Part shown: piece by piece, positions 1 through 64,000 of the stretch
How the letters are laid out: each line of letters begins with the position of its first letter
Position numbering within the stretch: position 1 is the first letter of the stretch
Assembly (NCBI RefSeq): GCF_004297105.1
Contig: NZ_SCVE01000012.1
Location: forward strand, 868,001 to 932,000
Length of the DNA: 64,000 bases
Direction: 5' to 3'
Origin: Herbiconiux sp.
Lineage (GTDB): Bacteria > Actinomycetota > Actinomycetes > Actinomycetales > Microbacteriaceae
Program-made: the position numbers and the translations under genes
The notes under the pieces: generated by a model
The model's input: only the letters and a program-made list of their open reading frames with translations
What the model was told of the DNA's origin: nothing
The model's database searches: none

Positions 1-1315
1 TCTCGAGGGTGCCGAGCCCGGTGCTCAGCTGATCGGCGCCCGACTGCAGCTGCTGGGTGCCGGCGGCGAGCTGCGACGATCCGGATGCGGCGCTCGCGAT
101 CCCGTTCGTCAGCGTGGGCGCTGAGTCCGCGAGCTGCTGCGTGCCCGTTGCCAGCTGGGAGCCCCCGGATGCCGCGCTCGCGATCCCGGTGCTGAGCGTC
201 GGAGCGCTGTTCGCCAGTTTCTGCGTGCCCGCGGCGAGTTCGGCGCTGCCGGTGGCGAGCGCGCCGATCTTCTGGTTCGTGCTCTGCACGAGGGCGTTGC
301 CGTCGTCGATCGCAGTGCCGACCTGGTCGACCTGGGCGAGGATGGCCGCCTTCTGCTCGTCGGTGAGAGACGTCTGGTTCAGCAGGTCGACGATGTCGGC
401 GCGCGCGGCCGGAACCTGGTCGGCGGCATCCTGAACCTGCGCGGCGAGCTGGGTCGACGCATCGGAGAGCTGCGCGTTGCCGGCGGCCACCTGCTGGGCG
501 CCGTCGTTGAGCTGGTTGGCCTGCGTGGGCAGGTCTGCAGAGCCCGACTGCAGCTGCTGCAGCCCCGAGTTCAGCTGCTGGGCGCCGTCGTTGAGGGCGG
601 ATGCCTGCGACGGGAGGTCGGCCGAGCCGGCCGCGAGCTGCTGGAGTCCCGCGTCGAGCTGGGTGGCTCCCGCGTTCGCGGAGGCGGTGCCCTGGGCGAG
701 CGTCGCCGCGCCATCCGCCGCGCTGGTGGCGCCGTCGGTGAGCTGGGTGGCGCCGTCGACGGCATCGGTGAGATTGGAGCGCACGGTGGCGAAGCCGTCG
801 AGCAGGGTGAGCGCCGCCTGCTTGCCCACCTTCTCGGTGATGCTCGCACGCACCTTCTCGGCCACCTGGCCGGCGATCGTGGTGGCGAGGAAGCTGTTGG
901 TGTCGTTGGTGGTGAGCGTCACCACGGCCTGCGTGGGAGCGTTGCCGCTCGCCGAGGTGAGGGCGCGGGAGAAGTCGGGCCCGAGGCTCAGGATGAAGTC
1001 GAAGCGTCCGTCGCGAACGCCGGCCTCCGCATCCTCGGCGCTCGTGACCTGCCAGCCGACCGAGGCGTCGTCGAGCAGCTGGTCGCGCACCTGGTCGCCG
1101 TAGTTGACGGGCTGGCCGTCGAGCGTCGACCCGGTGTCCTCCACCACGAGCGCCACCGGCACGTCTTTGAGGTTGCCGTAGGGATCGTTGTTGGCCCAGA
1201 GGTAGAGACCCGCATAGAGGATGGGCACGAGCATGAGCGCCACGAGGGCGAGCCGGGCCATGCTCGACGCGGTGAGGCGTTTCAGCTCGGAGGAGACGAG
1301 GGTGAGGATCTTCAT
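1..1315 (-). CDS. YhgE/Pip-family membrane protein, N-terminal part (runs off window)
   Basis: The reverse strand is open from ATG 1315 to the window edge (438 codons). It starts MKILTLVSSELKRLT, followed by a hydrophobic segment at about residues 18-40, then the extracellular start typical of YhgE/Pip proteins (NNDPYGNLKDVPVALV). From about residue 165 on it is a long helical region of QL..GA.QL..G repeats, visible in the DNA as near-duplicated blocks around 60-260 and 480-700. The C-terminal ABC-2-like membrane half lies outside the window. Its ATG overlaps the stop of the ABC-like gene by four bases (ATGA), so translation is probably coupled. YhgE/Pip proteins are linked to phage infection or export, with no settled substrate. 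The family call is solid; the role is not. Confidence 0.88.
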   Translation of the reverse strand, partial: MKILTLVSSELKRLTASSMARLALVALMLVPILYAGLYLWANNDPYGNLKDVPVALVVEDTGSTLDGQPVNYGDQVRDQLLDDASVGWQVTSAEDAEAGVRDGRFDFILSLGPDFSRALTSASGNAPTQAVVTLTTNDTNSFLATTIAGQVAEKVRASITEKVGKQAALTLLDGFATVRSNLTDAVDGATQLTDGATSAADGAATLAQGTASANAGATQLDAGLQQLAAGSADLPSQASALNDGAQQLNSGLQQLQSGSADLPTQANQLNDGAQQVAAGNAQLSDASTQLAAQVQDAADQVPAARADIVDLLNQTSLTDEQKAAILAQVDQVGTAIDDGNALVQSTNQKIGALATGSAELAAGTQKLANSAPTLSTGIASAASGGSQLATGTQQLADSAPTLTNGIASAASGSSQLAAGTQQLQSGADQLSTGLGTLE

Positions 1316-2097
1316 TTTCCGGCTTCTTCGGGTTTTTGGGCTTGGGGTTCTTCGGGGGTGGGCTGGGGCGGATCGGTTGGATGCCTCCGCCCATAGACGC
1401 CCGCCACACCTGAGGCATCCAACCGATCCGCCCCAGCCGGGCCTTGGGGAGTGCTCGCCGGCTGCTTCGGGAGGGGGGTGGGGGTGTTGGCTGGCTCCGG
1501 TTGGGGGAGGAGGGGGAGGGTGATTTCGGCGCTCGGGGCGCCGCAGACGACGAGCACGGCGAAGTCTCGGGCGGCGAGGTCGGAGGCGACGGCGAGCCAG
1601 TCGCGCGGGTCGCCGCCGTGGCGGTCGGGGGCGGTGATGACGAGGCCCTCCACGCCGCGACGGAAGGCGGCGAGCTCGGCCAGGATGCGCACGCGGATCG
1701 CGGCGGGCACGTCGGCGATGCGCACGGCCGCGTAGTCGGAGCCGCCCGCATCCGCGATGGTGGCGGCCACGGTGGCACGGCTCGTCGAGCGGCCGGCGAA
1801 CATGAGTTCCTCGCGCACCACGGTGCGCAGCGGCAGATCGGCGGCGGGCTCGCTCACCTCGGGGGCATCGACGAGGGCGACGCGCTCCTGGATGAGGGCC
1901 GCGTCGTCGACGCCGTCGAGAGTCACCACGCCGCTGTCGCTGCGCATCCGACCGCTCAGGATGAGGGACAGCACGGTGGGCTGGTCGCCCACCTCGGCCT
2001 CGGCGATGGTGACCCGCCCGGTCTCGAAGACGACGGTGCGCTCGGGCAGCGGGATGCCCGCGTGGCCCTTGCTGATGCGGTCGGCGACGATCTTCAT
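1312..2097 (-). CDS. Degenerate ABC-ATPase-like protein carrying a palindromic in-frame insert
   Basis: 261 residues from ATG 2097, which overlaps the TetR stop (ATGA). Order and length resemble a small ABC ATPase: a beta-rich start, a region ending VLSLILSGRM where the Walker A loop should be, a signature-like stretch (DVPAAIRVRILAELAAFRRG) and a Walker-B-like hydrophobic strand (GLVITAPD). No GxxGxGKS/T loop is present, so ATP hydrolysis is doubtful. The last 60 residues are Pro-rich and contain the palindromic element (PAGADRLDASGVAGVYGRR...). It sits between a TetR gene and a YhgE/Pip gene, suggesting a partner or regulator of that membrane protein. It could also be a pseudo-ATPase scaffold. 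A longer reading upstream of 2097 would merely overlap TetR out of frame. Confidence 0.7.
   Translation of the reverse strand: MKIVADRISKGHAGIPLPERTVVFETGRVTIAEAEVGDQPTVLSLILSGRMRSDSGVVTLDGVDDAALIQERVALVDAPEVSEPAADLPLRTVVREELMFAGRSTSRATVAATIADAGGSDYAAVRIADVPAAIRVRILAELAAFRRGVEGLVITAPDRHGGDPRDWLAVASDLAARDFAVLVVCGAPSAEITLPLLPQPEPANTPTPLPKQPASTPQGPAGADRLDASGVAGVYGRRHPTDPPQPTPEEPQAQKPEEAGK
1361..1438. repeat. Palindromic in-frame coding element, copy A
   Basis: A perfect 27-bp inverted repeat (1361-1387 and 1412-1438) flanks a 24-base centre (1388-1411). On the coding (minus) strand the centre contains GGTGTGGCGGGCGTC followed by TATGGGC. It lies inside the C-terminal, Pro-rich end of the ABC-like gene and is translated as about 26 residues around ASGVAGVYG. 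A second copy at 18597-18674 has nearly the same centre but different, still complementary arms. Confidence 0.9.
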
Positions 2098-2741
2098 GCG
2101 TGAGGTCCTTCGGTGACGGTGGAGCTCTCGATGCCGTCGACGACGTGCGCGGCATCCTGCCAGGACAGGCCGGCGACCGAGAGGCCCACCGACATCACGA
2201 GACGCCGCGCCTCGGCCTCGGTGAGGTCGGCGCGCACGGCCTCGTCGAGCACCGCGATCGCGGCGTCCTCCACGAGTCGCGCCACGCTCTCCGCGGCGAT
2301 GTCGGACCGGAACCAGCCGCCCGCCACGCCCCCGCGCACCGCCTGGCGAACGGAGGAGCGCACGGGCACGAGCGCCTCGGCGATGGTCTTCTCGAGCGGG
2401 CCGTGCACCGCGAGCTGGGCGAGCACGCGCACCTGCTGCACCTCGCCCCACATCGCGGCGCCCACAAGTGCGAGGTGGACGCGCGGATCGGGGTCGTGCA
2501 CGTCGGCCAGCGCCGCCGAGATGCGTGCCCCGCCGCGCACGAGAAGCTCGGCGAGCAGCTCGTCGCGGGAGGCGAAGTGACCGTAGATGGCGCGGCGCGA
2601 GAGCCCGGCCTCGGTGGCAACGGCGTCGAGCGACGACTCGGGATCGCGGCGGAACACGAGGGCGGCCGCGGCGAGGATGGCCTCGCGGTTCTCGAGGGCG
2701 TCTTTCCGCAGAGCGCGCGGGTGATTCAGAGTGTCAGGCAC
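2094..2741 (-). CDS. TetR/AcrR-family transcriptional regulator
   Basis: 215 residues. The N-terminal helix-turn-helix is clear (REAILAAAALVF, then LDAVATEAGLSRRAIYGHF at about residues 38-56); the ligand-binding C-terminal half is divergent, as usual. First gene of a three-gene overlapping operon with the ABC-like protein and YhgE/Pip protein. A 30-base palindrome (2753-2782) lies 12 bases upstream of the ATG, so the protein probably represses its own operon. The inducer is unknown. Confidence 0.92.
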   Translation of the reverse strand: MPDTLNHPRALRKDALENREAILAAAALVFRRDPESSLDAVATEAGLSRRAIYGHFASRDELLAELLVRGGARISAALADVHDPDPRVHLALVGAAMWGEVQQVRVLAQLAVHGPLEKTIAEALVPVRSSVRQAVRGGVAGGWFRSDIAAESVARLVEDAAIAVLDEAVRADLTEAEARRLVMSVGLSVAGLSWQDAAHVVDGIESSTVTEGPHA

Positions 2742-2752
2742 CCCCCGATCGT

Positions 2753-2782
2753 ACTAACTTGCACACACCTGTGCAAGTTAGT
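2753..2782. promoter_or_regulatory. Probable TetR operator
   Basis: Perfect 12-bp inverted repeat ACTAACTTGCAC / GTGCAAGTTAGT (2753-2764 and 2771-2782) with a 6-base spacer, directly upstream of the TetR gene starting at 2741. Size, symmetry and position fit a TetR-family autoregulatory operator. Confidence 0.8.
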
Positions 2783-2797
2783 GCATCGAATCCTCAG

Positions 2798-2824
2798 CGA
2801 GTTGCCACAAGTTGTGGCAACTCG
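2798..2824. terminator. 27-base palindrome downstream of the channel gene
   Basis: CGAGTTGCCACAA (2798-2810) and TTGTGGCAACTCG (2812-2824) are perfect inverted repeats around one base. As RNA this folds as an 11-bp stem with a 5-base loop. It lies 40 bases after the stop of the yfeO-like gene and 15 bases upstream of the TetR operator. It has no T tract, so it is either an actinobacterial-type terminator for the channel gene or a second protein-binding site. Confidence 0.5.
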
Positions 2825-2863
2825 CCCCGCCAGCCCACAACTTCGGTCAACTCGGGGAGGGGG

Positions 2864-4168
2864 TCAAGGGTTCGCGGGCACGGGTTGGGGTGCATCCTTG
2901 GAGACGATCATCTCGGGCGCCTTCGTAACGATCAGCCAGGCCGGAAGGATGGCGATGCACAGCAGCGGGATCACGATCACGTTGCCGCTCACGAGCGCCG
3001 CGATGAAGAGCGCGATCCAGCCGTCGCGACTGATGGCGAGCACGACACCGAGCACTCCGCACGCAACCGCGAGAGTGAGGGGCACGCCGGGAACGAGGAC
3101 GTTCACGAGGATGCCCACCGCAACCCCGATGAACACCGCGGGGAAGATGTGTCCGCCTCGGAACCCCGCCGCGGCCGCTACCGCGAGGGCGGCGAACTTC
3201 ACGAGGATCACGATCACGAGCTGCCCGATGCCGTACTGATCGCGGTCGGCGAGCAGCTCGGCCATCTGCGAGAGCCCCTTGAACAGCGTCACCTCCCCGC
3301 CGATCGCGCCCAGGATGCCGAGCACCATGCCGCCGAGGGTGATGTAGAGGATGGGGTTCTTGAGGCCGTGGAAGAGGGGGTGCAGCATCCGGAACAGCAC
3401 GACGCAGACGACCCCGGCCGCTGCGGCGACGGCGGCCACGATCGCGCCGCTCAGGAGATCGATCGGCGCGATGCTGGTGTACGCAGGCAGGGACACCGCG
3501 AACGACGGCCGGGCGAGCAGGGTCATGGTGATCGACCCGGCGCCCGCGGAGACGAGGGGCAGGAAGAGGCGATCCCACAGTGCCCCGCCGGTGGGTCGGG
3601 CGGCCACGATGCCGGTGAGGATGAGAGCCGCCGCGATCGGGCTGCCGAACAGCGCTCCGACGGTGCCCGCGGCAGCCATGACCATGGCGAGCTCGCCCGG
3701 GATGCGCGGGAAGAACCGGGCGCCCACCGCGACGAGCAGCCCCGAGTTGATGGCGATGATCGGGCTCTCCGGGCCGAGGCTGACGCCGCCGGCGAGGCCG
3801 AGCACCGCCACGAGTGCGAGCGAGGGCAGGGTGGCGACGCGCTGTGGCGGGCCGATCAGGTCGGTCGCCGCGGAGTCCTGGCCGCCGTGGCCCGGCACGA
3901 ATTTCACCACGAGTCCGACGGCGAGGCCGGTGAGGGTCAGCACGCCGAAGATCCACCAGCCGTTCGAGGGGTCGATACCGGCCGCGTGAGGGAGGGCGTC
4001 CCAGAGGCCGTGCTCGAGCAGGCTCGCCAGCTCTTCGAGGGCGTAGAGCACGAGTGCCGACACGATGCCCACCACGAGGGCCGGCAGAGCCATCACGACG
4101 AGGGTGCGCACCGCGGGGCCCGAGGCGGGCGGGGAAGAGACGACGGGGGTCTTCACGGGGGCCAGCAT
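2864..4168 (-). CDS. yfeO: YfeO-type ion channel of the ClC superfamily
   Basis: 434 residues, about ten hydrophobic segments, integral membrane. Signatures of the ClC fold are present in YfeO form: GVSLGPESPIIAINSG (about 127-142), where classic ClC proteins have GREGP, and GFRGGHIFPAVFIGVAVG (about 340-357), corresponding to the GxFxP region. The end (LAISRDGWIALF...IPLLCIAILPAWLIV) closely resembles E. coli YfeO from memory. Transport activity and ion are not established for this subfamily. The gene is divergent from the zinc-finger gene, 80 bases away. The MLAPVKTP start leaves a short cytoplasmic leader before the first membrane helix. Confidence 0.82.
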   Translation of the reverse strand: MLAPVKTPVVSSPPASGPAVRTLVVMALPALVVGIVSALVLYALEELASLLEHGLWDALPHAAGIDPSNGWWIFGVLTLTGLAVGLVVKFVPGHGGQDSAATDLIGPPQRVATLPSLALVAVLGLAGGVSLGPESPIIAINSGLLVAVGARFFPRIPGELAMVMAAAGTVGALFGSPIAAALILTGIVAARPTGGALWDRLFLPLVSAGAGSITMTLLARPSFAVSLPAYTSIAPIDLLSGAIVAAVAAAAGVVCVVLFRMLHPLFHGLKNPILYITLGGMVLGILGAIGGEVTLFKGLSQMAELLADRDQYGIGQLVIVILVKFAALAVAAAAGFRGGHIFPAVFIGVAVGILVNVLVPGVPLTLAVACGVLGVVLAISRDGWIALFIAALVSGNVIVIPLLCIAILPAWLIVTKAPEMIVSKDAPQPVPANP

Positions 4169-4236
4169 AGTGGCCGGGTCGCCCGCGACGAGCGGGTGTC
4201 CCCGCGGAGACCCTGGTCGTGCGACGTGCGGCGGCC

Positions 4237-4242
4237 TACGAT
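4237..4242 (+). promoter_or_regulatory. -10 box for a leaderless transcript (UBP zinc-finger gene)
   Basis: TACGAT lies six bases before ATG 4249 with no Shine-Dalgarno sequence between. This is the TANNNT spacing expected for leaderless transcription in actinobacteria. Confidence 0.55.
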
Positions 4243-4248
4243 CCTGCT

Positions 4249-4611
4249 ATGACGAGCGACGGCGTGACGAATGACGGCATCGACGTGAACGCGGTTCCGA
4301 GCGGCCCCGGATGCGCCGACTGCGATCCGCAGACCGGCTGGTGGTTGCACCTCCGCCGATGCGCCGAGTGCGGCCACATCGGATGCTGTGACAGCTCGCC
4401 CTCGCAGCACGCCACCGCGCATTACGCGCGCACGGGGCATCCGGTGATCCAGAGCTACGAGCCGGGCGAGGACTGGATGTGGGACTTCGCCACCGCCGAC
4501 TACGTCGAGGGGCCGCCGCTCGCCGCGCCGCGCCACCATCCGCTCGATCAGCCGGTTCCGGGGCCCACGGGCCATGTGCCGCAGAATTGGCAGTCGCTGC
4601 TGCACGAGTAG
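4249..4611 (+). CDS. UBP-type zinc-finger domain protein
   Basis: 120 residues. Cys and His pattern of a ZnF-UBP domain: GCADCDPQTGWWLHLRRC (Cys22, 25, 38), AECGHIGCCDSSPSQHATAH (Cys41, 46/47; His54, 58) and HYARTGHPVIQSYEPGEDW (His64). In eukaryotes this fold binds the ubiquitin C terminus; free-standing bacterial versions are common in actinobacteria and their function is unknown. The ATG at 4249 is chosen because a TANNNT box sits six bases upstream and the domain begins soon after. An upstream in-frame start at 4219 would add ten unsupported residues. Transcribed divergently from yfeO. Confidence 0.87.
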   Translation: MTSDGVTNDGIDVNAVPSGPGCADCDPQTGWWLHLRRCAECGHIGCCDSSPSQHATAHYARTGHPVIQSYEPGEDWMWDFATADYVEGPPLAAPRHHPLDQPVPGPTGHVPQNWQSLLHE

Positions 4612-4671
4612 ACGACGGCGGGTCGGCGGAGGCCGGTGCCGACCCTCGGTACGCATGTGTTCGAGCTTCCT

Positions 4672-4712
4672 TTCGACCACGGGGGTCGAATGCCGGCCGG
4701 GGCGTCTAGAGT
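4672..4712 (+). promoter_or_regulatory. Candidate promoter with palindrome before the LuxR regulator
   Basis: TTCGACC (4672-4678) and GGTCGAA (4684-4690) form a 7-bp inverted repeat, 5-base spacer, followed by a TAGAGT -10-like box at 4707-4712, 56 bases before the GTG start at 4769. The palindrome overlaps where the -35 region should be, which would suit repressor or activator binding. Predicted by eye only. Confidence 0.4.
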
Positions 4713-4768
4713 TCACCGAAGACGTCTGCGTCCGGGGGGAGCGCCAGGCGGGCACTGGAGGTGGTCTC

Positions 4769-7303
4769 GTGGGCGACGGCGGAATTCTGCGGCGAACCGA
4801 GGTCGAGGTCGCGGTGGCTGCTCTCCTGGGCGGCACGGGGGTGTTCGTGCTCGGTGAGCGCGGCAGCGGGCGCTCCCACTTCATCCGGGCGGTCGTGGCG
4901 CGTCTCGATGAGGCCTCCCGCCGTCGGCTCCTGCGAGCAGACGGTCTGCAGCAGCTGGATGAGGGCCGCGCGGCGCAGTTCGCCCAGGCCGTCGTGCAGG
5001 GCGGCCGGGTTCCGCTCGTGGCGGCCCTCGCCCGGGAGCCGCTGCCGAGGCCGCTTGCTCGACTGATCGACGAACGGTCCGCCATCACGGTGCATCTCGG
5101 CCCGGTGGCGGCCGGCGAACTGCTCGGGTGGACGGAGGAGTTGATCGGCGGCCCGCTCGATCCCGAGTCCGTCGCGGGCGTGGTGCCGTGGCGTGGTGGA
5201 GCCGACCTCGCACTGTTCCACGAGTCGGTCGCCACGGCACGGCGCACTGGCGCGCTCGCGATGGCCGGCGGCGTCTGGCGACTGAGCGACGGCCATCGGG
5301 CGGCGCCGCAGCTGCGCGACCTCGCCCTGTCGCGATTCCATGCGGTGCAGCCGCTCAGCGCCGCCCGCGAGGAGCTGCTCGAACTGGTCGCGCTCGCCCC
5401 GGAGCTCGCCGTGCGCTCGCTGGAGGAGGCGTCGGCGCGACTCGGCATCCGAACCGACGTCCTGGCCGAGTTCGAGCGACTCGAGCAGACCGGCATGATC
5501 GAGGTGCTCGGCAGCGCCGGAGACCTGCGGATCCGCATCCGCGACGGCGTGGTGGAGCTGGTGCTGGCCCGGTCGATGAGTGCGCTGCGCCGACAGCGGC
5601 TCAGCGGTATGGCCGTCGACGTGCTGGAGACGATCCCGCAGAGTCTCCTCACCCCGCGGGAGACGATCATTCTGGCCCGCTACTCGCTGATGCTCGGGCG
5701 CACACCGGATGCGGTGCTCGTGGCGCGTGCGGCCGTGGCGTCGTTCCGCGAGCCCGATTCCGGGCTCACTCGGCAGCTCGCCGAAGCCGCGGTCGCTCTT
5801 GCCGGAGGGTTCGACGCGGAGGTGGTGCTGGCCGCGGCGGAGTCGCAGCTCGGCCACTCCGATCTGGCGTTGGCCCGGCTCGAGCAGCTGGTGACCGAAG
5901 CCGAGGGCGACGTGCAGCGCAGCCAATCGGTGGCGACGCTCATCGCGCTCGTCCAGGAGCGGGTCGCCTCGCCCGCGTGGGCGCTCGACGATTCGCGGTC
6001 CGCCGCAGCGGCGGGGCTCGTCGATCCGTCGGCGTTCGCTCATGTCAACGCGACGAGGGGACTCATCCTTCAGGCCCTCGGGGACACCGCGGGGGCGGCG
6101 CAGCTGCTCGAACCCGCGATCGGGGGCCTCGAGGGCGCGGCTCTCCTGCAGGCCCACCTGGCCGTCAGCCACGTCGCCATGCTGAGCGGCCGGTTCGCGC
6201 GTGCCCACGAGGCGCTGGATGCCGGCAGGGCCATCCTCGAGCAGTCGGGCCAGGACGCCTCGGGCGTCGAACTCAGTCGCGCCGTGGTGCTGAGCTACGA
6301 GGGCCGCATCCCGGAGTCACTCGCTCTCGCGGAGGCATTCCGGGCGTCGGCGACCACCTTCGGCCAGTGGATCCCGCAGGCGCTCTGCACCTGGGGCATC
6401 GGAGGCCTCCTGCTCTCGATGGGCTGCGCGGAGGAGGCGGCGGTGGAACTGCGCGCCGCCATCGCCCTCATGGAGAAGGTCGGAACCGACCGCACCGCTC
6501 GGCTCGTGCGCACCGACCTCGCCCGCGCCCTGGCCATGGGCGGCGACGCGGAGGCCGCCCGGGCCGCCCTCGACCCGGCTGTGGCCCCGTCGTCGCTCGA
6601 CTTCCTCGACGCACGGCGGCGTCAGGCCCTGGCCTGGATCGCCGCGGCGGAGAACCGCACTGCGGATGCCGCGGCCGACTTCATTCGCGCGGCCGACACC
6701 TACCGCGCGAACGGCCATGAGCTGCCGGAGCTGACCTGTCTCTCTGAAGCGGCGCGGGTCGGCTCTGCGCGGAGGGTCGTCGACCGCGTGGAGACCATCT
6801 CGCGCATCGCTGAGGGCGATTTCGTGGCGATGACCGTGCGGCACGTTCGTGCGCTCGCCGCCTGGGAGGCGACGAGCGGTGACGAGGAGCTGGCGCAGGA
6901 GTTCCTGGCCGTCGGCTCAGAAGCGGCCCGCCTTGTGGTGCACATCGAGGCGGCGGAGGCCTACGCGACGGCCTCGAGCATCCTGTCGGCCGTCGGCGAC
7001 GCCCGCGAGATGGCCGCGGCCGACCGCTTGGCCGCCGAGCAACTCGCGCTCTGCGGTCTCGAGCGCTCACCTCTTCGGGGTGCGCACGTGTCTGCCGCCA
7101 GCCGGCTCTCCGTCCGGGAGTCGGAGATCGCGGCGCTCGCCGCGGCCGGCCACGCCAACCGCGAGATCGCGGCCGAGCTCGTGCTGTCGATCCGCACGGT
7201 CGAGACCCACCTCCTCCGCGTCTACAAGAAGCTGGGCATCCGTGGCCGCTCGGAACTGGCGACAGCTCTCGAGCATCCGGTCGTCGACCGTGCGCCCCGC
7301 TGA
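4769..7303 (+). CDS. Large LuxR-family (LAL-type) transcriptional regulator
   Basis: 844 residues from GTG 4769, chosen because GGAGGT precedes it by seven bases and the conserved NTP-binding start follows at once. Walker-A-like loop GERGSGRSHF at residues 29-38; then an AAA-like segment, a winged-helix-like part (about 215-285), a long alanine-rich helical-repeat region of TPR type (about 300-770), and a C-terminal LuxR HTH (LSVRESEIAALAAAGHANRE ... SIRTVETHLLRVYKKLGI, about 785-840). This matches the MalT/LAL layout: ATP-dependent sensor with C-terminal DNA binding. The Walker loop ends in RS rather than KS/T, so nucleotide handling may be altered. No obvious target gene is adjacent. Convergent with the WYL regulator. 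Confidence 0.88.
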   Translation: MGDGGILRRTEVEVAVAALLGGTGVFVLGERGSGRSHFIRAVVARLDEASRRRLLRADGLQQLDEGRAAQFAQAVVQGGRVPLVAALAREPLPRPLARLIDERSAITVHLGPVAAGELLGWTEELIGGPLDPESVAGVVPWRGGADLALFHESVATARRTGALAMAGGVWRLSDGHRAAPQLRDLALSRFHAVQPLSAAREELLELVALAPELAVRSLEEASARLGIRTDVLAEFERLEQTGMIEVLGSAGDLRIRIRDGVVELVLARSMSALRRQRLSGMAVDVLETIPQSLLTPRETIILARYSLMLGRTPDAVLVARAAVASFREPDSGLTRQLAEAAVALAGGFDAEVVLAAAESQLGHSDLALARLEQLVTEAEGDVQRSQSVATLIALVQERVASPAWALDDSRSAAAAGLVDPSAFAHVNATRGLILQALGDTAGAAQLLEPAIGGLEGAALLQAHLAVSHVAMLSGRFARAHEALDAGRAILEQSGQDASGVELSRAVVLSYEGRIPESLALAEAFRASATTFGQWIPQALCTWGIGGLLLSMGCAEEAAVELRAAIALMEKVGTDRTARLVRTDLARALAMGGDAEAARAALDPAVAPSSLDFLDARRRQALAWIAAAENRTADAAADFIRAADTYRANGHELPELTCLSEAARVGSARRVVDRVETISRIAEGDFVAMTVRHVRALAAWEATSGDEELAQEFLAVGSEAARLVVHIEAAEAYATASSILSAVGDAREMAAADRLAAEQLALCGLERSPLRGAHVSAASRLSVRESEIAALAAAGHANREIAAELVLSIRTVETHLLRVYKKLGIRGRSELATALEHPVVDRAPR

Positions 7304-7343
7304 GGCGCCGCCAGCGCCCTGCAGGAGTCGAGCTCGACGATCT

Positions 7344-8336
7344 CTAGTGCCGCCGAGTGGCGGTTGACGAGTTGCGTGCCGCGAGCTGTGCGAAGGCGTC
7401 TCTGAGTTGGGGTGGGTCGAGGACCTCGATCTCGGTGTCGAAGCGGTTCAGGGTTGCGGCGAGGTCGATCCAGGACCAGGCACCGAGTTCGAGACTGCAG
7501 CGGTCGGGGCCGAGTTCTTCGACGACTCCGTCGCCCGCGAACGGGAGCACATCGCCGGCGGGCCGGGCGAGGATGACCTTTCCGGTGCAGGGCCACCTGT
7601 CGATGCGATCGGAGCCCTTGAAGCGGGCCGAGACGTACTCGGCGGCGTCGCCGCCCGGGACGTGCCGGGGAGCGAAGCGACGCCGTGTTGGGGGGTGGGG
7701 GGTCATGCGGTCGACGCGGAAGATGCGCCAGTCGCTGTGATCGAGGTCCCACGCCAGCAGATACCAACGACCGTGCGACGCCACGAGGTGGTGCGGCTCC
7801 ACTCGTCGCGGGGGTCGGGAATCGGCGGCGGCGGCCGCTCGGCTGCCGGCGTAGTCGAAGCGCAGCACCTCGTGTGCGCGCGCTGCGGCCGACGTGGCGA
7901 TGAGGACGTCGGGCGACGCCGTGCCGGCCGGCGCATCTCCTGGCCGGCGAGCGATGGTGGTGAACTCCAGGCCGTTGAGCCGGTGGCGGAGCCGTGGCGG
8001 CATGACCTGCCGAACCGTGGTCAGGGCTCGCATGGCGGCCTCCGCGATGCCGACGCCGGTGAGGGTCGCGGCTTGCAGGGCGATCGCGAGGGCGACGACC
8101 TGGTCGTCGTCGAAGAGGAGGGGCGGGAGCTCGCTTCCGGCGTCGAGCCGGTATCCGCCATCCGGCCCCATCGTGGCCTGGATGGTGTAACCGAGCTCGC
8201 GGAGGCGGTCGATATCGCGGCGCACCGTGCGCGGGCTGATCTCGAGCCGATCGGCCAGAAGGGAGCCCGGCCAGTCGCGGCGCGACTGGAGCAGCGACAG
8301 CAAGCTGAGCAGGCGCGAGGTGGTCGTGGCTGTCAT
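7344..8336 (-). CDS. YafY-type HTH/WYL-domain transcriptional regulator
   Basis: 330 residues from ATG 8336. N-terminal HTH (LLSLLQSRRDWPGSLLADRL, EISPRTVRRDIDRLRELGY), then the WYL ligand-sensing domain, with HGRWYLLAWDLDHSDWRIFR as the WYL motif (here W-Y-L at about residue 196). Proteins of this class commonly regulate adjacent or stress genes and can bind nucleotides or small ligands through WYL. It is transcribed divergently from the VOC protein at 8438, a very common pairing, so it probably controls that gene. A longer start at 8426 would reach into the intergenic promoter and is less likely. Confidence 0.92.
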   Translation of the reverse strand: MTATTTSRLLSLLSLLQSRRDWPGSLLADRLEISPRTVRRDIDRLRELGYTIQATMGPDGGYRLDAGSELPPLLFDDDQVVALAIALQAATLTGVGIAEAAMRALTTVRQVMPPRLRHRLNGLEFTTIARRPGDAPAGTASPDVLIATSAAARAHEVLRFDYAGSRAAAAADSRPPRRVEPHHLVASHGRWYLLAWDLDHSDWRIFRVDRMTPHPPTRRRFAPRHVPGGDAAEYVSARFKGSDRIDRWPCTGKVILARPAGDVLPFAGDGVVEELGPDRCSLELGAWSWIDLAATLNRFDTEIEVLDPPQLRDAFAQLAARNSSTATRRH

Positions 8337-8437
8337 ACCCCAATCATAATTTCGGTCTAGGACAGAAGCTGACCTATACGGGTGGAAGGGTGAGTGGTGT
8401 CGGGAAGAACCCGGCCACGTTCTCACTAGGAGCAGAC

Positions 8438-8905
8438 ATGAGCCTCACGACCACCACCCACCTCAACTTCCGCGGCGACGCCCGGGCGGCGCTGGAGTTC
8501 TACCAGACCGTGTTCGGCGGTCAGGTCACCGTGGCCACCTACGGCGACTTCGGCATGCCCCAAGACGTGCCGGGTGCCGACCGTGTGGTGTTCGGCCAGG
8601 TCGTGAGCTCCGAAGGTTTTCGCGTGCTGGCCTACGACATCCCGGGCCAGCTGGGCGGATCGCCCGACAACGCCGGCTCGACTCGTCGCGAGAACGGTGT
8701 CACGATCACCGACCAGCCGTTCTTCGTCTCGGTCGAGGGAGGGAGCCTCGAGGAGGTGCAGCGGTACTGGGATGCGCTCTCGACGGGCGCCTCGATCGTC
8801 GAACCGCTCGCCGCGTCGGCATGGAGTGCCGGGTTCGGCATGCTCACCGACCGCTTCGGTGTGACCTGGATCCTCGGTGTGGCCGCCGAGAACCCGGCTC
8901 AGTAG
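8438..8905 (+). CDS. VOC-family (PhnB-like) protein
   Basis: 155 residues from ATG 8438 with AGGAG five bases upstream. HLNFRGDARAALEFYQTVFG at the start and FGMLTDRFGVTWIL at the end are typical of the PhnB/glyoxalase-like group of the vicinal-oxygen-chelate fold. Substrate unknown; cytosolic. Divergent neighbour of the WYL regulator, which is its likely controller. An earlier in-frame start at 8390 is rejected because the Shine-Dalgarno sequence supports 8438. Confidence 0.9.
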   Translation: MSLTTTTHLNFRGDARAALEFYQTVFGGQVTVATYGDFGMPQDVPGADRVVFGQVVSSEGFRVLAYDIPGQLGGSPDNAGSTRRENGVTITDQPFFVSVEGGSLEEVQRYWDALSTGASIVEPLAASAWSAGFGMLTDRFGVTWILGVAAENPAQ

Positions 8906-8994
8906 CGCTCGGTACCGTCTACCGCTCTCCGATCGCCCGGGGGTTGGCTCACGAGTGGGCGGAGACCAGGCCGTGAATCACGATCGGCGACGGG

Positions 8995-9387
8995 TCAGCC
9001 GGCATGGCGACGGTGGTGCTTCACGGCCCGCGCGCTCAGGGGTTCGAGTTCGTTCCGGATCTCGAATCCGTGACCGAGCTCACGCTGAAGGGCTTCGACG
9101 AACTGGCTACCGTGACGCCAGTAGGTGAGCTCATTCTGTACCGAGTCCCATCCGGTGAAACGGTGATGGGCGAGCCAGATGCCGTGCCAGCGGAGGAATC
9201 CGAGCATGAGCCGGTCGGTGGAGATCACCTCGGAGGGGTCGAGCTGGGATCCGTACTCCCAGAGCGGCCATCCCCCGAACAGGGCGGGACGCACGGTGAT
9301 GACCCGGACCAGTCCCTCCACCGCCGGGCCGCCAGAGAATTTGCGCTCGAGCGTCATACCTAAGAGACGCCGCAAAGCGGAAATCAT
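8995..9387 (-). CDS. Conserved-looking hypothetical protein
   Basis: 130 residues from ATG 9387 (alternative ATG 9357, 120 residues). Features are LSSRKF-like basic start, GGWPLWEYGSQLDPSEV, then TDRLMLGFLRWHGIWLAHHR, and a charged C terminus ending in KHHRRHAG. Tryptophan-rich and without membrane segments or signal peptide. I do not recognise a family. It lies 84 bases after the CruF-like gene on the same strand and may be co-transcribed; convergent with the VOC gene. Neither start has a good Shine-Dalgarno sequence, so the N terminus is uncertain. Reading further upstream overlaps cruF in a non-coding-looking frame. Confidence 0.5.
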   Translation of the reverse strand: MISALRRLLGMTLERKFSGGPAVEGLVRVITVRPALFGGWPLWEYGSQLDPSEVISTDRLMLGFLRWHGIWLAHHRFTGWDSVQNELTYWRHGSQFVEALQRELGHGFEIRNELEPLSARAVKHHRRHAG

Positions 9388-9470
9388 GACGCGGCTCTGC
9401 GAACCTGATGTCGCGGTAGGGAACGTCGGACTGCGTCGTGCCCCACCGCGACATCCGCTGTCGGAATCCC

Positions 9471-10397
9471 TCAGGAGACGGGATCGGCTGTCGTGAACTG
9501 CGCGACCTTCACCAACCCGAGAGCCGCGACGATGACGAGAGTGAAGATGTTGATCGTCATCAGTGTCTCGTTCAACGCTGCGACGCTCCACGTCTGACCT
9601 GCCTGGTCGGTCACGAGGCTGTCGGGAATGACGATGAAGTTGGAGATCGAGGCGAGGCCGAGCGATCCGTAGATCAGCACGGGCTGCACGAAGTGGCTGC
9701 GAGGGGTGGCGACACCCGAGACGGGCACGGGGCCTGTGCGGCGCAGAATCAGGGCCATGATCTGGAAGAAGACGTAGGTCACGAACCACCAGCCGAGGTA
9801 GTTGGTGAACGGCACGCCGAAGAACCCTCCGCCGTCTTCCCACACCCAGGTGTGGCTCACCGTCGACGCACTCGAGTCACTTCCGACATCGAACATCGTC
9901 ATGATCGCACCCGCGAGGAGCGGCAGGGCGACCAGGTTGATCCGGCCCGCGCGAGAGCCCGATCCGAGGGTCTCGTCGGCCCGTTCGAGGAGCGCCGACG
10001 CGGCGATCCAGGCGATGTAGCCCAGCCCGAAGTAGATCAGGCCGATGGTGAAGGGCACTTCGAAGAGTTTGAGCGAACCGGTGTAGTGGTAGTGGCCGAA
10101 GGGGAAGCCCGTGGCGATGCTCAGGTTCTCGAAGATGTTGCTCACGACGAATGTGATCACCAAGAACGCCAGCAGGCGCTGCCATCCGTAGCGACGGATG
10201 CCGTGGATGATCGCGAACGGGAAGGTCAGAAGGAGCGCATAGACATATGGCGCTTCGCGAGTGACCAGCGGGAGCACGATCGCTGCGGCGATCGCCAAAC
10301 CGGTGAGGACCCATAAGAGGCCGTTCACGCCGTTGCGTTTTCGCCCTCCGGGCGATGCATCCGAGGTGGGGGTGAGTGGGGCGCTGGTTGTGCTCAT
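9471..10397 (-). CDS. CruF-type carotenoid biosynthesis membrane protein
   Basis: 308 residues with seven or eight hydrophobic helices. FVVSNIFENLSIATGFPFGHYHYT (about 79-102) and YLGWWFVTYVFF (about 202-213) are hallmarks of the carotenoid biosynthesis family (formerly DUF422) that includes CruF, the hydratase of C50 or bacterioruberin-type carotenoids. No other carotenoid genes are in the window, so the exact substrate is open. It starts within the stop of the upstream TetR gene (ATGA), so the two form an operon and the regulator probably controls it. Confidence 0.8.
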   Translation of the reverse strand: MSTTSAPLTPTSDASPGGRKRNGVNGLLWVLTGLAIAAAIVLPLVTREAPYVYALLLTFPFAIIHGIRRYGWQRLLAFLVITFVVSNIFENLSIATGFPFGHYHYTGSLKLFEVPFTIGLIYFGLGYIAWIAASALLERADETLGSGSRAGRINLVALPLLAGAIMTMFDVGSDSSASTVSHTWVWEDGGGFFGVPFTNYLGWWFVTYVFFQIMALILRRTGPVPVSGVATPRSHFVQPVLIYGSLGLASISNFIVIPDSLVTDQAGQTWSVAALNETLMTINIFTLVIVAALGLVKVAQFTTADPVS

Positions 10398-11026
10398 GAT
10401 TTCTCCTCGGTGATTGTGGGTGCAGGGTCGGCAGCGACCAGGAGGGCCGGGGCCAACACGGCGTCGACCAGCTCTTCGAGTTCGGTGGCATCCATGGGGG
10501 GCTCGAGGAGCAGTGCGCGGCTCACGATGAGGCCTCCGGGGATGCGGCTCAGGTCGGGCGGAGCGGGGTCGGCGCGGAGTTCGCCACGGCCGACGGCGCG
10601 ACGGATGATGTGCGTCCAGCCCTCATGGCTCACCCGCTGAAGGTGGCTGCGAATGTCGACGATGGGCGCGTTGTCCGGATCGGCGGACATGAGCAGCCCG
10701 CTGAGGATGCGGGTGCGTTGGGGTGTGAGCGACTGCGAGATCGACGTGACCCACCCGATGAGGTCTGCTCTGAGGCTGCCCTGGTCGGATACGGTTCCGG
10801 GCAGTCCCTCCATCTCGCGAGCCACCGCGGCCTGAACGAGCTCAGTCTTGTTGGCGAAACGCCGATAGACCGCCGGAGTGGTCGATCCGGCGCGGCGAGC
10901 GACCTCGGCGATACTCAAGCCCTGGAAGCCGACCTCGGAGAGCGCATCGATGGTGCTCGTCAGAATCGCATCGTCGATCTCGGGGTTCAACGGGCGTCCG
11001 GCGTCGCGGCTGAGAGTCGTGTTCAT
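10394..11026 (-). CDS. TetR/AcrR-family transcriptional regulator
   Basis: 210 residues from ATG 11026. HTH at about residues 32-55 (GLSIAEVARRAGSTTPAVYRRFANKTEL) with a TetR C-terminal ligand domain of the AcrR-C type. Its stop overlaps the start of the CruF-like gene. An imperfect palindrome (11031-11056) begins five bases before the start codon, so autoregulation and control of the carotenoid-type gene are likely. Confidence 0.92.
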   Translation of the reverse strand: MNTTLSRDAGRPLNPEIDDAILTSTIDALSEVGFQGLSIAEVARRAGSTTPAVYRRFANKTELVQAAVAREMEGLPGTVSDQGSLRADLIGWVTSISQSLTPQRTRILSGLLMSADPDNAPIVDIRSHLQRVSHEGWTHIIRRAVGRGELRADPAPPDLSRIPGGLIVSRALLLEPPMDATELEELVDAVLAPALLVAADPAPTITEEKS

Positions 11027-11030
11027 GGAA

Positions 11031-11056
11031 ATTACGATATTGCACCGTAACGTAAT
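11031..11056. promoter_or_regulatory. Probable operator of the TetR-cruF pair
   Basis: ATTACG (11031-11036) and CGTAAT (11051-11056) are perfect inverted half-sites; the inner bases (ATAT / GTAA) are partly symmetric. Located immediately upstream of the TetR start at 11026. Confidence 0.65.
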
Positions 11057-11320
11057 CGTCAAGCGTGGCTACCCGCGAAGCAGAGATCATGGTCGAGGCA
11101 GTCTCCCTCGGTTGAGATTGCCTCAGGGGCCACTGGTGGAGCTCCCCGAGGACTGACATTCCAGTCGTACTATCTGAGAGCCATGGGTACCGGGGATGTG
11201 GTCGCACCTGCACTTCGCACAGACCGAATCGCCGAAGACCTCCGGCGCCTGGGGGCCTCGGCAGAGGTATCGATTGGCAGGTAGGCCTGGCGCAGCCCGA
11301 CATCGACCGCAGCGCGGAAG
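11057..11320 (+). other. Intergenic stretch before the small-gene island
   Basis: No complete gene is supported. ATG 11183 opens 33 codons (MGTGDVVAPALRTDRIAEDL...) ending in TAG at 11282-11284, in the same frame as the following gene. This may be the original N terminus cut off by a premature stop, or a chance short frame. Confidence 0.35.
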
Positions 11321-11689
11321 TTGACAGACCAGTCCGTCGACCACATTCTCTCTGGGCACAGCGGCCAGCTATCGAAAATTGCGTTCTACGGGCCGAGAAA
11401 CACTCCAACCTTGGACGTAATCATCGCCGTGATGGTGACTGGAACACTTAGTAATCCAGATGTGCCGCCCGCTATTCAGAGCAACGGCCGGATTAAGTAC
11501 CAGGCGCGGTGGTCGCTTAGAAATCCCGATGTTCCTGGAAGTGACGTCTACACCTTTAACTACTACGTGATCGTTGATGAGACGGTGTCCTCGCTAGGAC
11601 CAGTCGTATATACAGCGTACTCCGACGATTTCAGTGCAGACGTCGCGTGGAACAATGAAGGACCAGACATAGATTGGGGCTCACGGTGA
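11321..11689 (+). CDS. Hypothetical protein of a lower-GC orphan gene island
   Basis: 122 residues from TTG 11321 (start weakly supported; no good Shine-Dalgarno). Contains KIAFYGPRNTPTLDVIIAVM, then KYQARWSLRNPDVPGSDVY and FNYYVIVDE, followed by an acidic end. No membrane segment. Not recognised. Codon use is clearly less GC-biased than in the flanking genes (GTA, ATA, AGA occur freely), which suggests transfer. Its stop overlaps the next gene's GTG (GTGA). The small size, acidic composition and clustering resemble immunity proteins of polymorphic toxins, but no toxin gene is present here, so this is only a suggestion. Confidence 0.5.
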   Translation: MTDQSVDHILSGHSGQLSKIAFYGPRNTPTLDVIIAVMVTGTLSNPDVPPAIQSNGRIKYQARWSLRNPDVPGSDVYTFNYYVIVDETVSSLGPVVYTAYSDDFSADVAWNNEGPDIDWGSR

Positions 11690-12018
11690 ATGTGGGAGAG
11701 GGGAACGCGCTGTTCCTCAGGGTGCTGGATTATGTGAAGTCGTATCCGGGCACCGTGAGTGTAGACGCGGGCTCTCGAAGGATTACTTTCGAAAACACCG
11801 AGACTTCTTCAATCGGTGACTTCTATCTACCTGAAACCAGGTGGAACAAGTACGTCGCTGCCCTGGGAGCCGAGGCCTCGGGTAACGAAGAACAGTGGTT
11901 GCTCACGTGCATCACAGACAACATGCAGGAGGCGATAGCGGGGGCCCGGCGGCATGCAATCATGACTCTGTCAGACGACGAACGCCCACGGTTTGTGTTC
12001 GAGAGATGGCTTGAGTGA
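11686..12018 (+). CDS. Hypothetical protein of the lower-GC island
   Basis: 110 residues from GTG 11686, chosen for the GTGA overlap with the preceding stop (a TTG at 11674 is possible). Sequence runs GNALFLRVLDYVKSYPGTVS ... SSIGDFYLPETRWNKYVAAL ... CITDNMQEAIAGARRHAIM. Acidic, soluble, no recognised domain. The overlap implies co-translation with the upstream gene. The same reading frame stays open for another 67 codons after its TGA stop, which may be the start of a damaged gene. Confidence 0.55.
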   Translation: MNVGEGNALFLRVLDYVKSYPGTVSVDAGSRRITFENTETSSIGDFYLPETRWNKYVAALGAEASGNEEQWLLTCITDNMQEAIAGARRHAIMTLSDDERPRFVFERWLE

Positions 12019-12415
12019 GCTCTCAACAATCAGCGCTCTCAGAAGATTACGGGAGGCAAGAATTGGACACCAGGCGCAGGCGGCCGTCTCGACGACTTCA
12101 AACTCTCGAGCGACTCTCTTCCGGTTGGGATGGTGTTGGGGGCGCTGCCCGACGGTCTCAGGTTCTCCTCCGAGGAAGGGCGCGCCCTTGCGTTCATCCC
12201 TGGAGCGCGTCCAGCAAATTAGACAATCGACACGTCCGAACGTCTTGATTCCGGTTGAAGTCATTGAGATCGACGTGCGGACCACAGAGGCACACATAAC
12301 GTTGTACCCGGGCAAGATCCGAGGCGATGACATTCGTCGGTTGAGAGGCCCAGATCTAAACAAGGCAGTCCTCAAGCTCCGCCATATGCTTGAGCGCGCC
12401 CAAGTGGGCGAATGA
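12019..12415 (+). pseudogene. Probable frameshifted gene remnant
   Basis: Two coding-looking segments sit in different frames. Frame one (12019-12219) reads GGKNWTPGAGGRLDDFKLSS and LPDGLRFSSEEGRALAFIPG, ending at TAG 12220. Frame two, best from about 12226 to the TGA at 12413-12415, reads STRPNVLIPVEVIEIDVRTT and RRLRGPDLNKAVLKLRHMLE. Joined by a one-base shift near 12220 they form one plausible 130-residue acidic protein. No convincing start codon precedes frame one except ATG 12130. Alternatives are two tiny genes or a sequencing error. Confidence 0.45.
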
Positions 12416-12520
12416 GCCGTCAGCAGGGCCCTTGTCGTGATGCCGATCGCTGATCGGCTCCAGTGTGCTTCAGAGGCAGTAGTCATAGTGGGCTGGTCCT
12501 CGCTCGCAGGGGGTGGATAA

Positions 12521-13138
12521 GTGGACGGACGGAAATGGCGGTGGCCGGTCCGCATTGCCATCGTCGGAATTGGAGCTGGCTTTGTCGTTCAAATCGTGCG
12601 GCTCGGTCTCTTGTCCTCGAACCAGACCACGCTCAGTAACATCACGTACCTGGGGATCAGCTTCATCCTCGCGTCCGCTCTCGTCTTGTACTTCGTGTTT
12701 GCTCGTCGGAGAACGAGGAGGTTTCGGCAGGTGCTCGACGAGCTTGTCCTGCCGGATGACTACGAAGTGATTGTGCCGGCGTGGATCCGAGCGCCATCCT
12801 GGCCGCAATGGCATAGCCGGGTCGAGCTACCAAGGGCCGTCGACCAGATGGTGGTACTCGTGGCCAGCCCGAGTTCGCTGAAAGTATTTGACTCGACAAA
12901 CGCCGAGCATTCATTCGATTGGGGCGACGTTGTGGCGATTGACATCGAGTCAGTCCCTCGGCCCAGGGTGACCGCTATCCCTCTGGAGACACTCGTCATC
13001 GAGTTCAGATCGTGGAGCCCGGCGATCACATTCGTGCCGACATGCCGAAGGGGCAATGGCCTCGGTCCTTTGAGAGGTGAGCCGCTACGGGAGACTGTGA
13101 GAAAGCTGCGCGACGCACAAGCCACAACGGCACGGTGA
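12521..13138 (+). CDS. Hypothetical membrane protein with two N-terminal helices
   Basis: 205 residues from GTG 12521, preceded by a purine-rich AGGGGG stretch. Two hydrophobic segments at about residues 11-30 and 44-63, a basic RRRTRRF stop-transfer stretch, then a soluble cytoplasmic domain of beta-strand character (DYEVIVPAWIRAPSWPQWHS ... QMVVLVASPSSLKVFDS ... LETLVIEFRSWSPAITFVPT). This resembles small bacterial proteins with a PH-like C-terminal domain, but I cannot assign a family. Last gene of the lower-GC island; codon use is intermediate. Confidence 0.6.
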   Translation: MDGRKWRWPVRIAIVGIGAGFVVQIVRLGLLSSNQTTLSNITYLGISFILASALVLYFVFARRRTRRFRQVLDELVLPDDYEVIVPAWIRAPSWPQWHSRVELPRAVDQMVVLVASPSSLKVFDSTNAEHSFDWGDVVAIDIESVPRPRVTAIPLETLVIEFRSWSPAITFVPTCRRGNGLGPLRGEPLRETVRKLRDAQATTAR

Positions 13139-13473
13139 GCGCTTCGATGTCGGGTTCGTCGCATTCCTGTCAAGGGCGTCTCGCATCCATCGGTAGGAGC
13201 TCAGCGGTCAGTCCTGTTCGGAGGTTGGACAAGGGAGCGAGCGGTGCAACGCAATAGTCGGGTCGTTTTGATCATTGTGGCCTCGACGCTCTCTCCTGGC
13301 TTTCGAGACTTTCGATTCGCCTCGCCCAATCCGATCTCGGCGGAGGTGATTCAGGTGGAGGTGTCGACCCAAGATGGCTCCAGAGAGTGCGTTGGTTGCG
13401 GGGTGAGAGCCTGGAGGCGGCGATCCATCAGCTGAACGGCCTGTTCGGACGCCGTGCGCCCGAATAGGAGCAG
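13139..13473. other. Intergenic region downstream of the island
   Basis: Between the hypothetical membrane protein (plus strand) and mrpG (minus strand). Short frames such as a 63-codon one at 13244-13435 have no Shine-Dalgarno support and no recognisable composition. I see no hairpin, RNA gene or remnant I would defend. Confidence 0.4.
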
Positions 13474-13851
13474 CTACCGCGACGGAGTCTCGGGTGATCG
13501 AGAGGCGAATTCGTCGGTGAGGAGGATGCTGCGATCGAAGTGGTCGGTGCGATAGGCGGCGCGGCCCACGAGGTGCGCCGACGCCGGCGCGGTGAGGCTC
13601 TGGAAGAACACGATGGCCAGAGCGAGCGTGATGGTGCCGAGCGAGAGGTTCGTCACCGCGACATCCGCCACGATCGCGATCAGACCGAGGATCTGCGGCT
13701 TCGTGGCCGCGTGCAGTCGCGAGAGCACATCGGGGAAACGCAGCAGGCCCACCCCGGCGGCGAAGCACATGAGTGCCGCGACCAGCACGAGCACCGCGGT
13801 GACCACGTCACGCGCGTCGAAGCCGTCGGGGCCGAATCCGAGATCGAGCAT
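13474..13851 (-). CDS. mrpG: Mrp Na+/H+ antiporter subunit G
   Basis: 125 residues from ATG 13851. Three hydrophobic helices; the MnhG/PhaG signature LLRFPDVLSRLHAATKPQIL (about 40-59) is clear. The last gene of the seven-domain operon; its start overlaps the mrpF stop (TGATG). It works as a small membrane subunit of the Mrp complex that exchanges Na+ for H+. The tail of about 30 residues after the third helix is longer than usual and charged. Confidence 0.93.
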   Translation of the reverse strand: MLDLGFGPDGFDARDVVTAVLVLVAALMCFAAGVGLLRFPDVLSRLHAATKPQILGLIAIVADVAVTNLSLGTITLALAIVFFQSLTAPASAHLVGRAAYRTDHFDRSILLTDEFASRSPETPSR

Positions 13852-14114
13852 CAGGTGTCGTCCCTCGACGAGATGAAGCGCGCCACGCTCACCGAGCCCA
13901 CGATGCCGAAGAGCGCGAGGCCGAGCATCACCGGCAGGTTGTCGGTGTGCCGGTTGACAGCCATCTCGGCGCCGATCGCGATGATCGCGGTGGCGACCAG
14001 CACATCCGAGGCGATGATGCGGTCGAGGGCGGATGGGCCCCGGATGATGCGCACGATCGCACCGACGGCCCCTCCGGCCATCAGCAGCCCCGCAATCGCG
14101 ATGACGATGATCAT
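13851..14114 (-). CDS. mrpF: Mrp Na+/H+ antiporter subunit F
   Basis: 87 residues, three hydrophobic helices. RIIRGPSALDRIIASDVLVA (about 22-41) is the MrpF family signature. Overlaps mrpE by four bases (ATGA) and mrpG by one. Size and order fit the standard mrp operon. Confidence 0.93.
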   Translation of the reverse strand: MIIVIAIAGLLMAGGAVGAIVRIIRGPSALDRIIASDVLVATAIIAIGAEMAVNRHTDNLPVMLGLALFGIVGSVSVARFISSRDDT

Positions 14115-14722
14115 GAAGCGCTCCCTTCGCCACCGGCGGGTGCGGCGGAAGCCGCGGACGCGGACGACGAGCCCGACGTCCCGCCATCCGACTCTGCGTC
14201 ACGCAGCCGCTGAAGGTCGTCGAGCGACCCCGCAGCCAGGATGAGGCGCCGTTCCGTCGCGAGAACCTCGCGTCGCAGCCCGGGCAGGTCGTCGAGCGAC
14301 AACACATTGAACGCGTGCAGGTACAGGATGCCCTCCTCCCGGTCGAGGTCGAGCACGATCGAGCCGGGCACCAGCGACACGGCCTCGGCGGTGAAGGTCA
14401 TCACGAGATCCGACCGGGTGCGCAACGTCACCGCGAAGATCGCGTTGGTGAGCGGATGCCGCCGCGGCCCGATCGCCACCCACGCGATCTGCAGCGACGC
14501 CACCACGATGTCCCACACCAGCCGCACCAGGAAGAGCAGTGCGCGCCACGGATTCAGCCGCCCGCTCAGGCGCACCGCGGGCAGGTAGAACACGGCCGAC
14601 ACGAGAAGCGCCAGCACCATCCCGATGATCAGGTTGATCAGGCTGAACTCGCCCCAGAGCAGCATCCAGAGCAGCACGAGCCCGAGGAAGGGCACGAGCC
14701 CGCTCGCGATCCGGGCCCTCAT
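14111..14722 (-). CDS. mrpE: Mrp Na+/H+ antiporter subunit E
   Basis: 203 residues from ATG 14722, overlapping the mrpD stop. Typical MrpE: N-terminal hydrophobic helices (GLVPFLGLVLLWMLLWGEFS), then WDIVVASLQIAWVAIGPRRH and ITLTPGT-like motif here as VSLVPGSIVLDLDREEGILY. The C terminus carries an extra Ser/Ala/Gly-rich low-complexity tail of about 30 residues not needed for the fold. Confidence 0.92.
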   Translation of the reverse strand: MRARIASGLVPFLGLVLLWMLLWGEFSLINLIIGMVLALLVSAVFYLPAVRLSGRLNPWRALLFLVRLVWDIVVASLQIAWVAIGPRRHPLTNAIFAVTLRTRSDLVMTFTAEAVSLVPGSIVLDLDREEGILYLHAFNVLSLDDLPGLRREVLATERRLILAAGSLDDLQRLRDAESDGGTSGSSSASAASAAPAGGEGSAS

Positions 14723-16344
14723 GGCGTGCCTCCCGAGTCCGTCGAGCCGGCATCGCCCGAGCCCGGCTCCCCGGTGCCGTTCGGGAACACCGACTCCACG
14801 TACGAATCCGGCGTCGCCACATTGCCCGCCGCGCGGTCGGCCAGCGCGAACAGCGGTCCCGCGAACACCGTGAGGCACACGGTGAGCGCCACGAGGCCCG
14901 TGGTCGCGCCCACCATGAGAACGGATGTGCGGTTCGCGGTGGCGACGCCCGTCGCGGTGCCGTTCACCGCATCCGGGCTCTCCTGCAGCGACTCGATCAT
15001 GGGTGACTCATAGCCCTCGACGTCTTTCTTCGGCCGCCAGAACGCCATGTTCCACACCCGCATGAGCGCGTACAGCGTGAGCAGCGAGGTGACCGCACCC
15101 GCGCCGATCAGCACGTAGACGAGCGGCGAGGGCGAGGCCGCACCCGCCTCGAACAGCCCGACCTTGCCGAGGAAGCCCGAGAACGGCGGGATTCCACCGA
15201 GATTCAGCGCGCCGATGAAGAACAGCACGGCCACATACGGAGCCTTCTTGAGCAGCCCGCCGAGCTTCGTGATCGAGGTCGATCCGCCCGTGCGCTCGAT
15301 CAGCCCCACCACCAGGAACAGCGCGGTCTGCACCGTGATGTGGTGAACGATGTAGTAGATCGTGGCGCCGGTGGCGAGCTCGGTGCCGATGGCCACGCCG
15401 AAGATCATGTAGCCGATGTGGCTCACCAGCGTGAACGACAGCAACCGCTTCACATCCGCCTGCGCGAGCGCACCGAGGATGCCGATCAGCATCGTCAACC
15501 CGCCCACGATCAGCAACGGCACTGTCAAGGGCACGTCGAAGAACAGCAGCTTGTCGGTGCGGATGATCGCGTACACACCCACCTTCGTGAGCAACCCCGC
15601 GAACACCGCCGTCACCGGCGCGGGCGCCGTTGGATACGAATCCGGCAACCAGAACGACAGCGGGAACACGGCCGCCTTCACGGCGAACCCGATCAGGAGC
15701 GCCGCGCACAGGATCATCTGCACCTCGAGCGGCAGGGCCCGGATGCGCTCCGACAGCAGCGCCATCGTCACCGTTCCCGTGGCGCCGTAGATGAGGGCGA
15801 TCGCGCCGATGAAGAGCAGCGACGACACGAGGCTCACCACCACGTAGGTGGTGCCGGCCCGGATGCGCGACCCTGTTCCCCCGAGGGTGAGCAGCACGTA
15901 GCTGGCCGCCAACAGCATCTCGAACCCGACGTACATGTTGAACAGGTCGCCCGCGATGAACGCGTCGAACAGCCCGGCCGCGAGGATCAGATAGGTCGGA
16001 TGGAAGATCGACACCGGGGTGTCGCGGTCGCGGTCGGCGATGCCCTGGCCCACCGCGAAGATGAGCACGCCGAGCAGCATCAGCGACGAGACCAGCACCA
16101 TGATGGCCGACAGCCGGTCGACCACGAGAACGATGCCGAACGGCGGCTCCCACCCGCCGACCTTCACCACGATCGGGTTGCCGGTGGAGTCGACCACGGC
16201 GAGCAGCGCACCGGCCGCCGCGGTGACGGCGGTGAGCGCGGTGACGCTGATCACGATCTGCACCCGGGGGTAGCGGCCGAGGATCAGCGTGATCGCCGCT
16301 CCCACGAGCGGGATGATCACGAGCAGGGGTACGAGGGCGTTCAT
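14719..16344 (-). CDS. mrpD: Mrp Na+/H+ antiporter subunit D
   Basis: 541 residues, about 14 helices, homologous to proton-pumping NADH dehydrogenase antiporter-like subunits. Seen: GFEMLLAASYVLLTLGGTGS, AVFPLSFWLPDSYPTAPAPV (the conserved loop with the SYPTAPAPV stretch) and LSFTLVSHIGYMIFGVAIGT. Conserved Lys and His residues in these helices carry protons in this family. Starts in ATGA overlap with mrpC. Confidence 0.95.
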   Translation of the reverse strand: MNALVPLLVIIPLVGAAITLILGRYPRVQIVISVTALTAVTAAAGALLAVVDSTGNPIVVKVGGWEPPFGIVLVVDRLSAIMVLVSSLMLLGVLIFAVGQGIADRDRDTPVSIFHPTYLILAAGLFDAFIAGDLFNMYVGFEMLLAASYVLLTLGGTGSRIRAGTTYVVVSLVSSLLFIGAIALIYGATGTVTMALLSERIRALPLEVQMILCAALLIGFAVKAAVFPLSFWLPDSYPTAPAPVTAVFAGLLTKVGVYAIIRTDKLLFFDVPLTVPLLIVGGLTMLIGILGALAQADVKRLLSFTLVSHIGYMIFGVAIGTELATGATIYYIVHHITVQTALFLVVGLIERTGGSTSITKLGGLLKKAPYVAVLFFIGALNLGGIPPFSGFLGKVGLFEAGAASPSPLVYVLIGAGAVTSLLTLYALMRVWNMAFWRPKKDVEGYESPMIESLQESPDAVNGTATGVATANRTSVLMVGATTGLVALTVCLTVFAGPLFALADRAAGNVATPDSYVESVFPNGTGEPGSGDAGSTDSGGTP

Positions 16345-16853
16345 CGCATCACATCCCTCTCCTGCTCGCTGGGTTCTCTCGTGTGCGGCACTCCGTCGTC
16401 GTCATCCGCGTCGCCGCCCTCTTCGAGCACCGTGCGCACCGCTTCGTCGTCGTCTTCGAGCGAGGTGTGGAAGATCTCCGCCTGGTCGGCCTCCCTCGCC
16501 TCCTCGTCGTCTTCGTCGGCGATGACGTCGTCGCCCTCGTCGCCGAGGTTCGACAACCACCAGGAGCGATAGATGAGAGCCAGGATGAACGCGGTGATAC
16601 CGAAGTTGATCACGATCGCGGTGAGCATGAGCACCTGCGGAACGGGGTCGACGATGTCGGCGCCGGTGACGCCGTCGTCGATGATCGGCGAGGTTCCGGA
16701 ACGGCCCGACATGATGAAGATGAGCAGGTTCGTGGCATTGCCGACCAGCAGGAAGCCGATCAGGATGCGGGTGAGGCTCTTCTCGAGCATCACGTACACG
16801 CCCGTGCCGTACATCACGGCCATCAGCACCACGAGGGTGAGGGATGCGCTCAC
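16341..16853 (-). CDS. mrpC: Mrp Na+/H+ antiporter subunit C
   Basis: 170 residues from GTG 16853 (GTGA overlap with mrpA). NuoK-like three-helix core (MYGTGVYVMLEKSLTRILIG, LLVGNATNLLIFIMSG, QVLMLTAIVINFGITAFILA), then an unusually long acidic tail (DEGDDVIADEDDEEAREADQ and beyond, about 70 residues) that typical MrpC proteins lack. The tail is probably cytoplasmic. Confidence 0.94.
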   Translation of the reverse strand: MSASLTLVVLMAVMYGTGVYVMLEKSLTRILIGFLLVGNATNLLIFIMSGRSGTSPIIDDGVTGADIVDPVPQVLMLTAIVINFGITAFILALIYRSWWLSNLGDEGDDVIADEDDEEAREADQAEIFHTSLEDDDEAVRTVLEEGGDADDDDGVPHTREPSEQERDVMR

Positions 16854-19800
16854 GCGTCACCTCCCGGGGTGCTCGATGCGGGTCCGGATGCGGCGCCGCC
16901 CGCGTTGCGGCTGATCGCGCCGCTCGTCTCTCGGCTGGCGACCCGCCCACGGGTCTCGGCCTCGTCGGCGGTGACCGAGTGGTCGTCGGGGGCCGCATCC
17001 ACGTCGTCCTCCGCCTGCTGGCGGTCGACCTCGCCGCCGAGCGCACGGAGGATGTCGAGCACCACACCGATCACCACGAGATAGACACCGATGTCGAAGA
17101 TGGTGGACGTGCCGAAGGAGACGTAGCCGAGCACCGGCAGTTCGGTGGAGAAGTAGGCCGAGGTGAGAACATCCGCACCCAGGAAGAGAGAGCCGACGGC
17201 GGTGCCGGTGGCCAGCAGCATCCCGGCCCCGAGCAGCACGCCCGGGCCGATGGGGATGGTCTCGCCGAGTTCGTAGCGGCCGCCGGCGAGGTAGCGCGCG
17301 ATCAGCGCGAGCCCGGCCACGAGACCGGCCGCGAAGCCACCGCCGGGCGCGTTGTGACCGGCGAAGAGCAGGAAGATCGACACCACGATCGCGGGGTGGA
17401 AGATGAGGCGCACGAGCACCTCGAGGATGATCGAGCGGTTCTCGGGCGAGAGCGTCTTGCCGCCGAGCAGCCAGGAGTGCTGACGGTCGTCGCCCTCGCC
17501 GCCGTCGTCGACCGAGTTGCTGGTGTGGGGGTCGTCGACGAGCTGCACACGCTCCCGGCCCTGGCGGCGCCCGCGCGACTCGCGGAGGCGAGGGATGGTG
17601 AAGTTGCGGCCCGTGACGAAGATGAGGCTCGCCACGCCCGTGGCGACGACGATGAGAACCGAGAGTTCGTTCATGGTGTCCCAGGCGCGGATGTCGACGA
17701 GCATCACGTTCACCACGTTCAGCCCGTGACCCTCCTCCACCGCGAGGCGGGCGAGTTCTTCGCTCATGGTTCCCGCCTGGCGCGCGCCCAGGGCGATGAA
17801 ACCGACGAGACCCATGGTGACGCCGACGAGCGTACCGATGATGATGCGGCGGCCTCGGCGCACGGGCCGGTTGTGCTGTGCGATCTTCTGCGGCAGGCGG
17901 CGCAGCACCAGCACGAAGACCACGATGGTGACGGTCTCGACCAGGGCCTGGGTGAGGGCGAGGTCGGGGGCGCCGTGGAAGGCGAAGAGCACGACCATGC
18001 CGAAACCGGTGGCGCCCACGAGCAGCACGGCGGCGAGGCGGTGCGTGGCCCGCGCGGCCATGACGGCGGCCACCGCCATCGCGGCGGCCACGAAGACCTG
18101 CGCGGGGAAGTCCCAGAGCACGAACTCCGTGGGCCAGGTGCGGTTGAGGGCGGTCGTGCCGCCGAGGGTGAGCACGAACACCAGGAGGATCGTGCCGAGG
18201 TACTGCGGCAGGCCGCCCTTCTGGGCGAAGAGCGTCACCTTCGCGGCGGCGAGGTCGACGGCGCGCACGATCGACCAGTAGCTGCGGGCGGCGTCGACGA
18301 CGTGCGGCACCCTCTTCTGCAGGCGGGCGAAGGGCTTGCGGATGGCGAACAGGGCGAGACCCAGGGCGATCACGACGGCCGAGATGCCGAGAGCGGGCTC
18401 GAGACCGTGCCAGAGGGCGAGGTGGTAGGTGCCGTGGCCCTCGTCGCCGGCGACGTAGGCGAAGTCGTGGGGGAAGGTGTCGGCGTAGGTCTCGAGGGCG
18501 GGGCTGATGATGCCCGCTGCTAGTCCGAGGGTGATTGTGGCGATCGTGAGGATGAGGGGGGAGATCAGGATGAGGTTGTCTGGTTTGTGGCCGTGGGGCT
18601 CCGGCTGATGGTGTTGGGACCTCTGCCCATGGACGCCCGCCACACCGGAGGCCCCAACACCATCAGCCGGAGCCGGGTTCGTGGCCGGGATCTTCTTCGT
18701 GGCGAAAGCACCCCAGAAGAATCTCGCGCTGTACGCGACCGTGAGGATCGAGCCGACGGCTACGCCGATCAGCGCGACCCAACCCCAGGGTTCTCCTTCT
18801 TGGCCGGCGTCCAGGAAGGCCGTCAAGACGGCTTCCTTTGCGACGAAGCCCAAGAGGGGTGGGATGCCGGCCATGGAGGCCACGGCGATGAAGGCGACCG
18901 TCGCCAGGAGGGGGCGGCGGCGGCCCAGGCCTGTGATCTCGCGGAGGTCGCGGGTGCCCTCGTCGTGGTCGATGATGCCGACCACGAGGAAGAGGGTTGC
19001 CTTGAAGAGGGCGTGGCCCAGGAGGAGCGCGGCTCCCGCCAGGGCGGCGTCACGGGTGCCGAAGCCGACCACGACGGTGAGGAAGCCGAGCTGGCTGACG
19101 GTTCCGTAGGCGAGCAGCAGCTTCAGATCGTTCTGGCGCAGGGAGCGCCAGGCGCCGAGCAGCATGGTCCAGACGCCGATCGTCACGAGCACCGGGGTCC
19201 AGCCGGGGGTGTCGGCGAAACCGGGGGCCAGGCGAGCGATGAGGTAGATGCCCGCCTTCACCATGGCCGCCGCGTGCAGGTAGGCGCTCACCGGCGTGGG
19301 CGCGGCCATCGCCGCGGGCAGCCAGAAGTGGAACGGCACGAGGGCCGACTTCGACAGGGCGCCGACCAGGATGAGCATGATCGCGGTGGTGACGAGACCG
19401 GAACCCGGGGGCGGATCGGAGACGAGCTGCGCGATCGAGGTGGTGCCCGCATCCGTGGTCAGCAGAACGATGCCGACCAGCATCGCGAGCCCGCCGAAGG
19501 TGGTGACGAGCAGCGCCTGGAGGGCGGCGCCTCGGCTCTCCTTGCGGTCGGTGTAGTGGCCGATGAGGAGGTAGGAGAGAACGCTCGTGATCTCCCAGAA
19601 CATGAACATGATGTAGATGTCGTCGGCGGTGACGAGGCCGTACATCGTGCCGGCGAAGGCGAGCAGGAGCGCGGCGAAACGGCCGAGCTGCGGCTCGCGG
19701 TCGGAGAAGTAGCGTGCGCAGTAGACCAGCACGAGGGCACCGACGCCGGTGACCACGAGCGCGAGCAGCCACGAGAGGGTGTCGAGTCGGAACGACAGTG

Positions 19801-20014
19801 CGATGCCGAGCTGGGGGATCCACGGCACCACGTCGGTGAGCTCGCCCGGCCCGCCCTCAGAGGTGCCGAGAACCGCACCGGTCTGCGTGAGAGTCAGCAC
19901 GAACACGGCCGCCGGAAGGGCCGCCACCAGGTAGAAGACCCGGGTGCCGAGAGCCCTGGTGAGCAGCGGAGTGAGCGCTGAAAGTCCCGCGAACAGCAGC
20001 AGGACCAGGATCAC
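16850..20014 (-). CDS. mrpA: Mrp Na+/H+ antiporter subunit A fused to B, with palindromic in-frame insert
   Basis: 1054 residues from GTG 20014 with GAGGAGT upstream. Residues 1-about 780 form MrpA (NuoL-like helices, FWEITSVLSYLLIGHY, KSALVPFHFWLPAAMAAPTP, AYGTVSQLGFLTVVVGF); the C-terminal part from about 880 is an MrpB domain (FHPAIVVSIFLLFAGHNAPG, PVLGYVSFGTSTIFDIGVYL). The operon has no separate mrpB, so the fusion supplies it. Between helices, at about residues 445-475, the palindromic element adds PAPADGVGASGVAGVHGQR and a His-rich stretch (HHQPEPHGHKPDN). First gene of the operon; all six genes overlap. It exports Na+ and helps pH and salt tolerance. Confidence 0.95.
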   Translation of the reverse strand: MILVLLLFAGLSALTPLLTRALGTRVFYLVAALPAAVFVLTLTQTGAVLGTSEGGPGELTDVVPWIPQLGIALSFRLDTLSWLLALVVTGVGALVLVYCARYFSDREPQLGRFAALLLAFAGTMYGLVTADDIYIMFMFWEITSVLSYLLIGHYTDRKESRGAALQALLVTTFGGLAMLVGIVLLTTDAGTTSIAQLVSDPPPGSGLVTTAIMLILVGALSKSALVPFHFWLPAAMAAPTPVSAYLHAAAMVKAGIYLIARLAPGFADTPGWTPVLVTIGVWTMLLGAWRSLRQNDLKLLLAYGTVSQLGFLTVVVGFGTRDAALAGAALLLGHALFKATLFLVVGIIDHDEGTRDLREITGLGRRRPLLATVAFIAVASMAGIPPLLGFVAKEAVLTAFLDAGQEGEPWGWVALIGVAVGSILTVAYSARFFWGAFATKKIPATNPAPADGVGASGVAGVHGQRSQHHQPEPHGHKPDNLILISPLILTIATITLGLAAGIISPALETYADTFPHDFAYVAGDEGHGTYHLALWHGLEPALGISAVVIALGLALFAIRKPFARLQKRVPHVVDAARSYWSIVRAVDLAAAKVTLFAQKGGLPQYLGTILLVFVLTLGGTTALNRTWPTEFVLWDFPAQVFVAAAMAVAAVMAARATHRLAAVLLVGATGFGMVVLFAFHGAPDLALTQALVETVTIVVFVLVLRRLPQKIAQHNRPVRRGRRIIIGTLVGVTMGLVGFIALGARQAGTMSEELARLAVEEGHGLNVVNVMLVDIRAWDTMNELSVLIVVATGVASLIFVTGRNFTIPRLRESRGRRQGRERVQLVDDPHTSNSVDDGGEGDDRQHSWLLGGKTLSPENRSIILEVLVRLIFHPAIVVSIFLLFAGHNAPGGGFAAGLVAGLALIARYLAGGRYELGETIPIGPGVLLGAGMLLATGTAVGSLFLGADVLTSAYFSTELPVLGYVSFGTSTIFDIGVYLVVIGVVLDILRALGGEVDRQQAEDDVDAAPDDHSVTADEAETRGRVASRETSGAISRNAGGAASGPASSTPGGDA
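18597..18674. repeat. Palindromic in-frame coding element, copy B
   Basis: 27-base arms (18597-18623 and 18648-18674) around a 24-base centre. The arms are complementary except one position (18619/18652), which is a G-U pair in the mrpA mRNA. The centre differs from copy A (1388-1411) at three of 24 bases, whereas the arms agree with copy A at only about 17 of 27. The reading frame through the centre is the same as in copy A, giving ASGVAGVHG against ASGVAGVYG. Confidence 0.9.
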
Positions 20015-20150
20015 GCGGACTCCTCATGTCGGGGAGAGGGCAGGTATCCCAGTCTACCGTGCCCTCTGAGCGCCACGGCCCGGCCACCTCTCCAGCCGGC
20101 CGGCAGCGCCACGTTCCCTCACTGTTCACCGTGGAGTCGCGTGCCACCCC

Positions 20151-20156
20151 TATCGT
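20151..20156 (+). promoter_or_regulatory. -10 box for a leaderless transcript (PstS-like gene)
   Basis: TATCGT sits six bases before ATG 20163, with no Shine-Dalgarno sequence. Confidence 0.5.
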
Positions 20157-20162
20157 CCTGCC

Positions 20163-21932
20163 ATGGAGAATCGACGGCGCCGTCCCGTGCGCGCGGCGCT
20201 GGCGCTGGCATGTGCGCTCGTGGCGGGTGCGGCGCTGCTCGTGCCCCCTGTGGCGCCATCCGCCTCGGCTGCCACGACCGTGCCGATCACTGGTCTGGGA
20301 TCGACCTGGATGCAGAATGCCGTCGATTTCTGGCGCCGCGATCTCGTCGACTCCACCGGCCAAGTCGTGAACTACGCCGGTATCGGAGCATCCGGTGGCC
20401 GTGCCGGCTTCGGGAAGGGTCAGAGTGACTTCGCTCTGACCGAGCTGCCCTACGCGGCGCCCGGATCCGTACAGGACTCGTCAGGACGACCCTTCACCTA
20501 CGTGCCCGCCGTAGCCGGCGGCACTGTGCTCGCCTACAACCTGCGCGATGCGGCACACTCCCGCATCGTCGGCCTGAGGCTGTCGGAGGCGACGGTGGCG
20601 GGCATCTTCACGGGCTCCATCCGCGCCTGGAACGATCCTGCGATCGCGGCCGAGAACCCGGATGTCGCGCTACCGGCCACGCCCGTGGTGCCCGTCGTGC
20701 GCCGTGACGTCAGCGGATCGTCGTACGCGTTCGCGAGCTGGCTCGCGGCCCGCCAGCCCGCCGCTTGGGCGCGACTGTGTGCAGCGGCCGACTGCAGTGA
20801 TCGTGCGCTCTTCCCTGTGCTTCCACACATGCAGGCGCAGTACGGCTCCCTGGGGGTCGCCGGCTACGTGGCCCAGGGGTACGGCGAAGGCAGCATCACC
20901 TACGTCGAGAACTCCTTCGCGATCGGCAATGAACTGTCCACGGCCAAGCTGCTCAACATGGCCGGCTACTACACGGCAGCGACACCCGAGGCGGTCGGGA
21001 TCGCGCTGTCGGCGGCCCGGATCGATCAGGATCCCGCTTCCCCCACCTATCGCGCCGTCCGCTATGAGGGTGTGTGGGACTCGAGGGATCCCCGCGCCTA
21101 CCCGCTGTCGTCGGTCGGACTCATGGTGGTGCCGACGTCCGTCGACGCGGGGTTCACGACCGAACGAGGCGCCGCGCTCGCCGCTTTCGGCAGCTACGCC
21201 CTGTGTCAAGGCCAGGCCAGAGCGCCCCAGCTCGGCTACGCCCCACTGCCGGTCGACCTCGTCACCAGCGGCCTGTCGCAACTCGGGCGCGTGCCCGGCG
21301 GCAGCCCCGTCGGGATCGACGACTGCCGGAATCCGGCTTTCACGGCCGGCGACACCGCGACGGACTCCCTCTTGACCCGCACCGCACCGATGCCGTCGGA
21401 GAGCGATCGGGTCTCCGCCGGAATCTGCGAGCCCGGGGTCGCCGACAGCCCGGATTCGTCGGTGACGACGCTCTGCGCCGCCACGATCGTGGCTCCGGAG
21501 ACGCCCCTCAGCCTTGAGCTGCCCGTGGGTGCGGCCGCCGCGTTCGCATCTCCGACGCTGGTCGACGGGCAATCGCTGACGATCGGCACACTGCCGGAGA
21601 TCACGGTGAGAGATGGCCGGGTCTCCGCGGAGCCTGGCTGGGATCTGGTCGCCACGATTGCCGACTTCGAGAACGCCGATCGATCGGCGACCATCCCGAG
21701 CCTCTACGCGGGTCTGCAACCGGCCGTCGTCGGTGCGCTGCACGAGGGAATCTCTGCCGGGCCCGGGGAGAGTGCGGGAGGTGCCGTGTATCCGACCCTG
21801 TTCGGGATGGCCGAGGCGGGATCCGGCGCAGGGGACACCGTGCTGGGTGGCATGGTGAGTCTGTTGGCGCCACGCGGCCGACCGGCGGGCACGTACACGT
21901 CGACGATGACACTCACGCTCATCTCGCGCTGA
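20163..21932 (+). CDS. Exported PstS-like phosphate-binding-domain protein
   Basis: 589 residues. Signal peptide: basic MENRRRRPVR, hydrophobic core, Ala-Ser-Ala cleavage near residue 36. Residues about 40-400 look like a PstS solute-binding domain: ITGLGSTWMQNAVDFWRRDL, VNYAGIGASGGRAGFGKGQS, DFALTELPY, TVAGIFTGSIRAWNDPAIAA, RRDVSGSSYAFASWLA. The residues that bind phosphate in PstS (Ser/Gly near GASGG, and the RxDxSG loop) are retained in outline. About 170 extra C-terminal residues of beta character follow, without a membrane anchor or lipobox, so it is probably secreted. No pstCAB genes are adjacent. It may scavenge phosphate or have another surface role. Confidence 0.78.
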   Translation: MENRRRRPVRAALALACALVAGAALLVPPVAPSASAATTVPITGLGSTWMQNAVDFWRRDLVDSTGQVVNYAGIGASGGRAGFGKGQSDFALTELPYAAPGSVQDSSGRPFTYVPAVAGGTVLAYNLRDAAHSRIVGLRLSEATVAGIFTGSIRAWNDPAIAAENPDVALPATPVVPVVRRDVSGSSYAFASWLAARQPAAWARLCAAADCSDRALFPVLPHMQAQYGSLGVAGYVAQGYGEGSITYVENSFAIGNELSTAKLLNMAGYYTAATPEAVGIALSAARIDQDPASPTYRAVRYEGVWDSRDPRAYPLSSVGLMVVPTSVDAGFTTERGAALAAFGSYALCQGQARAPQLGYAPLPVDLVTSGLSQLGRVPGGSPVGIDDCRNPAFTAGDTATDSLLTRTAPMPSESDRVSAGICEPGVADSPDSSVTTLCAATIVAPETPLSLELPVGAAAAFASPTLVDGQSLTIGTLPEITVRDGRVSAEPGWDLVATIADFENADRSATIPSLYAGLQPAVVGALHEGISAGPGESAGGAVYPTLFGMAEAGSGAGDTVLGGMVSLLAPRGRPAGTYTSTMTLTLISR

Positions 21933-21971
21933 GGTGGAGCGCGCGGACGAGAAGCGCGTCGCGTGAATCGA

Positions 21972-22175
21972 TCAGAAGGCGCCCCCTGCGCCCGACCCGG
22001 AGCGGTCGGAATACCGGGCCGCGGCCGTGGTCTGCGCGTCCTGGGAGTAGTTCGGCTGGTCGCGTGACTCGAGATCGCGGTAGTCGTTGCTGCGGTGCCG
22101 CCGCACTCCGATCGCGACCCCGAGGGCCGCGATGATCGCCGCGACGGTGATGATGGTGATCCAGATCGCTTCCAT
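21972..22175 (-). CDS. Small single-pass membrane protein
   Basis: 67 residues from ATG 22175, supported by GGAAGGA eight bases upstream. One helix (MEAIWITIITVAAIIAALGV), then RRHRS and a polar tail ending in Gly/Ser. No recognised family; likely a cytoplasm-facing tail. Convergent with the PstS-like gene. Confidence 0.6.
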   Translation of the reverse strand: MEAIWITIITVAAIIAALGVAIGVRRHRSNDYRDLESRDQPNYSQDAQTTAAARYSDRSGSGAGGAF

Positions 22176-22306
22176 GATGCGTCCTTCCCCGGCCATGACG
22201 GCTCGAGCGCTCAGGTCCTGGTGCTTCCATCCTCTCGGGCGCCCGCCTGAGTCCATACGAATACACATCGCACCCCCAGCCGCGTCTCGAATCGGTTATG
22301 GAATAA

Positions 22307-22319
22307 AGTGATTATCACT
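22307..22319. promoter_or_regulatory. 13-base palindrome before the DUF3800-like gene
   Basis: AGTGATTATCACT is a perfect palindrome ending one base before ATG 22321, so any bound protein would block the start. It lies in a locally AT-rich stretch. The binder is unknown; the TGATTATCA core is vaguely like metal-regulator boxes. Confidence 0.35.
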
Positions 22320-22320
22320 C

Positions 22321-22929
22321 ATGTCAACTCCTCCGTCCTTTCGAGGCTTCCTTGACGAATCGGCCGCGCAGCGCGGTTCTGGCCATCAGCAATACTCCGT
22401 GTGTGTTGCGCTCGTTCCCGCCGCTGCTTGCGATGATCTGCGCATGAAGTTGCGGCCGCTTCTCCTCTCTGGCCAGATCAAACTTCACTGGCGCGACGAA
22501 AGCGAAGCACGCCGCCGGTGGATCGTCGAGCGCATAGTGGAACTCGGCCCGATGAACGTGGTGATCTCCCACCTCGATCTGCGAGCCCATCGCCTTGAGC
22601 GGTATCGCCGCAAGTGCCTCGAAGCGCTCTATCATCACCTTGTAGCGATGGATGTGCTCGATCTGACCTTTGAATCCCGTAGTGCCCCGCAGGATCGAAA
22701 TGATCGTGCGCATCTCGTTGCACTGCAGGCCCAGGGCCTCTATTCGCGCCTCCGGATCGCCCATGCGCGCGGTGGCGATGAGCCACTCCTTTGGATCGCG
22801 GATGCCGTCCTCGGCGCCCTGAACGCGAGCGCATCCGGTGAGCCACGTCACTTCGACGCCCTTCGGTCGACGGTCCTCATCGAGTCGCGCACGCCGACGT
22901 CGCTGACCATGAAAGGCGAAAGGCCTTAG
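22321..22929 (+). CDS. DUF3800-like protein
   Basis: 202 residues. Opens with FRGFLDESAAQRGSGHQQYS, where the DE pair at residues 12-13 matches the start of DUF3800 proteins (an RNase-H-like fold), and ends with PLLWIADAVLGALNAS, matching the usual C-terminal 'adaD...ga' motif. Domain function is unknown; members often occur in defence or accessory regions. It stands alone, with a palindrome directly before the start and codon use somewhat less GC-biased than its neighbours. Confidence 0.65.
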   Translation: MSTPPSFRGFLDESAAQRGSGHQQYSVCVALVPAAACDDLRMKLRPLLLSGQIKLHWRDESEARRRWIVERIVELGPMNVVISHLDLRAHRLERYRRKCLEALYHHLVAMDVLDLTFESRSAPQDRNDRAHLVALQAQGLYSRLRIAHARGGDEPLLWIADAVLGALNASASGEPRHFDALRSTVLIESRTPTSLTMKGERP

Positions 22930-23169
22930 ATCCAGTCGTCCGGCTGGGCTTCCAAGGCCTTCTTCCCGACCCGTCGTAACGGGAGGCATCCTCAACTGTA
23001 AGTGATCCACGGGGCACGAGCAAGCCGCTTCGTGTGGTCAGCCTCGTCGCTTCCAGGATGCGCCCCCCAGCCCGACCAGCACTGAGGTGGGTGGCCTCTC
23101 GTGGGTGGGAGTGCCAGGTGCCGTGCCGAAAGCGCGCTTTCCGCCCGGTGGTCCGCGGTGGTCGCCGGG

Positions 23170-23865
23170 TCACGCGATGGTGTCGAGGAGTCGCGTGAGC
23201 GCCTCGGAGGCGGCGTGGGGTTGCTCGTGCCACACGAAGTGGCCGGCTCCGGGGATGAGTGTCAATGACGCGTGGGGTAGGGCGGTGCTGGTCTCCTCGG
23301 CCATCGTGGCGGGGATGTAGCGGTCGTCGACGCCGTGGATCACCGCCGTGGGGCAGGTGATCGTGGGCAGGAGCGCGGTCAGGTCGGAGCGGTCGATGAC
23401 GGCGCGCTGTTGCCGGGCGAAGGCATCGGCCCCCACCGAGCCCGCCACTGCGCGCCAGGTGGCGAGCAGGTCGTCGTCGGCCTCGTGGTACGAAGCCACG
23501 ATTCCCGTGAAGGCCGAGTCGACCAACGCAGCGAACTGTCCCCGCTCGACGAGCTCCAGTTGCCGTTCGCGGGCCGTGATCTGGTCAGGCGTGTCCGCCC
23601 GCGCGGAAGTGCTGACCAGAGCGAGACCCTTGACCCGCTCAGGAGCCTGGCGCATGACCTCCAGCGCGACGTAGCCGCCCATGCTCGTGCCCACCACGAC
23701 GATCTCGCCCGCGGCCTCCCGCAGGATGCGCTCCGCCATCGCGGCCACGGTGTCGTCGCGTCGCGTGTCGGCGATGCTCACCTGCCCGCGCTGCCACACG
23801 GCGTCGAGCACGGGTGCGTAGACCTGCGCCGAGCACAGGAGCGGAGGGATGAGAACGGTGTGCAC
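23170..23865 (-). CDS. Alpha/beta-hydrolase
   Basis: 231 residues. Nucleophile elbow GTSMGG at about residues 59-64, acid region VIHGVDDRYIP (Asp about 199), and terminal catalytic His in GAGHFVWHEQP. This is a complete triad of the small esterase/hydrolase type. The substrate is unknown. It is divergent from the TetR gene at 23988, with the doubled operator between them, so it is the probable target of that regulator. Confidence 0.88.
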   Translation of the reverse strand: MHTVLIPPLLCSAQVYAPVLDAVWQRGQVSIADTRRDDTVAAMAERILREAAGEIVVVGTSMGGYVALEVMRQAPERVKGLALVSTSARADTPDQITARERQLELVERGQFAALVDSAFTGIVASYHEADDDLLATWRAVAGSVGADAFARQQRAVIDRSDLTALLPTITCPTAVIHGVDDRYIPATMAEETSTALPHASLTLIPGAGHFVWHEQPHAASEALTRLLDTIA

Positions 23866-23928
23866 GGGGTGCTCCTCTCGATCGGTGCCGTGTCACACCG
23901 GAGCGATGTGAACGGCGGGAGCCGCTAT

Positions 23929-23972
23929 TGTGAGTGGGTACTCACAACTCTAGATGTGAGTACCCACTCACA
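23929..23972. promoter_or_regulatory. Doubled TetR operator between hydrolase and TetR genes
   Basis: An 18-base block (23929-23946) and its exact reverse complement (23955-23972) flank an 8-base spacer. Each block is itself nearly palindromic around TGAGT-GGGT-ACTCA, so two adjacent dimer sites are likely. It lies between the divergent hydrolase (start 23865) and TetR (start 23988) genes. Confidence 0.82.
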
Positions 23973-23987
23973 CAAGGAGGCGATGTC

Positions 23988-24548
23988 GTGGCGGAGCGAT
24001 CCACAGCAGAAGCCCGGCGCGAGAGCATTCGCCGGGTGGCGGGCACGGCGTTCGCGACATCCGGGTTGCACGGTGTCTCGGTCGCCACGATCGCGGCCGA
24101 GGTCGGCATCAGCGAGGCGTACGTCTTCAGTCTGTTCGGCAACAAACGAGCGCTCTTCATCGACGTGGTCGTGACGGCCTGCGATGAGCTCACCGCGGGG
24201 ATCGCCGCCTCGGCCGTGGGCCTCGGCGGCGCGGACGCGCTGACCGCGATGGGCCGCGCGTACGTCGGGCTCCTGGCCGATCGGCAACGCCTCCTTCTGC
24301 CGATGCAAGGCTTTGCCGCGTGCTCGGATCCGGTGATCCGCGCGGCGATGCAAGACGCGTTCGGTCGGCTCTGGGCCACGGCGGCCCGCTCGTCGGGCAG
24401 CGATGACGTCACCGTGAAGACATTCGTGGCTCTCGGGATGCTCACCAACACCCTCGCCGCCCTCGATGTCGATCACATCGATTCGGACTGGGCTCGGGCG
24501 GCCCGGGGTTTCGTGCCGCTTGGATACCGGGCGGCGGAGTCCGGCTGA
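23988..24548 (+). CDS. TetR/AcrR-family transcriptional regulator
   Basis: 186 residues from GTG 23988, chosen over earlier starts because AAGGAGG ends seven bases before it and the operator occupies the upstream DNA. HTH at about residues 25-48 (GVSVATIAAEVGISEAYVFSLFGNKRALF). The doubled operator just upstream indicates autoregulation and control of the divergent hydrolase. The downstream virginiamycin B lyase gene has its own leaderless promoter, so joint control is possible but not shown. Confidence 0.92.
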   Translation: MAERSTAEARRESIRRVAGTAFATSGLHGVSVATIAAEVGISEAYVFSLFGNKRALFIDVVVTACDELTAGIAASAVGLGGADALTAMGRAYVGLLADRQRLLLPMQGFAACSDPVIRAAMQDAFGRLWATAARSSGSDDVTVKTFVALGMLTNTLAALDVDHIDSDWARAARGFVPLGYRAAESG

Positions 24549-24580
24549 GTCCAGCCGCGAGCCGCGAGCGCCAGGGCGGT

Positions 24581-24586
24581 TAGGCT
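24581..24586 (+). promoter_or_regulatory. -10 box for a leaderless transcript (vgb)
   Basis: TAGGCT lies eight bases before ATG 24595 without a Shine-Dalgarno sequence. Confidence 0.5.
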
Positions 24587-24594
24587 CGGTGACC

Positions 24595-25488
24595 ATGAGC
24601 TCGATCGCTGTGCACGAGGTGGCGGATGCCGCATCCGGGCCCTATTCGGTGGCCTGCACGGCCGACGGAGCCGTGTGGGTGTCGCTCGTGCACGGGGGCG
24701 CGGTGGTGCGGCTCGCACCGTCGACGCGCGAAGCGGAGCGCCTCTACCTCGGCGAGGGGGCGCAGCCCTCGCAGGTCGCGGCCGCCGGTGACGACTCGGT
24801 GTGGATCACCGACACCGCCCGCGACCAGGTGCTGCTCGTCGGGCCTTCGGGAGTCATCCGCTCGTTCGCCGCTGCGAGCGCGGGCGCTCAGCCGTTCGGG
24901 ATCGCCGCAGTGCACGACGGGTCGGCCTGGTTCACCGGCATGGGCAACGACTCGCTCGGCCGTGTCGGCATCCTCGGCGAGGTGACCGAGTTCGCCTCGG
25001 GCACCCGTGACGGCCTCGTGTCGATGATCGCCGCCTCCGGCGACAGCCTCTGGTTCACCGCCAACCGCGCCAACGCCGTCGGCTACGTGCGCGGGGGCGA
25101 CTCCGCCCCGGTGATCGTGGCGCTTCCGACTCCGGATGCGGGCCCCGTGGGCATCACGGTGGGCGACGACGGGGCGGCGTGGTTCTGCGAGATCCTCGCC
25201 GGGGCCATCGGGCGGGTCGACCGTCGCGGTTCCGTGAGCGAGTTCGCCCTGCCCGACCGCTCGGCGAAGCCGCACGCGATCGTGGCGGATCCGGCGGGCG
25301 GCGGATGCTGGTTCACCCTGTGGGGCTCGGACCAGCTGGGCCGGATCGGGCTCGACGGCGTGTTCGCAGACCCCATCGTCGATCTCGCGCCATCCGGTCA
25401 CGCCGAGCCGCACGGGCTCGCCGTCGACCGCGACGGCACGGTCTGGGTCGCGATGGAATCGGGAGCCGTTCTCGCGGTCTCCCGCTGA
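24595..25488 (+). CDS. vgb: Virginiamycin B lyase (streptogramin B lyase)
   Basis: 297 residues, the usual length for Vgb. Seven-bladed propeller repeats are visible as recurring W-F/W-I blades with G-x-I/V-x-R (DDSVWITD, GSAWFTGMGNDSLGRVG, DSLWFTANRANAVGYV, GAAWFCEILAGAIGRVD, GGCWFTLWGSDQLGRIG). Residues matching the known catalytic positions are present: His227 in KPHAIVAD, His273 in EPHGLAVD and Glu288 in VAMESG. The enzyme opens the ring of streptogramin B antibiotics by elimination. Environmental actinobacteria carry many chromosomal Vgb-like proteins, so the natural substrate may differ. Confidence 0.82.
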   Translation: MSSIAVHEVADAASGPYSVACTADGAVWVSLVHGGAVVRLAPSTREAERLYLGEGAQPSQVAAAGDDSVWITDTARDQVLLVGPSGVIRSFAAASAGAQPFGIAAVHDGSAWFTGMGNDSLGRVGILGEVTEFASGTRDGLVSMIAASGDSLWFTANRANAVGYVRGGDSAPVIVALPTPDAGPVGITVGDDGAAWFCEILAGAIGRVDRRGSVSEFALPDRSAKPHAIVADPAGGGCWFTLWGSDQLGRIGLDGVFADPIVDLAPSGHAEPHGLAVDRDGTVWVAMESGAVLAVSR

Positions 25489-25513
25489 CGCGCTCGTTTC
25501 CGGTGCGCGCGGG

Positions 25514-26584
25514 CTAGAGGTGCCTCGGAGTACTCGCGGGGACGTCGCCGACGCGTCTCGCCGTGGGCGCTTCCCGACCGGGAACCGTGGTCGACGAGCG
25601 CACGATCAGCTGCGGCACGGCGGTGAGCACGCTGCCCGCCGGGCCTCCGTCGATGCGGGCGAGCAACGTGGTGAGCATGTCTTGGCCGAGCCGCTGGAAG
25701 TCCTGGCGCAGGGTGGTCAGGGGGGGAGCGAGATGGGCGGCCTCCGGGATGTCGTCGAAGCCGATCACGCTCATGTCCTGCGGCACCGCCAGACCGCGCT
25801 CGCGGAGCGCGTGCATGAGCCCGACCGCCATCTGGTCGTTGGCCGCGAAGATCGCGGTGAGGCCGGTGAGCTCGCACTCCGAGCCGAACCGATAGCCTGC
25901 GGCGGGGCTCCAGTCGCCGATCCCGTGCGTGGTGGCCACCAGTCCGTGCGCGGCGAGTTCATCCCGCCAGCCCCGCTCCCGCTCCTGGGCGTCGACGGAG
26001 TCGGAAGGGCCCGCCAGGTGCCCGATTCGGCTGTGACCGAGCGAGATGAGATGCTGCACGGCCGCGCGGGCGCCGTGGTACTGATCGGCCCCCACGGTGT
26101 CGAGGCCGTGGCGGGGCACTGCTCGGAGCACCACCAAGGGGATGGAGAGCTCCATGCCCGCGACGACGTCGACCGCCACCTCCTGCGCCGCGATCACGGC
26201 GATGCCCTCGACGTTCTGCCGTAGGAACGCCTCGACGGCGCCCCGGATCGACCCCTGGTCGCTGTCGACCATGTTCGCGGTGAAGACGCTCCACCGGGCG
26301 TCGCGGGCCGCGGAGTTGAAGTAGAGCACGGCCGATGAGGGGCCGTACTCGGTGGCCCCCGCGGCGATCAGGCCGATCGTGCGCGAGCGCCGGGTGACGA
26401 GGGCGCGAGCGGCCGGTGACGGCACATAGCGGAGCTTCTTGATCGCCTCCTCGACTCGGGCCTTCGTCGAGGGCCGCACGTTGGGGAGGTCGTTGAGCAC
26501 GCGCGAGACCGTCTGGTGCGAGACGCCGGCGAGCCGGGCGACGTCGAAGATCGTGGCCTGCCGGGGATTCTCGTCCGCCGCCAT
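25514..26584 (-). CDS. LacI-family regulator 1 of the sugar locus
   Basis: 356 residues. HTH at the N terminus (ATIFDVARLAGVSHQTVSRV, then LNDLPNVRPST), followed by a periplasmic-binding-like sensor domain (GVTAIFAAND-type motif here LTAIFAANDQMAVGLMHALR; VIGFDDIPEA). Its start overlaps the stop of the ATPase gene (TGATG), so it is made from the same mRNA. An imperfect copy (28144-28159) of the 28298-28313 operator lies before this operon, indicating autoregulation. The inducer is probably a pentose or oligomer, inferred from context. Confidence 0.93.
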   Translation of the reverse strand: MAADENPRQATIFDVARLAGVSHQTVSRVLNDLPNVRPSTKARVEEAIKKLRYVPSPAARALVTRRSRTIGLIAAGATEYGPSSAVLYFNSAARDARWSVFTANMVDSDQGSIRGAVEAFLRQNVEGIAVIAAQEVAVDVVAGMELSIPLVVLRAVPRHGLDTVGADQYHGARAAVQHLISLGHSRIGHLAGPSDSVDAQERERGWRDELAAHGLVATTHGIGDWSPAAGYRFGSECELTGLTAIFAANDQMAVGLMHALRERGLAVPQDMSVIGFDDIPEAAHLAPPLTTLRQDFQRLGQDMLTTLLARIDGGPAGSVLTAVPQLIVRSSTTVPGREAPTARRVGDVPASTPRHL

Positions 26585-28128
26585 CACTCGAGCCCGTCGT
26601 CGTTCGAGCCGTCGGCGATCACCGCGAGCAACTGGTCGACGGTGAGGTCGTGGTTCAGGAGATCGCCCACCTTCCGCCTCTCCCGGAGGATCGCGACCCG
26701 GTTGCTGATCCTCACCACCTCCTCGAGCTCGGCCGAGATGAACACGACCGAGAGCCCGTTCGCGGCGAGATCGGTGACCAGCTTCTGGATCTCGGCCTTG
26801 GCGCCGATGTCGATGCCTCGGGTGGGCTCGTCGAGGATGAGGAGCCTCGGCGCGATGGCGAGCCAGCGGGCGAGGAGCACCTTCTGCTGGTTGCCTCCGG
26901 AGAGCGTGCTCATGAGCGCGTCGGGGTCGGCCGGCGTGATCCCCATGGCCTGGATGTAGCTGGTGGCGAGCTCGTTCTGCTGGGACTGAGGGATGCGGCG
27001 CAGCCAGCCGAGGTCGGCCTGCAGGGCCAGCACGATGTTCTCGCGCACCGTGAGGTCGCCGATGATCCCCTCGGTGCGGCGGTTCTCGGAGGCGTACGCG
27101 ATGCGCTGCTGGAGGGCGGCACGAGGACCGCTGAACCGCTGGGAGTCGCCGTCGACGAGGAGCTCCCCGGAGTCGGGCCGGTCGGCCCCTCCCAGGAGCC
27201 GTGCGAGTTCTGTGCGACCCGATCCGAGCAGGCCGGCGATACCCACGATCTCCCCCTGGTAGACCTTGAGGTCGATCGGCTCGATCGCGCCCCGGCGGCT
27301 CAGGCCGATCGCCGTGACGAGCGGCACCTCGCCCTCCAGATCGTCTTCGATCGTGCTGGCCTCGACCCGCTCGTGGATGCCGTCGAGAACCGTGATGTCC
27401 TTGCCGAGCATCTTCTGCACCAGGTCGATGCGCAGCAGCTCGTGAGGGAGGTACTCGCCCACCAGGCGTCCGTCGCGCAGTACCGTCAACCGGTCGGAGA
27501 TCGCGTACACCTGCTCGAGGAAATGGGAGATGAAGAGGATCGCGACACCGGATTCCCTGAGCCGGGAGATGATGCGGAAGAGTTCCGACACCTCGTCGTT
27601 GTCGAGGCTCGAGGTCGGTTCGTCGAGCACGAGCACCTTGGGCCGCACCGCGATGGCCCGCGCGATGGCGACCAACTGCTGGATCGCCGGGGAGTGGTCG
27701 GCCAGAAGGCTCGTCGGATCGATGTCGAGGTGCATGGAGGTGAGCAGCTCCGCGGTGTGCTGCCGGGCCGCCCGCCAGTTGATCCCGCCCCACCGGTGCC
27801 GCGGCTCCCGCCCGAGGAGCACGTTCTCGGTGACCGTCAGATTCGGCAGCAGATTGAGTTCCTGATACACCGTGCTGATGCCCGCCGACTGGGCCTCGGC
27901 GGTGCTCGCGAACGAGACGGTGTGACCATCGACCTCGATGCGGCCGGCATCGATCGGGTTGACCCCGGTGAGCGCCTTGATCAGCGTGGACTTGCCGGCG
28001 CCGTTCTCGCCCATGAGCGAATGCACCTCGCCGGGGAAGAGCCGGAAGTCGACCGCGTCGAGCGCCGTGACCCCCGGGAAAGCGACGGTCACTCCGGTGA
28101 GTTGAACGACCGGCGCCGCTGTGGTCAT
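26584..28128 (-). CDS. Sugar ABC importer ATPase (tandem domain), without own permease
   Basis: 514 residues, two fused ATPase domains of the RbsA/YtfR type. First domain: Walker A GENGAGKST (about 40-48), Walker B VLVLDEPTSS. Second domain: signature SGGNQQKV and LLILDEPTRGIDIG; its Walker A position reads LLGSGRTEL, the usual degenerate form in this family. Upstream GGAGAG precedes ATG 28128. It heads an operon with lacI-1 and is divergent from a complete importer that already has its own ATPase (29609). It may drive a permease elsewhere or share these permeases. Confidence 0.92.
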   Translation of the reverse strand: MTTAAPVVQLTGVTVAFPGVTALDAVDFRLFPGEVHSLMGENGAGKSTLIKALTGVNPIDAGRIEVDGHTVSFASTAEAQSAGISTVYQELNLLPNLTVTENVLLGREPRHRWGGINWRAARQHTAELLTSMHLDIDPTSLLADHSPAIQQLVAIARAIAVRPKVLVLDEPTSSLDNDEVSELFRIISRLRESGVAILFISHFLEQVYAISDRLTVLRDGRLVGEYLPHELLRIDLVQKMLGKDITVLDGIHERVEASTIEDDLEGEVPLVTAIGLSRRGAIEPIDLKVYQGEIVGIAGLLGSGRTELARLLGGADRPDSGELLVDGDSQRFSGPRAALQQRIAYASENRRTEGIIGDLTVRENIVLALQADLGWLRRIPQSQQNELATSYIQAMGITPADPDALMSTLSGGNQQKVLLARWLAIAPRLLILDEPTRGIDIGAKAEIQKLVTDLAANGLSVVFISAELEEVVRISNRVAILRERRKVGDLLNHDLTVDQLLAVIADGSNDDGLE

Positions 28129-28143
28129 GGTCTCTCCATCGAT

Positions 28144-28159
28144 TTGTTAGGGCTCACAT
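28144..28159. promoter_or_regulatory. Imperfect LacI operator before the ATPase-lacI1 operon
   Basis: TTGTTAGGGCTCACAT matches TTGTGAGCGCTCACAA (28298-28313) at 13 of 16 positions and lies 15 bases upstream of ATG 28128, next to a GATAAT-like -10 on the minus strand. Confidence 0.6.
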
Positions 28160-28253
28160 TATCGACCGAGGATGGTCCCGGTCTACAAACGGATGCGACA
28201 TCCTGCCCCATGTCGGCACTCTCGCGGAGTTGTCCCGGGTGATGCGGGTTCGG

Positions 28254-28313
28254 TTGACAGCTTCTTGCCAGGCACGCTAGCCTACCCAGCAACGCAATTG
28301 TGAGCGCTCACAA
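28254..28313 (+). promoter_or_regulatory. Importer promoter with perfect LacI operator
   Basis: TTGACA at 28254-28259 and TAGCCT at 28278-28283 (18-base spacing) form a plausible promoter, followed by the 16-base palindrome TTGTGAGCGCTCACAA at 28298-28313, placed where it would block the transcription start. The rest of the 350-base divergent region (28129-28478) holds only the two other operators described. Confidence 0.7.
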
Positions 28314-28374
28314 GCAGGCAGCACATTCGGTCAATGGCGACGAGCATGACACCGCCACGGACCGGGTTCGCGAA

Positions 28375-28390
28375 ATGTGATCGATCACAT
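28375..28390. promoter_or_regulatory. Second-type LacI operator in the importer leader
   Basis: ATGTGATCGATCACAT, a perfect 16-base palindrome, about 90 bases upstream of the binding-protein start. The identical 16 bases occur before the araB-araD fusion gene at 45465-45480, tying both promoters to one regulator, most likely LacI 2. Confidence 0.8.
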
Positions 28391-28478
28391 AACGGAAACA
28401 ACGCATCGACAGTTATACAGAATGCAATCCCTACCGTCGGACCGACGATCGTTCCGGTGGATCTCGAGGAGGAGATCA

Positions 28479-29477
28479 ATGTTCAAGACAGCAAAAATCC
28501 GCGGCATCGCGGGACTGGCTCTCGCAGGGGCCATGGCGTTCAGCCTCGCCGCCTGCTCCGGCGGATCGTCGGATTCCACCGACGCGGCCGGCAGCGACGG
28601 CGAGCTGACCACCGTCGGCTTCGTGGCGGTCGGCCCCGAGGGCGGCTGGCGCACGGCGAACGAGCAGAACATCCAGGACTCGTTCTCGAAGGAGAACGGC
28701 TTCGACCTGAAGTACGCCCCCGCCACCAACGGCGACCAGAACTCGCAGATCACCGCCTTCACGTCGTTCATCGACGAGGGCGTCGACGCCATCATCCTGT
28801 CGGCCACCGAGGCCACCGGTTGGGAGAGCGTTCTGAAGCGTGCCCAGGAGGCCGAGATCCCGGTGGTGCTGCTCGACCGCGGCATCGAGCCGAACGACAC
28901 CTCGCTCTACACGAGCCACATCGCCCCCGACAACGTGGGCATCAGCTCCTCCGCCGCGGAGTGGGCCAACGGTCAGTTCCCCGACGGAGCCAAGTACGTC
29001 GTGCTCGAAGGCCCTCCCGGTCTCTCGGTGGTCAACGACCGCAACAAGGGCTGGGACGACACGATCGACGCCAACTTCACGAAGCTCGAGAGCCAGTCGG
29101 CGAACTGGTCGACCGAAGAGGCGAAGAGCGTGTTCGAGACCATCCTCAAGGCCAACAACAACGACGTGCAGCTCGTGTTCGCCCAGAACGACGAGATGGG
29201 CCTCGGCGCCGCACTCGCCGTCGAGGAGGCCGGCCTGAAGCCCGGCACGGACGTGAAGATCATCACGATCGACGGAACCAAGGCGGCCCTCGAGGCGCTC
29301 GCCGCCGGTCGCCTGAGCTTCGTGGCCGAGTACAACCCGCTGTTCGGCGACACCGCGATCGAGGTCGTGAAGGCGGCCCTCGCCGGCGAGACCGTCGAGA
29401 GCGACATCGTGGTGCCGAGCGTGACGTTCGACTCGCCCGAGGCGGCCACCGAGGCGCTCCCCACCCGCAAGTACTAG
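28479..29477 (+). CDS. Sugar ABC importer substrate-binding lipoprotein (YtfQ-like)
   Basis: 332 residues from ATG 28479, GAGGAGGAG upstream. Lipoprotein signal with lipobox Leu-Ala-Ala-Cys, Cys26. Periplasmic-binding type 1 fold: TTVGFVAVGPEGGWRTANEQ (start, very like YtfQ), ITAFTSFIDEGVDAIILSAT, VVLLDRGIEPNDTSLYTSHI, LVFAQNDEMGLGAALAVEEA, IITIDGTKAALEALAAGRLS. YtfQ binds galactofuranose and can bind arabinose; in this locus arabinose or arabinofuranosides are the likely ligand. First gene of the importer operon; a 131-base gap follows before the ATPase. Confidence 0.93.
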   Translation: MFKTAKIRGIAGLALAGAMAFSLAACSGGSSDSTDAAGSDGELTTVGFVAVGPEGGWRTANEQNIQDSFSKENGFDLKYAPATNGDQNSQITAFTSFIDEGVDAIILSATEATGWESVLKRAQEAEIPVVLLDRGIEPNDTSLYTSHIAPDNVGISSSAAEWANGQFPDGAKYVVLEGPPGLSVVNDRNKGWDDTIDANFTKLESQSANWSTEEAKSVFETILKANNNDVQLVFAQNDEMGLGAALAVEEAGLKPGTDVKIITIDGTKAALEALAAGRLSFVAEYNPLFGDTAIEVVKAALAGETVESDIVVPSVTFDSPEAATEALPTRKY

Positions 29478-29608
29478 AAGAACCACCCTTCGAGGGCCGG
29501 CTCGCACAGTCATCACGACTGCCGCGGGCCGGCCCGAGAAGGCCTCTGCGCCACCACCGCATCACCCATCGACGACGCCGGGCATCCGGCAGAACGACCA
29601 GGCAGACC

Positions 29609-31135
29609 ATGGCAATCACCGAGCCGATCGTCGAGATGGAGGACATCTCGATCGAGTTCCCGGGAGTGAAGGCACTCCAGCACGTGAACCTCCGACTCTT
29701 CCCCGGGGAGGTGCACACCCTGATGGGCGAGAACGGGGCCGGCAAGTCGACCCTCATCAAGGCGCTCACCGGCGTGTACAAGATCGACTCGGGAAGCATC
29801 ACGGTCGCGGGTGGCCCACGGATGTTCTCGGGCACAGCGGATGCGCAGAGCGCCGGGATCTCGACCGTCTACCAGGAGGTCAACCTCTGCGACAACCTCA
29901 CCGTCGGTGAGAACGTGATGCTCGGGCACGAGGTGCGGGGGGCATTCGGCATCAACTGGAAGAAGACCCACCAGGCGGCGAGCGAGGCCCTCGTCGGTCT
30001 CGGCCTCGGCGATCTCGACCCCCGGCAGCCGCTCTCCAGCATCTCGCTCGCACTGCAGCAGCTCGTGGCGATCAGCCGCGCGATGGTGGCCAAGTCGAAG
30101 GTGCTCATCCTCGATGAGCCCACATCGAGCCTCGACGCCAACGAGGTCGAAGGACTCTTCGCGGTCATGCGGCGTCTGCGCGACCAGGGTGTCGCCATCC
30201 TCTTCGTCTCGCACTTCCTCGACCAGGTCTATGCCATCAGCGATCGTCTGACGGTGCTGCGCAACGGCGAAGGCGTGGGCGAGTACATGACCTCCGAGCT
30301 GAATCGCACGGAGCTCATCTCGAAGATGATCGGCAAGGACTTCGGCGCGCTCGCCGCGCTCGGCTCGAATCGCGGCCGCACGGTCGACGCGTCGGCCACC
30401 CCGTTCTACAGCGCCACCGACCTCGGCCGGAAGGGATCGATCGAGCCCGTCGACATCGAGGTGCACGCCGGCGAGGTGGTCGGCCTCGCCGGGCTGCTCG
30501 GCTCCGGCCGCACCGAGCTCGGCCGGCTCATCTACGGCGCCGACAAGCCCGACACCGGCCAGGTGCGCATCGACGGCACGGCGACCGACGTGCACAGCCC
30601 CATCGCCGGCCTGTCGAAGAGGATCGCGTTCTCCACGGAGAACCGGCGCGACGAGGGGATCATCGGAGACCTCACCGTGCGTGAGAACCTCGTGCTCGCC
30701 GTGCAGGCGGAGCGCGGCTGGGCCCGGCCGCTGTCCCGCCGGGAGCAGAAGGAGCTCTGCGACAAGTACCTCGTGGAGCTGAACGTGCGCCCGGCCGACC
30801 CCGAGCGGCCCATCAAGAACCTCTCCGGCGGCAACCAGCAGAAGGTGCTGCTCGGCCGCTGGCTCGCCACGAAGCCCGAACTCATCGTGCTCGACGAGCC
30901 GACCCGCGGCATCGACATCGGCGCCAAGGCCGAGATCCAGGAGGCGATCGCCGCGCTCGCCGAGGGCGGGATGTCGGTGGTCTTCATCTCCTCCGAGCTG
31001 GAGGAGGTCGTTAGGCTCAGCGAACGGATCGTCGTGCTGAAAGACCATCGCAAGATCGGGGAGATCATCAACGGTCCCGATGTCACCGCCGAGACGATCG
31101 TCTCCCTCATCGCCAACGAAGGAAGTGCTGCATGA
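29609..31135 (+). CDS. Sugar ABC importer ATPase (tandem domain, YtfR-like)
   Basis: 508 residues from ATG 29609. First domain GENGAGKST at about 41-49 and VLILDEPTSSLDANEVEGLF; second domain SGGNQQKVLLGRW and LIVLDEPTRGIDIGAKAEIQ. The start has no strong Shine-Dalgarno sequence. Overlaps the first permease gene by four bases (ATGA). Very similar in outline to the divergent ATPase at 26584-28128, so a duplication is likely. Confidence 0.94.
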   Translation: MAITEPIVEMEDISIEFPGVKALQHVNLRLFPGEVHTLMGENGAGKSTLIKALTGVYKIDSGSITVAGGPRMFSGTADAQSAGISTVYQEVNLCDNLTVGENVMLGHEVRGAFGINWKKTHQAASEALVGLGLGDLDPRQPLSSISLALQQLVAISRAMVAKSKVLILDEPTSSLDANEVEGLFAVMRRLRDQGVAILFVSHFLDQVYAISDRLTVLRNGEGVGEYMTSELNRTELISKMIGKDFGALAALGSNRGRTVDASATPFYSATDLGRKGSIEPVDIEVHAGEVVGLAGLLGSGRTELGRLIYGADKPDTGQVRIDGTATDVHSPIAGLSKRIAFSTENRRDEGIIGDLTVRENLVLAVQAERGWARPLSRREQKELCDKYLVELNVRPADPERPIKNLSGGNQQKVLLGRWLATKPELIVLDEPTRGIDIGAKAEIQEAIAALAEGGMSVVFISSELEEVVRLSERIVVLKDHRKIGEIINGPDVTAETIVSLIANEGSAA

Positions 31136-32223
31136 GCCAGGCATCCTCACCGTCACGAGGCTCCGTCGTGACCACGATCGTGCGGCAGCCGTACATCTGG
31201 GCCGTCGTGGCCCTGGTGCTCCTGCTGGTGATCAACCTCATCAAGGATCCGGGTTACCTCGGCATCTCGGTGAACTCCTCGACGGGCAACCTTTCGGGCA
31301 ACATCATCGACATCCTGCGGGCGAGTGCACCGATCATGATGATCGCGATCGGTATGACCCTCGTGATCGCCACCCGCGGCATCGACCTCTCGGTGGGCTC
31401 GGTGATGGCGGTGTCCGGCGCCGTCTCGATGGAGTTCATGAGCAACTCCGGCGACGGCAGCGTGGGCGTGGCCGTCACGGCCGCGGCGCTCGCGCTCGGA
31501 GTCAGCGCGCTTCTCGGTGTGATCAACGGTGTGCTGGTGTCGGTGGTGGGGCTGCAGCCGTTCATCACCACACTCGTCACGATGCTCGCGGGGCGCGGTC
31601 TCGCCAAGGTGATCACCGCCGGTCAGAACACGTCGGCCACCAACGAGCCGTTCCGCTGGATCGCCAACGGCACGGTCTTCGGCTTCCCGGTGGTGTTCGT
31701 CATCGGCGCCCTGATCGTGGCGGTCGTGGCCGTGCTGGTGCGCCGCACGGCACTCGGGCTCATGATCGAGTCGATCGGAATCAACCCGAAGGCCGCACGC
31801 ATGGCCGGCATCCGGCCCATCGGCATCCTCATCGCGGTCTACATCGTGAGCGCCGTGCTCGCGGGCATCGCGGGCATCTTCAGCACCGCCAGCGTCATGA
31901 CCGTCGAAGTGGCGAAGACCGGCCTCTCCTCCGAGATGGATGCGATCCTCGCCGTGGTGATCGGCGGCACCTCCCTCGCCGGAGGCAAGTTCTCGCTCAC
32001 CGGAAGCGTCATCGGCGCCCTGCTGATCGCGACGCTCGACAAGACGATCGTGTTCCTCTCCATCCCCTCCTCGGCCACACCGGCGTTCAAGGCGGTGGTG
32101 ATCGTGATCATCTGCCTGCTCCAGTCGCAGCGCGTGCGGGCGTTGTTCGCCCGTCGCAAGGCGATCTCCACTCCGACGCCGCCTCAATCCACCCCGACGC
32201 GAAAGGAAACGGTGTCGGCATGA
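31132..32223 (+). CDS. Sugar ABC importer permease 1 (YtfT-like)
   Basis: 363 residues, about ten hydrophobic helices. BPD_transp_2 motifs: MIAIGMTLVIATRGIDLSVG (about 71-90) and AVVIGGTSLAGGKFSLTGSV (about 271-290). Overlaps both neighbours by four bases. It forms the membrane channel with the following permease. Confidence 0.94.
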   Translation: MSQASSPSRGSVVTTIVRQPYIWAVVALVLLLVINLIKDPGYLGISVNSSTGNLSGNIIDILRASAPIMMIAIGMTLVIATRGIDLSVGSVMAVSGAVSMEFMSNSGDGSVGVAVTAAALALGVSALLGVINGVLVSVVGLQPFITTLVTMLAGRGLAKVITAGQNTSATNEPFRWIANGTVFGFPVVFVIGALIVAVVAVLVRRTALGLMIESIGINPKAARMAGIRPIGILIAVYIVSAVLAGIAGIFSTASVMTVEVAKTGLSSEMDAILAVVIGGTSLAGGKFSLTGSVIGALLIATLDKTIVFLSIPSSATPAFKAVVIVIICLLQSQRVRALFARRKAISTPTPPQSTPTRKETVSA

Positions 32224-33263
32224 GCACACTGATCGAACGCCCCACCGCGGGCCCGTCGAACGCGGCCAAGCCCTCGCTGCTGTCGAGGCTCAAGCCCAAC
32301 CTCGAGACCCTTCCCACCCTCGCCGCCGTGGTGATCTTCGTGGGCATGATCATCTACGGCGAGATCGCGTACGGCCGGATCGTGCAGGCCAACACGATCT
32401 CGAACCTGCTGATCAACAACGCCTACCTCATCATCCTCGCGGTCGGCCTCACCTTCGTGATCCTCACCGGCGGCGTCGACCTGTCGGTGGGTGCGGTGAT
32501 CGCGATCAGCAGCCTCGTGGGCGTGATGCTCGCCAATGCCGGCTGGAACCCGGCCGTGGTGGTGGTGCTGATGATCGCGATCGGATCGGCCTTCGGCGTC
32601 GCATCCGGCATCCTGGTGCAGTACTTCAACGTGCAACCGTTCATCGCCACTCTGGCGATGATGTTCCTGGCCCGCGGTCTCGCCTCGATGCTGAGCACGA
32701 CGCCCGAGAGACTGGCCGACGACTCCGCCATCCGCAGCCTCTCGACGGAGTGGAAGGTGATCGACGGGCCGAAGACCAACGACCTCATCACCACTCCGAA
32801 CGTGCTCATCGCCGTGCTGGTGGTGGCCGTGGCCTTCTTCGTGCTGCACCGCACCCGGCTCGGCCGCACCGTGTACGCGATCGGCGGCTCCGAGTCGTCG
32901 GCGCTCCTCATGGGGCTGCCCGTGGTGCGCACCAAGCTCACGGTCTACGTGATCAGCGGAACCCTCGCCGGCCTCGCCGCTGTGGTGTACACGTCGAAAC
33001 TCGGCATCGCCCAGAACATCACCGGCGTCGGCTGGGAACTGGATGCGATCGCCGCGGTGATCATCGGAGGCACGCTGCTCACGGGTGGTGCCGGCTTCGT
33101 GCTCGGTTCGGTCGTCGGCGCCCTGGTACTCGGCCTCATGAACGTGCTGATCACCCGCGACGGCAGCATCCCGCCCGAGGCCACCACCATCATCACGGGC
33201 GGCATCCTGCTCGTGTTCGTCCTGCTGCAGAGGCTCGTGGTCTCGCGGCGTCGAAAGACCTGA
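32220..33263 (+). CDS. Sugar ABC importer permease 2 (YjfF-like)
   Basis: 347 residues. ILAVGLTFVILTGGVDLSVG (about 77-96) and AVIIGGTLLTGGAGFVLGSV (about 279-298) mark the same permease family. SSALLMGLPVVRTKLTVYVI follows the YjfF pattern. Overlaps permease 1 (ATGA); 54 bases precede the first GH43 gene, which may be read from the same transcript. Confidence 0.94.
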   Translation: MSTLIERPTAGPSNAAKPSLLSRLKPNLETLPTLAAVVIFVGMIIYGEIAYGRIVQANTISNLLINNAYLIILAVGLTFVILTGGVDLSVGAVIAISSLVGVMLANAGWNPAVVVVLMIAIGSAFGVASGILVQYFNVQPFIATLAMMFLARGLASMLSTTPERLADDSAIRSLSTEWKVIDGPKTNDLITTPNVLIAVLVVAVAFFVLHRTRLGRTVYAIGGSESSALLMGLPVVRTKLTVYVISGTLAGLAAVVYTSKLGIAQNITGVGWELDAIAAVIIGGTLLTGGAGFVLGSVVGALVLGLMNVLITRDGSIPPEATTIITGGILLVFVLLQRLVVSRRRKT

Positions 33264-33317
33264 CCCGACCCTTTATCTCGCTCCACCCCTAGAACCCTCT
33301 GAAACGGGAGAACTGCA

Positions 33318-36300
33318 ATGACGCATGCCCTCATCCGCCCTGTGGTGGCGATGGCCACGCTCGCGCTCGCGGTGCCGCTGCTCGGCACCGCGCCGGCCGC
33401 GGCGGCGGCCGACGATCCGCTGGTGCTGCACTACGCGCTCGACGAGACCAGCGGAACCACGGCGGTCGACAGCTCGGGCAACGGCCACGACGCGACCTTC
33501 GTGGGCTCGCCCGCGTTGGGCGGCGCATCCGGTGTGCGGCTCGACGGCGTCGACGACTACGTGAAGCTGCCGAACGACGTGCTCGCCGGCCTCGACTCCG
33601 TGACGGTGAGCACCGAGGTGCTGATCCGGTCGGAGCAGGCGTCGCCCTACTTCATCTTCGGCCTCGGCAACCCGGCCACGAGCAACTCCGGCTCGGGCTA
33701 CCTCTTCGCGACGGGCAACTCGTACCGGGCCGCGATCACGACGGGCAACTGGAGCGGCGAGCAGGGGATGAACTCCGGCGCCGACCTCGCGCGCGGAGTG
33801 TGGAAGACGGTCACCTACACGCTCGACGACGCGTCGGACACCGCGCGTCTCTACCTCGACGGCGTCCAGGTCGCCGAGCGCACCGGTGTGACGGTGAAGC
33901 CCAAGGACCTCGGCGGCGGCGTCACCACCGACAACGCCATCGGCAAGTCCAACTACGCCAGCGACCGGTTGCTCGCCGGCAGCGTGCGCGACTTCCGCAT
34001 CTACGGCGCCGCCCTCGATGCCACGCAGGTCGCCGCCCTCTCCGCCGACGACGCCACCCGGGTTCAGCGCGACGCCGCGCAGCTCGATCTCGGCGACCTC
34101 TCGGCGGTGCAGGCGAACCTCGCCCTGCCGACCACGGGTGTCAACGGCTCGACGATCAGCTGGGCCTCGGATGCGCCCTCGACCATCTCGACGACGGGTG
34201 CGGTGACCCGCCCCGCGGCCGGCTCCGGCAACGCCTCGGTGCTCCTGACCGCCACGATCTCGCGAGGCGGGTCGAGTGAGACCCGCTCGTTCACGGCCAC
34301 CGTCGTCGCCCTCCGCGACGACCAGGGCGACGTGGAGGCCGCCGCCGCCGACCTCGCCGTCGCGAACCTCGACGACGTGCGAGGCAACATCACCCTGCCC
34401 GGCGCTCCGGCGGGGATCGACATCGCCTGGTCGTCATCGGATCCCGCGGTGATCGGCATCGACGGTGTCGTGACGCGGCCGAACGCCGACACGACCATCC
34501 AGCTCACGGCCACCCTCACCAAGGGCACGGCTTCGGCCACCCGCACGTTCGATGCGGCCGTCAAGGCCGCCGTGGCGCCCGCCGAGTACGAGGGCTATGC
34601 CTTCGCCTACTTCACGGGCAACTCGCTCGAGGGCGAGAACATCTACTTCGCCGCGAGCGAGGGCAACAACGCGCTCGACTGGAACGAGCTGAACGGCGGT
34701 CAGCCGGTGCTACGCTCGACCGAGGGCACGAAGGGTCTGCGCGACCCGTTCCTCATCCGGTCGCCCGAGGGCGACACGTTCTACCTCATCGCCACCGACC
34801 TCTCGATCGGCAGCGGAACGTCGTGGGGTGACTCCGTGCGCCAGGGCAGCAAGTACATCGAGGTGTGGGAGTCGCACGACCTCAAGACCTGGTCGGCGCA
34901 GCGCCACATCAAGGTGGCACCGGACAACGCCGGCATGACCTGGGCGCCCGAGGCCTACTACGACGACACCATCGGTGCCTACGTTGTGTTCTGGGCATCC
35001 GCCCTCTACGGAGACGACGACCCCGGCCACACGGGCAACACCTACCACCGCATGATGTACGCCACCACGCGCGACTTCGTCTCCTTCAGCGAGCCCCAGG
35101 TCTGGCAGGACCAGGGGGTGTCGCGCATCGACTCGACCGTGCTCAAGGAAGACGGCGTCTACTACCGCTTCACGAAAGACGAGGGCGCGAACACCGGATG
35201 CGCCGACATCATCCAGGAGTCGTCGACCGACCTGCGAGCCACCCTCCCGTCGTGGACCCAGATCGACAGCTGCATCGGCCGCGATGCCGGCACCAGCGCC
35301 GTGGAGGGCCCGACCGCCTTCAAGGCCAACCCCGGTGACATCAACGGCGAGAAGTTCTACCTGTTCGTCGACGAGTACGGCGGGCGCGGTTACATCCCGC
35401 TCGAGACCGGCGACATCGCCAACCCCGACTGGAAGGTCTCGGCCGGCTACGACCTGCCGGCCAGCCCCCGCCACGGAACGGTGCTCCCCGTGACCGCCGC
35501 CGAGCTCGAGTCGCTCAACGACTCCCTCGGTGCCGGCCCGGCTCCGGCCCCGGTGAACGCCGACGGCGAGATCCTCCGCTACGACTTCGAGGACGGGTCG
35601 GGCAGTGTCGTGCACGACGTGTCCGGCAACGGTCAGGATGCGATGATCTCGGGCGGTGCCGCGTGGGACGGTGACTCCCTCGTCTTCGACGGATCCAACG
35701 ACTCCGTCGCCCTGCCCGACAACGTGCTCGCCGGCGTCACGGACGTGACCATCGAGGCGGATGTCTGGATCGACCCGTCGCAGGGCACCCCGTACTTCCT
35801 CTACGGCCTCGGCAACACGGTGTCGGGAGCGGGGAACGGGTACCTGTTCAGCACGGGCAACCAGTACCGCACGAGCCTCGCGACCGGGAACTGGACGACC
35901 GAGCAGACTGTGTCGCAGGGATCCGATCTGCCGCGGGGGCGCTGGGCGCACCTCACCTACACGCTCGCCGACACCACGGCGACGATCTATCTCGACGGCC
36001 TCGCCGTCGCGAGCGGCACCGTCACCAGCGACCCGGGTGACATCGGCGGCGGCTACACCACTGCCAACCACCTGGGGGCGTCGAACTACACCTCGGACAA
36101 GCTGTTCAAGGGCCGCTACCGTGAGTTCGCGATCTACAACCGCGCCCTGTCGGCGACCGAGGTGCTGGGCGCCTCCGGCAACACGTCGGCTCTGGCGGAT
36201 GTGAGCCTGCAGGAGGACGTTCTGAAGATCGCGCCGATCGTGAACAGCCAGACGCACGAGGTGACGTTCGCGGTGAAGCCGGGAACCGACCTCTCCGCTC

Positions 36301-38039
36301 TGACACCGGTGTACTCGACGGCAGCGGGGGTGTCGGCGAGCCCGGCATCCGGAACCACGGTCGACCTCCGCGAGCCGAAGACGGTGACGCTCACGTCCGC
36401 CGGGGGCGACCCGGTGACGTGGACGCTGCGGGCGGTCGAGATGAAGAGCCCGATCATCCCCGGTCTGTACGCCGACCCCAACGTCTTCGCCTGGGGTGAC
36501 ACCTATTACATCTACGCCACCAGTGATGGCTTCCCCGGCTGGGGTGGCAAGACGTTCTACGTCTGGTCGTCGAAGAACCTCGTGGACTGGACCCGCTCGG
36601 CGGATCCCATCCTCACGCTCGACGGCGACGCCGGGAACGTGCCCTGGGCCACCGGCAACGCGTGGGCGCCGACCATCACGGAGAAGAACGGGAAGTTCTA
36701 CTTCTACTTCAGCGGCCACAACCCGTCGGTGGATCGCAAGACTATCGGTGTCGCGGTGGCCGACAGCCCCGCTGGCCCGTTCACGGCACAGTCCGAGGCG
36801 ATGATCCTCAACAACGAGGCCGTCACCTCGGGGCAGGCGATCGACCCGGCGACGTTCACCGACCCGGCGACCGGGAAGAGCTATCTCTTCTGGGGCAACG
36901 GAACGCCTGTCTACGCGGAGCTCTCCGACGACATGCTGTCGATCAAGCAGGACACGGTGAAGCGGATCGACGGTCTGACCGACTTCCGCGAGGGCGCCTT
37001 CGTGAACTACCGCGACGGGCTCTACCACCTGACGTACTCGATCGATGACACCGGATCACCGAACTACCGCGTGGGCTACGCGACCGCCACCAGCGTCGAC
37101 GGCCCGTGGACCTACCGCGGGGTCATCCTGCAGAAGGACGAGTCGCTCGGCATCCTCGGCACCGGTCACAGCTCGATCCTGAACGTGCCCGGCACCGACG
37201 ACTGGTACATCGTGTACCACCGCTTCGCGATGCCGGGTGGTGACGGCCAGCACCGGGAGACCACGATCGACCGGCTGACGTTCGATGCGGAGACCGGCCT
37301 CATGAACACCGTGACGCCGACTCTCACCAGCGTCGAGGCCCAGTCCATCGTCGACCCGCAACCGCTGACGGTGACCATCGCGGGAGCTGCTCGCGAGAAG
37401 GAGACGCTGACCGCGTCGGTGCCCGAGCCCTGGACGGCGAGCTCCATTCAGTGGAGTCGTGACGGCGAGGACATCGAGGGCGCCACGGGGGCGAGCTACC
37501 TGCTCACCGCAGCGGATGTCGGTGCCACGGTCAGCGCGTCGGTGACGGCCGAGAAGCCGTACTGGGATCCTGCCTCGGCAGTGGCCTCGGTCGGGCCGGT
37601 GCTCGCCGCCGGTGGGGGCACGGTCGACCCGGACTCTCCCCAGCTGCTGCTGGAGACGACCACGCTGACCGCGGGCCAGTCGTTCACGGTTCGCGGAAGC
37701 GGGTTCGGTGCGGAAGAGCGGATCGACTTCACGCTCTTCTCGACTCCGACAGCGCTCGGAACCGTGCAGACGGACTCCGCCGGCGCCTTCACCGTGACGC
37801 TCACCGTGCCGACCTCCGTCACCGCGGGCGCCCACACCCTGCGGGCGGCCAGTGCCGATTCGGATGACGTGGCCGAGGTCGCGGTGACCGTGAAGGCGGC
37901 CGCAGGCACCGGCGGGGCCGTCCCCGGAGCCGACCCTCTCGCCAGCACCGGTCTGACCATCGGCTGGTCGCTCGTCGGCGGGGCAGCGCTGCTCGCCGCG
38001 GGACTGCTGCTGGTCATGCGCCGTCGCCGATCGGTGTGA
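33318..38039 (+). CDS. Sortase-anchored surface protein with two GH43 catalytic domains and two LamG domains
   Basis: 1573 residues, start ATG 33318 with GGGAGAA upstream. Order: signal peptide (to about 33), LamG-like (36-245), two atypical Ig-like domains (about 250-420), GH43 domain 1 (about 425-735), LamG-like 2 (about 750-960), a short Ig-like linker, GH43 domain 2 (about 1045-1340), an Ig-like stalk, then the sorting signal LASTG near 1541, a hydrophobic helix and RRRRS. Both GH43 domains keep the base Asp (GLRDPF; YADPN), the WAP strand and the acid Glu (VEGPTAF; REGAF). Likely exo-arabinofuranosidase or arabinanase on the cell wall, feeding the importer directly upstream. The exact linkage is unknown. 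Confidence 0.9.
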   Translation: MTHALIRPVVAMATLALAVPLLGTAPAAAAADDPLVLHYALDETSGTTAVDSSGNGHDATFVGSPALGGASGVRLDGVDDYVKLPNDVLAGLDSVTVSTEVLIRSEQASPYFIFGLGNPATSNSGSGYLFATGNSYRAAITTGNWSGEQGMNSGADLARGVWKTVTYTLDDASDTARLYLDGVQVAERTGVTVKPKDLGGGVTTDNAIGKSNYASDRLLAGSVRDFRIYGAALDATQVAALSADDATRVQRDAAQLDLGDLSAVQANLALPTTGVNGSTISWASDAPSTISTTGAVTRPAAGSGNASVLLTATISRGGSSETRSFTATVVALRDDQGDVEAAAADLAVANLDDVRGNITLPGAPAGIDIAWSSSDPAVIGIDGVVTRPNADTTIQLTATLTKGTASATRTFDAAVKAAVAPAEYEGYAFAYFTGNSLEGENIYFAASEGNNALDWNELNGGQPVLRSTEGTKGLRDPFLIRSPEGDTFYLIATDLSIGSGTSWGDSVRQGSKYIEVWESHDLKTWSAQRHIKVAPDNAGMTWAPEAYYDDTIGAYVVFWASALYGDDDPGHTGNTYHRMMYATTRDFVSFSEPQVWQDQGVSRIDSTVLKEDGVYYRFTKDEGANTGCADIIQESSTDLRATLPSWTQIDSCIGRDAGTSAVEGPTAFKANPGDINGEKFYLFVDEYGGRGYIPLETGDIANPDWKVSAGYDLPASPRHGTVLPVTAAELESLNDSLGAGPAPAPVNADGEILRYDFEDGSGSVVHDVSGNGQDAMISGGAAWDGDSLVFDGSNDSVALPDNVLAGVTDVTIEADVWIDPSQGTPYFLYGLGNTVSGAGNGYLFSTGNQYRTSLATGNWTTEQTVSQGSDLPRGRWAHLTYTLADTTATIYLDGLAVASGTVTSDPGDIGGGYTTANHLGASNYTSDKLFKGRYREFAIYNRALSATEVLGASGNTSALADVSLQEDVLKIAPIVNSQTHEVTFAVKPGTDLSALTPVYSTAAGVSASPASGTTVDLREPKTVTLTSAGGDPVTWTLRAVEMKSPIIPGLYADPNVFAWGDTYYIYATSDGFPGWGGKTFYVWSSKNLVDWTRSADPILTLDGDAGNVPWATGNAWAPTITEKNGKFYFYFSGHNPSVDRKTIGVAVADSPAGPFTAQSEAMILNNEAVTSGQAIDPATFTDPATGKSYLFWGNGTPVYAELSDDMLSIKQDTVKRIDGLTDFREGAFVNYRDGLYHLTYSIDDTGSPNYRVGYATATSVDGPWTYRGVILQKDESLGILGTGHSSILNVPGTDDWYIVYHRFAMPGGDGQHRETTIDRLTFDAETGLMNTVTPTLTSVEAQSIVDPQPLTVTIAGAAREKETLTASVPEPWTASSIQWSRDGEDIEGATGASYLLTAADVGATVSASVTAEKPYWDPASAVASVGPVLAAGGGTVDPDSPQLLLETTTLTAGQSFTVRGSGFGAEERIDFTLFSTPTALGTVQTDSAGAFTVTLTVPTSVTAGAHTLRAASADSDDVAEVAVTVKAAAGTGGAVPGADPLASTGLTIGWSLVGGAALLAAGLLLVMRRRRSV

Positions 38040-38045
38040 TCTCGG

Positions 38046-38160
38046 GCTACTCGACCAGCGCAAGCTCTGCGCTGGTCGAGTAGCCGCGGCCGCCCTTCGA
38101 CGAGCTCAGGGAACGCCGCGGCCGACGCGTATCGAGACCACCCGCCGATCACCGAAACCA
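38046..38160. repeat. REP-like intergenic palindrome between the GH43 genes
   Basis: A perfect 17-bp stem (38046-38062 / 38068-38084) with loop AGCTC contains CTACTCGACCAGCG and its complement. It is followed by CCGCGG-rich inverted sequence with CCCTTCGACGAGCTCAGG and TATCGAGACC. From memory, this CTACTCGACC ... TATCGAGACC arrangement is a common interspersed repeat of Microbacteriaceae. It may also end transcription between the two co-directional genes. Confidence 0.75.
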
Positions 38161-38190
38161 TCGAACAACCCACACCGAAGTGAGTTCCCT

Positions 38191-41100
38191 GTGAGAAAAC
38201 GTCTCGCCATGCTCTCCGCGTTCGCGGTGGCCTTCAGTACCCTGCTCGTCGCGCCGCAGGCATCCGCCGAACCGACCGACAGCGACCTGCTTCTGCACTA
38301 CGACTTCAGCGCGGTGACAGGCACGACCGTGCCCGATCAGTCGCCGCATGCACACGACGGCGTCATCAAAGGAACGGGCGCCACTGTCACGGGCGCCGAG
38401 CTCACCCTCCCGGGAGGGGGGAGCGGCAGCAACGCCGCCTACGTGGAGCTGCCCACCGGCCTCTTCGACGGGCGCGACACGCTCACGATCTCGACGTGGC
38501 TGCGCAACGACAAGGCCTCGGGCAACTACGCGGCCATGTTCTTCGGATCGGCGAACAACCCGCCGTCGCAGTACTGGCTGCTGAACCCGAAGAACCCGGG
38601 CGGCCTGTTCAAGTCGGTGATCACGGGCAGCGCCACCTCGGGTTCCCCGTGGACCTCCGAGGTGGGCATCTCGCCGACCAACGCGGCCAACGGTATCGCC
38701 GGACCGGCGACATCCAGCGCCTGGGGCCTCTACACCACGGTCATCGAGCCCACGCGCATCACCGGCTACTTCGACGGCAAGAAGATCGGCTCGGTGCCGA
38801 CCACCCGGACGGTCAGCCAGTTCGGCTCGAACCTCGTGTCGTACATCGGCAAGTCGTCGTACGCCGACGAGCTCTACAAGGGCGGCGTGCGCGACGTGAA
38901 GGTGTGGACGTCTGCCCTCGGCGACGCGGAGATCGCGGGTGAGTACTACTCCTGGGCCGACGAGGCCACGGTGCAGGCAGCGCTCGCGGCCGACGCCGAT
39001 GCGCTCGCGCCCGGCTCGGGAGCCGTCACCACCGACCGCGATCTCGTCACGACGGGAGCCAACGGGTCGACCGTCGCCTGGGCATCCGATCGCCCGGATG
39101 TCATCGCGAACGACGGCACGGTGACGCGGCCCACCACGGGCGGCGACGTGCTTGTCACCCTCACGGCCACGCTCGAGCTGGCCGGCCGCACCACCACGCG
39201 CGTCTTCGAGGTCACCGTGCTCGCAGACACCCCGCAGAACAACCTGCAGGTGGCCGTCGACGGCTACGACCTCGCGATCAGCCACGTCACCGACGACCTC
39301 GTGCTGCGCACGGCGATCGGCGACGTGACCGTGGCCTGGGCCTCATCGGATGCGGGCACGATCGCGAACGACGGCTCGGTCACCCGGCCGGCCGCCGAGA
39401 AGCAGGTGACCCTCACGGCGACGTTCGGCCTCGACGGCCAGACCGCGACCCGCGACTTCACCGTCACCGTGCTGGCCGCGGATGCCGGCCGGATCGGCTC
39501 GTACATCGTCGACGGCGACACCACGCGAACCGATGTGCTGCACCTCGCCGCGTCGTCGTCGCCGGCTGCCGGTGGTGACTTCGAGGCCCTGAACAACGGG
39601 CGCGGAGTGCTCTACCCGTCTCTCGGCTCGGCGAAGTTCGGGCCTCCCGTCGCCCTGCGCGCACCGGACGGGACCTTCCGTCTCGTCTCGATCGAGAACG
39701 GTTCGGGCTCGAAGCTGTACGTCTACGACTCGGCAGACCTCACCTCGTTCACGAACGAGCGACTGGTGTCGTTCGTGCCCGGCGGAGTGACCGCGACGGC
39801 GGTTGCCGCCCGGTACGACAACGGCATCGGCGCCTATCGCGTGGCCTACACCGGCCAGGGCGGGGTGCGCTTCGAGGTGACCACGGTCGACTTCGCGGCG
39901 TTCAGCGCGCCGGTGGCCGACGCCGGCGCGGACGCCACGCCCGCCGAGACCGGTGACTACCCGGCCGGAGCATCCGGCGCATCCAGCATCGGGGTGACCG
40001 ACGCGGAGTACGCGCGCATCGTGCGGAAGTTCAGCCGAGTCGTGAACACCGGCGTCCAGTCGTTCGGCGACGTGACGGTCGACGAGGGCGAGACCCCGGT
40101 GCTGCCCGAGACCGCGACGGTCGAGTACTCGAGCGGCGACACCTCGTCGATGCCCGTCGAATGGGATGCCGACGATCTCGCGGCCCTCGACTCCGCAGCG
40201 CCGGGCACCTACACGGTCGACGGAACCGTGACGCGGCCGACGTTCCCCGACCCGCTCGTCGAGCGCCGGGCCGACCCCGACGTCACCCTCGGCGACGACG
40301 GCTGGTACTACTTCACCGGCTCCTACCCGATGACCCGCGAGAACGACCCCGACGGCTACGACAGGATCGTGCTGCGCCGGGCGGAGACGATCCAGGGTCT
40401 GAAGACCGCGCCCGAGACCACGATCTGGCACGAGAACACCGATCCCACGCTCAACCGATTCATCTGGGCTCCCGAGCTCGAGAAGATCGGCGACGACTGG
40501 TACATCCTGTTCACGGCCGCCAGAAACGGGGTCTGGGACATCCGGCCCGCCATGCTGAAGTTCACGGGTGAGGAGTTCGGCGGCGCCGCCGCCCTCGACC
40601 CGGCGAACTGGACGAGCCTCGGCCAGGTCAAGGCGGCCCCCGGCGACACCGAGTCGTTCACGCACTTCTCGCTCGACATGACGCACTTCGAGTCGGATGG
40701 CCGGCACTACGTGGTGTGGGCGGAGACCGGCGCGGGCGGATCGACGCTGCGCATGGCCGAGACCGACCCGGTGAACCCGAACCAGCTCATCTCGCCGTCG
40801 TTCCTGCTCTCGACGCCGACCCTGGCGTGGGAGAAGAACGGCGACCAGGCGATCGACGAGGGCCCGGCCGTGATCAAGAGAGACGGCACGATCATGATCG
40901 CCTTCTCGGCGTCGTCGGTCGACGACAAGTACTGCGTGGGCCTGCTCACCGCGGACTCGGCCGCCGACCTGCTCGACCCGGCGTCGTGGACCAAGAACGC
41001 CTACCCGCTGCTGACCAGCGCCGACGTTCCCGGACAGGTCGGCCCCGGTCACAACTCGTTCACCGTCGACGAATACGGCAACCCCGTGATCGTGTACCAC

Positions 41101-41514
41101 TCGCGCACCGTGAACGACTCGTCGAACCCGGGCGAGGCGACGGATGCCGGACTGTTCGATCCTCGCAGGCACGCTCGCGCCGCGCTGGTGCACTTCACGA
41201 GCGACGGCCTGCCCGTCTTCGCGATGACGGCCGACGAGGAGCTCGCCCCCGAGAACGCGGCGGTGCAGGTGCGCGTGATCGTCGAGGGCGACGCGGTCGA
41301 ACCCGGCACGCCGCCAACGACTCCTCCGACTCCAACCACGCCCGACAAGCCCGGTAGTACGGGAACGTCGGGCGGCGGCACGGACTCCGCGAACACCGAC
41401 GGCAGGCTCGGCCAGACCGGGTCCGGCGCTGCCGGGTTCCTGGCCGGGGGACTGCTGCTCGCCATCACCGGACTCGTGCTGGTCATCGCACGACGGCGAA
41501 CCCGCATGGGGTGA
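38191..41514 (+). CDS. Sortase-anchored LamG / GH43 surface protein
   Basis: 1107 residues from GTG 38191. Signal peptide ending PQASA (about 28); LamG-like domain (about 30-255); two atypical Ig-like domains (about 265-430); a propeller-like segment (about 430-600: SLGSAKFGPPVALRAPDGTF, YDSADLTSFTNERLVSFVPG) that lacks a full GH43 triad; a short Ig-like domain (about 620-683); GH43 domain (about 688-1030) with ADPDV, FIWAPELEKIGDDWY and DEGPAVIK as base, strand and acid motifs. A Thr/Pro/Gly linker leads to LGQTG near residue 1070, a hydrophobic helix and RRRTRMG. A probable cell-wall arabinofuranosidase. The dead-looking propeller may bind substrate. Confidence 0.88.
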   Translation: MRKRLAMLSAFAVAFSTLLVAPQASAEPTDSDLLLHYDFSAVTGTTVPDQSPHAHDGVIKGTGATVTGAELTLPGGGSGSNAAYVELPTGLFDGRDTLTISTWLRNDKASGNYAAMFFGSANNPPSQYWLLNPKNPGGLFKSVITGSATSGSPWTSEVGISPTNAANGIAGPATSSAWGLYTTVIEPTRITGYFDGKKIGSVPTTRTVSQFGSNLVSYIGKSSYADELYKGGVRDVKVWTSALGDAEIAGEYYSWADEATVQAALAADADALAPGSGAVTTDRDLVTTGANGSTVAWASDRPDVIANDGTVTRPTTGGDVLVTLTATLELAGRTTTRVFEVTVLADTPQNNLQVAVDGYDLAISHVTDDLVLRTAIGDVTVAWASSDAGTIANDGSVTRPAAEKQVTLTATFGLDGQTATRDFTVTVLAADAGRIGSYIVDGDTTRTDVLHLAASSSPAAGGDFEALNNGRGVLYPSLGSAKFGPPVALRAPDGTFRLVSIENGSGSKLYVYDSADLTSFTNERLVSFVPGGVTATAVAARYDNGIGAYRVAYTGQGGVRFEVTTVDFAAFSAPVADAGADATPAETGDYPAGASGASSIGVTDAEYARIVRKFSRVVNTGVQSFGDVTVDEGETPVLPETATVEYSSGDTSSMPVEWDADDLAALDSAAPGTYTVDGTVTRPTFPDPLVERRADPDVTLGDDGWYYFTGSYPMTRENDPDGYDRIVLRRAETIQGLKTAPETTIWHENTDPTLNRFIWAPELEKIGDDWYILFTAARNGVWDIRPAMLKFTGEEFGGAAALDPANWTSLGQVKAAPGDTESFTHFSLDMTHFESDGRHYVVWAETGAGGSTLRMAETDPVNPNQLISPSFLLSTPTLAWEKNGDQAIDEGPAVIKRDGTIMIAFSASSVDDKYCVGLLTADSAADLLDPASWTKNAYPLLTSADVPGQVGPGHNSFTVDEYGNPVIVYHSRTVNDSSNPGEATDAGLFDPRRHARAALVHFTSDGLPVFAMTADEELAPENAAVQVRVIVEGDAVEPGTPPTTPPTPTTPDKPGSTGTSGGGTDSANTDGRLGQTGSGAAGFLAGGLLLAITGLVLVIARRRTRMG

Positions 41515-41571
41515 CCGCGGCCGGCGCGTCCATCTCAGCCAGTGCGCCTCGCGGCCGTCGAGGCAGCTGAG

Positions 41572-43095
41572 TCAGAAGCCCTGCGCGAGACGGTAGTACG
41601 CCTGGTTCCAGCGCACCTCGTTCGCGAAACCCTTCAGCGTGGTGGTCTCGTCGATGGTGAGCAGCTCGGCCTTGGCGATGGCCGCGAAGTCCTCGAACAC
41701 CTCGATGCCCACCGCGGTCGACATGACGGTGTGGTGCGCGGCGCCCGCGGTCAGCCACGCCGCGGCCGAGGTCGCGAAGTCGGGAGCAGGCCGCCAGACG
41801 GCCCGGCCCACCGGGAGGTTCGGAAGCGCGGCGCGCGGCTCGACGACCTCCACCACGTTGGCCACGAGGCGGAACCGGTCGCGCATGTCGCTCATCGCGA
41901 CCACCACGGCCGGGCCGGGGTCGGCCGTGAACACCAGACGCACCGGGTCGTCCTTGCCGCCGATGCCGAGGGGGTGGATCTCGAGCGTGGGCTTGGCCGT
42001 GGTGAGTGACGGGCTCACCTCGAGCATGTGCGCGCCCAGGATGGTCTCGGCTCCCTCGACCAGGTCGTAGGTGTAGTCCTCCATCAGGCTCGCGCCGCCG
42101 GGGAGACCCGCACCCATCACGTTCGCGGCCCGCACCAGGATCGCGGTCTTCCAGTCGCCCTCCGCGCCGAAGCCGTAGCCCTCGGCCATCAGGCGCTGCA
42201 CGGCGAGGCCGGGCAGCTGCTTCAAGGCCCCGAGGTCTTCGAAGCTCGTGGTGAACGCACCGAAGCCGCCTTCCTCGAGGAAGGAGCGGAGTCCGAGCTC
42301 GATCGCGGCACCATCACGCAGTGACGGGTGGCGCTCGCCTCCCGCGCGCAGCTCGGGCGCCACGTCGTAGAGCTCCTCGTACTCGGCCACCAGGGCATCG
42401 ACGGCCGCGACATCCGCCTCGGCGATCGCCACGGCATCCGCCAGCTCGTTCACACCCCAGGTGTTCACCTGCACGCCGAAGCGGATCTCGGCCTCGGTCT
42501 TGTCACCCTCGGTCACGGCCACGTAGCGCATGTTGTCGCCGAAGCGGGCCAGCTTGAGGGTCTTCACGGCCTGCCAGCCGGCGGCGGCGCGCGCCCAGTC
42601 GGCGATCTTCTGCTGCACCAGCGGGTTGCTCGCGTGGCCCACCACGGTCTTGCGGGCGACGCCGAGCCGGGTCTGGATGTAGCCGAACTCCCGGTCGCCG
42701 TGCGCGGCCTGGTTGAGGTTCATGAAGTCGAAGTCGATGTCGGCGTAGGGCAGCTCGACGTTCGCCTGCGTGTGCAGGTGCAGCAGCGGCTTGGCGAGCG
42801 CGTCGAGGCCCGCGATCCACATCTTGGCGGGGCTGAAGGTGTGCATCCACGCGATGATGCCGATGACCCGGTCGTCGGCGTTCGCGTCGAGCGCGGCCCG
42901 GCGGATCGACTCGCTGTCTTTCAGTACGGGCTTCCAGACGATCTTCACCGGTACGACGGATGCATCATCCAGCGTGGCCACGATCTGCTGCGACTGCTCG
43001 GCGACCTGACGCAGTGTCTCCTCGCCGTAGAGGTTCTGGCTCCCCGTGAAGAACCAGAGTTCGTAAGGGTCGAGAGAGGTGCTGAGTGTGCTCAA
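41572..43095 (-). CDS. araA: L-arabinose isomerase
   Basis: 507 residues from TTG 43095, which overlaps the stop of the kinase-epimerase gene (TTGA). No other start fits, since [19 protein letters not shown], the conserved N terminus, follows at once. Converts L-arabinose to L-ribulose in the cytosol. Metal and catalytic residues are present: Glu in [12 protein letters not shown], Glu and His in [20 protein letters not shown], and His in [11 protein letters not shown]. Convergent with the GH43 genes. The coupled translation ties its amount to the fusion enzyme that takes its product. Confidence 0.95.
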
Positions 43096-45440
43096 TTCAG
43101 GGATCCTGTCGGGTCTTGTCCGTAGACGTTCTGGTAGCGGTTGAAAAGGGAGTCGATGTTCTCCTGCGCGATCGGCTGAGGGGTGCCGAGCTGGAGGGAG
43201 AAGAGCACGGAGCGGGCGACGTCCTCCACCATCACGGCGGCCTTCACGGCGTCGCGCGCATCTTTCCCGACGGTGAACGGGCCGTGGTTCTTCATCAGCA
43301 CGGCACGCGACCGGCTGCCGCGGAGGGTCTCCACGATTCCGCGGCCGATCGAGTCGTCGCCGATGATGGCGAAGGGGCCGATCGGCACCTCGCCGCCGAA
43401 CTCGTCCGCCATCGCCGTGGTGACGCAGGGGATCGGTTCGCCCCGGGCCGCCCAGGCGACCGCGTACGGCGAGTGGGTGTGCACCACGCCGCCCACCTCG
43501 GGCATCTGCCGGTAGACGTAGGCGTGCGCGGCGGTGTCGCTGGAGGGCGACCGGTCGGAACCCTCGGTGCCCGGGACGACGGTGCCGTCGAGGTCGCAGA
43601 GGATCATGTTGTGCGGCGCGAGGGCGTCGTAGTCGACGCCCGACGGCTTGATGACGAAGAGGTCGGCTCCGGGGACGCGGCCCGAGATGTTGCCGCCGGT
43701 CCACTGCACCAGCCCGTAGCGGGTGAGCTGCGAGTGCAGGTCGCTGACCTCCTTGCGGATGCGCTCGATCGCCTCTTTCAGTTCGGGCTCGGGATCGAAG
43801 ACCGGGGCGGCCGTGTCCGACTCGAGGGGGAGGGCGTCCACGGCGGCGCTCTCCACCGCCAGGCCCGCCCGGTACCGGTCGAGGTAGGCCGCGAAGCCGG
43901 CGACGTCATCCGGCTCGGGCTCGCTGACGCTGAACTCGGCGCCGGCGAAGACCCGGGTGCGCAGGAAGTCGCCGAGGGTGGATCCGGATGCGGCGTGCTC
44001 GAGGTAGGAGCCGAGCACGGCGATGCCCCACGCACCGCCCGCCGAGGCGGTCTCGGTGACGGCGACCGGCGCGTCGAGCGCTCCCGCGAGGAAGCGCTGA
44101 GCCACACCGGCGGTGCGGAACAGGCCGCCGTGGGCGAACATCCGGTCGATCCGCACGCCCTCCGAGTCGAGCACCCGCATGCCGAGAGCCAGCGTGCCGA
44201 ACACTCCGTAGAGCTGGGCGCGCATGAAGTCGGCGAGAGTGAAGCGGCTGTCGGGGCTCCGCACCACGAGCGGCCGGCCGGCCGTGAGGCCCGCGATCGG
44301 CTCGCCGGCGAGGTGGTTGTAGGCGAGGACGCCCCCGGCATCCGCTGCCCCCTCGAGCGAGACCCGGAAGAGCGCATCGAACACGGTGTCGCTGTCGATC
44401 GGGGTGCCGGCGGCGGCGGAGAACTCGCGGAACAGGCCGGCCCAGGCGCCGAGCTCGCTCGCGCCGTTGTTGCAGTGCACCATCGCCACGGGATCGCCGG
44501 CCGGCGTGGTGACCAGGTCGAGCTCGTGGTGCGTGTGCTCGAGCGGACGCTCCAGCACCACCATGGCGAAGATGCTCGTTCCGGCGCTGACGTTGCCCGT
44601 TCGGGGTGCGACCGAGCAGGTGGCCACCATGCCGGTTCCGGCGTCGCCCTCCGGCGGGCACAGCGGGATGCCGGGGAGAACGGTGCCCGTCGGGTCGAGG
44701 AGTGCGGCGCCATCCGCCGTGAGCTCGCCGGCGCTCCGGCCCGCGACGAGCACCTCGGGCAGCAGCGCCGCGAGACCCAGGCCGGGCACGGACGGTTGCA
44801 CCAGCTCGTCGTAGCGCGCCAGCAGATCGGCGTCGTAGTCGTGAGTGCGGGAGTCGATGGGGAACATGCCCGAGGCGTCGCCGACGCCGAGCACCCGGCG
44901 GCCGGTGAGGCGCCAGTGCAGGTAGCCGGCCAGGGTCGTGATGTGCCGGATGCTCGGCACGTGCGACTCCCCGTCGAGCACCGCCTGGTGCAGATGGGCG
45001 ATCGACCAGCGGAGGGGGATGTTGAGCCCGAACAGCTCCGAGAGCTCGGCGGCCGCCGGACCGGTGGAGGTGTTGCGCCAGGTGCGGAAGGGCACGAGGA
45101 GCTGGTCGTCGGCGTCGAAGGCGAGATAGCCGTGCATCATCGCCGAGACGCCGATCGAGCCGAGCGTGCGGGGCGTCACCCCGTACCGGTTCTCGGCGTC
45201 GCTCGCCAGGTCGGCGTAGGCGGCCCGGACGCCGGCGACGGCGTCGTCGAGCTCATACGTCCAGACGCCGTCGACGAGGGAGTTCTCCCAGTCGTGGCCG
45301 CCCTCGGCGAGCACCTGGGCGGTATCGGAATCGATCAGGCACGCCTTGATCCGGGTCGAGCCCAGTTCGATTCCCAGAGAGGTTCGCCCGCTCGCGATCG
45401 CTGTTCGGGCATCCTCGCGCATCGTCACGCTGTTGTTCAC
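43092..45440 (-). CDS. Fused L-ribulokinase / L-ribulose-5-phosphate 4-epimerase
   Basis: 782 residues in one uninterrupted frame from GTG 45440 (AAGGAG nine bases upstream). Residues 20-about 540 are an FGGY kinase: [72 protein letters not shown]. Residues about 560-782 are an AraD class II aldolase-like epimerase: [30 protein letters not shown], the zinc His pair in [13 protein letters not shown] (about 653) and the third His in [11 protein letters not shown] (about 718). Together they turn L-ribulose into D-xylulose 5-phosphate. Usually araB and araD are separate genes. The 16-base operator lies 25 bases upstream. Confidence 0.93.
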
Positions 45441-45464
45441 GCCTCACGGCTCCTTCGCCTACCT

Positions 45465-45480
45465 ATGTGATCGATCACAT
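45465..45480. promoter_or_regulatory. LacI operator before the araB-araD fusion
   Basis: ATGTGATCGATCACAT, perfect 16-base palindrome, identical to 28375-28390, between lacI-2 (ending 45528) and the fusion gene start (45440). Confidence 0.82.
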
Positions 45481-45527
45481 TAATGATCTCCCCAGTGTAG
45501 GCGACACACCCGATGTCGTCGAGTGAT

Positions 45528-46568
45528 TCAGGCGACCGGCGCCGCCGTCGATCTGCGCACCACGAGTTCGGGCTCGACGGAGGGGGGCACGGAGCTCTCG
45601 CCGAGCAGGAGGGCGACGGCGCGACGTCCCGCTTCGGCGAAGTCCTGCCTGACGGTGGTCAGGGCGGGGCTGTAGAACGCCGCCTCGGGAACGTCGTCGA
45701 AGCCCACGATGCTGAGCTCACCGGGAACGGCGATGTCTGCCTCCGAGGCCGCTTTGAGTGCGCCGAGGGCCATCTGGTCGTTGCCCGCGAAGATCGCGGT
45801 GACGCCGTGCGCGATCAGCTCTCCCGCCGCCCGGTGCCCCGACGCGGCGCTCCAGTCGCCGTTGACCACGGCCCGGAAGTCGATGGCGCGCGCATCCAGC
45901 TCGTCGGTGTAGCCCGTGAGCCGCTGCGCGGCGTCGAGCCAGTCGGCCGGGCCCGCGAGGTGGCCGATTCGGCGGTGGCCGAGGCTCGCGAGGTGGGAGA
46001 CCGCCATCCTGGCGCCCACCACCTGGTCGAGCGGCCGGCTCCGCTCCGCGTCGGTCGCGAGCTCCTGCAGGGTGACGAACGGCATCCCGAACGAGAGGTC
46101 GGAGAGCGCCTCGAGCACGCGCGTCTGCGGCGCGACCACCACCACGCCCTCGGCCGAGAGCTCCGCGAGGTGCGAGATGGCGGCCTGCACCGATCGCGGG
46201 TCGAGGCCGTCGGCATTGGCGATGGTGACGCTGTACCCGCGCGCGCGGGCGGCCACCTCGAGGGCTGCGACGCTGGCCGCCGGGCCGTACTGCCCGGTGG
46301 AGGTCGAGAGGATGCCGATCATGCGCGACCTGCTGGACGAGAGGGTGCGGGCTGCGGCGTTCGGCCGGTAGCTCAGCTCCTTCATCGCATCGAGCACCTT
46401 CTGGCGAGTGGCCGGCCGGAGGCTCGGATGGTCGTTGAGCACGCGGGAGACGGTCTGATGCGACACTCCGGCAAGCCGCGCCACGTCGAACACGCTCGCG
46501 GCACGCGCCTTCGCTCCGACGACGGGAGCGGCAGAGGCCGGCCCGTGCGGCTGCAGTTCGGAGGTCAT
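45528..46568 (-). CDS. LacI-family regulator 2 (arabinose genes)
   Basis: 346 residues from ATG 46568. HTH SVFDVARLAGVSHQTVSRVL with recognition helix residues identical to LacI 1, then a type-1 binding-protein sensor (VTAIFAGNDQMALGALKAAS, SIVGFDDVPEAAFYSPALTT). Lies directly upstream of the araB-araD fusion on the same strand, with the TCGA-centred operator between, so it very likely represses the catabolic genes and, through 28375-28390, the importer. A start at 46622 would add a non-conserved leader. Confidence 0.93.
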   Translation of the reverse strand: MTSELQPHGPASAAPVVGAKARAASVFDVARLAGVSHQTVSRVLNDHPSLRPATRQKVLDAMKELSYRPNAAARTLSSSRSRMIGILSTSTGQYGPAASVAALEVAARARGYSVTIANADGLDPRSVQAAISHLAELSAEGVVVVAPQTRVLEALSDLSFGMPFVTLQELATDAERSRPLDQVVGARMAVSHLASLGHRRIGHLAGPADWLDAAQRLTGYTDELDARAIDFRAVVNGDWSAASGHRAAGELIAHGVTAIFAGNDQMALGALKAASEADIAVPGELSIVGFDDVPEAAFYSPALTTVRQDFAEAGRRAVALLLGESSVPPSVEPELVVRRSTAAPVA

Positions 46569-46678
46569 CCCCCGATTATCGCGCTGCCGAGCCCAGGGAT
46601 GCGCTGCGAAGGCCGCATCCATGCGGGATCGACGCGAATTCCGCAGGGAGGGCGCTGACTAGTTGACGGAGGTCCACA

Positions 46679-47062
46679 ATGGAAGGTGTGACGCGTGAAA
46701 CGATTCCCAACCAGCTGCACCCGCTCATGCAACCCGAGCAGAACGTGCAGCGCATCATGCGAACCGGAACTGTCTGGTTCGCCGTGGCCGCCGGTTCGAC
46801 GGCGATCACCCTCGGCATGCTGCTCTCCTCGGGTTGGCGCCCGTCGTCGCTGCCCGACGACCTGCAGGTCGTGTGGTGGATCGGCTCGGTGCTCGTGGCG
46901 CTCAGCGTGGGCCTCATCGGCTGGTCGGGATGCCCCATCCTCGAGGTCGACGTGCCCACGTCGAGCCGCAACAAGAGTCGCACCATGCAGCTCGGCACTC
47001 TCTTCTTCATCGTCGGAGGAGCGGTAGGGCTCTTCGCGGTGCTGCTCGGCCCGGCGCTGTAG
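46679..47062 (+). CDS. Hypothetical three-helix membrane protein
   Basis: 127 residues, GGAGGT five bases before ATG 46679. Hydrophobic helices at about 31-50, 64-84 and 104-124. RNKSRTMQLGTLFFIVGGAV precedes the last helix. No family recognised. Stands alone between lacI-2 (divergent) and a convergent TetR gene. Confidence 0.7.
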   Translation: MEGVTRETIPNQLHPLMQPEQNVQRIMRTGTVWFAVAAGSTAITLGMLLSSGWRPSSLPDDLQVVWWIGSVLVALSVGLIGWSGCPILEVDVPTSSRNKSRTMQLGTLFFIVGGAVGLFAVLLGPAL

Positions 47063-47077
47063 CGGGCCGAGTTCGGA

Positions 47078-47662
47078 TCACGGGTTCTGCGCAGGCCGTT
47101 CCAGCGCCTCGAAGAGCACGCGAATCGTGTTCTCGACACTCACGAGCCCCTTCGCGTCGGCGGCACGCCCTCCCAGGTGCAGGTCGATCGCGCCGTGGCA
47201 GGTCGCGTAGATCAAGCCGGCGAGTTCCGTGTCGTCGAGTCCTGCCTGCCCGACCTCACGCTGATACCGGGATACCAGCAAGCGGAAGGCCTGGAACGAG
47301 GCGAACGCGGCCCCCACGAGAGCGTCGTCCGGTGTCAGACTCTGGTCGCTGAACAGCAAGCGGTAGCGAGCCGGATGCGCGTGGGCGTACTCGATCAGCT
47401 GGTCGAGAGCGCCGAGGAGTGAGGTGCGGGCATCGCCGGCGCTGCCCAGGCTCGCCGTCTCGAACCAGCTGCGCAGCTGCTCGAAGTCCCGCTGCGCGAC
47501 GACGGCCAGGAGCTCCTGGCGTCCTGCGAAGTGCTTGTAGGGGGCGTTGTGCGAGACGCCGCACCGGTCGGCGACGGCCCGGATCGTGACGGCGGTCTGA
47601 CCGCCGAGATCCAGCAGATCCGCTGCGGCGGTGACCAAGAGGTCCCTGGTGGTATCGGCCAT
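47078..47662 (-). CDS. TetR/AcrR-family transcriptional regulator
   Basis: 194 residues from ATG 47662, GAGGG upstream. HTH AVTIRAVADRCGVSHNAPYK HF at about residues 24-45; C-terminal domain of the TetR_C type with FSDQSLTPDD. Divergent from the SDR gene; three evenly spaced GTTGACA repeats lie between them, so it probably controls both. Confidence 0.92.
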   Translation of the reverse strand: MADTTRDLLVTAAADLLDLGGQTAVTIRAVADRCGVSHNAPYKHFAGRQELLAVVAQRDFEQLRSWFETASLGSAGDARTSLLGALDQLIEYAHAHPARYRLLFSDQSLTPDDALVGAAFASFQAFRLLVSRYQREVGQAGLDDTELAGLIYATCHGAIDLHLGGRAADAKGLVSVENTIRVLFEALERPAQNP

Positions 47663-47695
47663 CGCACATCCCTCGGAACGGATCATCCCACGCTT

Positions 47696-47744
47696 GTTGA
47701 CAACACAACCCTATAGGTTGACAGCCCACACCTTATGGTTGACA
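47696..47744. promoter_or_regulatory. Three GTTGACA repeats at an exact 21-base period
   Basis: GTTGACA starts at 47696, 47717 and 47738, so all three lie on the same DNA face two turns apart. They sit between the divergent TetR (start 47662) and SDR (start 47787) genes. Flanks of the last two also agree (CTATAGG / CTTATGG). None has a fitting -10 box, so an operator array is more likely than promoters. Confidence 0.55.
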
Positions 47745-47786
47745 CTGTAATTCGGGCTCGGAGATCCGAGCCGGCAGAGAGGGCGA

Positions 47787-48644
47787 ATGATGAAGACAGT
47801 TGTGGTGACCGGGATCTCGACCGGAATCGGAAATGCGACGGCGGCGGAACTCCTCGCCCAGGGCTGGCACGTCTTCGGAAGTGTGCGTTCGCAGTCGGAT
47901 GCCGCGAAGGCGATCGAGCAGTTCGGGAGCGAGCGTTTCACGCCGCTGACATTCGATGTCACCGATGAGGAGGCCGTGCGGGCGGCGGTCGAGCAGGTGC
48001 GCCTGCACCTGAACGGCACGACCCTCGATGGACTCGTCAACAACGCGGGCAGCTCCTACACCGACCCTCTGATGGTGCAGTCCGTCGAGGACTTCCGCAG
48101 ACAGATGGAGGTGAACGTGGTGGGCATGTTCGCGGTCACGCGTTCCTTCTTCCCACTCCTCGGCGGAGATCCGGCGCTCCGTGGCGCCAAGGGCCGGATC
48201 GTCAACCTGGGATCGGTGGGCGGCCGAATAGCCTTCCCTCTTCTCGGGGCGTACGTCACGGCCAAGCACGCGGTCGAAGGCCTGTCGGGTGCGCTCCGTC
48301 GAGAGTTGCAGCTCGTCGGGATCGACGTCATCGTGGTCGGCCCGGGTCCGGTGCAGACATCGATCTGGGACAAGGCCGAGGCGCAATCCTTCCCGGAGGT
48401 GACGGGCACCATCTGGGAGAAGCCGTTCCGCGGCTACGTCGACTGGATGATCACGAGCGGCCGCAAGGGGCTCCCCGCTTCGACCGTCGGCACGACCATC
48501 GCTCGGGCGCTGACCGTGAGACATCCGCGAACCCGCTACGCGCCGGTGCAGGGCAAACTGGTCAACGAGACGATCCCGTCACTCCTCCCGCCGAGGATGG
48601 TCGACCGTGTGCTCGGGCGCCGGTTCGGTCTGCTCCCGCGCTGA
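47787..48644 (+). CDS. Short-chain dehydrogenase/reductase
   Basis: 285 residues (a second ATG follows directly). Classical SDR: nucleotide loop TGISTGIG (residues 8-15), NNAG (85-88), Ser143 in NLGSVGG, Tyr156 and Lys160 in YVTAK, and PGPVQT after the active site. NAD(P)-dependent oxidoreductase, substrate unknown. Divergent from the TetR gene, its probable regulator. Confidence 0.92.
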   Translation: MMKTVVVTGISTGIGNATAAELLAQGWHVFGSVRSQSDAAKAIEQFGSERFTPLTFDVTDEEAVRAAVEQVRLHLNGTTLDGLVNNAGSSYTDPLMVQSVEDFRRQMEVNVVGMFAVTRSFFPLLGGDPALRGAKGRIVNLGSVGGRIAFPLLGAYVTAKHAVEGLSGALRRELQLVGIDVIVVGPGPVQTSIWDKAEAQSFPEVTGTIWEKPFRGYVDWMITSGRKGLPASTVGTTIARALTVRHPRTRYAPVQGKLVNETIPSLLPPRMVDRVLGRRFGLLPR

Positions 48645-48680
48645 CGCGGCTCCGATCCGAGCGGCTCCGTCCCGAGCGGC

Positions 48681-48974
48681 TCAGGGGAGGGCGCCGGCGA
48701 TCGCCGCCAGCACCTGTTCGGTGCTCGGAACGCCGGATGCCCGCATCCGCTCGTCTCCGTCGGGCGCCGTGATGACGATGGTGGGGGTGGCGACGATTCC
48801 GAGCGCCTCGCTCTCGTCGGGCGCGTCGGCCACGTTGATCTCGCGCCAGCCCACGCGATCGCCGAGCAGCGGAGCGATGCGCTCGAGGGTGGCGCGGGTG
48901 CTGGAGCAGGCACCGCAGAAGCTCGACGAATAGAGCGTCACGGTGAGCTCGGGTTCGCGGATGCTGCTCTCCAT
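48681..48974 (-). CDS. Thioredoxin-like protein
   Basis: 97 residues from ATG 48974. [20 protein letters not shown] carries the CxxC pair (Cys20, Cys23), and VATPTIVI contains the cis-Pro after Thr. A short glutaredoxin/thioredoxin-fold protein, probably a cytosolic disulfide reductase. Divergent from purA. A purine-rich GGAGGG abuts the start codon very closely. Confidence 0.88.
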
Positions 48975-49018
48975 CCCTCCATCATCGCCCCGGAATCGGG
49001 TGCTCGAGGCCGCCGCGG

Positions 49019-49024
49019 TAGAAT
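49019..49024 (+). promoter_or_regulatory. Candidate purA -10 box
   Basis: TAGAAT 60 bases before ATG 49084; no recognisable -35 hexamer. AAGGGA follows as ribosome-binding site before the start codon. Confidence 0.4.
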
Positions 49025-49083
49025 CGACTGTCAACCGGCACCGTCCGTCGGGCACTGACATCGGACCTGTGAAGGGAATCCAC

Positions 49084-50370
49084 ATGCCAGCGATCGTGCT
49101 GATCGGCGCCCAGTGGGGCGACGAGGGCAAAGGCAAGGCCACCGACCTGCTCGGCAGCCGTGTCGACTACGTCGTCAAGTTCAACGGCGGCAACAACGCC
49201 GGTCACACCGTGGTGGTCGGCGACAAGAAGTACGCCCTGCACCTGCTGCCCTCGGGCATCCTCACCCCCGGCGTCACGCCGGTCATCGCCAACGGCGTCG
49301 TGGTCGACGTCGAGGTGCTCTTCCACGAGCTCGAGGCGCTCGGCTCGCGGGGAGTGGATGTCTCGCGACTGCTCGTGTCGGCCAACGCCCACGTCATCAC
49401 GGCCTACCACCGCACCATGGACAAGGTCACCGAGCGCTTCCTCGGCAAGCGCCAGATCGGCACCACCGGTCGCGGTATCGGGCCGGCGTACGCCGACAAG
49501 ATCAACCGGGTGGGCATCCGCATCCAAGACCTCTTCGACGAGGGCATCCTGCGCCAGAAGGTCGAGGGTGCGCTCGACCTCAAGAACCACATCCTGGTGA
49601 AGGTCTACAACCGCCGGGCCATCGCGGCGGAGGAGGTCGTCGACGACCTCCTCTCGTACGCCGAGCGGCTGCGTCCGATGGTGGCCGACACCTCGCTCGT
49701 GCTCGACAAGGCGCTGCGCGACGGCAAGACCGTGCTCTTCGAGGGCGGCCAGGCCACGATGCTCGACATCGACCACGGCACCTACCCCTTCGTCACCTCG
49801 TCGAACGCCACCTCGGGCGGTGCCGTCACCGGATCGGGTGTGGCGCCGAACCGCATCGACCGTGTGATCGCCGTGGTGAAGGCCTACACGACCCGTGTCG
49901 GAGCCGGGCCGTTCCCCACCGAGCTGTTCGACGAGTCGGGCGAGTTCTTGCGCTCGAAGGGCTTCGAGTTCGGCACCACCACGGGGCGCCCACGTCGCAC
50001 CGGCTGGTACGACGCGCCGATCGCCCGGTACACCGCGCGCATCAACGGTGTCACCGACTTCGTGCTCACGAAGCTCGACGTGCTCACGGGCCTCAAGACC
50101 ATTCCCGTCTGCGTCGCGTACGACGTCGACGGCGTTCGGGTCGACGAGGTGCCGGTGTCGCAGACCGACTTCCACCACGCCGTGCCCATCTACGAGGAGT
50201 TCGAGGGCTGGACCGAGGACATCACCGGCGTACGCACCTTCGACGAGCTTCCCGCCGCGGCCCAGCGCTACGTGCTGGCGCTGGAGGAGATGAGCGGCTC
50301 GCGCATCTCGGCCATCGGCGTGGGCCCGGCCCGCGACGCCATCGTCACGCGCCACGACCTCCTCGAGTAA
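49084..50370 (+). CDS. purA: Adenylosuccinate synthetase
   Basis: 428 residues, normal length. [17 protein letters not shown] (GTP loop and catalytic Asp near residue 13), [11 protein letters not shown] (catalytic His about 41), [14 protein letters not shown] and [14 protein letters not shown] are all intact. Joins IMP and aspartate to adenylosuccinate in AMP synthesis, cytosolic. AAGGGA precedes the ATG. Confidence 0.98.
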
Positions 50371-50388
50371 CCGCGGCGTTCGGCGCGC

Positions 50389-50997
50389 TCACACCACGGA
50401 GTAGTGCTCCGGCAGGGCTCCGCGCCCGGTGAGCGCCAGCAGCAGTGTCTCGCCGTCACCGCGCGCCGCGGCGATGCCGGCGGCGAGCTGCAGGGTGGCG
50501 GAGACGGCGTCGGGCGACTGGCCGTGCGGCAATCCGGTGGCGCGGCTGATGTCGAGTGAGTGCACCACGAGCTCGAAGGTGCGGGTGCGGAGGTACTCGG
50601 GCAGCTCGATGCCGAGCCCGCCGATCGACACGATCCGCTCCTTGGGGGCGGAGTCGACGAGTGCCATGGTGCGGCCGATCGCGTCGAAGACCGCCTGCGC
50701 AGGGTCGTCACCGAGCCAGATGCCGGCCTCGACGCCCCGGGCGGCGACGGCCGCCGGGTCGGTGAGCTCGCGATACACCCGGGCGTAGTACCCCTCGGCG
50801 TTCTGCACGTTCGCGAAGCCGGGGTCATCCAGCAGCAGGTAGCTCTCGACGGTGAGGATGGCGCGAGTGGTGTGGCCCACGAGCGACCGCAGGCTCCATT
50901 CGCCGAGCGCGACCGCGTCCCATTGATCCTCCCCGATTCGGGTGACGAGATCGTGGAACGCGTTCGCGGAGTGGAAGAAGGTGGCGGCACTGCCCAT
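50389..50997 (-). CDS. Maleylpyruvate-isomerase/DinB-type mycothiol-dependent protein
   Basis: 202 residues. HSANAFHDLVTRIGEDQWDA and LGEWSLRSLVGHTTRAILTV show the W-S/T-x-x-x-L-x-x-H motif of the actinobacterial mycothiol-dependent MPI N-terminal domain; the metal His of the second helix lies in RTFELVVHSLDISRATGL. Members use mycothiol or act as unknown transferases. No catabolic partner adjacent. Convergent with purA. Confidence 0.75.
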   Translation of the reverse strand: MGSAATFFHSANAFHDLVTRIGEDQWDAVALGEWSLRSLVGHTTRAILTVESYLLLDDPGFANVQNAEGYYARVYRELTDPAAVAARGVEAGIWLGDDPAQAVFDAIGRTMALVDSAPKERIVSIGGLGIELPEYLRTRTFELVVHSLDISRATGLPHGQSPDAVSATLQLAAGIAAARGDGETLLLALTGRGALPEHYSVV

Positions 50998-51030
50998 GGC
51001 ACCATCGTGGCACAGCTGTTCAGCCGGCGC

Positions 51031-52443
51031 TCACCGAGGCGTCGTGGCTGCGAGCGGCGCGGTCGCGTGAGGTTCCGCCGCCGTCCCGGACGCTCGGCCG
51101 GGAAGGAGCGGGGAGAGCACGGCGGCGAGTGCCGTGATGCCGATCGCCCACCAGAAGGCCTGCTGGAACGCACCCGCCGGGTCGCCTCCCGCTGCGGCCC
51201 CGGCCAGCACGACCGCGAGAACGGCGGTGCCGAACGCGCCACCGAGCTGCTGCGACAAGCGCGTGATCGTGCTCGCATGGGGCATCTGCGGTCGCTCGAG
51301 TCCGACGAAGCCGACCGCCATGATCGGGATCATCACGGCCCCGAGCCCGATCCCCCTGACGACCAGAACCGCCGACAGCCACCACACACTCGTCTGCCCA
51401 TCCGCGAATGCGAATGGGATGGTCGCCAGGAGCACCACCGCGAAGCCGAGCACGGCGACGATCCGGGCACCGACCCGGTCGGTGAGGCGACCGGCGAGCG
51501 AACGGCTGAGGAGGGAGCCGACGCCCTGCGGGATGAGCAGCAGGCCGGCGCCCAGTGCGTCGGTGCCGCGGAGCTCTTGGAACGACAACGGCAGCAGCAG
51601 CATGCCGCCGTACAGCGCCGCGCCCATGAGGAACATCAAGCCGGAGGCCGCGGCGAGGGGTCGGTGTGTGAGCAGAGAGAGATCGACGAGGGCCGGCCGT
51701 CGGCTTCGGGTCGCCCACAGCGCGAACGCGACCAGCAGGACGGCGCCGGTGGTGAGGGGCATCCAGACGTCGAACCGGGTGAAGCCGCCGGTGCCGCTCG
51801 CGTTGCTGAGGCCGTAGAGCACGCCGACCAGTGCGGGCGAGAGCAGGGCGAGCCCCAGCACATCGAGCTTCGCGGTGCCGACGGGGCCATCGGCGGGGAT
51901 GAATCGCCACGCCAGGATCAGTCCGACCACGACGAACGGCACGTTCACCCAGAACAGCCAGGGCCAGGTGCCCGCGCCGAGGATGAGCCCGCCGATCACC
52001 GGCCCGAGGATGGGCCCGAGCGCTGTGGGCAACGAGGCGACCGCCATGACGCGGCCGAGGGAGCGCCCGTGCGCGGCCTGCATGAGGAGGGTGGTGAGCA
52101 ACGGCATCATGGCGCCGGCGCCCACGCCCTGCACGGCGCGGAACGCGATGAGGCTGCCGGCGTCCCACGCGAGCGAGCAGAGGATGCTGCCGATCAGGAA
52201 CACGACGAGCGATGCCATCCAGAGCCGCTTTCCCCCGATCCGGTTCTGCAGCCAGCCCACCAAGGGAACGGTGACGCCCATGGCGAGCAAGTACGCGGTG
52301 CTCACCCATTGGATCGTCTCGATGCTGGCGTTCAGGTCGCCGGCGAGGGTGTGCAGGGCGACGCTCACGATCGTCGAGTCGAAGAGCGGCGCCATCGCGC
52401 CGACGACCAGGGCGATCGCGAGCCGGGTGAGGTTCTTGTCCAT
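51031..52443 (-). CDS. MFS multidrug transporter, DHA2 type
   Basis: 470 residues from ATG 52443 (AAGGA upstream), about 14 helices. PLFDSTIVSVALHTLAGDLN (first helix with the D-STIVNVALP-like motif), WVSTAYLLAMGVTVPLVGWL, GPILGPVIGGLIL (antiporter motif C). Exports drugs or toxic compounds with proton antiport. Divergent from the TetR gene at 52507 across an operator-like repeat, a classic efflux pump and repressor pair. Confidence 0.92.
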   Translation of the reverse strand: MDKNLTRLAIALVVGAMAPLFDSTIVSVALHTLAGDLNASIETIQWVSTAYLLAMGVTVPLVGWLQNRIGGKRLWMASLVVFLIGSILCSLAWDAGSLIAFRAVQGVGAGAMMPLLTTLLMQAAHGRSLGRVMAVASLPTALGPILGPVIGGLILGAGTWPWLFWVNVPFVVVGLILAWRFIPADGPVGTAKLDVLGLALLSPALVGVLYGLSNASGTGGFTRFDVWMPLTTGAVLLVAFALWATRSRRPALVDLSLLTHRPLAAASGLMFLMGAALYGGMLLLPLSFQELRGTDALGAGLLLIPQGVGSLLSRSLAGRLTDRVGARIVAVLGFAVVLLATIPFAFADGQTSVWWLSAVLVVRGIGLGAVMIPIMAVGFVGLERPQMPHASTITRLSQQLGGAFGTAVLAVVLAGAAAGGDPAGAFQQAFWWAIGITALAAVLSPLLPGRASGTAAEPHATAPLAATTPR

Positions 52444-52455
52444 GATGTCCTTAGA

Positions 52456-52483
52456 TACGGTGACGTTTCTTAATGCCACCGTA
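52456..52483. promoter_or_regulatory. Probable operator between MFS and TetR genes
   Basis: TACGGTG (52456-52462) and CACCGTA (52477-52483), 7-bp inverted repeat, 14-base spacer, midway between the divergent starts at 52443 and 52507. Confidence 0.6.
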
Positions 52484-52494
52484 CGATGTCGCGA

Positions 52495-52500
52495 TAAGAT
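52495..52500 (+). promoter_or_regulatory. -10 box for a leaderless transcript (TetR)
   Basis: TAAGAT six bases before ATG 52507, no Shine-Dalgarno sequence. Confidence 0.55.
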
Positions 52501-52506
52501 ACGCAA

Positions 52507-53097
52507 ATGGATCTCACCAAGACCCGACGACGCGGCGCCGAACTCGAGTCCGCGTTGCTCGATGCCGCCTGGGCCGAACTCGAAGACGTCGGCTATCCCG
52601 CGTTCGGGTACGACGGCGTGGCTGCCCGGGCCGGCACGTCCAAGCCCGTTCTCTACCGGCGCTGGCCCGCGAAGGTCGATCTCGTGCTGGCCGCCCTCCA
52701 GCACGGTGGCTTGTTCGACAAGCGGGCGCTGCCCGACACCGGATCGCTCCGCGGCGACATCCTGACGGCCCTGCGAGACTTCAACGCGGCCCGTTCGGGT
52801 TTCATGGCGGTCATCAGCGTCTACTTGGCGGGCATCCATGCCGACACCGGCCTGTCGCCCGCGGAGCTGAGGGACCGGCTTCTCGCGGGGAGCACGAACA
52901 CCGGCCGGAAGCTGCTCGAGCGGGCGGCCGGGAGGGGCGAGATCCCGGCGCGGAACTGGCCATCGGGAATCGCGACGCTGCCTTCCGACCTGGTGCGCCA
53001 CGACCTCGTGATGACCCTGAAACCGCTCCCGGATGCCAGGATCCTCGAGATCGTCGACGACATCTGGCTGCCGCTCGTGCGGCTTCGACACCCCTGA
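52507..53097 (+). CDS. TetR/AcrR-family transcriptional regulator
   Basis: 196 residues. HTH region GYDGVAARAGTSKPVLYRRW (about 37-56), C-terminal TetR_C-like domain. The operator and divergent MFS gene point to control of drug efflux. No leader between -10 box and ATG. Confidence 0.93.
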   Translation: MDLTKTRRRGAELESALLDAAWAELEDVGYPAFGYDGVAARAGTSKPVLYRRWPAKVDLVLAALQHGGLFDKRALPDTGSLRGDILTALRDFNAARSGFMAVISVYLAGIHADTGLSPAELRDRLLAGSTNTGRKLLERAAGRGEIPARNWPSGIATLPSDLVRHDLVMTLKPLPDARILEIVDDIWLPLVRLRHP

Positions 53098-53148
53098 TCG
53101 CGGAGCCCGAGCGCGACACCGGTGCGCTGAGGGTGCCAGAATCGGCAG

Positions 53149-53784
53149 ATGGTCGCGACGCTCCCCGAACCCGGAATCATCCAGGGCCGCTTCATCCGCC
53201 TCGAGCCGCTCACGCGCGAACTGCTTCCTGCGTTGCACGCGGTGATCGGGCATCCGGAGGTCTTCGCCGGCGGGTACGGCGGGGGACCGCAGGGCTACCG
53301 GGCCACAGTCGATGAGTTCGTGGAGTGGGCGGAGACCTACTACCAGTGGGAGGGCGGGCTGGCCTTCGCGATCAGGATCGCGGGCGGGCCGGATGACGGC
53401 ACCCTCATCGGCACGACGACGCTCGGCGATCTCGACCCGGCCCTCGAGTACGCGCACATCGGCTGGACCGCGTACGACCCACGCGTCTGGGGAACCGTCG
53501 TGAACCCGGAGGCGAAGCTTCTGCTGCTCACGCACGCCTTCGACCACGGCTTCGGCCGCATCAAGATCCAGGCGGATGTGCGCAACTCCCGCTCGCGGGC
53601 GGCCATCGCCAAACTCGGCGCCACGTTCGAGGGCATCTCCCGGCGCGATGTGCCGCGCGCCGACGGGTCGTGGCGCGACTCCGCCGTGTTCTCGATCATC
53701 GTCGACGACTGGCCCGCCGTGTGTGCCGGACTGGAGGAGAGGGTGGCGCGCCTTGGTGCAAACGGGCCGGTAGTGGTGAACTAG
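53149..53784 (+). CDS. GNAT-family N-acetyltransferase
   Basis: 211 residues. RFIRLEPLTRELLPALHAVI opens the RimJ/RimL-like GNAT fold; HIGWTAYDPRVWGTVVNPEA and IKIQADVRNSRSRAAIAKLG cover the acetyl-CoA binding and the C-terminal strand with the N-x-x-S-R-A motif. FRDV-like GISRRDVPRADGSWRDSAVF ends the domain. Acceptor unknown. Four bases separate it from ohr. Confidence 0.9.
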   Translation: MVATLPEPGIIQGRFIRLEPLTRELLPALHAVIGHPEVFAGGYGGGPQGYRATVDEFVEWAETYYQWEGGLAFAIRIAGGPDDGTLIGTTTLGDLDPALEYAHIGWTAYDPRVWGTVVNPEAKLLLLTHAFDHGFGRIKIQADVRNSRSRAAIAKLGATFEGISRRDVPRADGSWRDSAVFSIIVDDWPAVCAGLEERVARLGANGPVVVN

Positions 53785-53788
53785 CAGC

Positions 53789-54208
53789 ATGGAAGCCATC
53801 TACACCGCCATTGCCCACGCCTCCGGTGGAGGCCGCGACGGACACGTCCGCAGCGAAGACGACCGCCTCGACTTCGACACCCGCCCGCCCAAGGAGATGG
53901 GGGGATCGGGGGAGGGAACCAACCCCGAGCAGCTCTTCGCCGCCGGCTACTCGGCCTGCTTCCTCGGCGCCGTGCACGCGGCCGGCCGCGAGTTGAAGCT
54001 CGACACCACCGACGCCGCGGTGTCGAGCAGTGTGTCGATCGGCAACAACGACGCCGGCGGCTTCGGCCTCGCCGTCGAGCTCGACGTCTACGTGCCGAAC
54101 GTCACCCCCGAGGAGGCCCGCCAGGTGGCCGACAAGGCCCACACCATCTGCCCCTACTCGAACGCCACCCGTGGCAACGTCGAGGTCACCGTCAACGTCG
54201 TCGAATAA
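53789..54208 (+). CDS. ohr: Organic hydroperoxide resistance protein (Ohr)
   Basis: 139 residues, standard Ohr length. Starts IYTAIAHASGGGRDGHV; GTNPEQLFAAGYSACFLGAV holds the peroxidatic Cys57, and HTICPYSNATRGN the resolving Cys121. Reduces organic peroxides in the cytosol. Directly after the GNAT gene; no OhrR-type regulator is adjacent. A hairpin follows. Confidence 0.95.
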   Translation: MEAIYTAIAHASGGGRDGHVRSEDDRLDFDTRPPKEMGGSGEGTNPEQLFAAGYSACFLGAVHAAGRELKLDTTDAAVSSSVSIGNNDAGGFGLAVELDVYVPNVTPEEARQVADKAHTICPYSNATRGNVEVTVNVVE

Positions 54209-54215
54209 CGGTCGC

Positions 54216-54250
54216 CCCCGCATCCGATCATGCCAATTCCGGATGCGGGG
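54216..54250 (+). terminator. Hairpin after ohr
   Basis: CCCCGCATCCG (54216-54226) and CGGATGCGGGG (54240-54250) form an 11-bp GC-rich stem with a 13-base loop right after the ohr stop; no T tract, as is common in high-GC actinobacteria. Confidence 0.65.
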
Positions 54251-54283
54251 CCTCCGTCGGCCGTCGGTGTCGTGCCTGCACGA

Positions 54284-54289
54284 TAGCCT
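54284..54289 (+). promoter_or_regulatory. -10 box for a leaderless transcript (EamA gene)
   Basis: TAGCCT six bases before GTG 54296, no Shine-Dalgarno sequence. Confidence 0.5.
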
Positions 54290-54295
54290 CGCAGA

Positions 54296-55237
54296 GTGCC
54301 GCAGAACCGCCTCTCCACCACCTTCCAGTTCGCCGCCCTCGGCTTGGTCTGGGGTGCGAGCTTCCTCTTCATGAAGGTGGCGCTCGATGGCATCTCGTTC
54401 GGCCAGGTCGCGTGGACGCGGCTCGTGCTCGGCGCCCTCACCCTGGCGGTGCTGATCGCGGTCACCCGCACGCGGTTGCCGCGCGAACCCATCGTCTACC
54501 TGCACTTCGTGGTGATCGGGGCCTTCGGCTGCGCGTTCCCCTACCTGCTCTTCGCCTGGGCCGAGCAGTACGTCACCTCGGGCCTGGCCAGCATCTACAA
54601 CGCCGTCACGCCCATCACCACGGCGCTCATGGTGACGCTCGCGTTCCGGGTCGAGAAGCTCGACCGCTCGAGGGTCATGGGCGTCATCGCGGGCATCCTG
54701 GGCGTGGTGGTGATCATCGGGCCGTGGTCGTTCGCGGCGAACCAGGCCGCCCACGGCGACCTGCTGCTCGAACTCGCGGGGCAGCTCGCGTGCCTCGGCG
54801 CGGCGGTCTGCTACGGGTTCACGTTCGGCTACATCCGTCGCTTCATCTCGACGCGGCACCCGGTCTCAGGGCTCACCGCCGCGTTCCTCCAGGTGGGGAT
54901 GGGGGCCGTCATCCTCATCGTGCTCACCCCGTTCGTGGCCCTCGGGCCCATCTCGCTCGACCTGCCCATCGTGGTGAGCCTCGTGCTGCTCGGTGCGCTC
55001 GGAACGGGCGTCGCCTACTTCTGGTACATGAACGTGCTGAACGCCTGGGGCCCCACCGCGACGTCCACGGTCACCTACCTCACACCGGTCGTGGGTGTGT
55101 TCCTCGGCATCGTGCTGCTCGGCGAGACGCTCAGCTGGAACGCTCCTGTCGGTGCCCTGCTGGTGTTCCTCGGCATCCTCCTGGCGCAGGGGCGGCTGAG
55201 GCTGCGGCGCCGTGAGGGTCGGCCGCTAGAGTCGTAG
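54296..55237 (+). CDS. EamA-family (DMT) transporter
   Basis: 313 residues from GTG 54296, ten hydrophobic helices in two EamA repeats (FAALGLVWGASFLFMKVALD; LAGQLACLGAAVCYGFTFGY). ALGTGVAYFWYMNVLNAWGP and LTPVVGVFLGIVLLGE are typical. Exports metabolites such as amino acids in this superfamily; substrate unknown. Followed by chorismate mutase after two bases. Confidence 0.92.
   Translation: MPQNRLSTTFQFAALGLVWGASFLFMKVALDGISFGQVAWTRLVLGALTLAVLIAVTRTRLPREPIVYLHFVVIGAFGCAFPYLLFAWAEQYVTSGLASIYNAVTPITTALMVTLAFRVEKLDRSRVMGVIAGILGVVVIIGPWSFAANQAAHGDLLLELAGQLACLGAAVCYGFTFGYIRRFISTRHPVSGLTAAFLQVGMGAVILIVLTPFVALGPISLDLPIVVSLVLLGALGTGVAYFWYMNVLNAWGPTATSTVTYLTPVVGVFLGIVLLGETLSWNAPVGALLVFLGILLAQGRLRLRRREGRPLES
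55227..55232 (+). promoter_or_regulatory. -10 box for a leaderless transcript (chorismate mutase)
   Basis: TAGAGT, seven bases before ATG 55240, embedded in the last codons of the EamA gene. Confidence 0.55.
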
Positions 55238-55239
55238 GC

Positions 55240-55554
55240 ATGACAAATGGCTTCGACTCGAACGCAGACGTTCATGAGCGGCTCGAGAGCATCCGTCAGT
55301 CGATCGACAACATCGATGCGGCGCTCATCCACATGCTCGCGGAGCGATTCAAGTTCACCCAGACAGTCGGTCGCCTGAAGGCCGAGCACGGGCTGCCGCC
55401 GGCCGATCTCGAGCGCGAGGGGCGCCAGATCAAGCGGCTGCGGTCGCTCGCCGAAGAGGCGCACCTCGACCCGGCGTTCGCCGAGAAGTTCTTGAACTTC
55501 ATCGTGGCCGAGGTCATCCACCACCACGAGCGGATCGCGGCCGAAGAGGTCTGA
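55240..55554 (+). CDS. Chorismate mutase, AroQ type
   Basis: 104 residues, all-helical. RLESIRQSIDNIDAALIHML (first helix), ERFKFTQTVGRLKAEHGLPP (Lys of the active site about residue 47) and EVIHHHERIAAEE match small AroQ mutases. Converts chorismate to prephenate for Phe and Tyr. It can be read through from the EamA gene or from its own leaderless promoter. Confidence 0.93.
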   Translation: MTNGFDSNADVHERLESIRQSIDNIDAALIHMLAERFKFTQTVGRLKAEHGLPPADLEREGRQIKRLRSLAEEAHLDPAFAEKFLNFIVAEVIHHHERIAAEEV

Positions 55555-55571
55555 CCCGTGCCGGATGCCGG

Positions 55572-56489
55572 TCACGACAGCGTGCGGCGGCAGACCTCCG
55601 GCCACGGCGTGGGCTCGATGCCGAAGTGCGCCCGGGAGGCGGAGTCGTCGAGCACGTAGGGTCGCTCCCACTGGTAGGAGAGCTCGCCGAGCTCGCGCAG
55701 CATCGGCGTGACGAGCGCTCCGAGCGACACGACGGGTGCCGGGATGCGGCTCATGGCGATCGCGGGCAGCCCGCCCGCGGCGAGCACGTCGCCGACCGCC
55801 TCGCGCAGGCTGCGGGGCGGGTTCGACGGCACGTGCCACACCCGGCCGTGGGCCGTCTCGTCGTCGGCCGCCGCGACCAGCAGGCGGGCGACATCCTGCA
55901 CGTCGGTGAAGGTGTGCGGCGCGTCGGGGTTCGTGAGCACCCAGGCGCGCCGGCCGGCGCGCGCCCCGGGGATCAGGCGGCTGACGTGGCCGTTGCCGCC
56001 GATGCCCGGACCCATGTAGTCGGAGCCGCGGACCTCGACCGCGCGCAGGGTGCCGGCCCGGTGCGCCGCGAGCGCATCGGCCCAGAGCTTCGCCCGCAGG
56101 ATGCCCTTGTGGTCGGTCGCGGCGTCGGGCAGTTGTTCGGTCATCGGCCCGTCGACGGGGCCGTACGGATAGAGGTTGCCCGTGATGGCGTAGGTGGCGC
56201 CGGTGCGCGAGGCGGCCTCCAGCAGGGCGGCGGCGAGCGGCGGCCAGGTGGCCTCCCACTGCGTGTAGTCGCCCGGGTTCGCACAGTTGTAGAGGGCGGA
56301 TGCTCCTTCCGTGGCTGCCGTGAGCGCCTCGGCGTCGGCGGCGTCGACCCGGATGCTGGTGACCCCGGGGAGGCCGAGCCCGGTTCCCGAGCGGGTGGCC
56401 ACCACGACCTCCGAGCCACGCTCGGCGAGCAGGGTGGCGGTGGCGCGGCCGACGGGGCCTGCTCCGACGATGACATGGCGGTCGGTCAT
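55572..56489 (-). CDS. NAD-dependent epimerase/dehydratase-like protein
   Basis: 305 residues from ATG 56489. Rossmann start HVIVGAGPVGRATATLLAER with the Gly-rich GAGPVG loop; ALYNCANPGDYTQWEATWPP and YAITGNLYPYGPVDGPMTEQ place a Tyr where extended SDR proteins have the catalytic Tyr, but the YxxxK motif is not clear. FTDVQDVARLLVAAA and NPPRSLREAVGDVL are typical of the atypical extended SDR group. Divergent from the TetR gene with AGAGC operators between. Confidence 0.88.
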   Translation of the reverse strand: MTDRHVIVGAGPVGRATATLLAERGSEVVVATRSGTGLGLPGVTSIRVDAADAEALTAATEGASALYNCANPGDYTQWEATWPPLAAALLEAASRTGATYAITGNLYPYGPVDGPMTEQLPDAATDHKGILRAKLWADALAAHRAGTLRAVEVRGSDYMGPGIGGNGHVSRLIPGARAGRRAWVLTNPDAPHTFTDVQDVARLLVAAADDETAHGRVWHVPSNPPRSLREAVGDVLAAGGLPAIAMSRIPAPVVSLGALVTPMLRELGELSYQWERPYVLDDSASRAHFGIEPTPWPEVCRRTLS

Positions 56490-56506
56490 GGGGTTCCTCT
56501 CGTTGG

Positions 56507-56568
56507 GAGAGCAGTGCTCTCGTTTGAAGGATGCCACGGCGGTTCGGGTAAAGCAAGAGCGGTGCTCT
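56507..56568. promoter_or_regulatory. Two AGAGC...GCTCT operators
   Basis: GAGAGCAGTGCTCTC (56507-56521) is a perfect 15-base palindrome; AGAGCGGTGCTCT (56556-56568) repeats its core. They lie between the divergent dehydratase-like (56489) and TetR (56610) starts, one near each gene. Confidence 0.78.
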
Positions 56569-56609
56569 CTTTTGTTGCCGATGCTCTCGAAAGCGGCCAG
56601 AGTAGAGGG

Positions 56610-57341
56610 ATGTCACATCCGGAAGTCCCCGCCGCGCGCACCGCCCGGCAGCGCGCTCGCGACCAGATCACCGCCGAGATCGTCGCCGCGGCGCGTCTCC
56701 GCCTGGCGGAGCAGGGCCCGGCCGAGCTGTCACTGCGCGCGGTCGCCCGCGACGTGGGCATGGTGTCGTCGGCGGTCTACCGGTATTTCGCGAGCCGTGA
56801 CGAGCTGCTCACGGCGCTGCTGGTTCTCGCCTACGACGATCTCGGCGGGGCCGCGGAGGCGGCCGACGCCTCGGTGCGGGCGCGAGGCGATGTGGCGGCG
56901 CGATGGAAGGCGACTCTCCGGGCGATCCGGCGGTGGGCGATCGCCCACCCGAGCGACTACGCGCTGCTGTACGGGTCTCCGGTGCCGGGATATGCGGCGC
57001 CGCAGACCACGATCGAACCCGCGGTGCGGGTGATCGTGGTCATCCTGCGGATCGTCACCGAGGGTGTGCGGGTCGGCGCGATCGAGCCCGGTGACGCCGG
57101 TCACCTCGCCGCCGCGCCGGAGAGTGCGATCGCGGGCGCGATCGGCTTCGTGCGCTCTCGCGAGCTCGCGGGTGACGACCTGCCTGCCGAACTCATCGTG
57201 CGCACGCTCATGGCCTGGACGACGGTCTTCGGAACCATCTCGTTCGAGCTCTTCGGCCATCTCGTGGGTTCGGTGTCCGACCCCGACGCCTACTTCGACC
57301 TGGTGATCGAACGCCTCGCGCGTGAAATCGGCTTCCGGTGA
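56610..57341 (+). CDS. TetR/AcrR-family transcriptional regulator
   Basis: 243 residues from ATG 56610. HTH ELSLRAVARDVGMVSSAVYR YF at about residues 40-61, C-terminal TetR_C_13-like domain (SDYALLYGSPVPGYAAPQTT). Two palindromes upstream suggest repression of itself and of the divergent NAD-binding gene. Confidence 0.93.
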   Translation: MSHPEVPAARTARQRARDQITAEIVAAARLRLAEQGPAELSLRAVARDVGMVSSAVYRYFASRDELLTALLVLAYDDLGGAAEAADASVRARGDVAARWKATLRAIRRWAIAHPSDYALLYGSPVPGYAAPQTTIEPAVRVIVVILRIVTEGVRVGAIEPGDAGHLAAAPESAIAGAIGFVRSRELAGDDLPAELIVRTLMAWTTVFGTISFELFGHLVGSVSDPDAYFDLVIERLAREIGFR

Positions 57342-57515
57342 CGAAGCGCTGCAGCTCCTAGCTGCCACCGCCTCGGTGGGTGCCGTCGGCGCGGACCTGT
57401 CGCCGCGCGTGGTCGGGTGAGGAATCTGCCACTAGCGCCGACGAACCATCCGCTCATATAGTTGGCCTACTGACGAATATGCGGCGACGGTGTCGCGACA
57501 TGAGAGGACCCTGCG

Positions 57516-58592
57516 ATGCAGCAGATGGACGGCACGGCCGACACTCCAGAACTCGAGCAGCTCTACCGTGATTTCGCGGCCAACGACATGGCGCCGCTGT
57601 GGACCCAGCGGGACGATCTGATGCCGATGACTCCCGCGCCGCAGGCGGTTCCGCACGTCTGGCGCTGGAAGACGCTGTTCGACATCGCCGAGCGCTCCGG
57701 CGAGCTCGTGCCGGTGGGGCGCGGTGGGGAGCGCCGGGCGGTCGGCCTGACCAACCCGGGCCTGCCGGGCACCGGCTATGCCACCCCCACCCTGTGGTGC
57801 GCCATCCAGTATCTCGGTGGCCATGAGACCGCACCGGAGCACCGCCACGCGCAGAACGCCTTCCGGTTCGTGGTGGAGGGCGAGGGCGTGTGGACGGTGG
57901 TGAACGGCGACCCGGTACGGATGAGCCGCGGCGATCTGCTGCTCACGCCGGGTTGGAACTTCCACGGCCACCACAACGACACCGCGAACCCGATGGCGTG
58001 GATCGACGGTCTCGACATCCCATTCTCGAGCCAGATGGACGTGGGGTTCTTCGAGTTCGGTTCCGAGCGGGTGACGGATGAGGCCTCCCCGGAGTTCTCG
58101 CGCGCCGAGCGGCTCTGGGCGCATCCGGGGCTCCGGCCGATGTCCGCGCTGACGGACACGGTCTCGTCGCCGCTCAGCGCCTACCGCTGGGAGCACACCG
58201 ATGCCGCCCTCACCGAACAGCTGAAGCTCGAAGACGAGGGCTACCCGGCCACCCTCTCGCAGGGCCACGCGGCCATCCGCTACACCAACCCGACGACGGG
58301 CGGTGATGTGATGTCGACCATCCGGTGCGAGTTCCACCGCCTCCGGGCCGGCGCCTCGACGGCCCCGACGCACGAGGTCGGCTCAGCGGTGTGGCAGGTC
58401 TTCGAGGGGTCGGGAACCGTGGTGCTCGGCGACACCGAGACCCGGCTGGAGACCGGCGACCTGTTCGTGGTGCCCAGCTGGGTGCCCTGGTCGCTGCACG
58501 CCGACTCGCAGTTCGACCTGTTCCGGTTCACCGACGGGCCGATCATGGATCGGCTCAACTTCTCGCGCACCTTCGTTCCCTCCGCCCAGTAG
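57516..58592 (+). CDS. Gentisate 1,2-dioxygenase (copy 1)
   Basis: 358 residues, two cupin domains. Iron-binding His pair in PEHRHAQNAFRF (His109, His111) and His150-153 in GWNFHGHHND; second cupin about 260-345 without the full metal set, as in the family. Opens gentisate (2,5-dihydroxybenzoate) to maleylpyruvate with O2. AGAGGA lies upstream of ATG 57516. First gene of a gentisate operon with the hydrolase, isomerase and MarR genes. A paralogue lies at 62126-63232. Confidence 0.93.
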   Translation: MQQMDGTADTPELEQLYRDFAANDMAPLWTQRDDLMPMTPAPQAVPHVWRWKTLFDIAERSGELVPVGRGGERRAVGLTNPGLPGTGYATPTLWCAIQYLGGHETAPEHRHAQNAFRFVVEGEGVWTVVNGDPVRMSRGDLLLTPGWNFHGHHNDTANPMAWIDGLDIPFSSQMDVGFFEFGSERVTDEASPEFSRAERLWAHPGLRPMSALTDTVSSPLSAYRWEHTDAALTEQLKLEDEGYPATLSQGHAAIRYTNPTTGGDVMSTIRCEFHRLRAGASTAPTHEVGSAVWQVFEGSGTVVLGDTETRLETGDLFVVPSWVPWSLHADSQFDLFRFTDGPIMDRLNFSRTFVPSAQ

Positions 58593-58617
58593 ATCGACCA
58601 GAGCCAGAAAGCAGCGC

Positions 58618-59454
58618 ATGAAACTCGCAACCCTCCGCACCGGCGACTCCACCGTCGCCGTTCGCATCGACACCGACAGCGCCATCGAGATCGATGGCTT
58701 CACCGACGTGGGCGCCCTGCTGGCGAACGGAGACTGGCGTGCCGTCGCCGAGACGGCGGCGGGCACCGCTCATCCGTTGACCGGGATCCCCGACACGGAC
58801 TGGGCGCCTGTCGTGCCCGCACCCTCGAAGATCGTCTGCGTGGGACTGAACTACCGCAACCACATCCTCGAGATGGGCCGCGAGCTGCCGGAGTTCCCCA
58901 CCCTCTTCGCCAAATACCCCGAGGCCCTGATCGGCCCCTATGACGAGATCGCGCTGCCCGAGTACGCCTCGCACGCCGTGGACTGGGAGGCGGAGCTCGC
59001 CGTGGTGATCGGCACGACGGCGCGTCGCCTGAGCCCCGAGCAGGCCGCGGATGCGATCGCCGGGTACTCGGTGCTGAACGACGTGACCATGCGCGACTAC
59101 CAGTACCGCACCCCCGAGTGGTTCCAGGGCAAGACCTTCGAGGCCACCACGCCGTTCGGGCCGTACCTGGTGACCCCGGATGCGTACGGTGTCGACACCG
59201 ACATCCGCACCGAGGTCGGCGACGAGGTGCTGCAGCACTCGAACACGAGCGATCTCGTGTTCGACCCGGCGACTCTCGTCTCGTACATCTCCCAGATCGT
59301 TACCCTGAACCCGGGCGACGTGATCGCCAGCGGCACTCCCGGCGGTGTCGGACACGCTCGGAAACCCCCACGTTACCTGGGTCAGGGCGATGTGCTCAGC
59401 ACCGTGATCGAAGGCCTCGGCACCCTGCGCAATCCCGTGCGCGTGGAGGGCTGA
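58618..59454 (+). CDS. Fumarylacetoacetate-hydrolase-family enzyme, probable fumarylpyruvate hydrolase
   Basis: 278 residues. KIVCVGLNYRNHILEMG (about 77-93), VDWEAELAVVIGTTARRLSP with the metal-binding E-x-E/D set, VLNDVTMRDYQYRTPEWFQG and DVIASGTPGGVG are hallmark FAH motifs. In this operon it should cleave fumarylpyruvate to fumarate and pyruvate. Four bases before the isomerase gene. Confidence 0.93.
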   Translation: MKLATLRTGDSTVAVRIDTDSAIEIDGFTDVGALLANGDWRAVAETAAGTAHPLTGIPDTDWAPVVPAPSKIVCVGLNYRNHILEMGRELPEFPTLFAKYPEALIGPYDEIALPEYASHAVDWEAELAVVIGTTARRLSPEQAADAIAGYSVLNDVTMRDYQYRTPEWFQGKTFEATTPFGPYLVTPDAYGVDTDIRTEVGDEVLQHSNTSDLVFDPATLVSYISQIVTLNPGDVIASGTPGGVGHARKPPRYLGQGDVLSTVIEGLGTLRNPVRVEG

Positions 59455-59457
59455 ACC

Positions 59458-60228
59458 GTGGCGGCGCGTACCGACCAGGTCACCGACCCGGCGATCGCGG
59501 CGGCGCTCCTGCTGGCGCGGCGCGGCCAGGCCTACTACTCGCGCAAGCTGAACGAGCTGAGCGACGCCGACTTCGACGGCCCGACGCTGTTGGGCGACTG
59601 GGATCGGCGCCACCTCATCGCGCACGTGGGCCTCAACGCCCGCGCCATCACGCGGCTCGTGGAGTGGGCGCGCACGGGGGTCGAGACGCCGATGTACGCC
59701 TCCCCCGAGCAGCGCGCCGACGAGATCGACTTCTCGGCCACGTTGCCCGCCCACGCGCTCCGCAACCTCTCCGACCACGCCGCGATCCACCTCACCGTCG
59801 AGTGGCGCGACCTGCCTGCCGAAGCCTGGACGAACGAGGTGCGCACCGGCCTGGGCCGCATCGTCCCGGTGTCCGAGACCGTGTGGATGCGCACCCGCGA
59901 GGTCTGGATCCACGCGGTCGACCTCGGCAACGGCGGCCGCTTCGAGGACTTCCCGCCCGAGCTGCTCGATGCCCTGCTGGCCGACATCCTCGGCGCCTGG
60001 GACCGCCGGCGCGACGCGGAAGGTCTTCCGCGCTACCTGCTCGACGTAGTCGATCGCGATGGCGATCCTCTCGGCGCGGAGACGGATGCCGGCTCGGTGC
60101 GCGATGAGGAGGAGCTGGTGGTGCGGGGAACGGCAGCCGCTCTGACCCGCTGGGCCACGGGCCGGGGTGCGGATGGCGTACTCACGGGGCGCGGCGAGCC
60201 GGCATCGCCCGCTCCCCGCTGGCTCTGA
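59458..60228 (+). CDS. Mycothiol-dependent maleylpyruvate isomerase
   Basis: 256 residues from GTG 59458. LLGDWDRRHLIAHVGLNARA holds the first zinc His; VWMRTREVWIHAVDLGNGG supplies the Glu and second His of the known zinc site. Turns maleylpyruvate into fumarylpyruvate using mycothiol, the actinobacterial thiol. Completes the three-step gentisate route. Confidence 0.93.
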   Translation: MAARTDQVTDPAIAAALLLARRGQAYYSRKLNELSDADFDGPTLLGDWDRRHLIAHVGLNARAITRLVEWARTGVETPMYASPEQRADEIDFSATLPAHALRNLSDHAAIHLTVEWRDLPAEAWTNEVRTGLGRIVPVSETVWMRTREVWIHAVDLGNGGRFEDFPPELLDALLADILGAWDRRRDAEGLPRYLLDVVDRDGDPLGAETDAGSVRDEEELVVRGTAAALTRWATGRGADGVLTGRGEPASPAPRWL

Positions 60229-60269
60229 GGAAGCGAGGGGCGCCGCATCCTGCGACAATCGGAGACACC

Positions 60270-60731
60270 ATGGAACCAACTCGCGGAGCGGCACCGCACG
60301 ACGTCTCCGACTACACCGGCTACCTCATCCGGCGCGCCCAGCAGGCTCACGTCGCCGCGTGGCAGCGTGTCGTCTCGGCCGAGATCACGAGCGTTCAGTT
60401 CGGAGTGCTCACCGTGCTCTCGCGCACGCCCGGAGCAAGCCAGCAGCACCTCGTCGAACGCCTCGACCTCGACCGGTCGACCATCGCCGACATCGTCGCC
60501 CGCCTCGAGCGGCGGGGGCTGATCGAGCGGGTCCGTGACGGTGATGACCGGCGCCGCAACGTGCTGCATCTCACCGAGCTCGGCACGCGGGAACTGGCCG
60601 TGCTCGTTCCGCGGGTGGCGCTCGTCGATGACGTGCTCGTGGGCGGGCTCCCGGAGCGCGATCGTGCGGAACTACGAAGGCTGCTCGGCGGCTTGCTCGA
60701 GTCGGCGACGGCCCGCACCCCCTCGGGATGA
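60270..60731 (+). CDS. MarR-family transcriptional regulator
   Basis: 153 residues, GGAG before ATG 60270. Winged helix: TSVQFGVLTVLSRTPGASQQ, LVERLDLDRSTIADIVARLE, wing RVRDGDDRRRNVLHLTELG. Last gene of the gentisate operon and its likely regulator; MarR proteins often sense the aromatic substrate. Convergent with glycerate kinase. Confidence 0.92.
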   Translation: MEPTRGAAPHDVSDYTGYLIRRAQQAHVAAWQRVVSAEITSVQFGVLTVLSRTPGASQQHLVERLDLDRSTIADIVARLERRGLIERVRDGDDRRRNVLHLTELGTRELAVLVPRVALVDDVLVGGLPERDRAELRRLLGGLLESATARTPSG

Positions 60732-60777
60732 GTGCGGGCGGCAGAGACGTGGCCGCACCCGTGATCGCCCGAGGGCA

Positions 60778-61953
60778 TCACGTCTTCTCTCGCCGGTCAT
60801 GGAAGTGTCGTCCGTCGAAGCGGTGTGCCAGCGCCGCCCCCGCCTCGCGTGCCCAGCGCACGGGCTCGGCCCGGGCCGCAGAGGGTGAACCGGCCAGCTC
60901 CGCGAGCGAGGACGCCGCGTCGAAGCGCTCGGTGCCGGCCTGGACAACTCCGGCGACGAGAGCGCATCGGGCACCTGCGGCCCGCGCCACGGCGCGCACC
61001 AGGCCAGGCACCTTGCCGTGTTCCGATTGGGTGTCGTACCGGCCTTCGCCGGTGATCACGAGATCCGCGCCGGCGACGGCGTCCGCGAGTCGGATCCGTG
61101 CGGCAACCTCGGCGGCGCCGTCGATGATCTCGGCGCCCCAGGCGCGCAATCCGAATCCCGTTCCCCCTGCAGCACCCGCACCGGGGTGTGTCGGGTCGAA
61201 ACGGGACGCGTCGATACCGTGCCGCTCCCCGGCTTCGGCGAGCTTGACGGCGAAGCGGACGAGGTTGAGCTCCGCCGTCTCCACCAGCGACTCGGTGATG
61301 CCCTTCTGCGCTCCGAAGACGGCGACGGCTCCGTGAGGGCCGAGCAGGGGGTTGCGCACATCGGAGAGAACGACGGCCCCGCCGTGCGGGACCGGCCTCA
61401 GGGCGGTGAGGTCGATGCTCTCGATCTCGGCCAGCCCGGCGTTGCCCGGCTGCACGGGATTGCCGTTGTCATCGAGGAGGCGGGCGCCCAGTGCGGTGAG
61501 TACGCCCGCGCCGCCATCGCTCGAGGCGCTCCCCCCGATGGCGAGTATGAGCCGACCCGCGCCGGCATCGAGCGCAGCCACGATCGCTTCGCCGAAGCCC
61601 ACCGTGTGCGAGGTCAGGGGCAGCAACTCGTCGAGGAGGGTGATGCCGCTGGCCGAGGCGAGTTCCACCAGTGCGATCGAGCCCGGAAGCAGTAACCACG
61701 CGCAATGGGTGGTCCCGCCATCCGGACCCTGCACCGTCGAGACACGATGGCACGTGTCGGGATGGGCGGCCGCAAAGGCATCGATCGTTCCCTCCCCGCC
61801 GTCGGCCATGGGGCGGAGCACCAGCCGATCGCCCGCGCGTACCCGCGCCCAGCCGTCGGCGAGCGCCGCGGCCATCTCCGCGGCGCTCGCGGTGCCCTTG
61901 AACGAGTCGGGTGCGAAGACGATGCGGGGCGAAGGCAACCCGAGGCCGGTCAC
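60778..61953 (-). CDS. Glycerate kinase
   Basis: 391 residues from GTG 61953, which overlaps the stop of the small upstream gene (GTGA). GarK/GlxK-type fold: IVFAPDSFKGTASAAEMAAA, LRPMADGGEGTIDAF, LAIGGSASSDGGAGVLTALG, DLVITGEGRYDTQSEHGKVP. Phosphorylates D-glycerate to a phosphoglycerate in the cytosol. Its place at the end of a gentisate-dioxygenase operon is unusual. A GTG at 61983 is also possible but overlaps further. Confidence 0.93.
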   Translation of the reverse strand: MTGLGLPSPRIVFAPDSFKGTASAAEMAAALADGWARVRAGDRLVLRPMADGGEGTIDAFAAAHPDTCHRVSTVQGPDGGTTHCAWLLLPGSIALVELASASGITLLDELLPLTSHTVGFGEAIVAALDAGAGRLILAIGGSASSDGGAGVLTALGARLLDDNGNPVQPGNAGLAEIESIDLTALRPVPHGGAVVLSDVRNPLLGPHGAVAVFGAQKGITESLVETAELNLVRFAVKLAEAGERHGIDASRFDPTHPGAGAAGGTGFGLRAWGAEIIDGAAEVAARIRLADAVAGADLVITGEGRYDTQSEHGKVPGLVRAVARAAGARCALVAGVVQAGTERFDAASSLAELAGSPSAARAEPVRWAREAGAALAHRFDGRHFHDRREKT

Positions 61954-62129
61954 CGGATGATCAGCGGGGCGTCGGCCGCCCACGGATTGTCTCGAGAGGT
62001 CGCGCCGCGCTCGAACGCGTCGTTGCGGATCTCGTTCGGAGCCCGACTGGAGAAGACCCGACCCAGACGCACATCCCGCTGATCGGCAGGCACCGCCGGA
62101 TCCGTCGTCCGGTCGGTGAGAACCGTCAT
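61950..62129 (-). CDS. Small hypothetical protein coupled to gentisate dioxygenase 2
   Basis: 59 residues, ATG 62129 overlapping the dioxygenase stop (ATGA) and stop overlapping the kinase start (GTGA). Charged, soluble: LGRVFSSRAPNEIRNDAFER, then SRDNPWAADAPLIIR. No family recognised. The tight coupling at both ends argues that it is real. It could be a small subunit or a fragment of a larger lost protein. Confidence 0.65.
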   Translation of the reverse strand: MTVLTDRTTDPAVPADQRDVRLGRVFSSRAPNEIRNDAFERGATSRDNPWAADAPLIIR

Positions 62130-63232
62130 CGCTCGCGGCCGGCGACGAACGTGCGGTCGAAGTTCAGCCGCTCGATCACGGGCGCGTCCGAGAACCGGAA
62201 CAGGTCGAGTGGTGTCTCGGCCCTGATCTCCCACGACTCCCACGACGGCACCACCACGAGGTCGCCGGTATCGAGCGTCCAGGTCTGGTCGCCGACCACC
62301 ATCTCGCCGCGCCCCTCGAACACCTGCCAGACCGAGGATCCGACCTCGCGCCGGGCGTTCGTGGCCGTGCCCTCGCGCAGCCGGTGGAACTCCGCTCGCA
62401 ACGTCGACATCACATCGCCACCCGTGGTGGGATTGGTGTAGCGGATGCCCGCGTGCCCCTGCTCGACCGTGGCCGGAAAGCCCTCTGCCTCGAGTTCGAG
62501 CTGCGCCGTGAGGGCCCGGTCGGTGAACTCCCAGCGATAGGCCGCAATCGGGGAGTTCACGTGCGAATCGAGCCCTGACAGCGGCCGGAGACCGGGGTTG
62601 GCCCAGAGCCGTTCGGCCCGGGAGACCGATGGCGTCGAGTAGTCGGTGACGCGCTCGGTGCCGAACTCGAAGAAGCCGACGTCGAGGTTCTCTGCCAACG
62701 GCACGTCGAGGCCGTCGATCCAGGCCATCGGCTGGTCGGTCTCGTTGTGGTGGCCGTGGAAATTCCAGCCCGGGGTGAGCAGGAAGTCGCCCCGGCGCAT
62801 CGCGACCGGGTCGCCGTTCACGACGGTCCAGACGCCCTCGCCCTCCACCACGAAACGGAACGCGTTCTGAGCGTGCCGGTGCTCGGGCGCGGTCTCGTGC
62901 GCACCGAGGTATTGGATGGCGGCCCAGATCGTGGGTGTCGCGTACGGCCGGCCGCCGAGACCCGGGTTGGCCAGCGCGATCGCCCGGCGCTCGCCACCAC
63001 GCCCGATCGGCACCAGGTCGCCCGAGCGGGCGGCGAGGGGCAGCAGGTCGTTCCATCGCCAGACGAACGGCACCGATTTCGAGCGCGGGACATCCGTGAG
63101 CACCTCGCTGGTCTGGGTCCAGAGCGGCGAGAGATTCTTCGCCTCGAAGTCGGCGTAGAGCTGGGCGAGGGCCGCGCTGTCCTCGGGCTCCATCGCGTTC
63201 TGCACGTCGTCCATGGTGTTGTGGTCGGTCAT
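62126..63232 (-). CDS. Gentisate 1,2-dioxygenase (copy 2) or related cupin dioxygenase
   Basis: 368 residues from ATG 63232. The first cupin is nearly identical in its core to copy 1: HETAPEHRHAQNAFRFVVEG (His118, His120) and LLTPGWNFHGHHNETDQ; QGHAGIRYTNPTTGGDVMST recurs too. N and C termini differ, so this is an old duplication and may prefer a related substrate such as a substituted gentisate or salicylate. Follows the partial flavoenzyme by 30 bases on the same strand. Confidence 0.9.
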   Translation of the reverse strand: MTDHNTMDDVQNAMEPEDSAALAQLYADFEAKNLSPLWTQTSEVLTDVPRSKSVPFVWRWNDLLPLAARSGDLVPIGRGGERRAIALANPGLGGRPYATPTIWAAIQYLGAHETAPEHRHAQNAFRFVVEGEGVWTVVNGDPVAMRRGDFLLTPGWNFHGHHNETDQPMAWIDGLDVPLAENLDVGFFEFGTERVTDYSTPSVSRAERLWANPGLRPLSGLDSHVNSPIAAYRWEFTDRALTAQLELEAEGFPATVEQGHAGIRYTNPTTGGDVMSTLRAEFHRLREGTATNARREVGSSVWQVFEGRGEMVVGDQTWTLDTGDLVVVPSWESWEIRAETPLDLFRFSDAPVIERLNFDRTFVAGRER

Positions 63233-63262
63233 TGCACAGTCCCGGTCTCAGATAGTCGGTGG

Positions 63263-64000
63263 TCAGATCAGCTGGAAGTGAACCCACTTCTGGCCCTCGG
63301 CGAGCCCCGCGAGCTGGCGCCCGGCGGACTGCAGGATGATCGGCGACGAGGAGATGTGTTGGGTGCCGCCGTGCACATCGCGATAGAGCCGCTGGATCAC
63401 GCCGGGCCGCAGCGCCTCGCTGCCGGCGCTGCGATAGACGAATCCGGCGATCTCATCGAGCGCCTCGGTGGCGTTGCAGAGCGCAGCGCGGTTGAGGGTC
63501 TCGAGCCGCACCGACATCCGCTCACCACCGGCGAGCACGCTCTCGATCTCCTCCCACACGTCGTAGAGCAGTGCCTGGGCCGAGCGCAGCCGCAGTTCCG
63601 CGTTCGCGTACTGCTCGTGGAAGCTCGCGTTGTCGCCCCAGGATCCAGCCCGTCCCGACTTCTTCTGCACGCTCGTCGCGAGTTCGTCGAGCAATCGTCG
63701 GCCCACTCCGAGTGCCCACGCGCCGTGGTTGATGCTCGCGAAGTTGCCGATTCCCACGCGGTAGAGCCACCCGCCCGTGTTCGGCGAGGTGCTGAGTGAG
63801 GGATAGCTGAACTCGGTACGCACGAAGGTGTTGTCGAGCGTGTAGTCGATGCTTCCGGTCGCGCGAAGACCGAGCACGTCCCAGTTGTCGACGAAGTCGA
63901 CCTGGGCCACGGGAACGATGAAGAAACGCGTCTCGCCCGTCTTCGTGTCGGCCGCGGCGGTGTGCAGATGCGTGGCGTGCTTGATGCCCGAGGCGAACGA
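63263..64000 (-). CDS. Acyl-CoA-dehydrogenase-fold flavoprotein monooxygenase, C-terminal part
   Basis: 246 codons open to the window edge; the N-terminal half is outside. VDNWDVLGLRATGSIDYTLD (typical W-x-x-x-G-L-R-x-T-GS/D motif before the C-terminal helices), ASINHGAWALGVGRRLLDEL and VHGGTQHISSSPIILQSAGR match the HpaB/DszC-like group of FADH2- or FMNH2-dependent monooxygenases and ACAD relatives. Upstream of gentisate dioxygenase 2, it may hydroxylate an aromatic acid to the dioxygenase substrate. The stop at 63263 is followed by 30 bases before the dioxygenase ATG. Confidence 0.82.
   Translation of the reverse strand, partial: SFASGIKHATHLHTAAADTKTGETRFFIVPVAQVDFVDNWDVLGLRATGSIDYTLDNTFVRTEFSYPSLSTSPNTGGWLYRVGIGNFASINHGAWALGVGRRLLDELATSVQKKSGRAGSWGDNASFHEQYANAELRLRSAQALLYDVWEEIESVLAGGERMSVRLETLNRAALCNATEALDEIAGFVYRSAGSEALRPGVIQRLYRDVHGGTQHISSSPIILQSAGRQLAGLAEGQKWVHFQLI

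Follow-up and report, generated by a model that had tools for sequence, protein, structure and literature searches.

The two long palindromes on the minus strand of the window (the whole 64,000-nucleotide stretch of Herbiconiux sp. DNA analyzed here) belong to a dispersed family of hairpins in which the loop is conserved and the stem changes, with at least 66 matches over five genera of the host family and a further nine to long-stem relatives in model and pattern searches. As far as searched, this family is new as a family, its unusually long stems evolving in concert under a conserved loop. No description of such a hairpin family was found among open-licence PMC papers (titles and starts of abstracts), in line with the initial annotation, which knew of none in Microbacteriaceae, and the available text of a hairpin survey of 118,019 genomes (PMC13155455) contains no word beginning with Microbacteri-. 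The element is probably a small, non-autonomous, REP/BIME-like mobile palindrome that is mobilized in trans via its loop and has its stem re-matched by template switching, with coding insertions as a tolerated by-product.

Copy 1 consists of a 5' arm at positions 1412-1438, a 24-nt loop at 1388-1411 (AGGTGTGGCGGGCGTCTATGGGCG on the minus strand), and a 3' arm at 1361-1387, and is followed by the 3' flank CACCCCCG (1353-1360), a C-rich tail of the type frequent in the family. In copy 2, also with its sense on the minus strand, the 5' arm lies at 18648-18674, the 24-nt loop (CGGTGTGGCGGGCGTCCATGGGCA on the minus strand) at 18624-18647, and the 3' arm at 18597-18623. The arms, delimited by an inverted-repeat scan (the loops also by pattern matching), are 27 nt each with a spacing of 24 nt in both copies; they are 100% complementary (27/27) in copy 1 and 96% complementary (26/27) in copy 2, where the single mismatch is a G.T on the loop strand. 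These are the first- and second-ranked of the 35 inverted-repeat pairs in the window scan; the remaining 27-nt pairs among the best 25 of the 35 are merely 70% complementary. The two copies share the loop core GGTGTGGCGGGCGTCYATGGGC on the minus strand and differ in their arm sequences. The first 15 bases of this core, GGTGTGGCGGGCGTC, have exactly two matches in the window, and allowing up to two mismatches yields four, versus 0.97 expected, so that the 15-mer says little by itself and the main evidence is the palindrome. Indeed, only about 7e-9 palindromes with 27/27 pairing and a loop of 3 to 60 nt are expected in random DNA of the same GC content and length, and the likelihood that the copy 1 palindrome arose by chance is negligible. 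The RNA folds have z scores of -6.0, -7.3, and -7.6. Both copies lie in open frames of the minus strand, where they read GVAGVYG (copy 1) and GVAGVHG (copy 2) in the same sense phase, which bears out the initial description of a perfect 27-bp inverted repeat with a 24-base center inside a coding region and of a second copy with the same center and frame in mrpA. Two other strong palindromes in the window, at 23929-23972 (21-nt arms, 95% complementary, 2 nt between) and 38045-38085 (18/18 arms, 5 nt between), are perhaps operator- or terminator-like.

At the thresholds used in the model and pattern searches, copies 1 and 2 are the only matches in the window's own genome. Relatives do carry further copies, a point on which the initial annotation had allowed for the opposite outcome. 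A loop pattern of 22 bases, allowing up to three mismatches, has 23 matches in 9 of the 16 genomes of the window's genus (5 for the reversed control pattern), and 16 of the 23, in seven genomes, lie within a palindrome with 24- to 34-nt arms and a 24-nt loop, one being counted as 28 owing to an inner mismatch. A covariance model built from the alignment of 25 copies has at least 17 sense matches in 7 of the 16 genomes of this genus, at least 27 in 5 of the 8 genomes of genus g75, and at least 19 in 5 of the 27 genomes of genus g82, these counts being lower bounds since at most 150 of many candidates per genome were scored; genomes G037 and G039 have one and two copies, respectively. Copy number, at least 1 to 9 per carrier genome, is low. 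A pattern search of 299 genomes of the host family produced matches in 21 (2 hits for the control pattern, read backwards), with a true palindrome at a match in 10 of the 21. The order-wide search scored 10 candidates per genome, which makes absence outside the host family weak evidence. Matches to the 15-mer in unrelated bacteria, seen in a contig scan, were taken as chance.

The typical unit is ∼75 to 90 nt long, with a stem of usually 22 to 30 bp, a conserved G-rich loop of 24 or 25 nt, and, often, a C-rich 3' tail. Among 60 distinct copies (palindrome score of at least 11, excluding long-stem relatives, near-identical duplicates, and later-fetched loci), a G-N-C-C-C tail is common (G in 38 of the 60, and C in 43, 41, and 44 at the third to fifth bases after the stem); the tail of the G247 subfamily differs. 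A pseudoknot between this tail and the loop was judged unlikely given the stem length. Family I has a 24-nt loop and family II a 25-nt loop with the core GGTTCGGCGGGCATCCTTGGGC; by our own comparison, 6 of the 22 core positions differ between the two families. The long-stem relatives (family III) come from the model search: of the nine matches, G007 has six and G014 the other three, and the window genome gave none. The seven family III loci that were read (L214, L215, L222, L223, L226, L227, and L229) have arms of 41 to 49 nt and a longer loop that shares about GGGTCTGGCGGGCGTC and holds a small hairpin of its own, such as GCGTCCGC-GAA-GCGGATGC.

In the alignment of 25 copies, standard pairs account for 97.1% of the 650 stem cells, a percentage favored by construction, as the structure was read off the same 25 sequences. 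Both sides have changed in 25 of the 26 pairs, and the covariation score is 0.972, versus a mean of 0.204 after shuffling and 0.09 to 0.17 in slid registers. Of the 14 invariant columns, 13 fall within the loop; the invariant columns include four G runs, from which the idea arises that the loop might fold into a G-quadruplex. Across the 60 distinct copies, 1,494 of the 1,560 stem pairs are Watson-Crick and 66 are not, and the worst stem has 6 mismatches. Comparison of the flanks shows that many of the elements occupy one and the same gene junction in several species, so the family has spread in part by vertical descent, and these shared sites allow stem changes to be followed. In 13 family I comparisons (L151/L153 match on just one of the two flanks, and the members of a trio are not independent of each other), there are 52 double changes that preserve Watson-Crick pairing, including 25 transversions, as well as 14 one-sided changes with a G.T, 11 other one-sided changes, and 5 unpaired doubles; differing stem pairs number 82 of 299, versus 25 of 286 loop bases (our own tally). 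Four of the 17 comparisons, with family II, were left out because their register was unsafe, L270/L263 and L197/L251 being the worst. Double transversions cannot pass via G.U, so either short-lived mismatches were missed or both arms change together. Template switching changes both arms at once and has been described as generating compensatory changes and as inverting loops or spacers (PMC8794818, PMC8604942); the stem double changes, along with the loop inversion described below, fit such a process. Arm matching could instead be selected rather than mutational.

According to a home-made codon-usage gene caller, 43 of the 60 distinct copies lie between genes and 16 inside genes (12 and 4), with 1 undetermined. 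The gap copies are found in 22 convergent, 19 tandem, and 2 divergent gaps, versus ∼11, 20, and 12 expected from gap length (chi-square P of 6e-5 for the 43 copies, with orthologs and dimers counted separately, so that the true evidence is weaker). In the tandem gaps, the genes are on the loop strand in 10 cases and on the other strand in 9; each class includes one of the two L201 copies, which were called as gap copies and are really inside acetate kinase. This absence of a strand bias led to the dropping of a suspected sense-transcript element. The stems show an asymmetry of their own: in the inner 20 pairs, which were recounted because the arm-extension score favored G.T, the loop strand has 30 G.T mismatches versus 6 A.C, or ∼21 versus 5 once shared ancestry is removed by hand (P of 0.0025). 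Taken with the lack of a transcriptional strand bias, this excess is consistent with folding of the strand that bears the G-rich loop, in the form of single-stranded DNA, RNA also being possible. A cis-acting RNA element of the host, such as an mRNA stabilizer or terminator at 3' ends, with the hairpin kept by selection on the RNA, would account for both the 3'-end bias of the copies and the G.T excess, but we consider it unlikely, as it agrees poorly with the even strand distribution in tandem gaps, with the C rather than T that often follows the stem, and with the location of copies inside coding genes in both orientations. It also has against it the lack of any match in Rfam (0 at the gathering threshold for nine loci), the sporadic carriage among species, and the nature of the neighbors: the 30 host and neighbor proteins tested are unrelated, and many are housekeeping proteins (two were without a family).

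Eight unrelated host genes have coding sequence on both flanks of the element. In the genes for MrpA, the ABC-like protein (in its tail), molybdopterin oxidoreductase, and amidohydrolase, the element is in the sense orientation and in the same phase, and the family II elements in the Lhr-like helicase and riboflavin synthase genes use the corresponding sense phase, that in riboflavin synthase being flipped in G202, where it stays open. The acetate kinase gene has the element in antisense at one of its two places and in a different sense phase at the second, and the dnaX copy is antisense; the N terminus of an aminotransferase is a further, uncertain coding case. One sense phase is used, accordingly, in 6 of the 8 host genes. 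Translation in the GVAGVYG phase gives a Gly/Ser-rich peptide, versus Trp/Arg- or Cys/Arg-containing peptides in the other sense phases, so selection after insertion can explain the frame preference.

These data bear out the suggestion in the initial annotation of a small mobile element that tolerates being coding, in that the palindromes form a dispersed family and can be read in frame as protein. They run counter to its claim of a fixed reading frame, given the several frames and both orientations in use; nor are the copies spread equally over all frames within one protein domain, the GVAGVYG phase being preferred and the hosts unrelated. Its comparison with insertion of Rickettsia palindromic elements (RPEs) into proteins stands as far as in-frame occurrence in unrelated genes is concerned and fails on the location of the copies, mostly between genes, and on the frame, which make the family more REP/BIME-like. 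An RPE-like element adapted to coding and selected for a fixed peptide, SGVAGVYGQ, would explain the shared sense phase in 6 of 8 genes, but it appears quite improbable in view of the intergenic majority, the use of antisense and of another sense phase, and the riboflavin synthase copy, which was flipped and is still open.

Three host genes, mrpA, the ABC-like gene, and acetate kinase, have empty orthologous sites, of the kind that the initial annotation had proposed to compare. The ABC-like gene (positions 1312-2097, minus strand, 261 aa) carries copy 1 in a hypervariable C-terminal tail, at residues 220 to 246; its product matches no Pfam family at an E value of 1e-5. The gene is present in all 16 genomes of the window's genus, and covariance-model matches overlap it in G000, G011, and G015 only; the 8 of the 16 tails that were readable by script are filled in these three and empty in G013, G007, G003, G012, and G004. 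Copy 2 is in a hydrophilic linker of an MrpA-like antiporter ORF (16850-20014, minus strand, 1,054 aa), a putative label that comes from the initial annotation and our own reading of the sequence rather than from a family search. The mrpA gene was found in 15 genomes, and of the 14 linkers read, 3 are filled (G000, G001, and G005, with stems that differ among the three) and 11 are empty and shorter; the empty sites, checked for target-derived arms, are strongly diverged. The hexamer GGATGC recurs in the linkers of 8 of the 11 orthologs without the element and is possibly an overrepresented oligomer in this genus. In the mrpA gene of G001 (L280/L150), a tandem duplication follows the 3' arm of the element, and PQKLQPEPT is repeated in the protein. 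Acetate kinase is filled in G089, G310, and G202, and twice in G151, and is empty in 2 of the 6 matched genomes (G308 and G309, after a conserved ERIGE); G247 and G286 have no acetate kinase match at the threshold used. In the G151 gene (L201), two opposite elements lie in one open frame and add many residues compared with the empty orthologs.

Movement of the whole hairpin follows from near-identical copies at unmatched sites. Three copies in G247 (L197, L198, and L244) have nearly the same stem and share a few flanking bases, and the 1.4-kb flanks of their sites do not match each other. Likewise, the copies at L151 (G001) and L158 (G009), again at nonmatching sites, have stems that are the same except for one base and share the 8-base tail GTCCCCAC. 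Local production of immobile palindromes by template switching, in which chance or constraint would preserve the loop, is a very unlikely explanation and does not give this pattern: template switching can create perfect stems (PMC8794818), but one 22-nt core is common to unrelated loci, and the arms, too, are the same in the G247 set and in the L151/L158 pair, so that this origin was already disfavored.

At the end of the riboflavin synthase gene, the loop is oriented one way in G310 and G089 and the opposite way in G202; the arms match, and both flanks remain colinear right up to the palindrome, so that the 25-nt loop was inverted in place between species. All four pairs of copies within 400 nt of each other (one in G151, one in G089, and two in G292) are arranged divergently. 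Such dimers fit the acetate kinase case better than a loop flip does: of the two opposite copies in G151, the first resembles the copy in G202 and the second resembles the copy in G089 and G310. In both G011 and G015, two inverted copies with nearly the same arms (L147 and L148) lie in different genes at a distance of 3.3 kb, a situation that may reflect gene conversion or local spread; a composite transposon was rejected, no recognizable transposase being among the ORFs listed between the copies in G011. The junction of the DDAH-like and aminotransferase genes (L230, L266, and L267) is occupied in two genera by elements that differ in loop family and orientation, and is thus a recurrent site. 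No target-site duplication could be defined, none being seen at the dispersed copies or the acetate kinase sites, and no autonomous element with matching terminal repeats was met in a test for MITEs, the arms differing between copies.

Several candidate mobilizers and sources were considered and set aside. Y1_Tnp is the transposase domain of RAYT and IS200/IS605. Of 37 genomes, one has it, the noncarrier G004, and it is absent from the carriers searched (positive in 5 of 14 controls; G039 was outside the set), and a RAYT/Y1 transposase was rejected on its absence from the carriers among these 37 genomes. The reverse transcriptase domain RVT_1 occurs in 8 of the 37, four of them carriers (G009, G310, G292, and G311), a distribution not linked to carriage. 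A phage or plasmid origin was likewise rejected: two scans of viral contigs yielded no exact loop match, and copy 1 had no match in plasmids or phages.

Among known systems, the family resembles the REP/BIME/REPIN elements (GTAG, CGTC), described as small palindromes that occur in convergent and tandem gaps, form inverted dimers, are in some cases intragenic, including in replication and repair genes, and have G.T pairs in the stem (PMC3733652). The stems here are 15 to 34 bp long, mostly 22 to 30 bp, versus 5 to 13 and 8 to 9 bp in the REPs of that description (PMC3733652). Unlike REPs, these elements conserve a 24- to 25-nt loop and vary in the stem, have few copies, and, in the 60 copies, show no GTAG/CGTC consensus at either end of the stem; GTAG is present after the stem in two copies from G247, L197 and, at a displaced position, L244. 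Unlike RAYT-linked REPs, they are not accompanied by a Y1 transposase in the carriers searched, and the family is not a member of that group. RPEs share the in-frame palindromes in unrelated proteins; as described, they are ∼150 bp long, nearly half of them are intragenic (PMC10969869), and their repeat identity is lost over time (PMC6649704), in contrast to the mostly intergenic copies, maintained arm identity, and inconsistent frame seen here. The coding palindromes of Nematomorpha mitochondria, for which repeat conversion by template switching has been proposed, likewise have perfect arms within genes, but here the setting is a bacterial chromosome and a dispersed family with a shared loop, of which the available text on Nematomorpha gives no counterpart (PMC6649704). 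Active maintenance of inverted repeats has been described in Caenorhabditis (PMC1803023). The stem double changes and the loop inversion are like the arm homogenization and spacer inversion ascribed to template switching, where the inverted loops described are of ∼2 to 8 nt, versus 25 nt and a dispersed family here (PMC8794818, PMC8604942). By analogy, the likeness seems to be divided among REPINs for dispersal, template-switch hairpins for stem evolution, and RPEs for the occasional coding insertions.

For the mobile REP/BIME-like palindrome that we favor, the steps might be as follows. A candidate trans-acting enzyme would recognize the loop and move the element as a single-stranded hairpin; after insertion, the arms would be repeatedly re-matched by template switching in replication, such that the stem sequence could drift fast and stay paired and the loop could flip. 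Insertions into genes would survive only if the frame is open and the site is a flexible linker, loop, or tail; this would explain both the coding copies and the preferred frame. Counting against this reading are the lack of a mobilizer among those searched for, the low copy number, the absence of a definable target-site duplication, the shared orthologous sites, the imperfect stems, and the chance that selection rather than mutation matches the arms. More tentatively, the element could be one whose heritable identity resides in the loop only: a single-strand hairpin replicator, served by a putative enzyme that reads the G-rich loop, with the stem rewritten and the loop flipped by template switching. 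If that is true, the stem would be a free-running recorder of bacterial template-switch events.

In this natural collection of hairpins, orthologous sites preserve a readable record of dozens of double changes and of one loop inversion, which makes the rate and the rules of bacterial template switching measurable. The family also supplies clear examples of palindromes tolerated within conserved enzymes, such as acetate kinase, and points to a further mobilizer in genomes that lack RAYTs.
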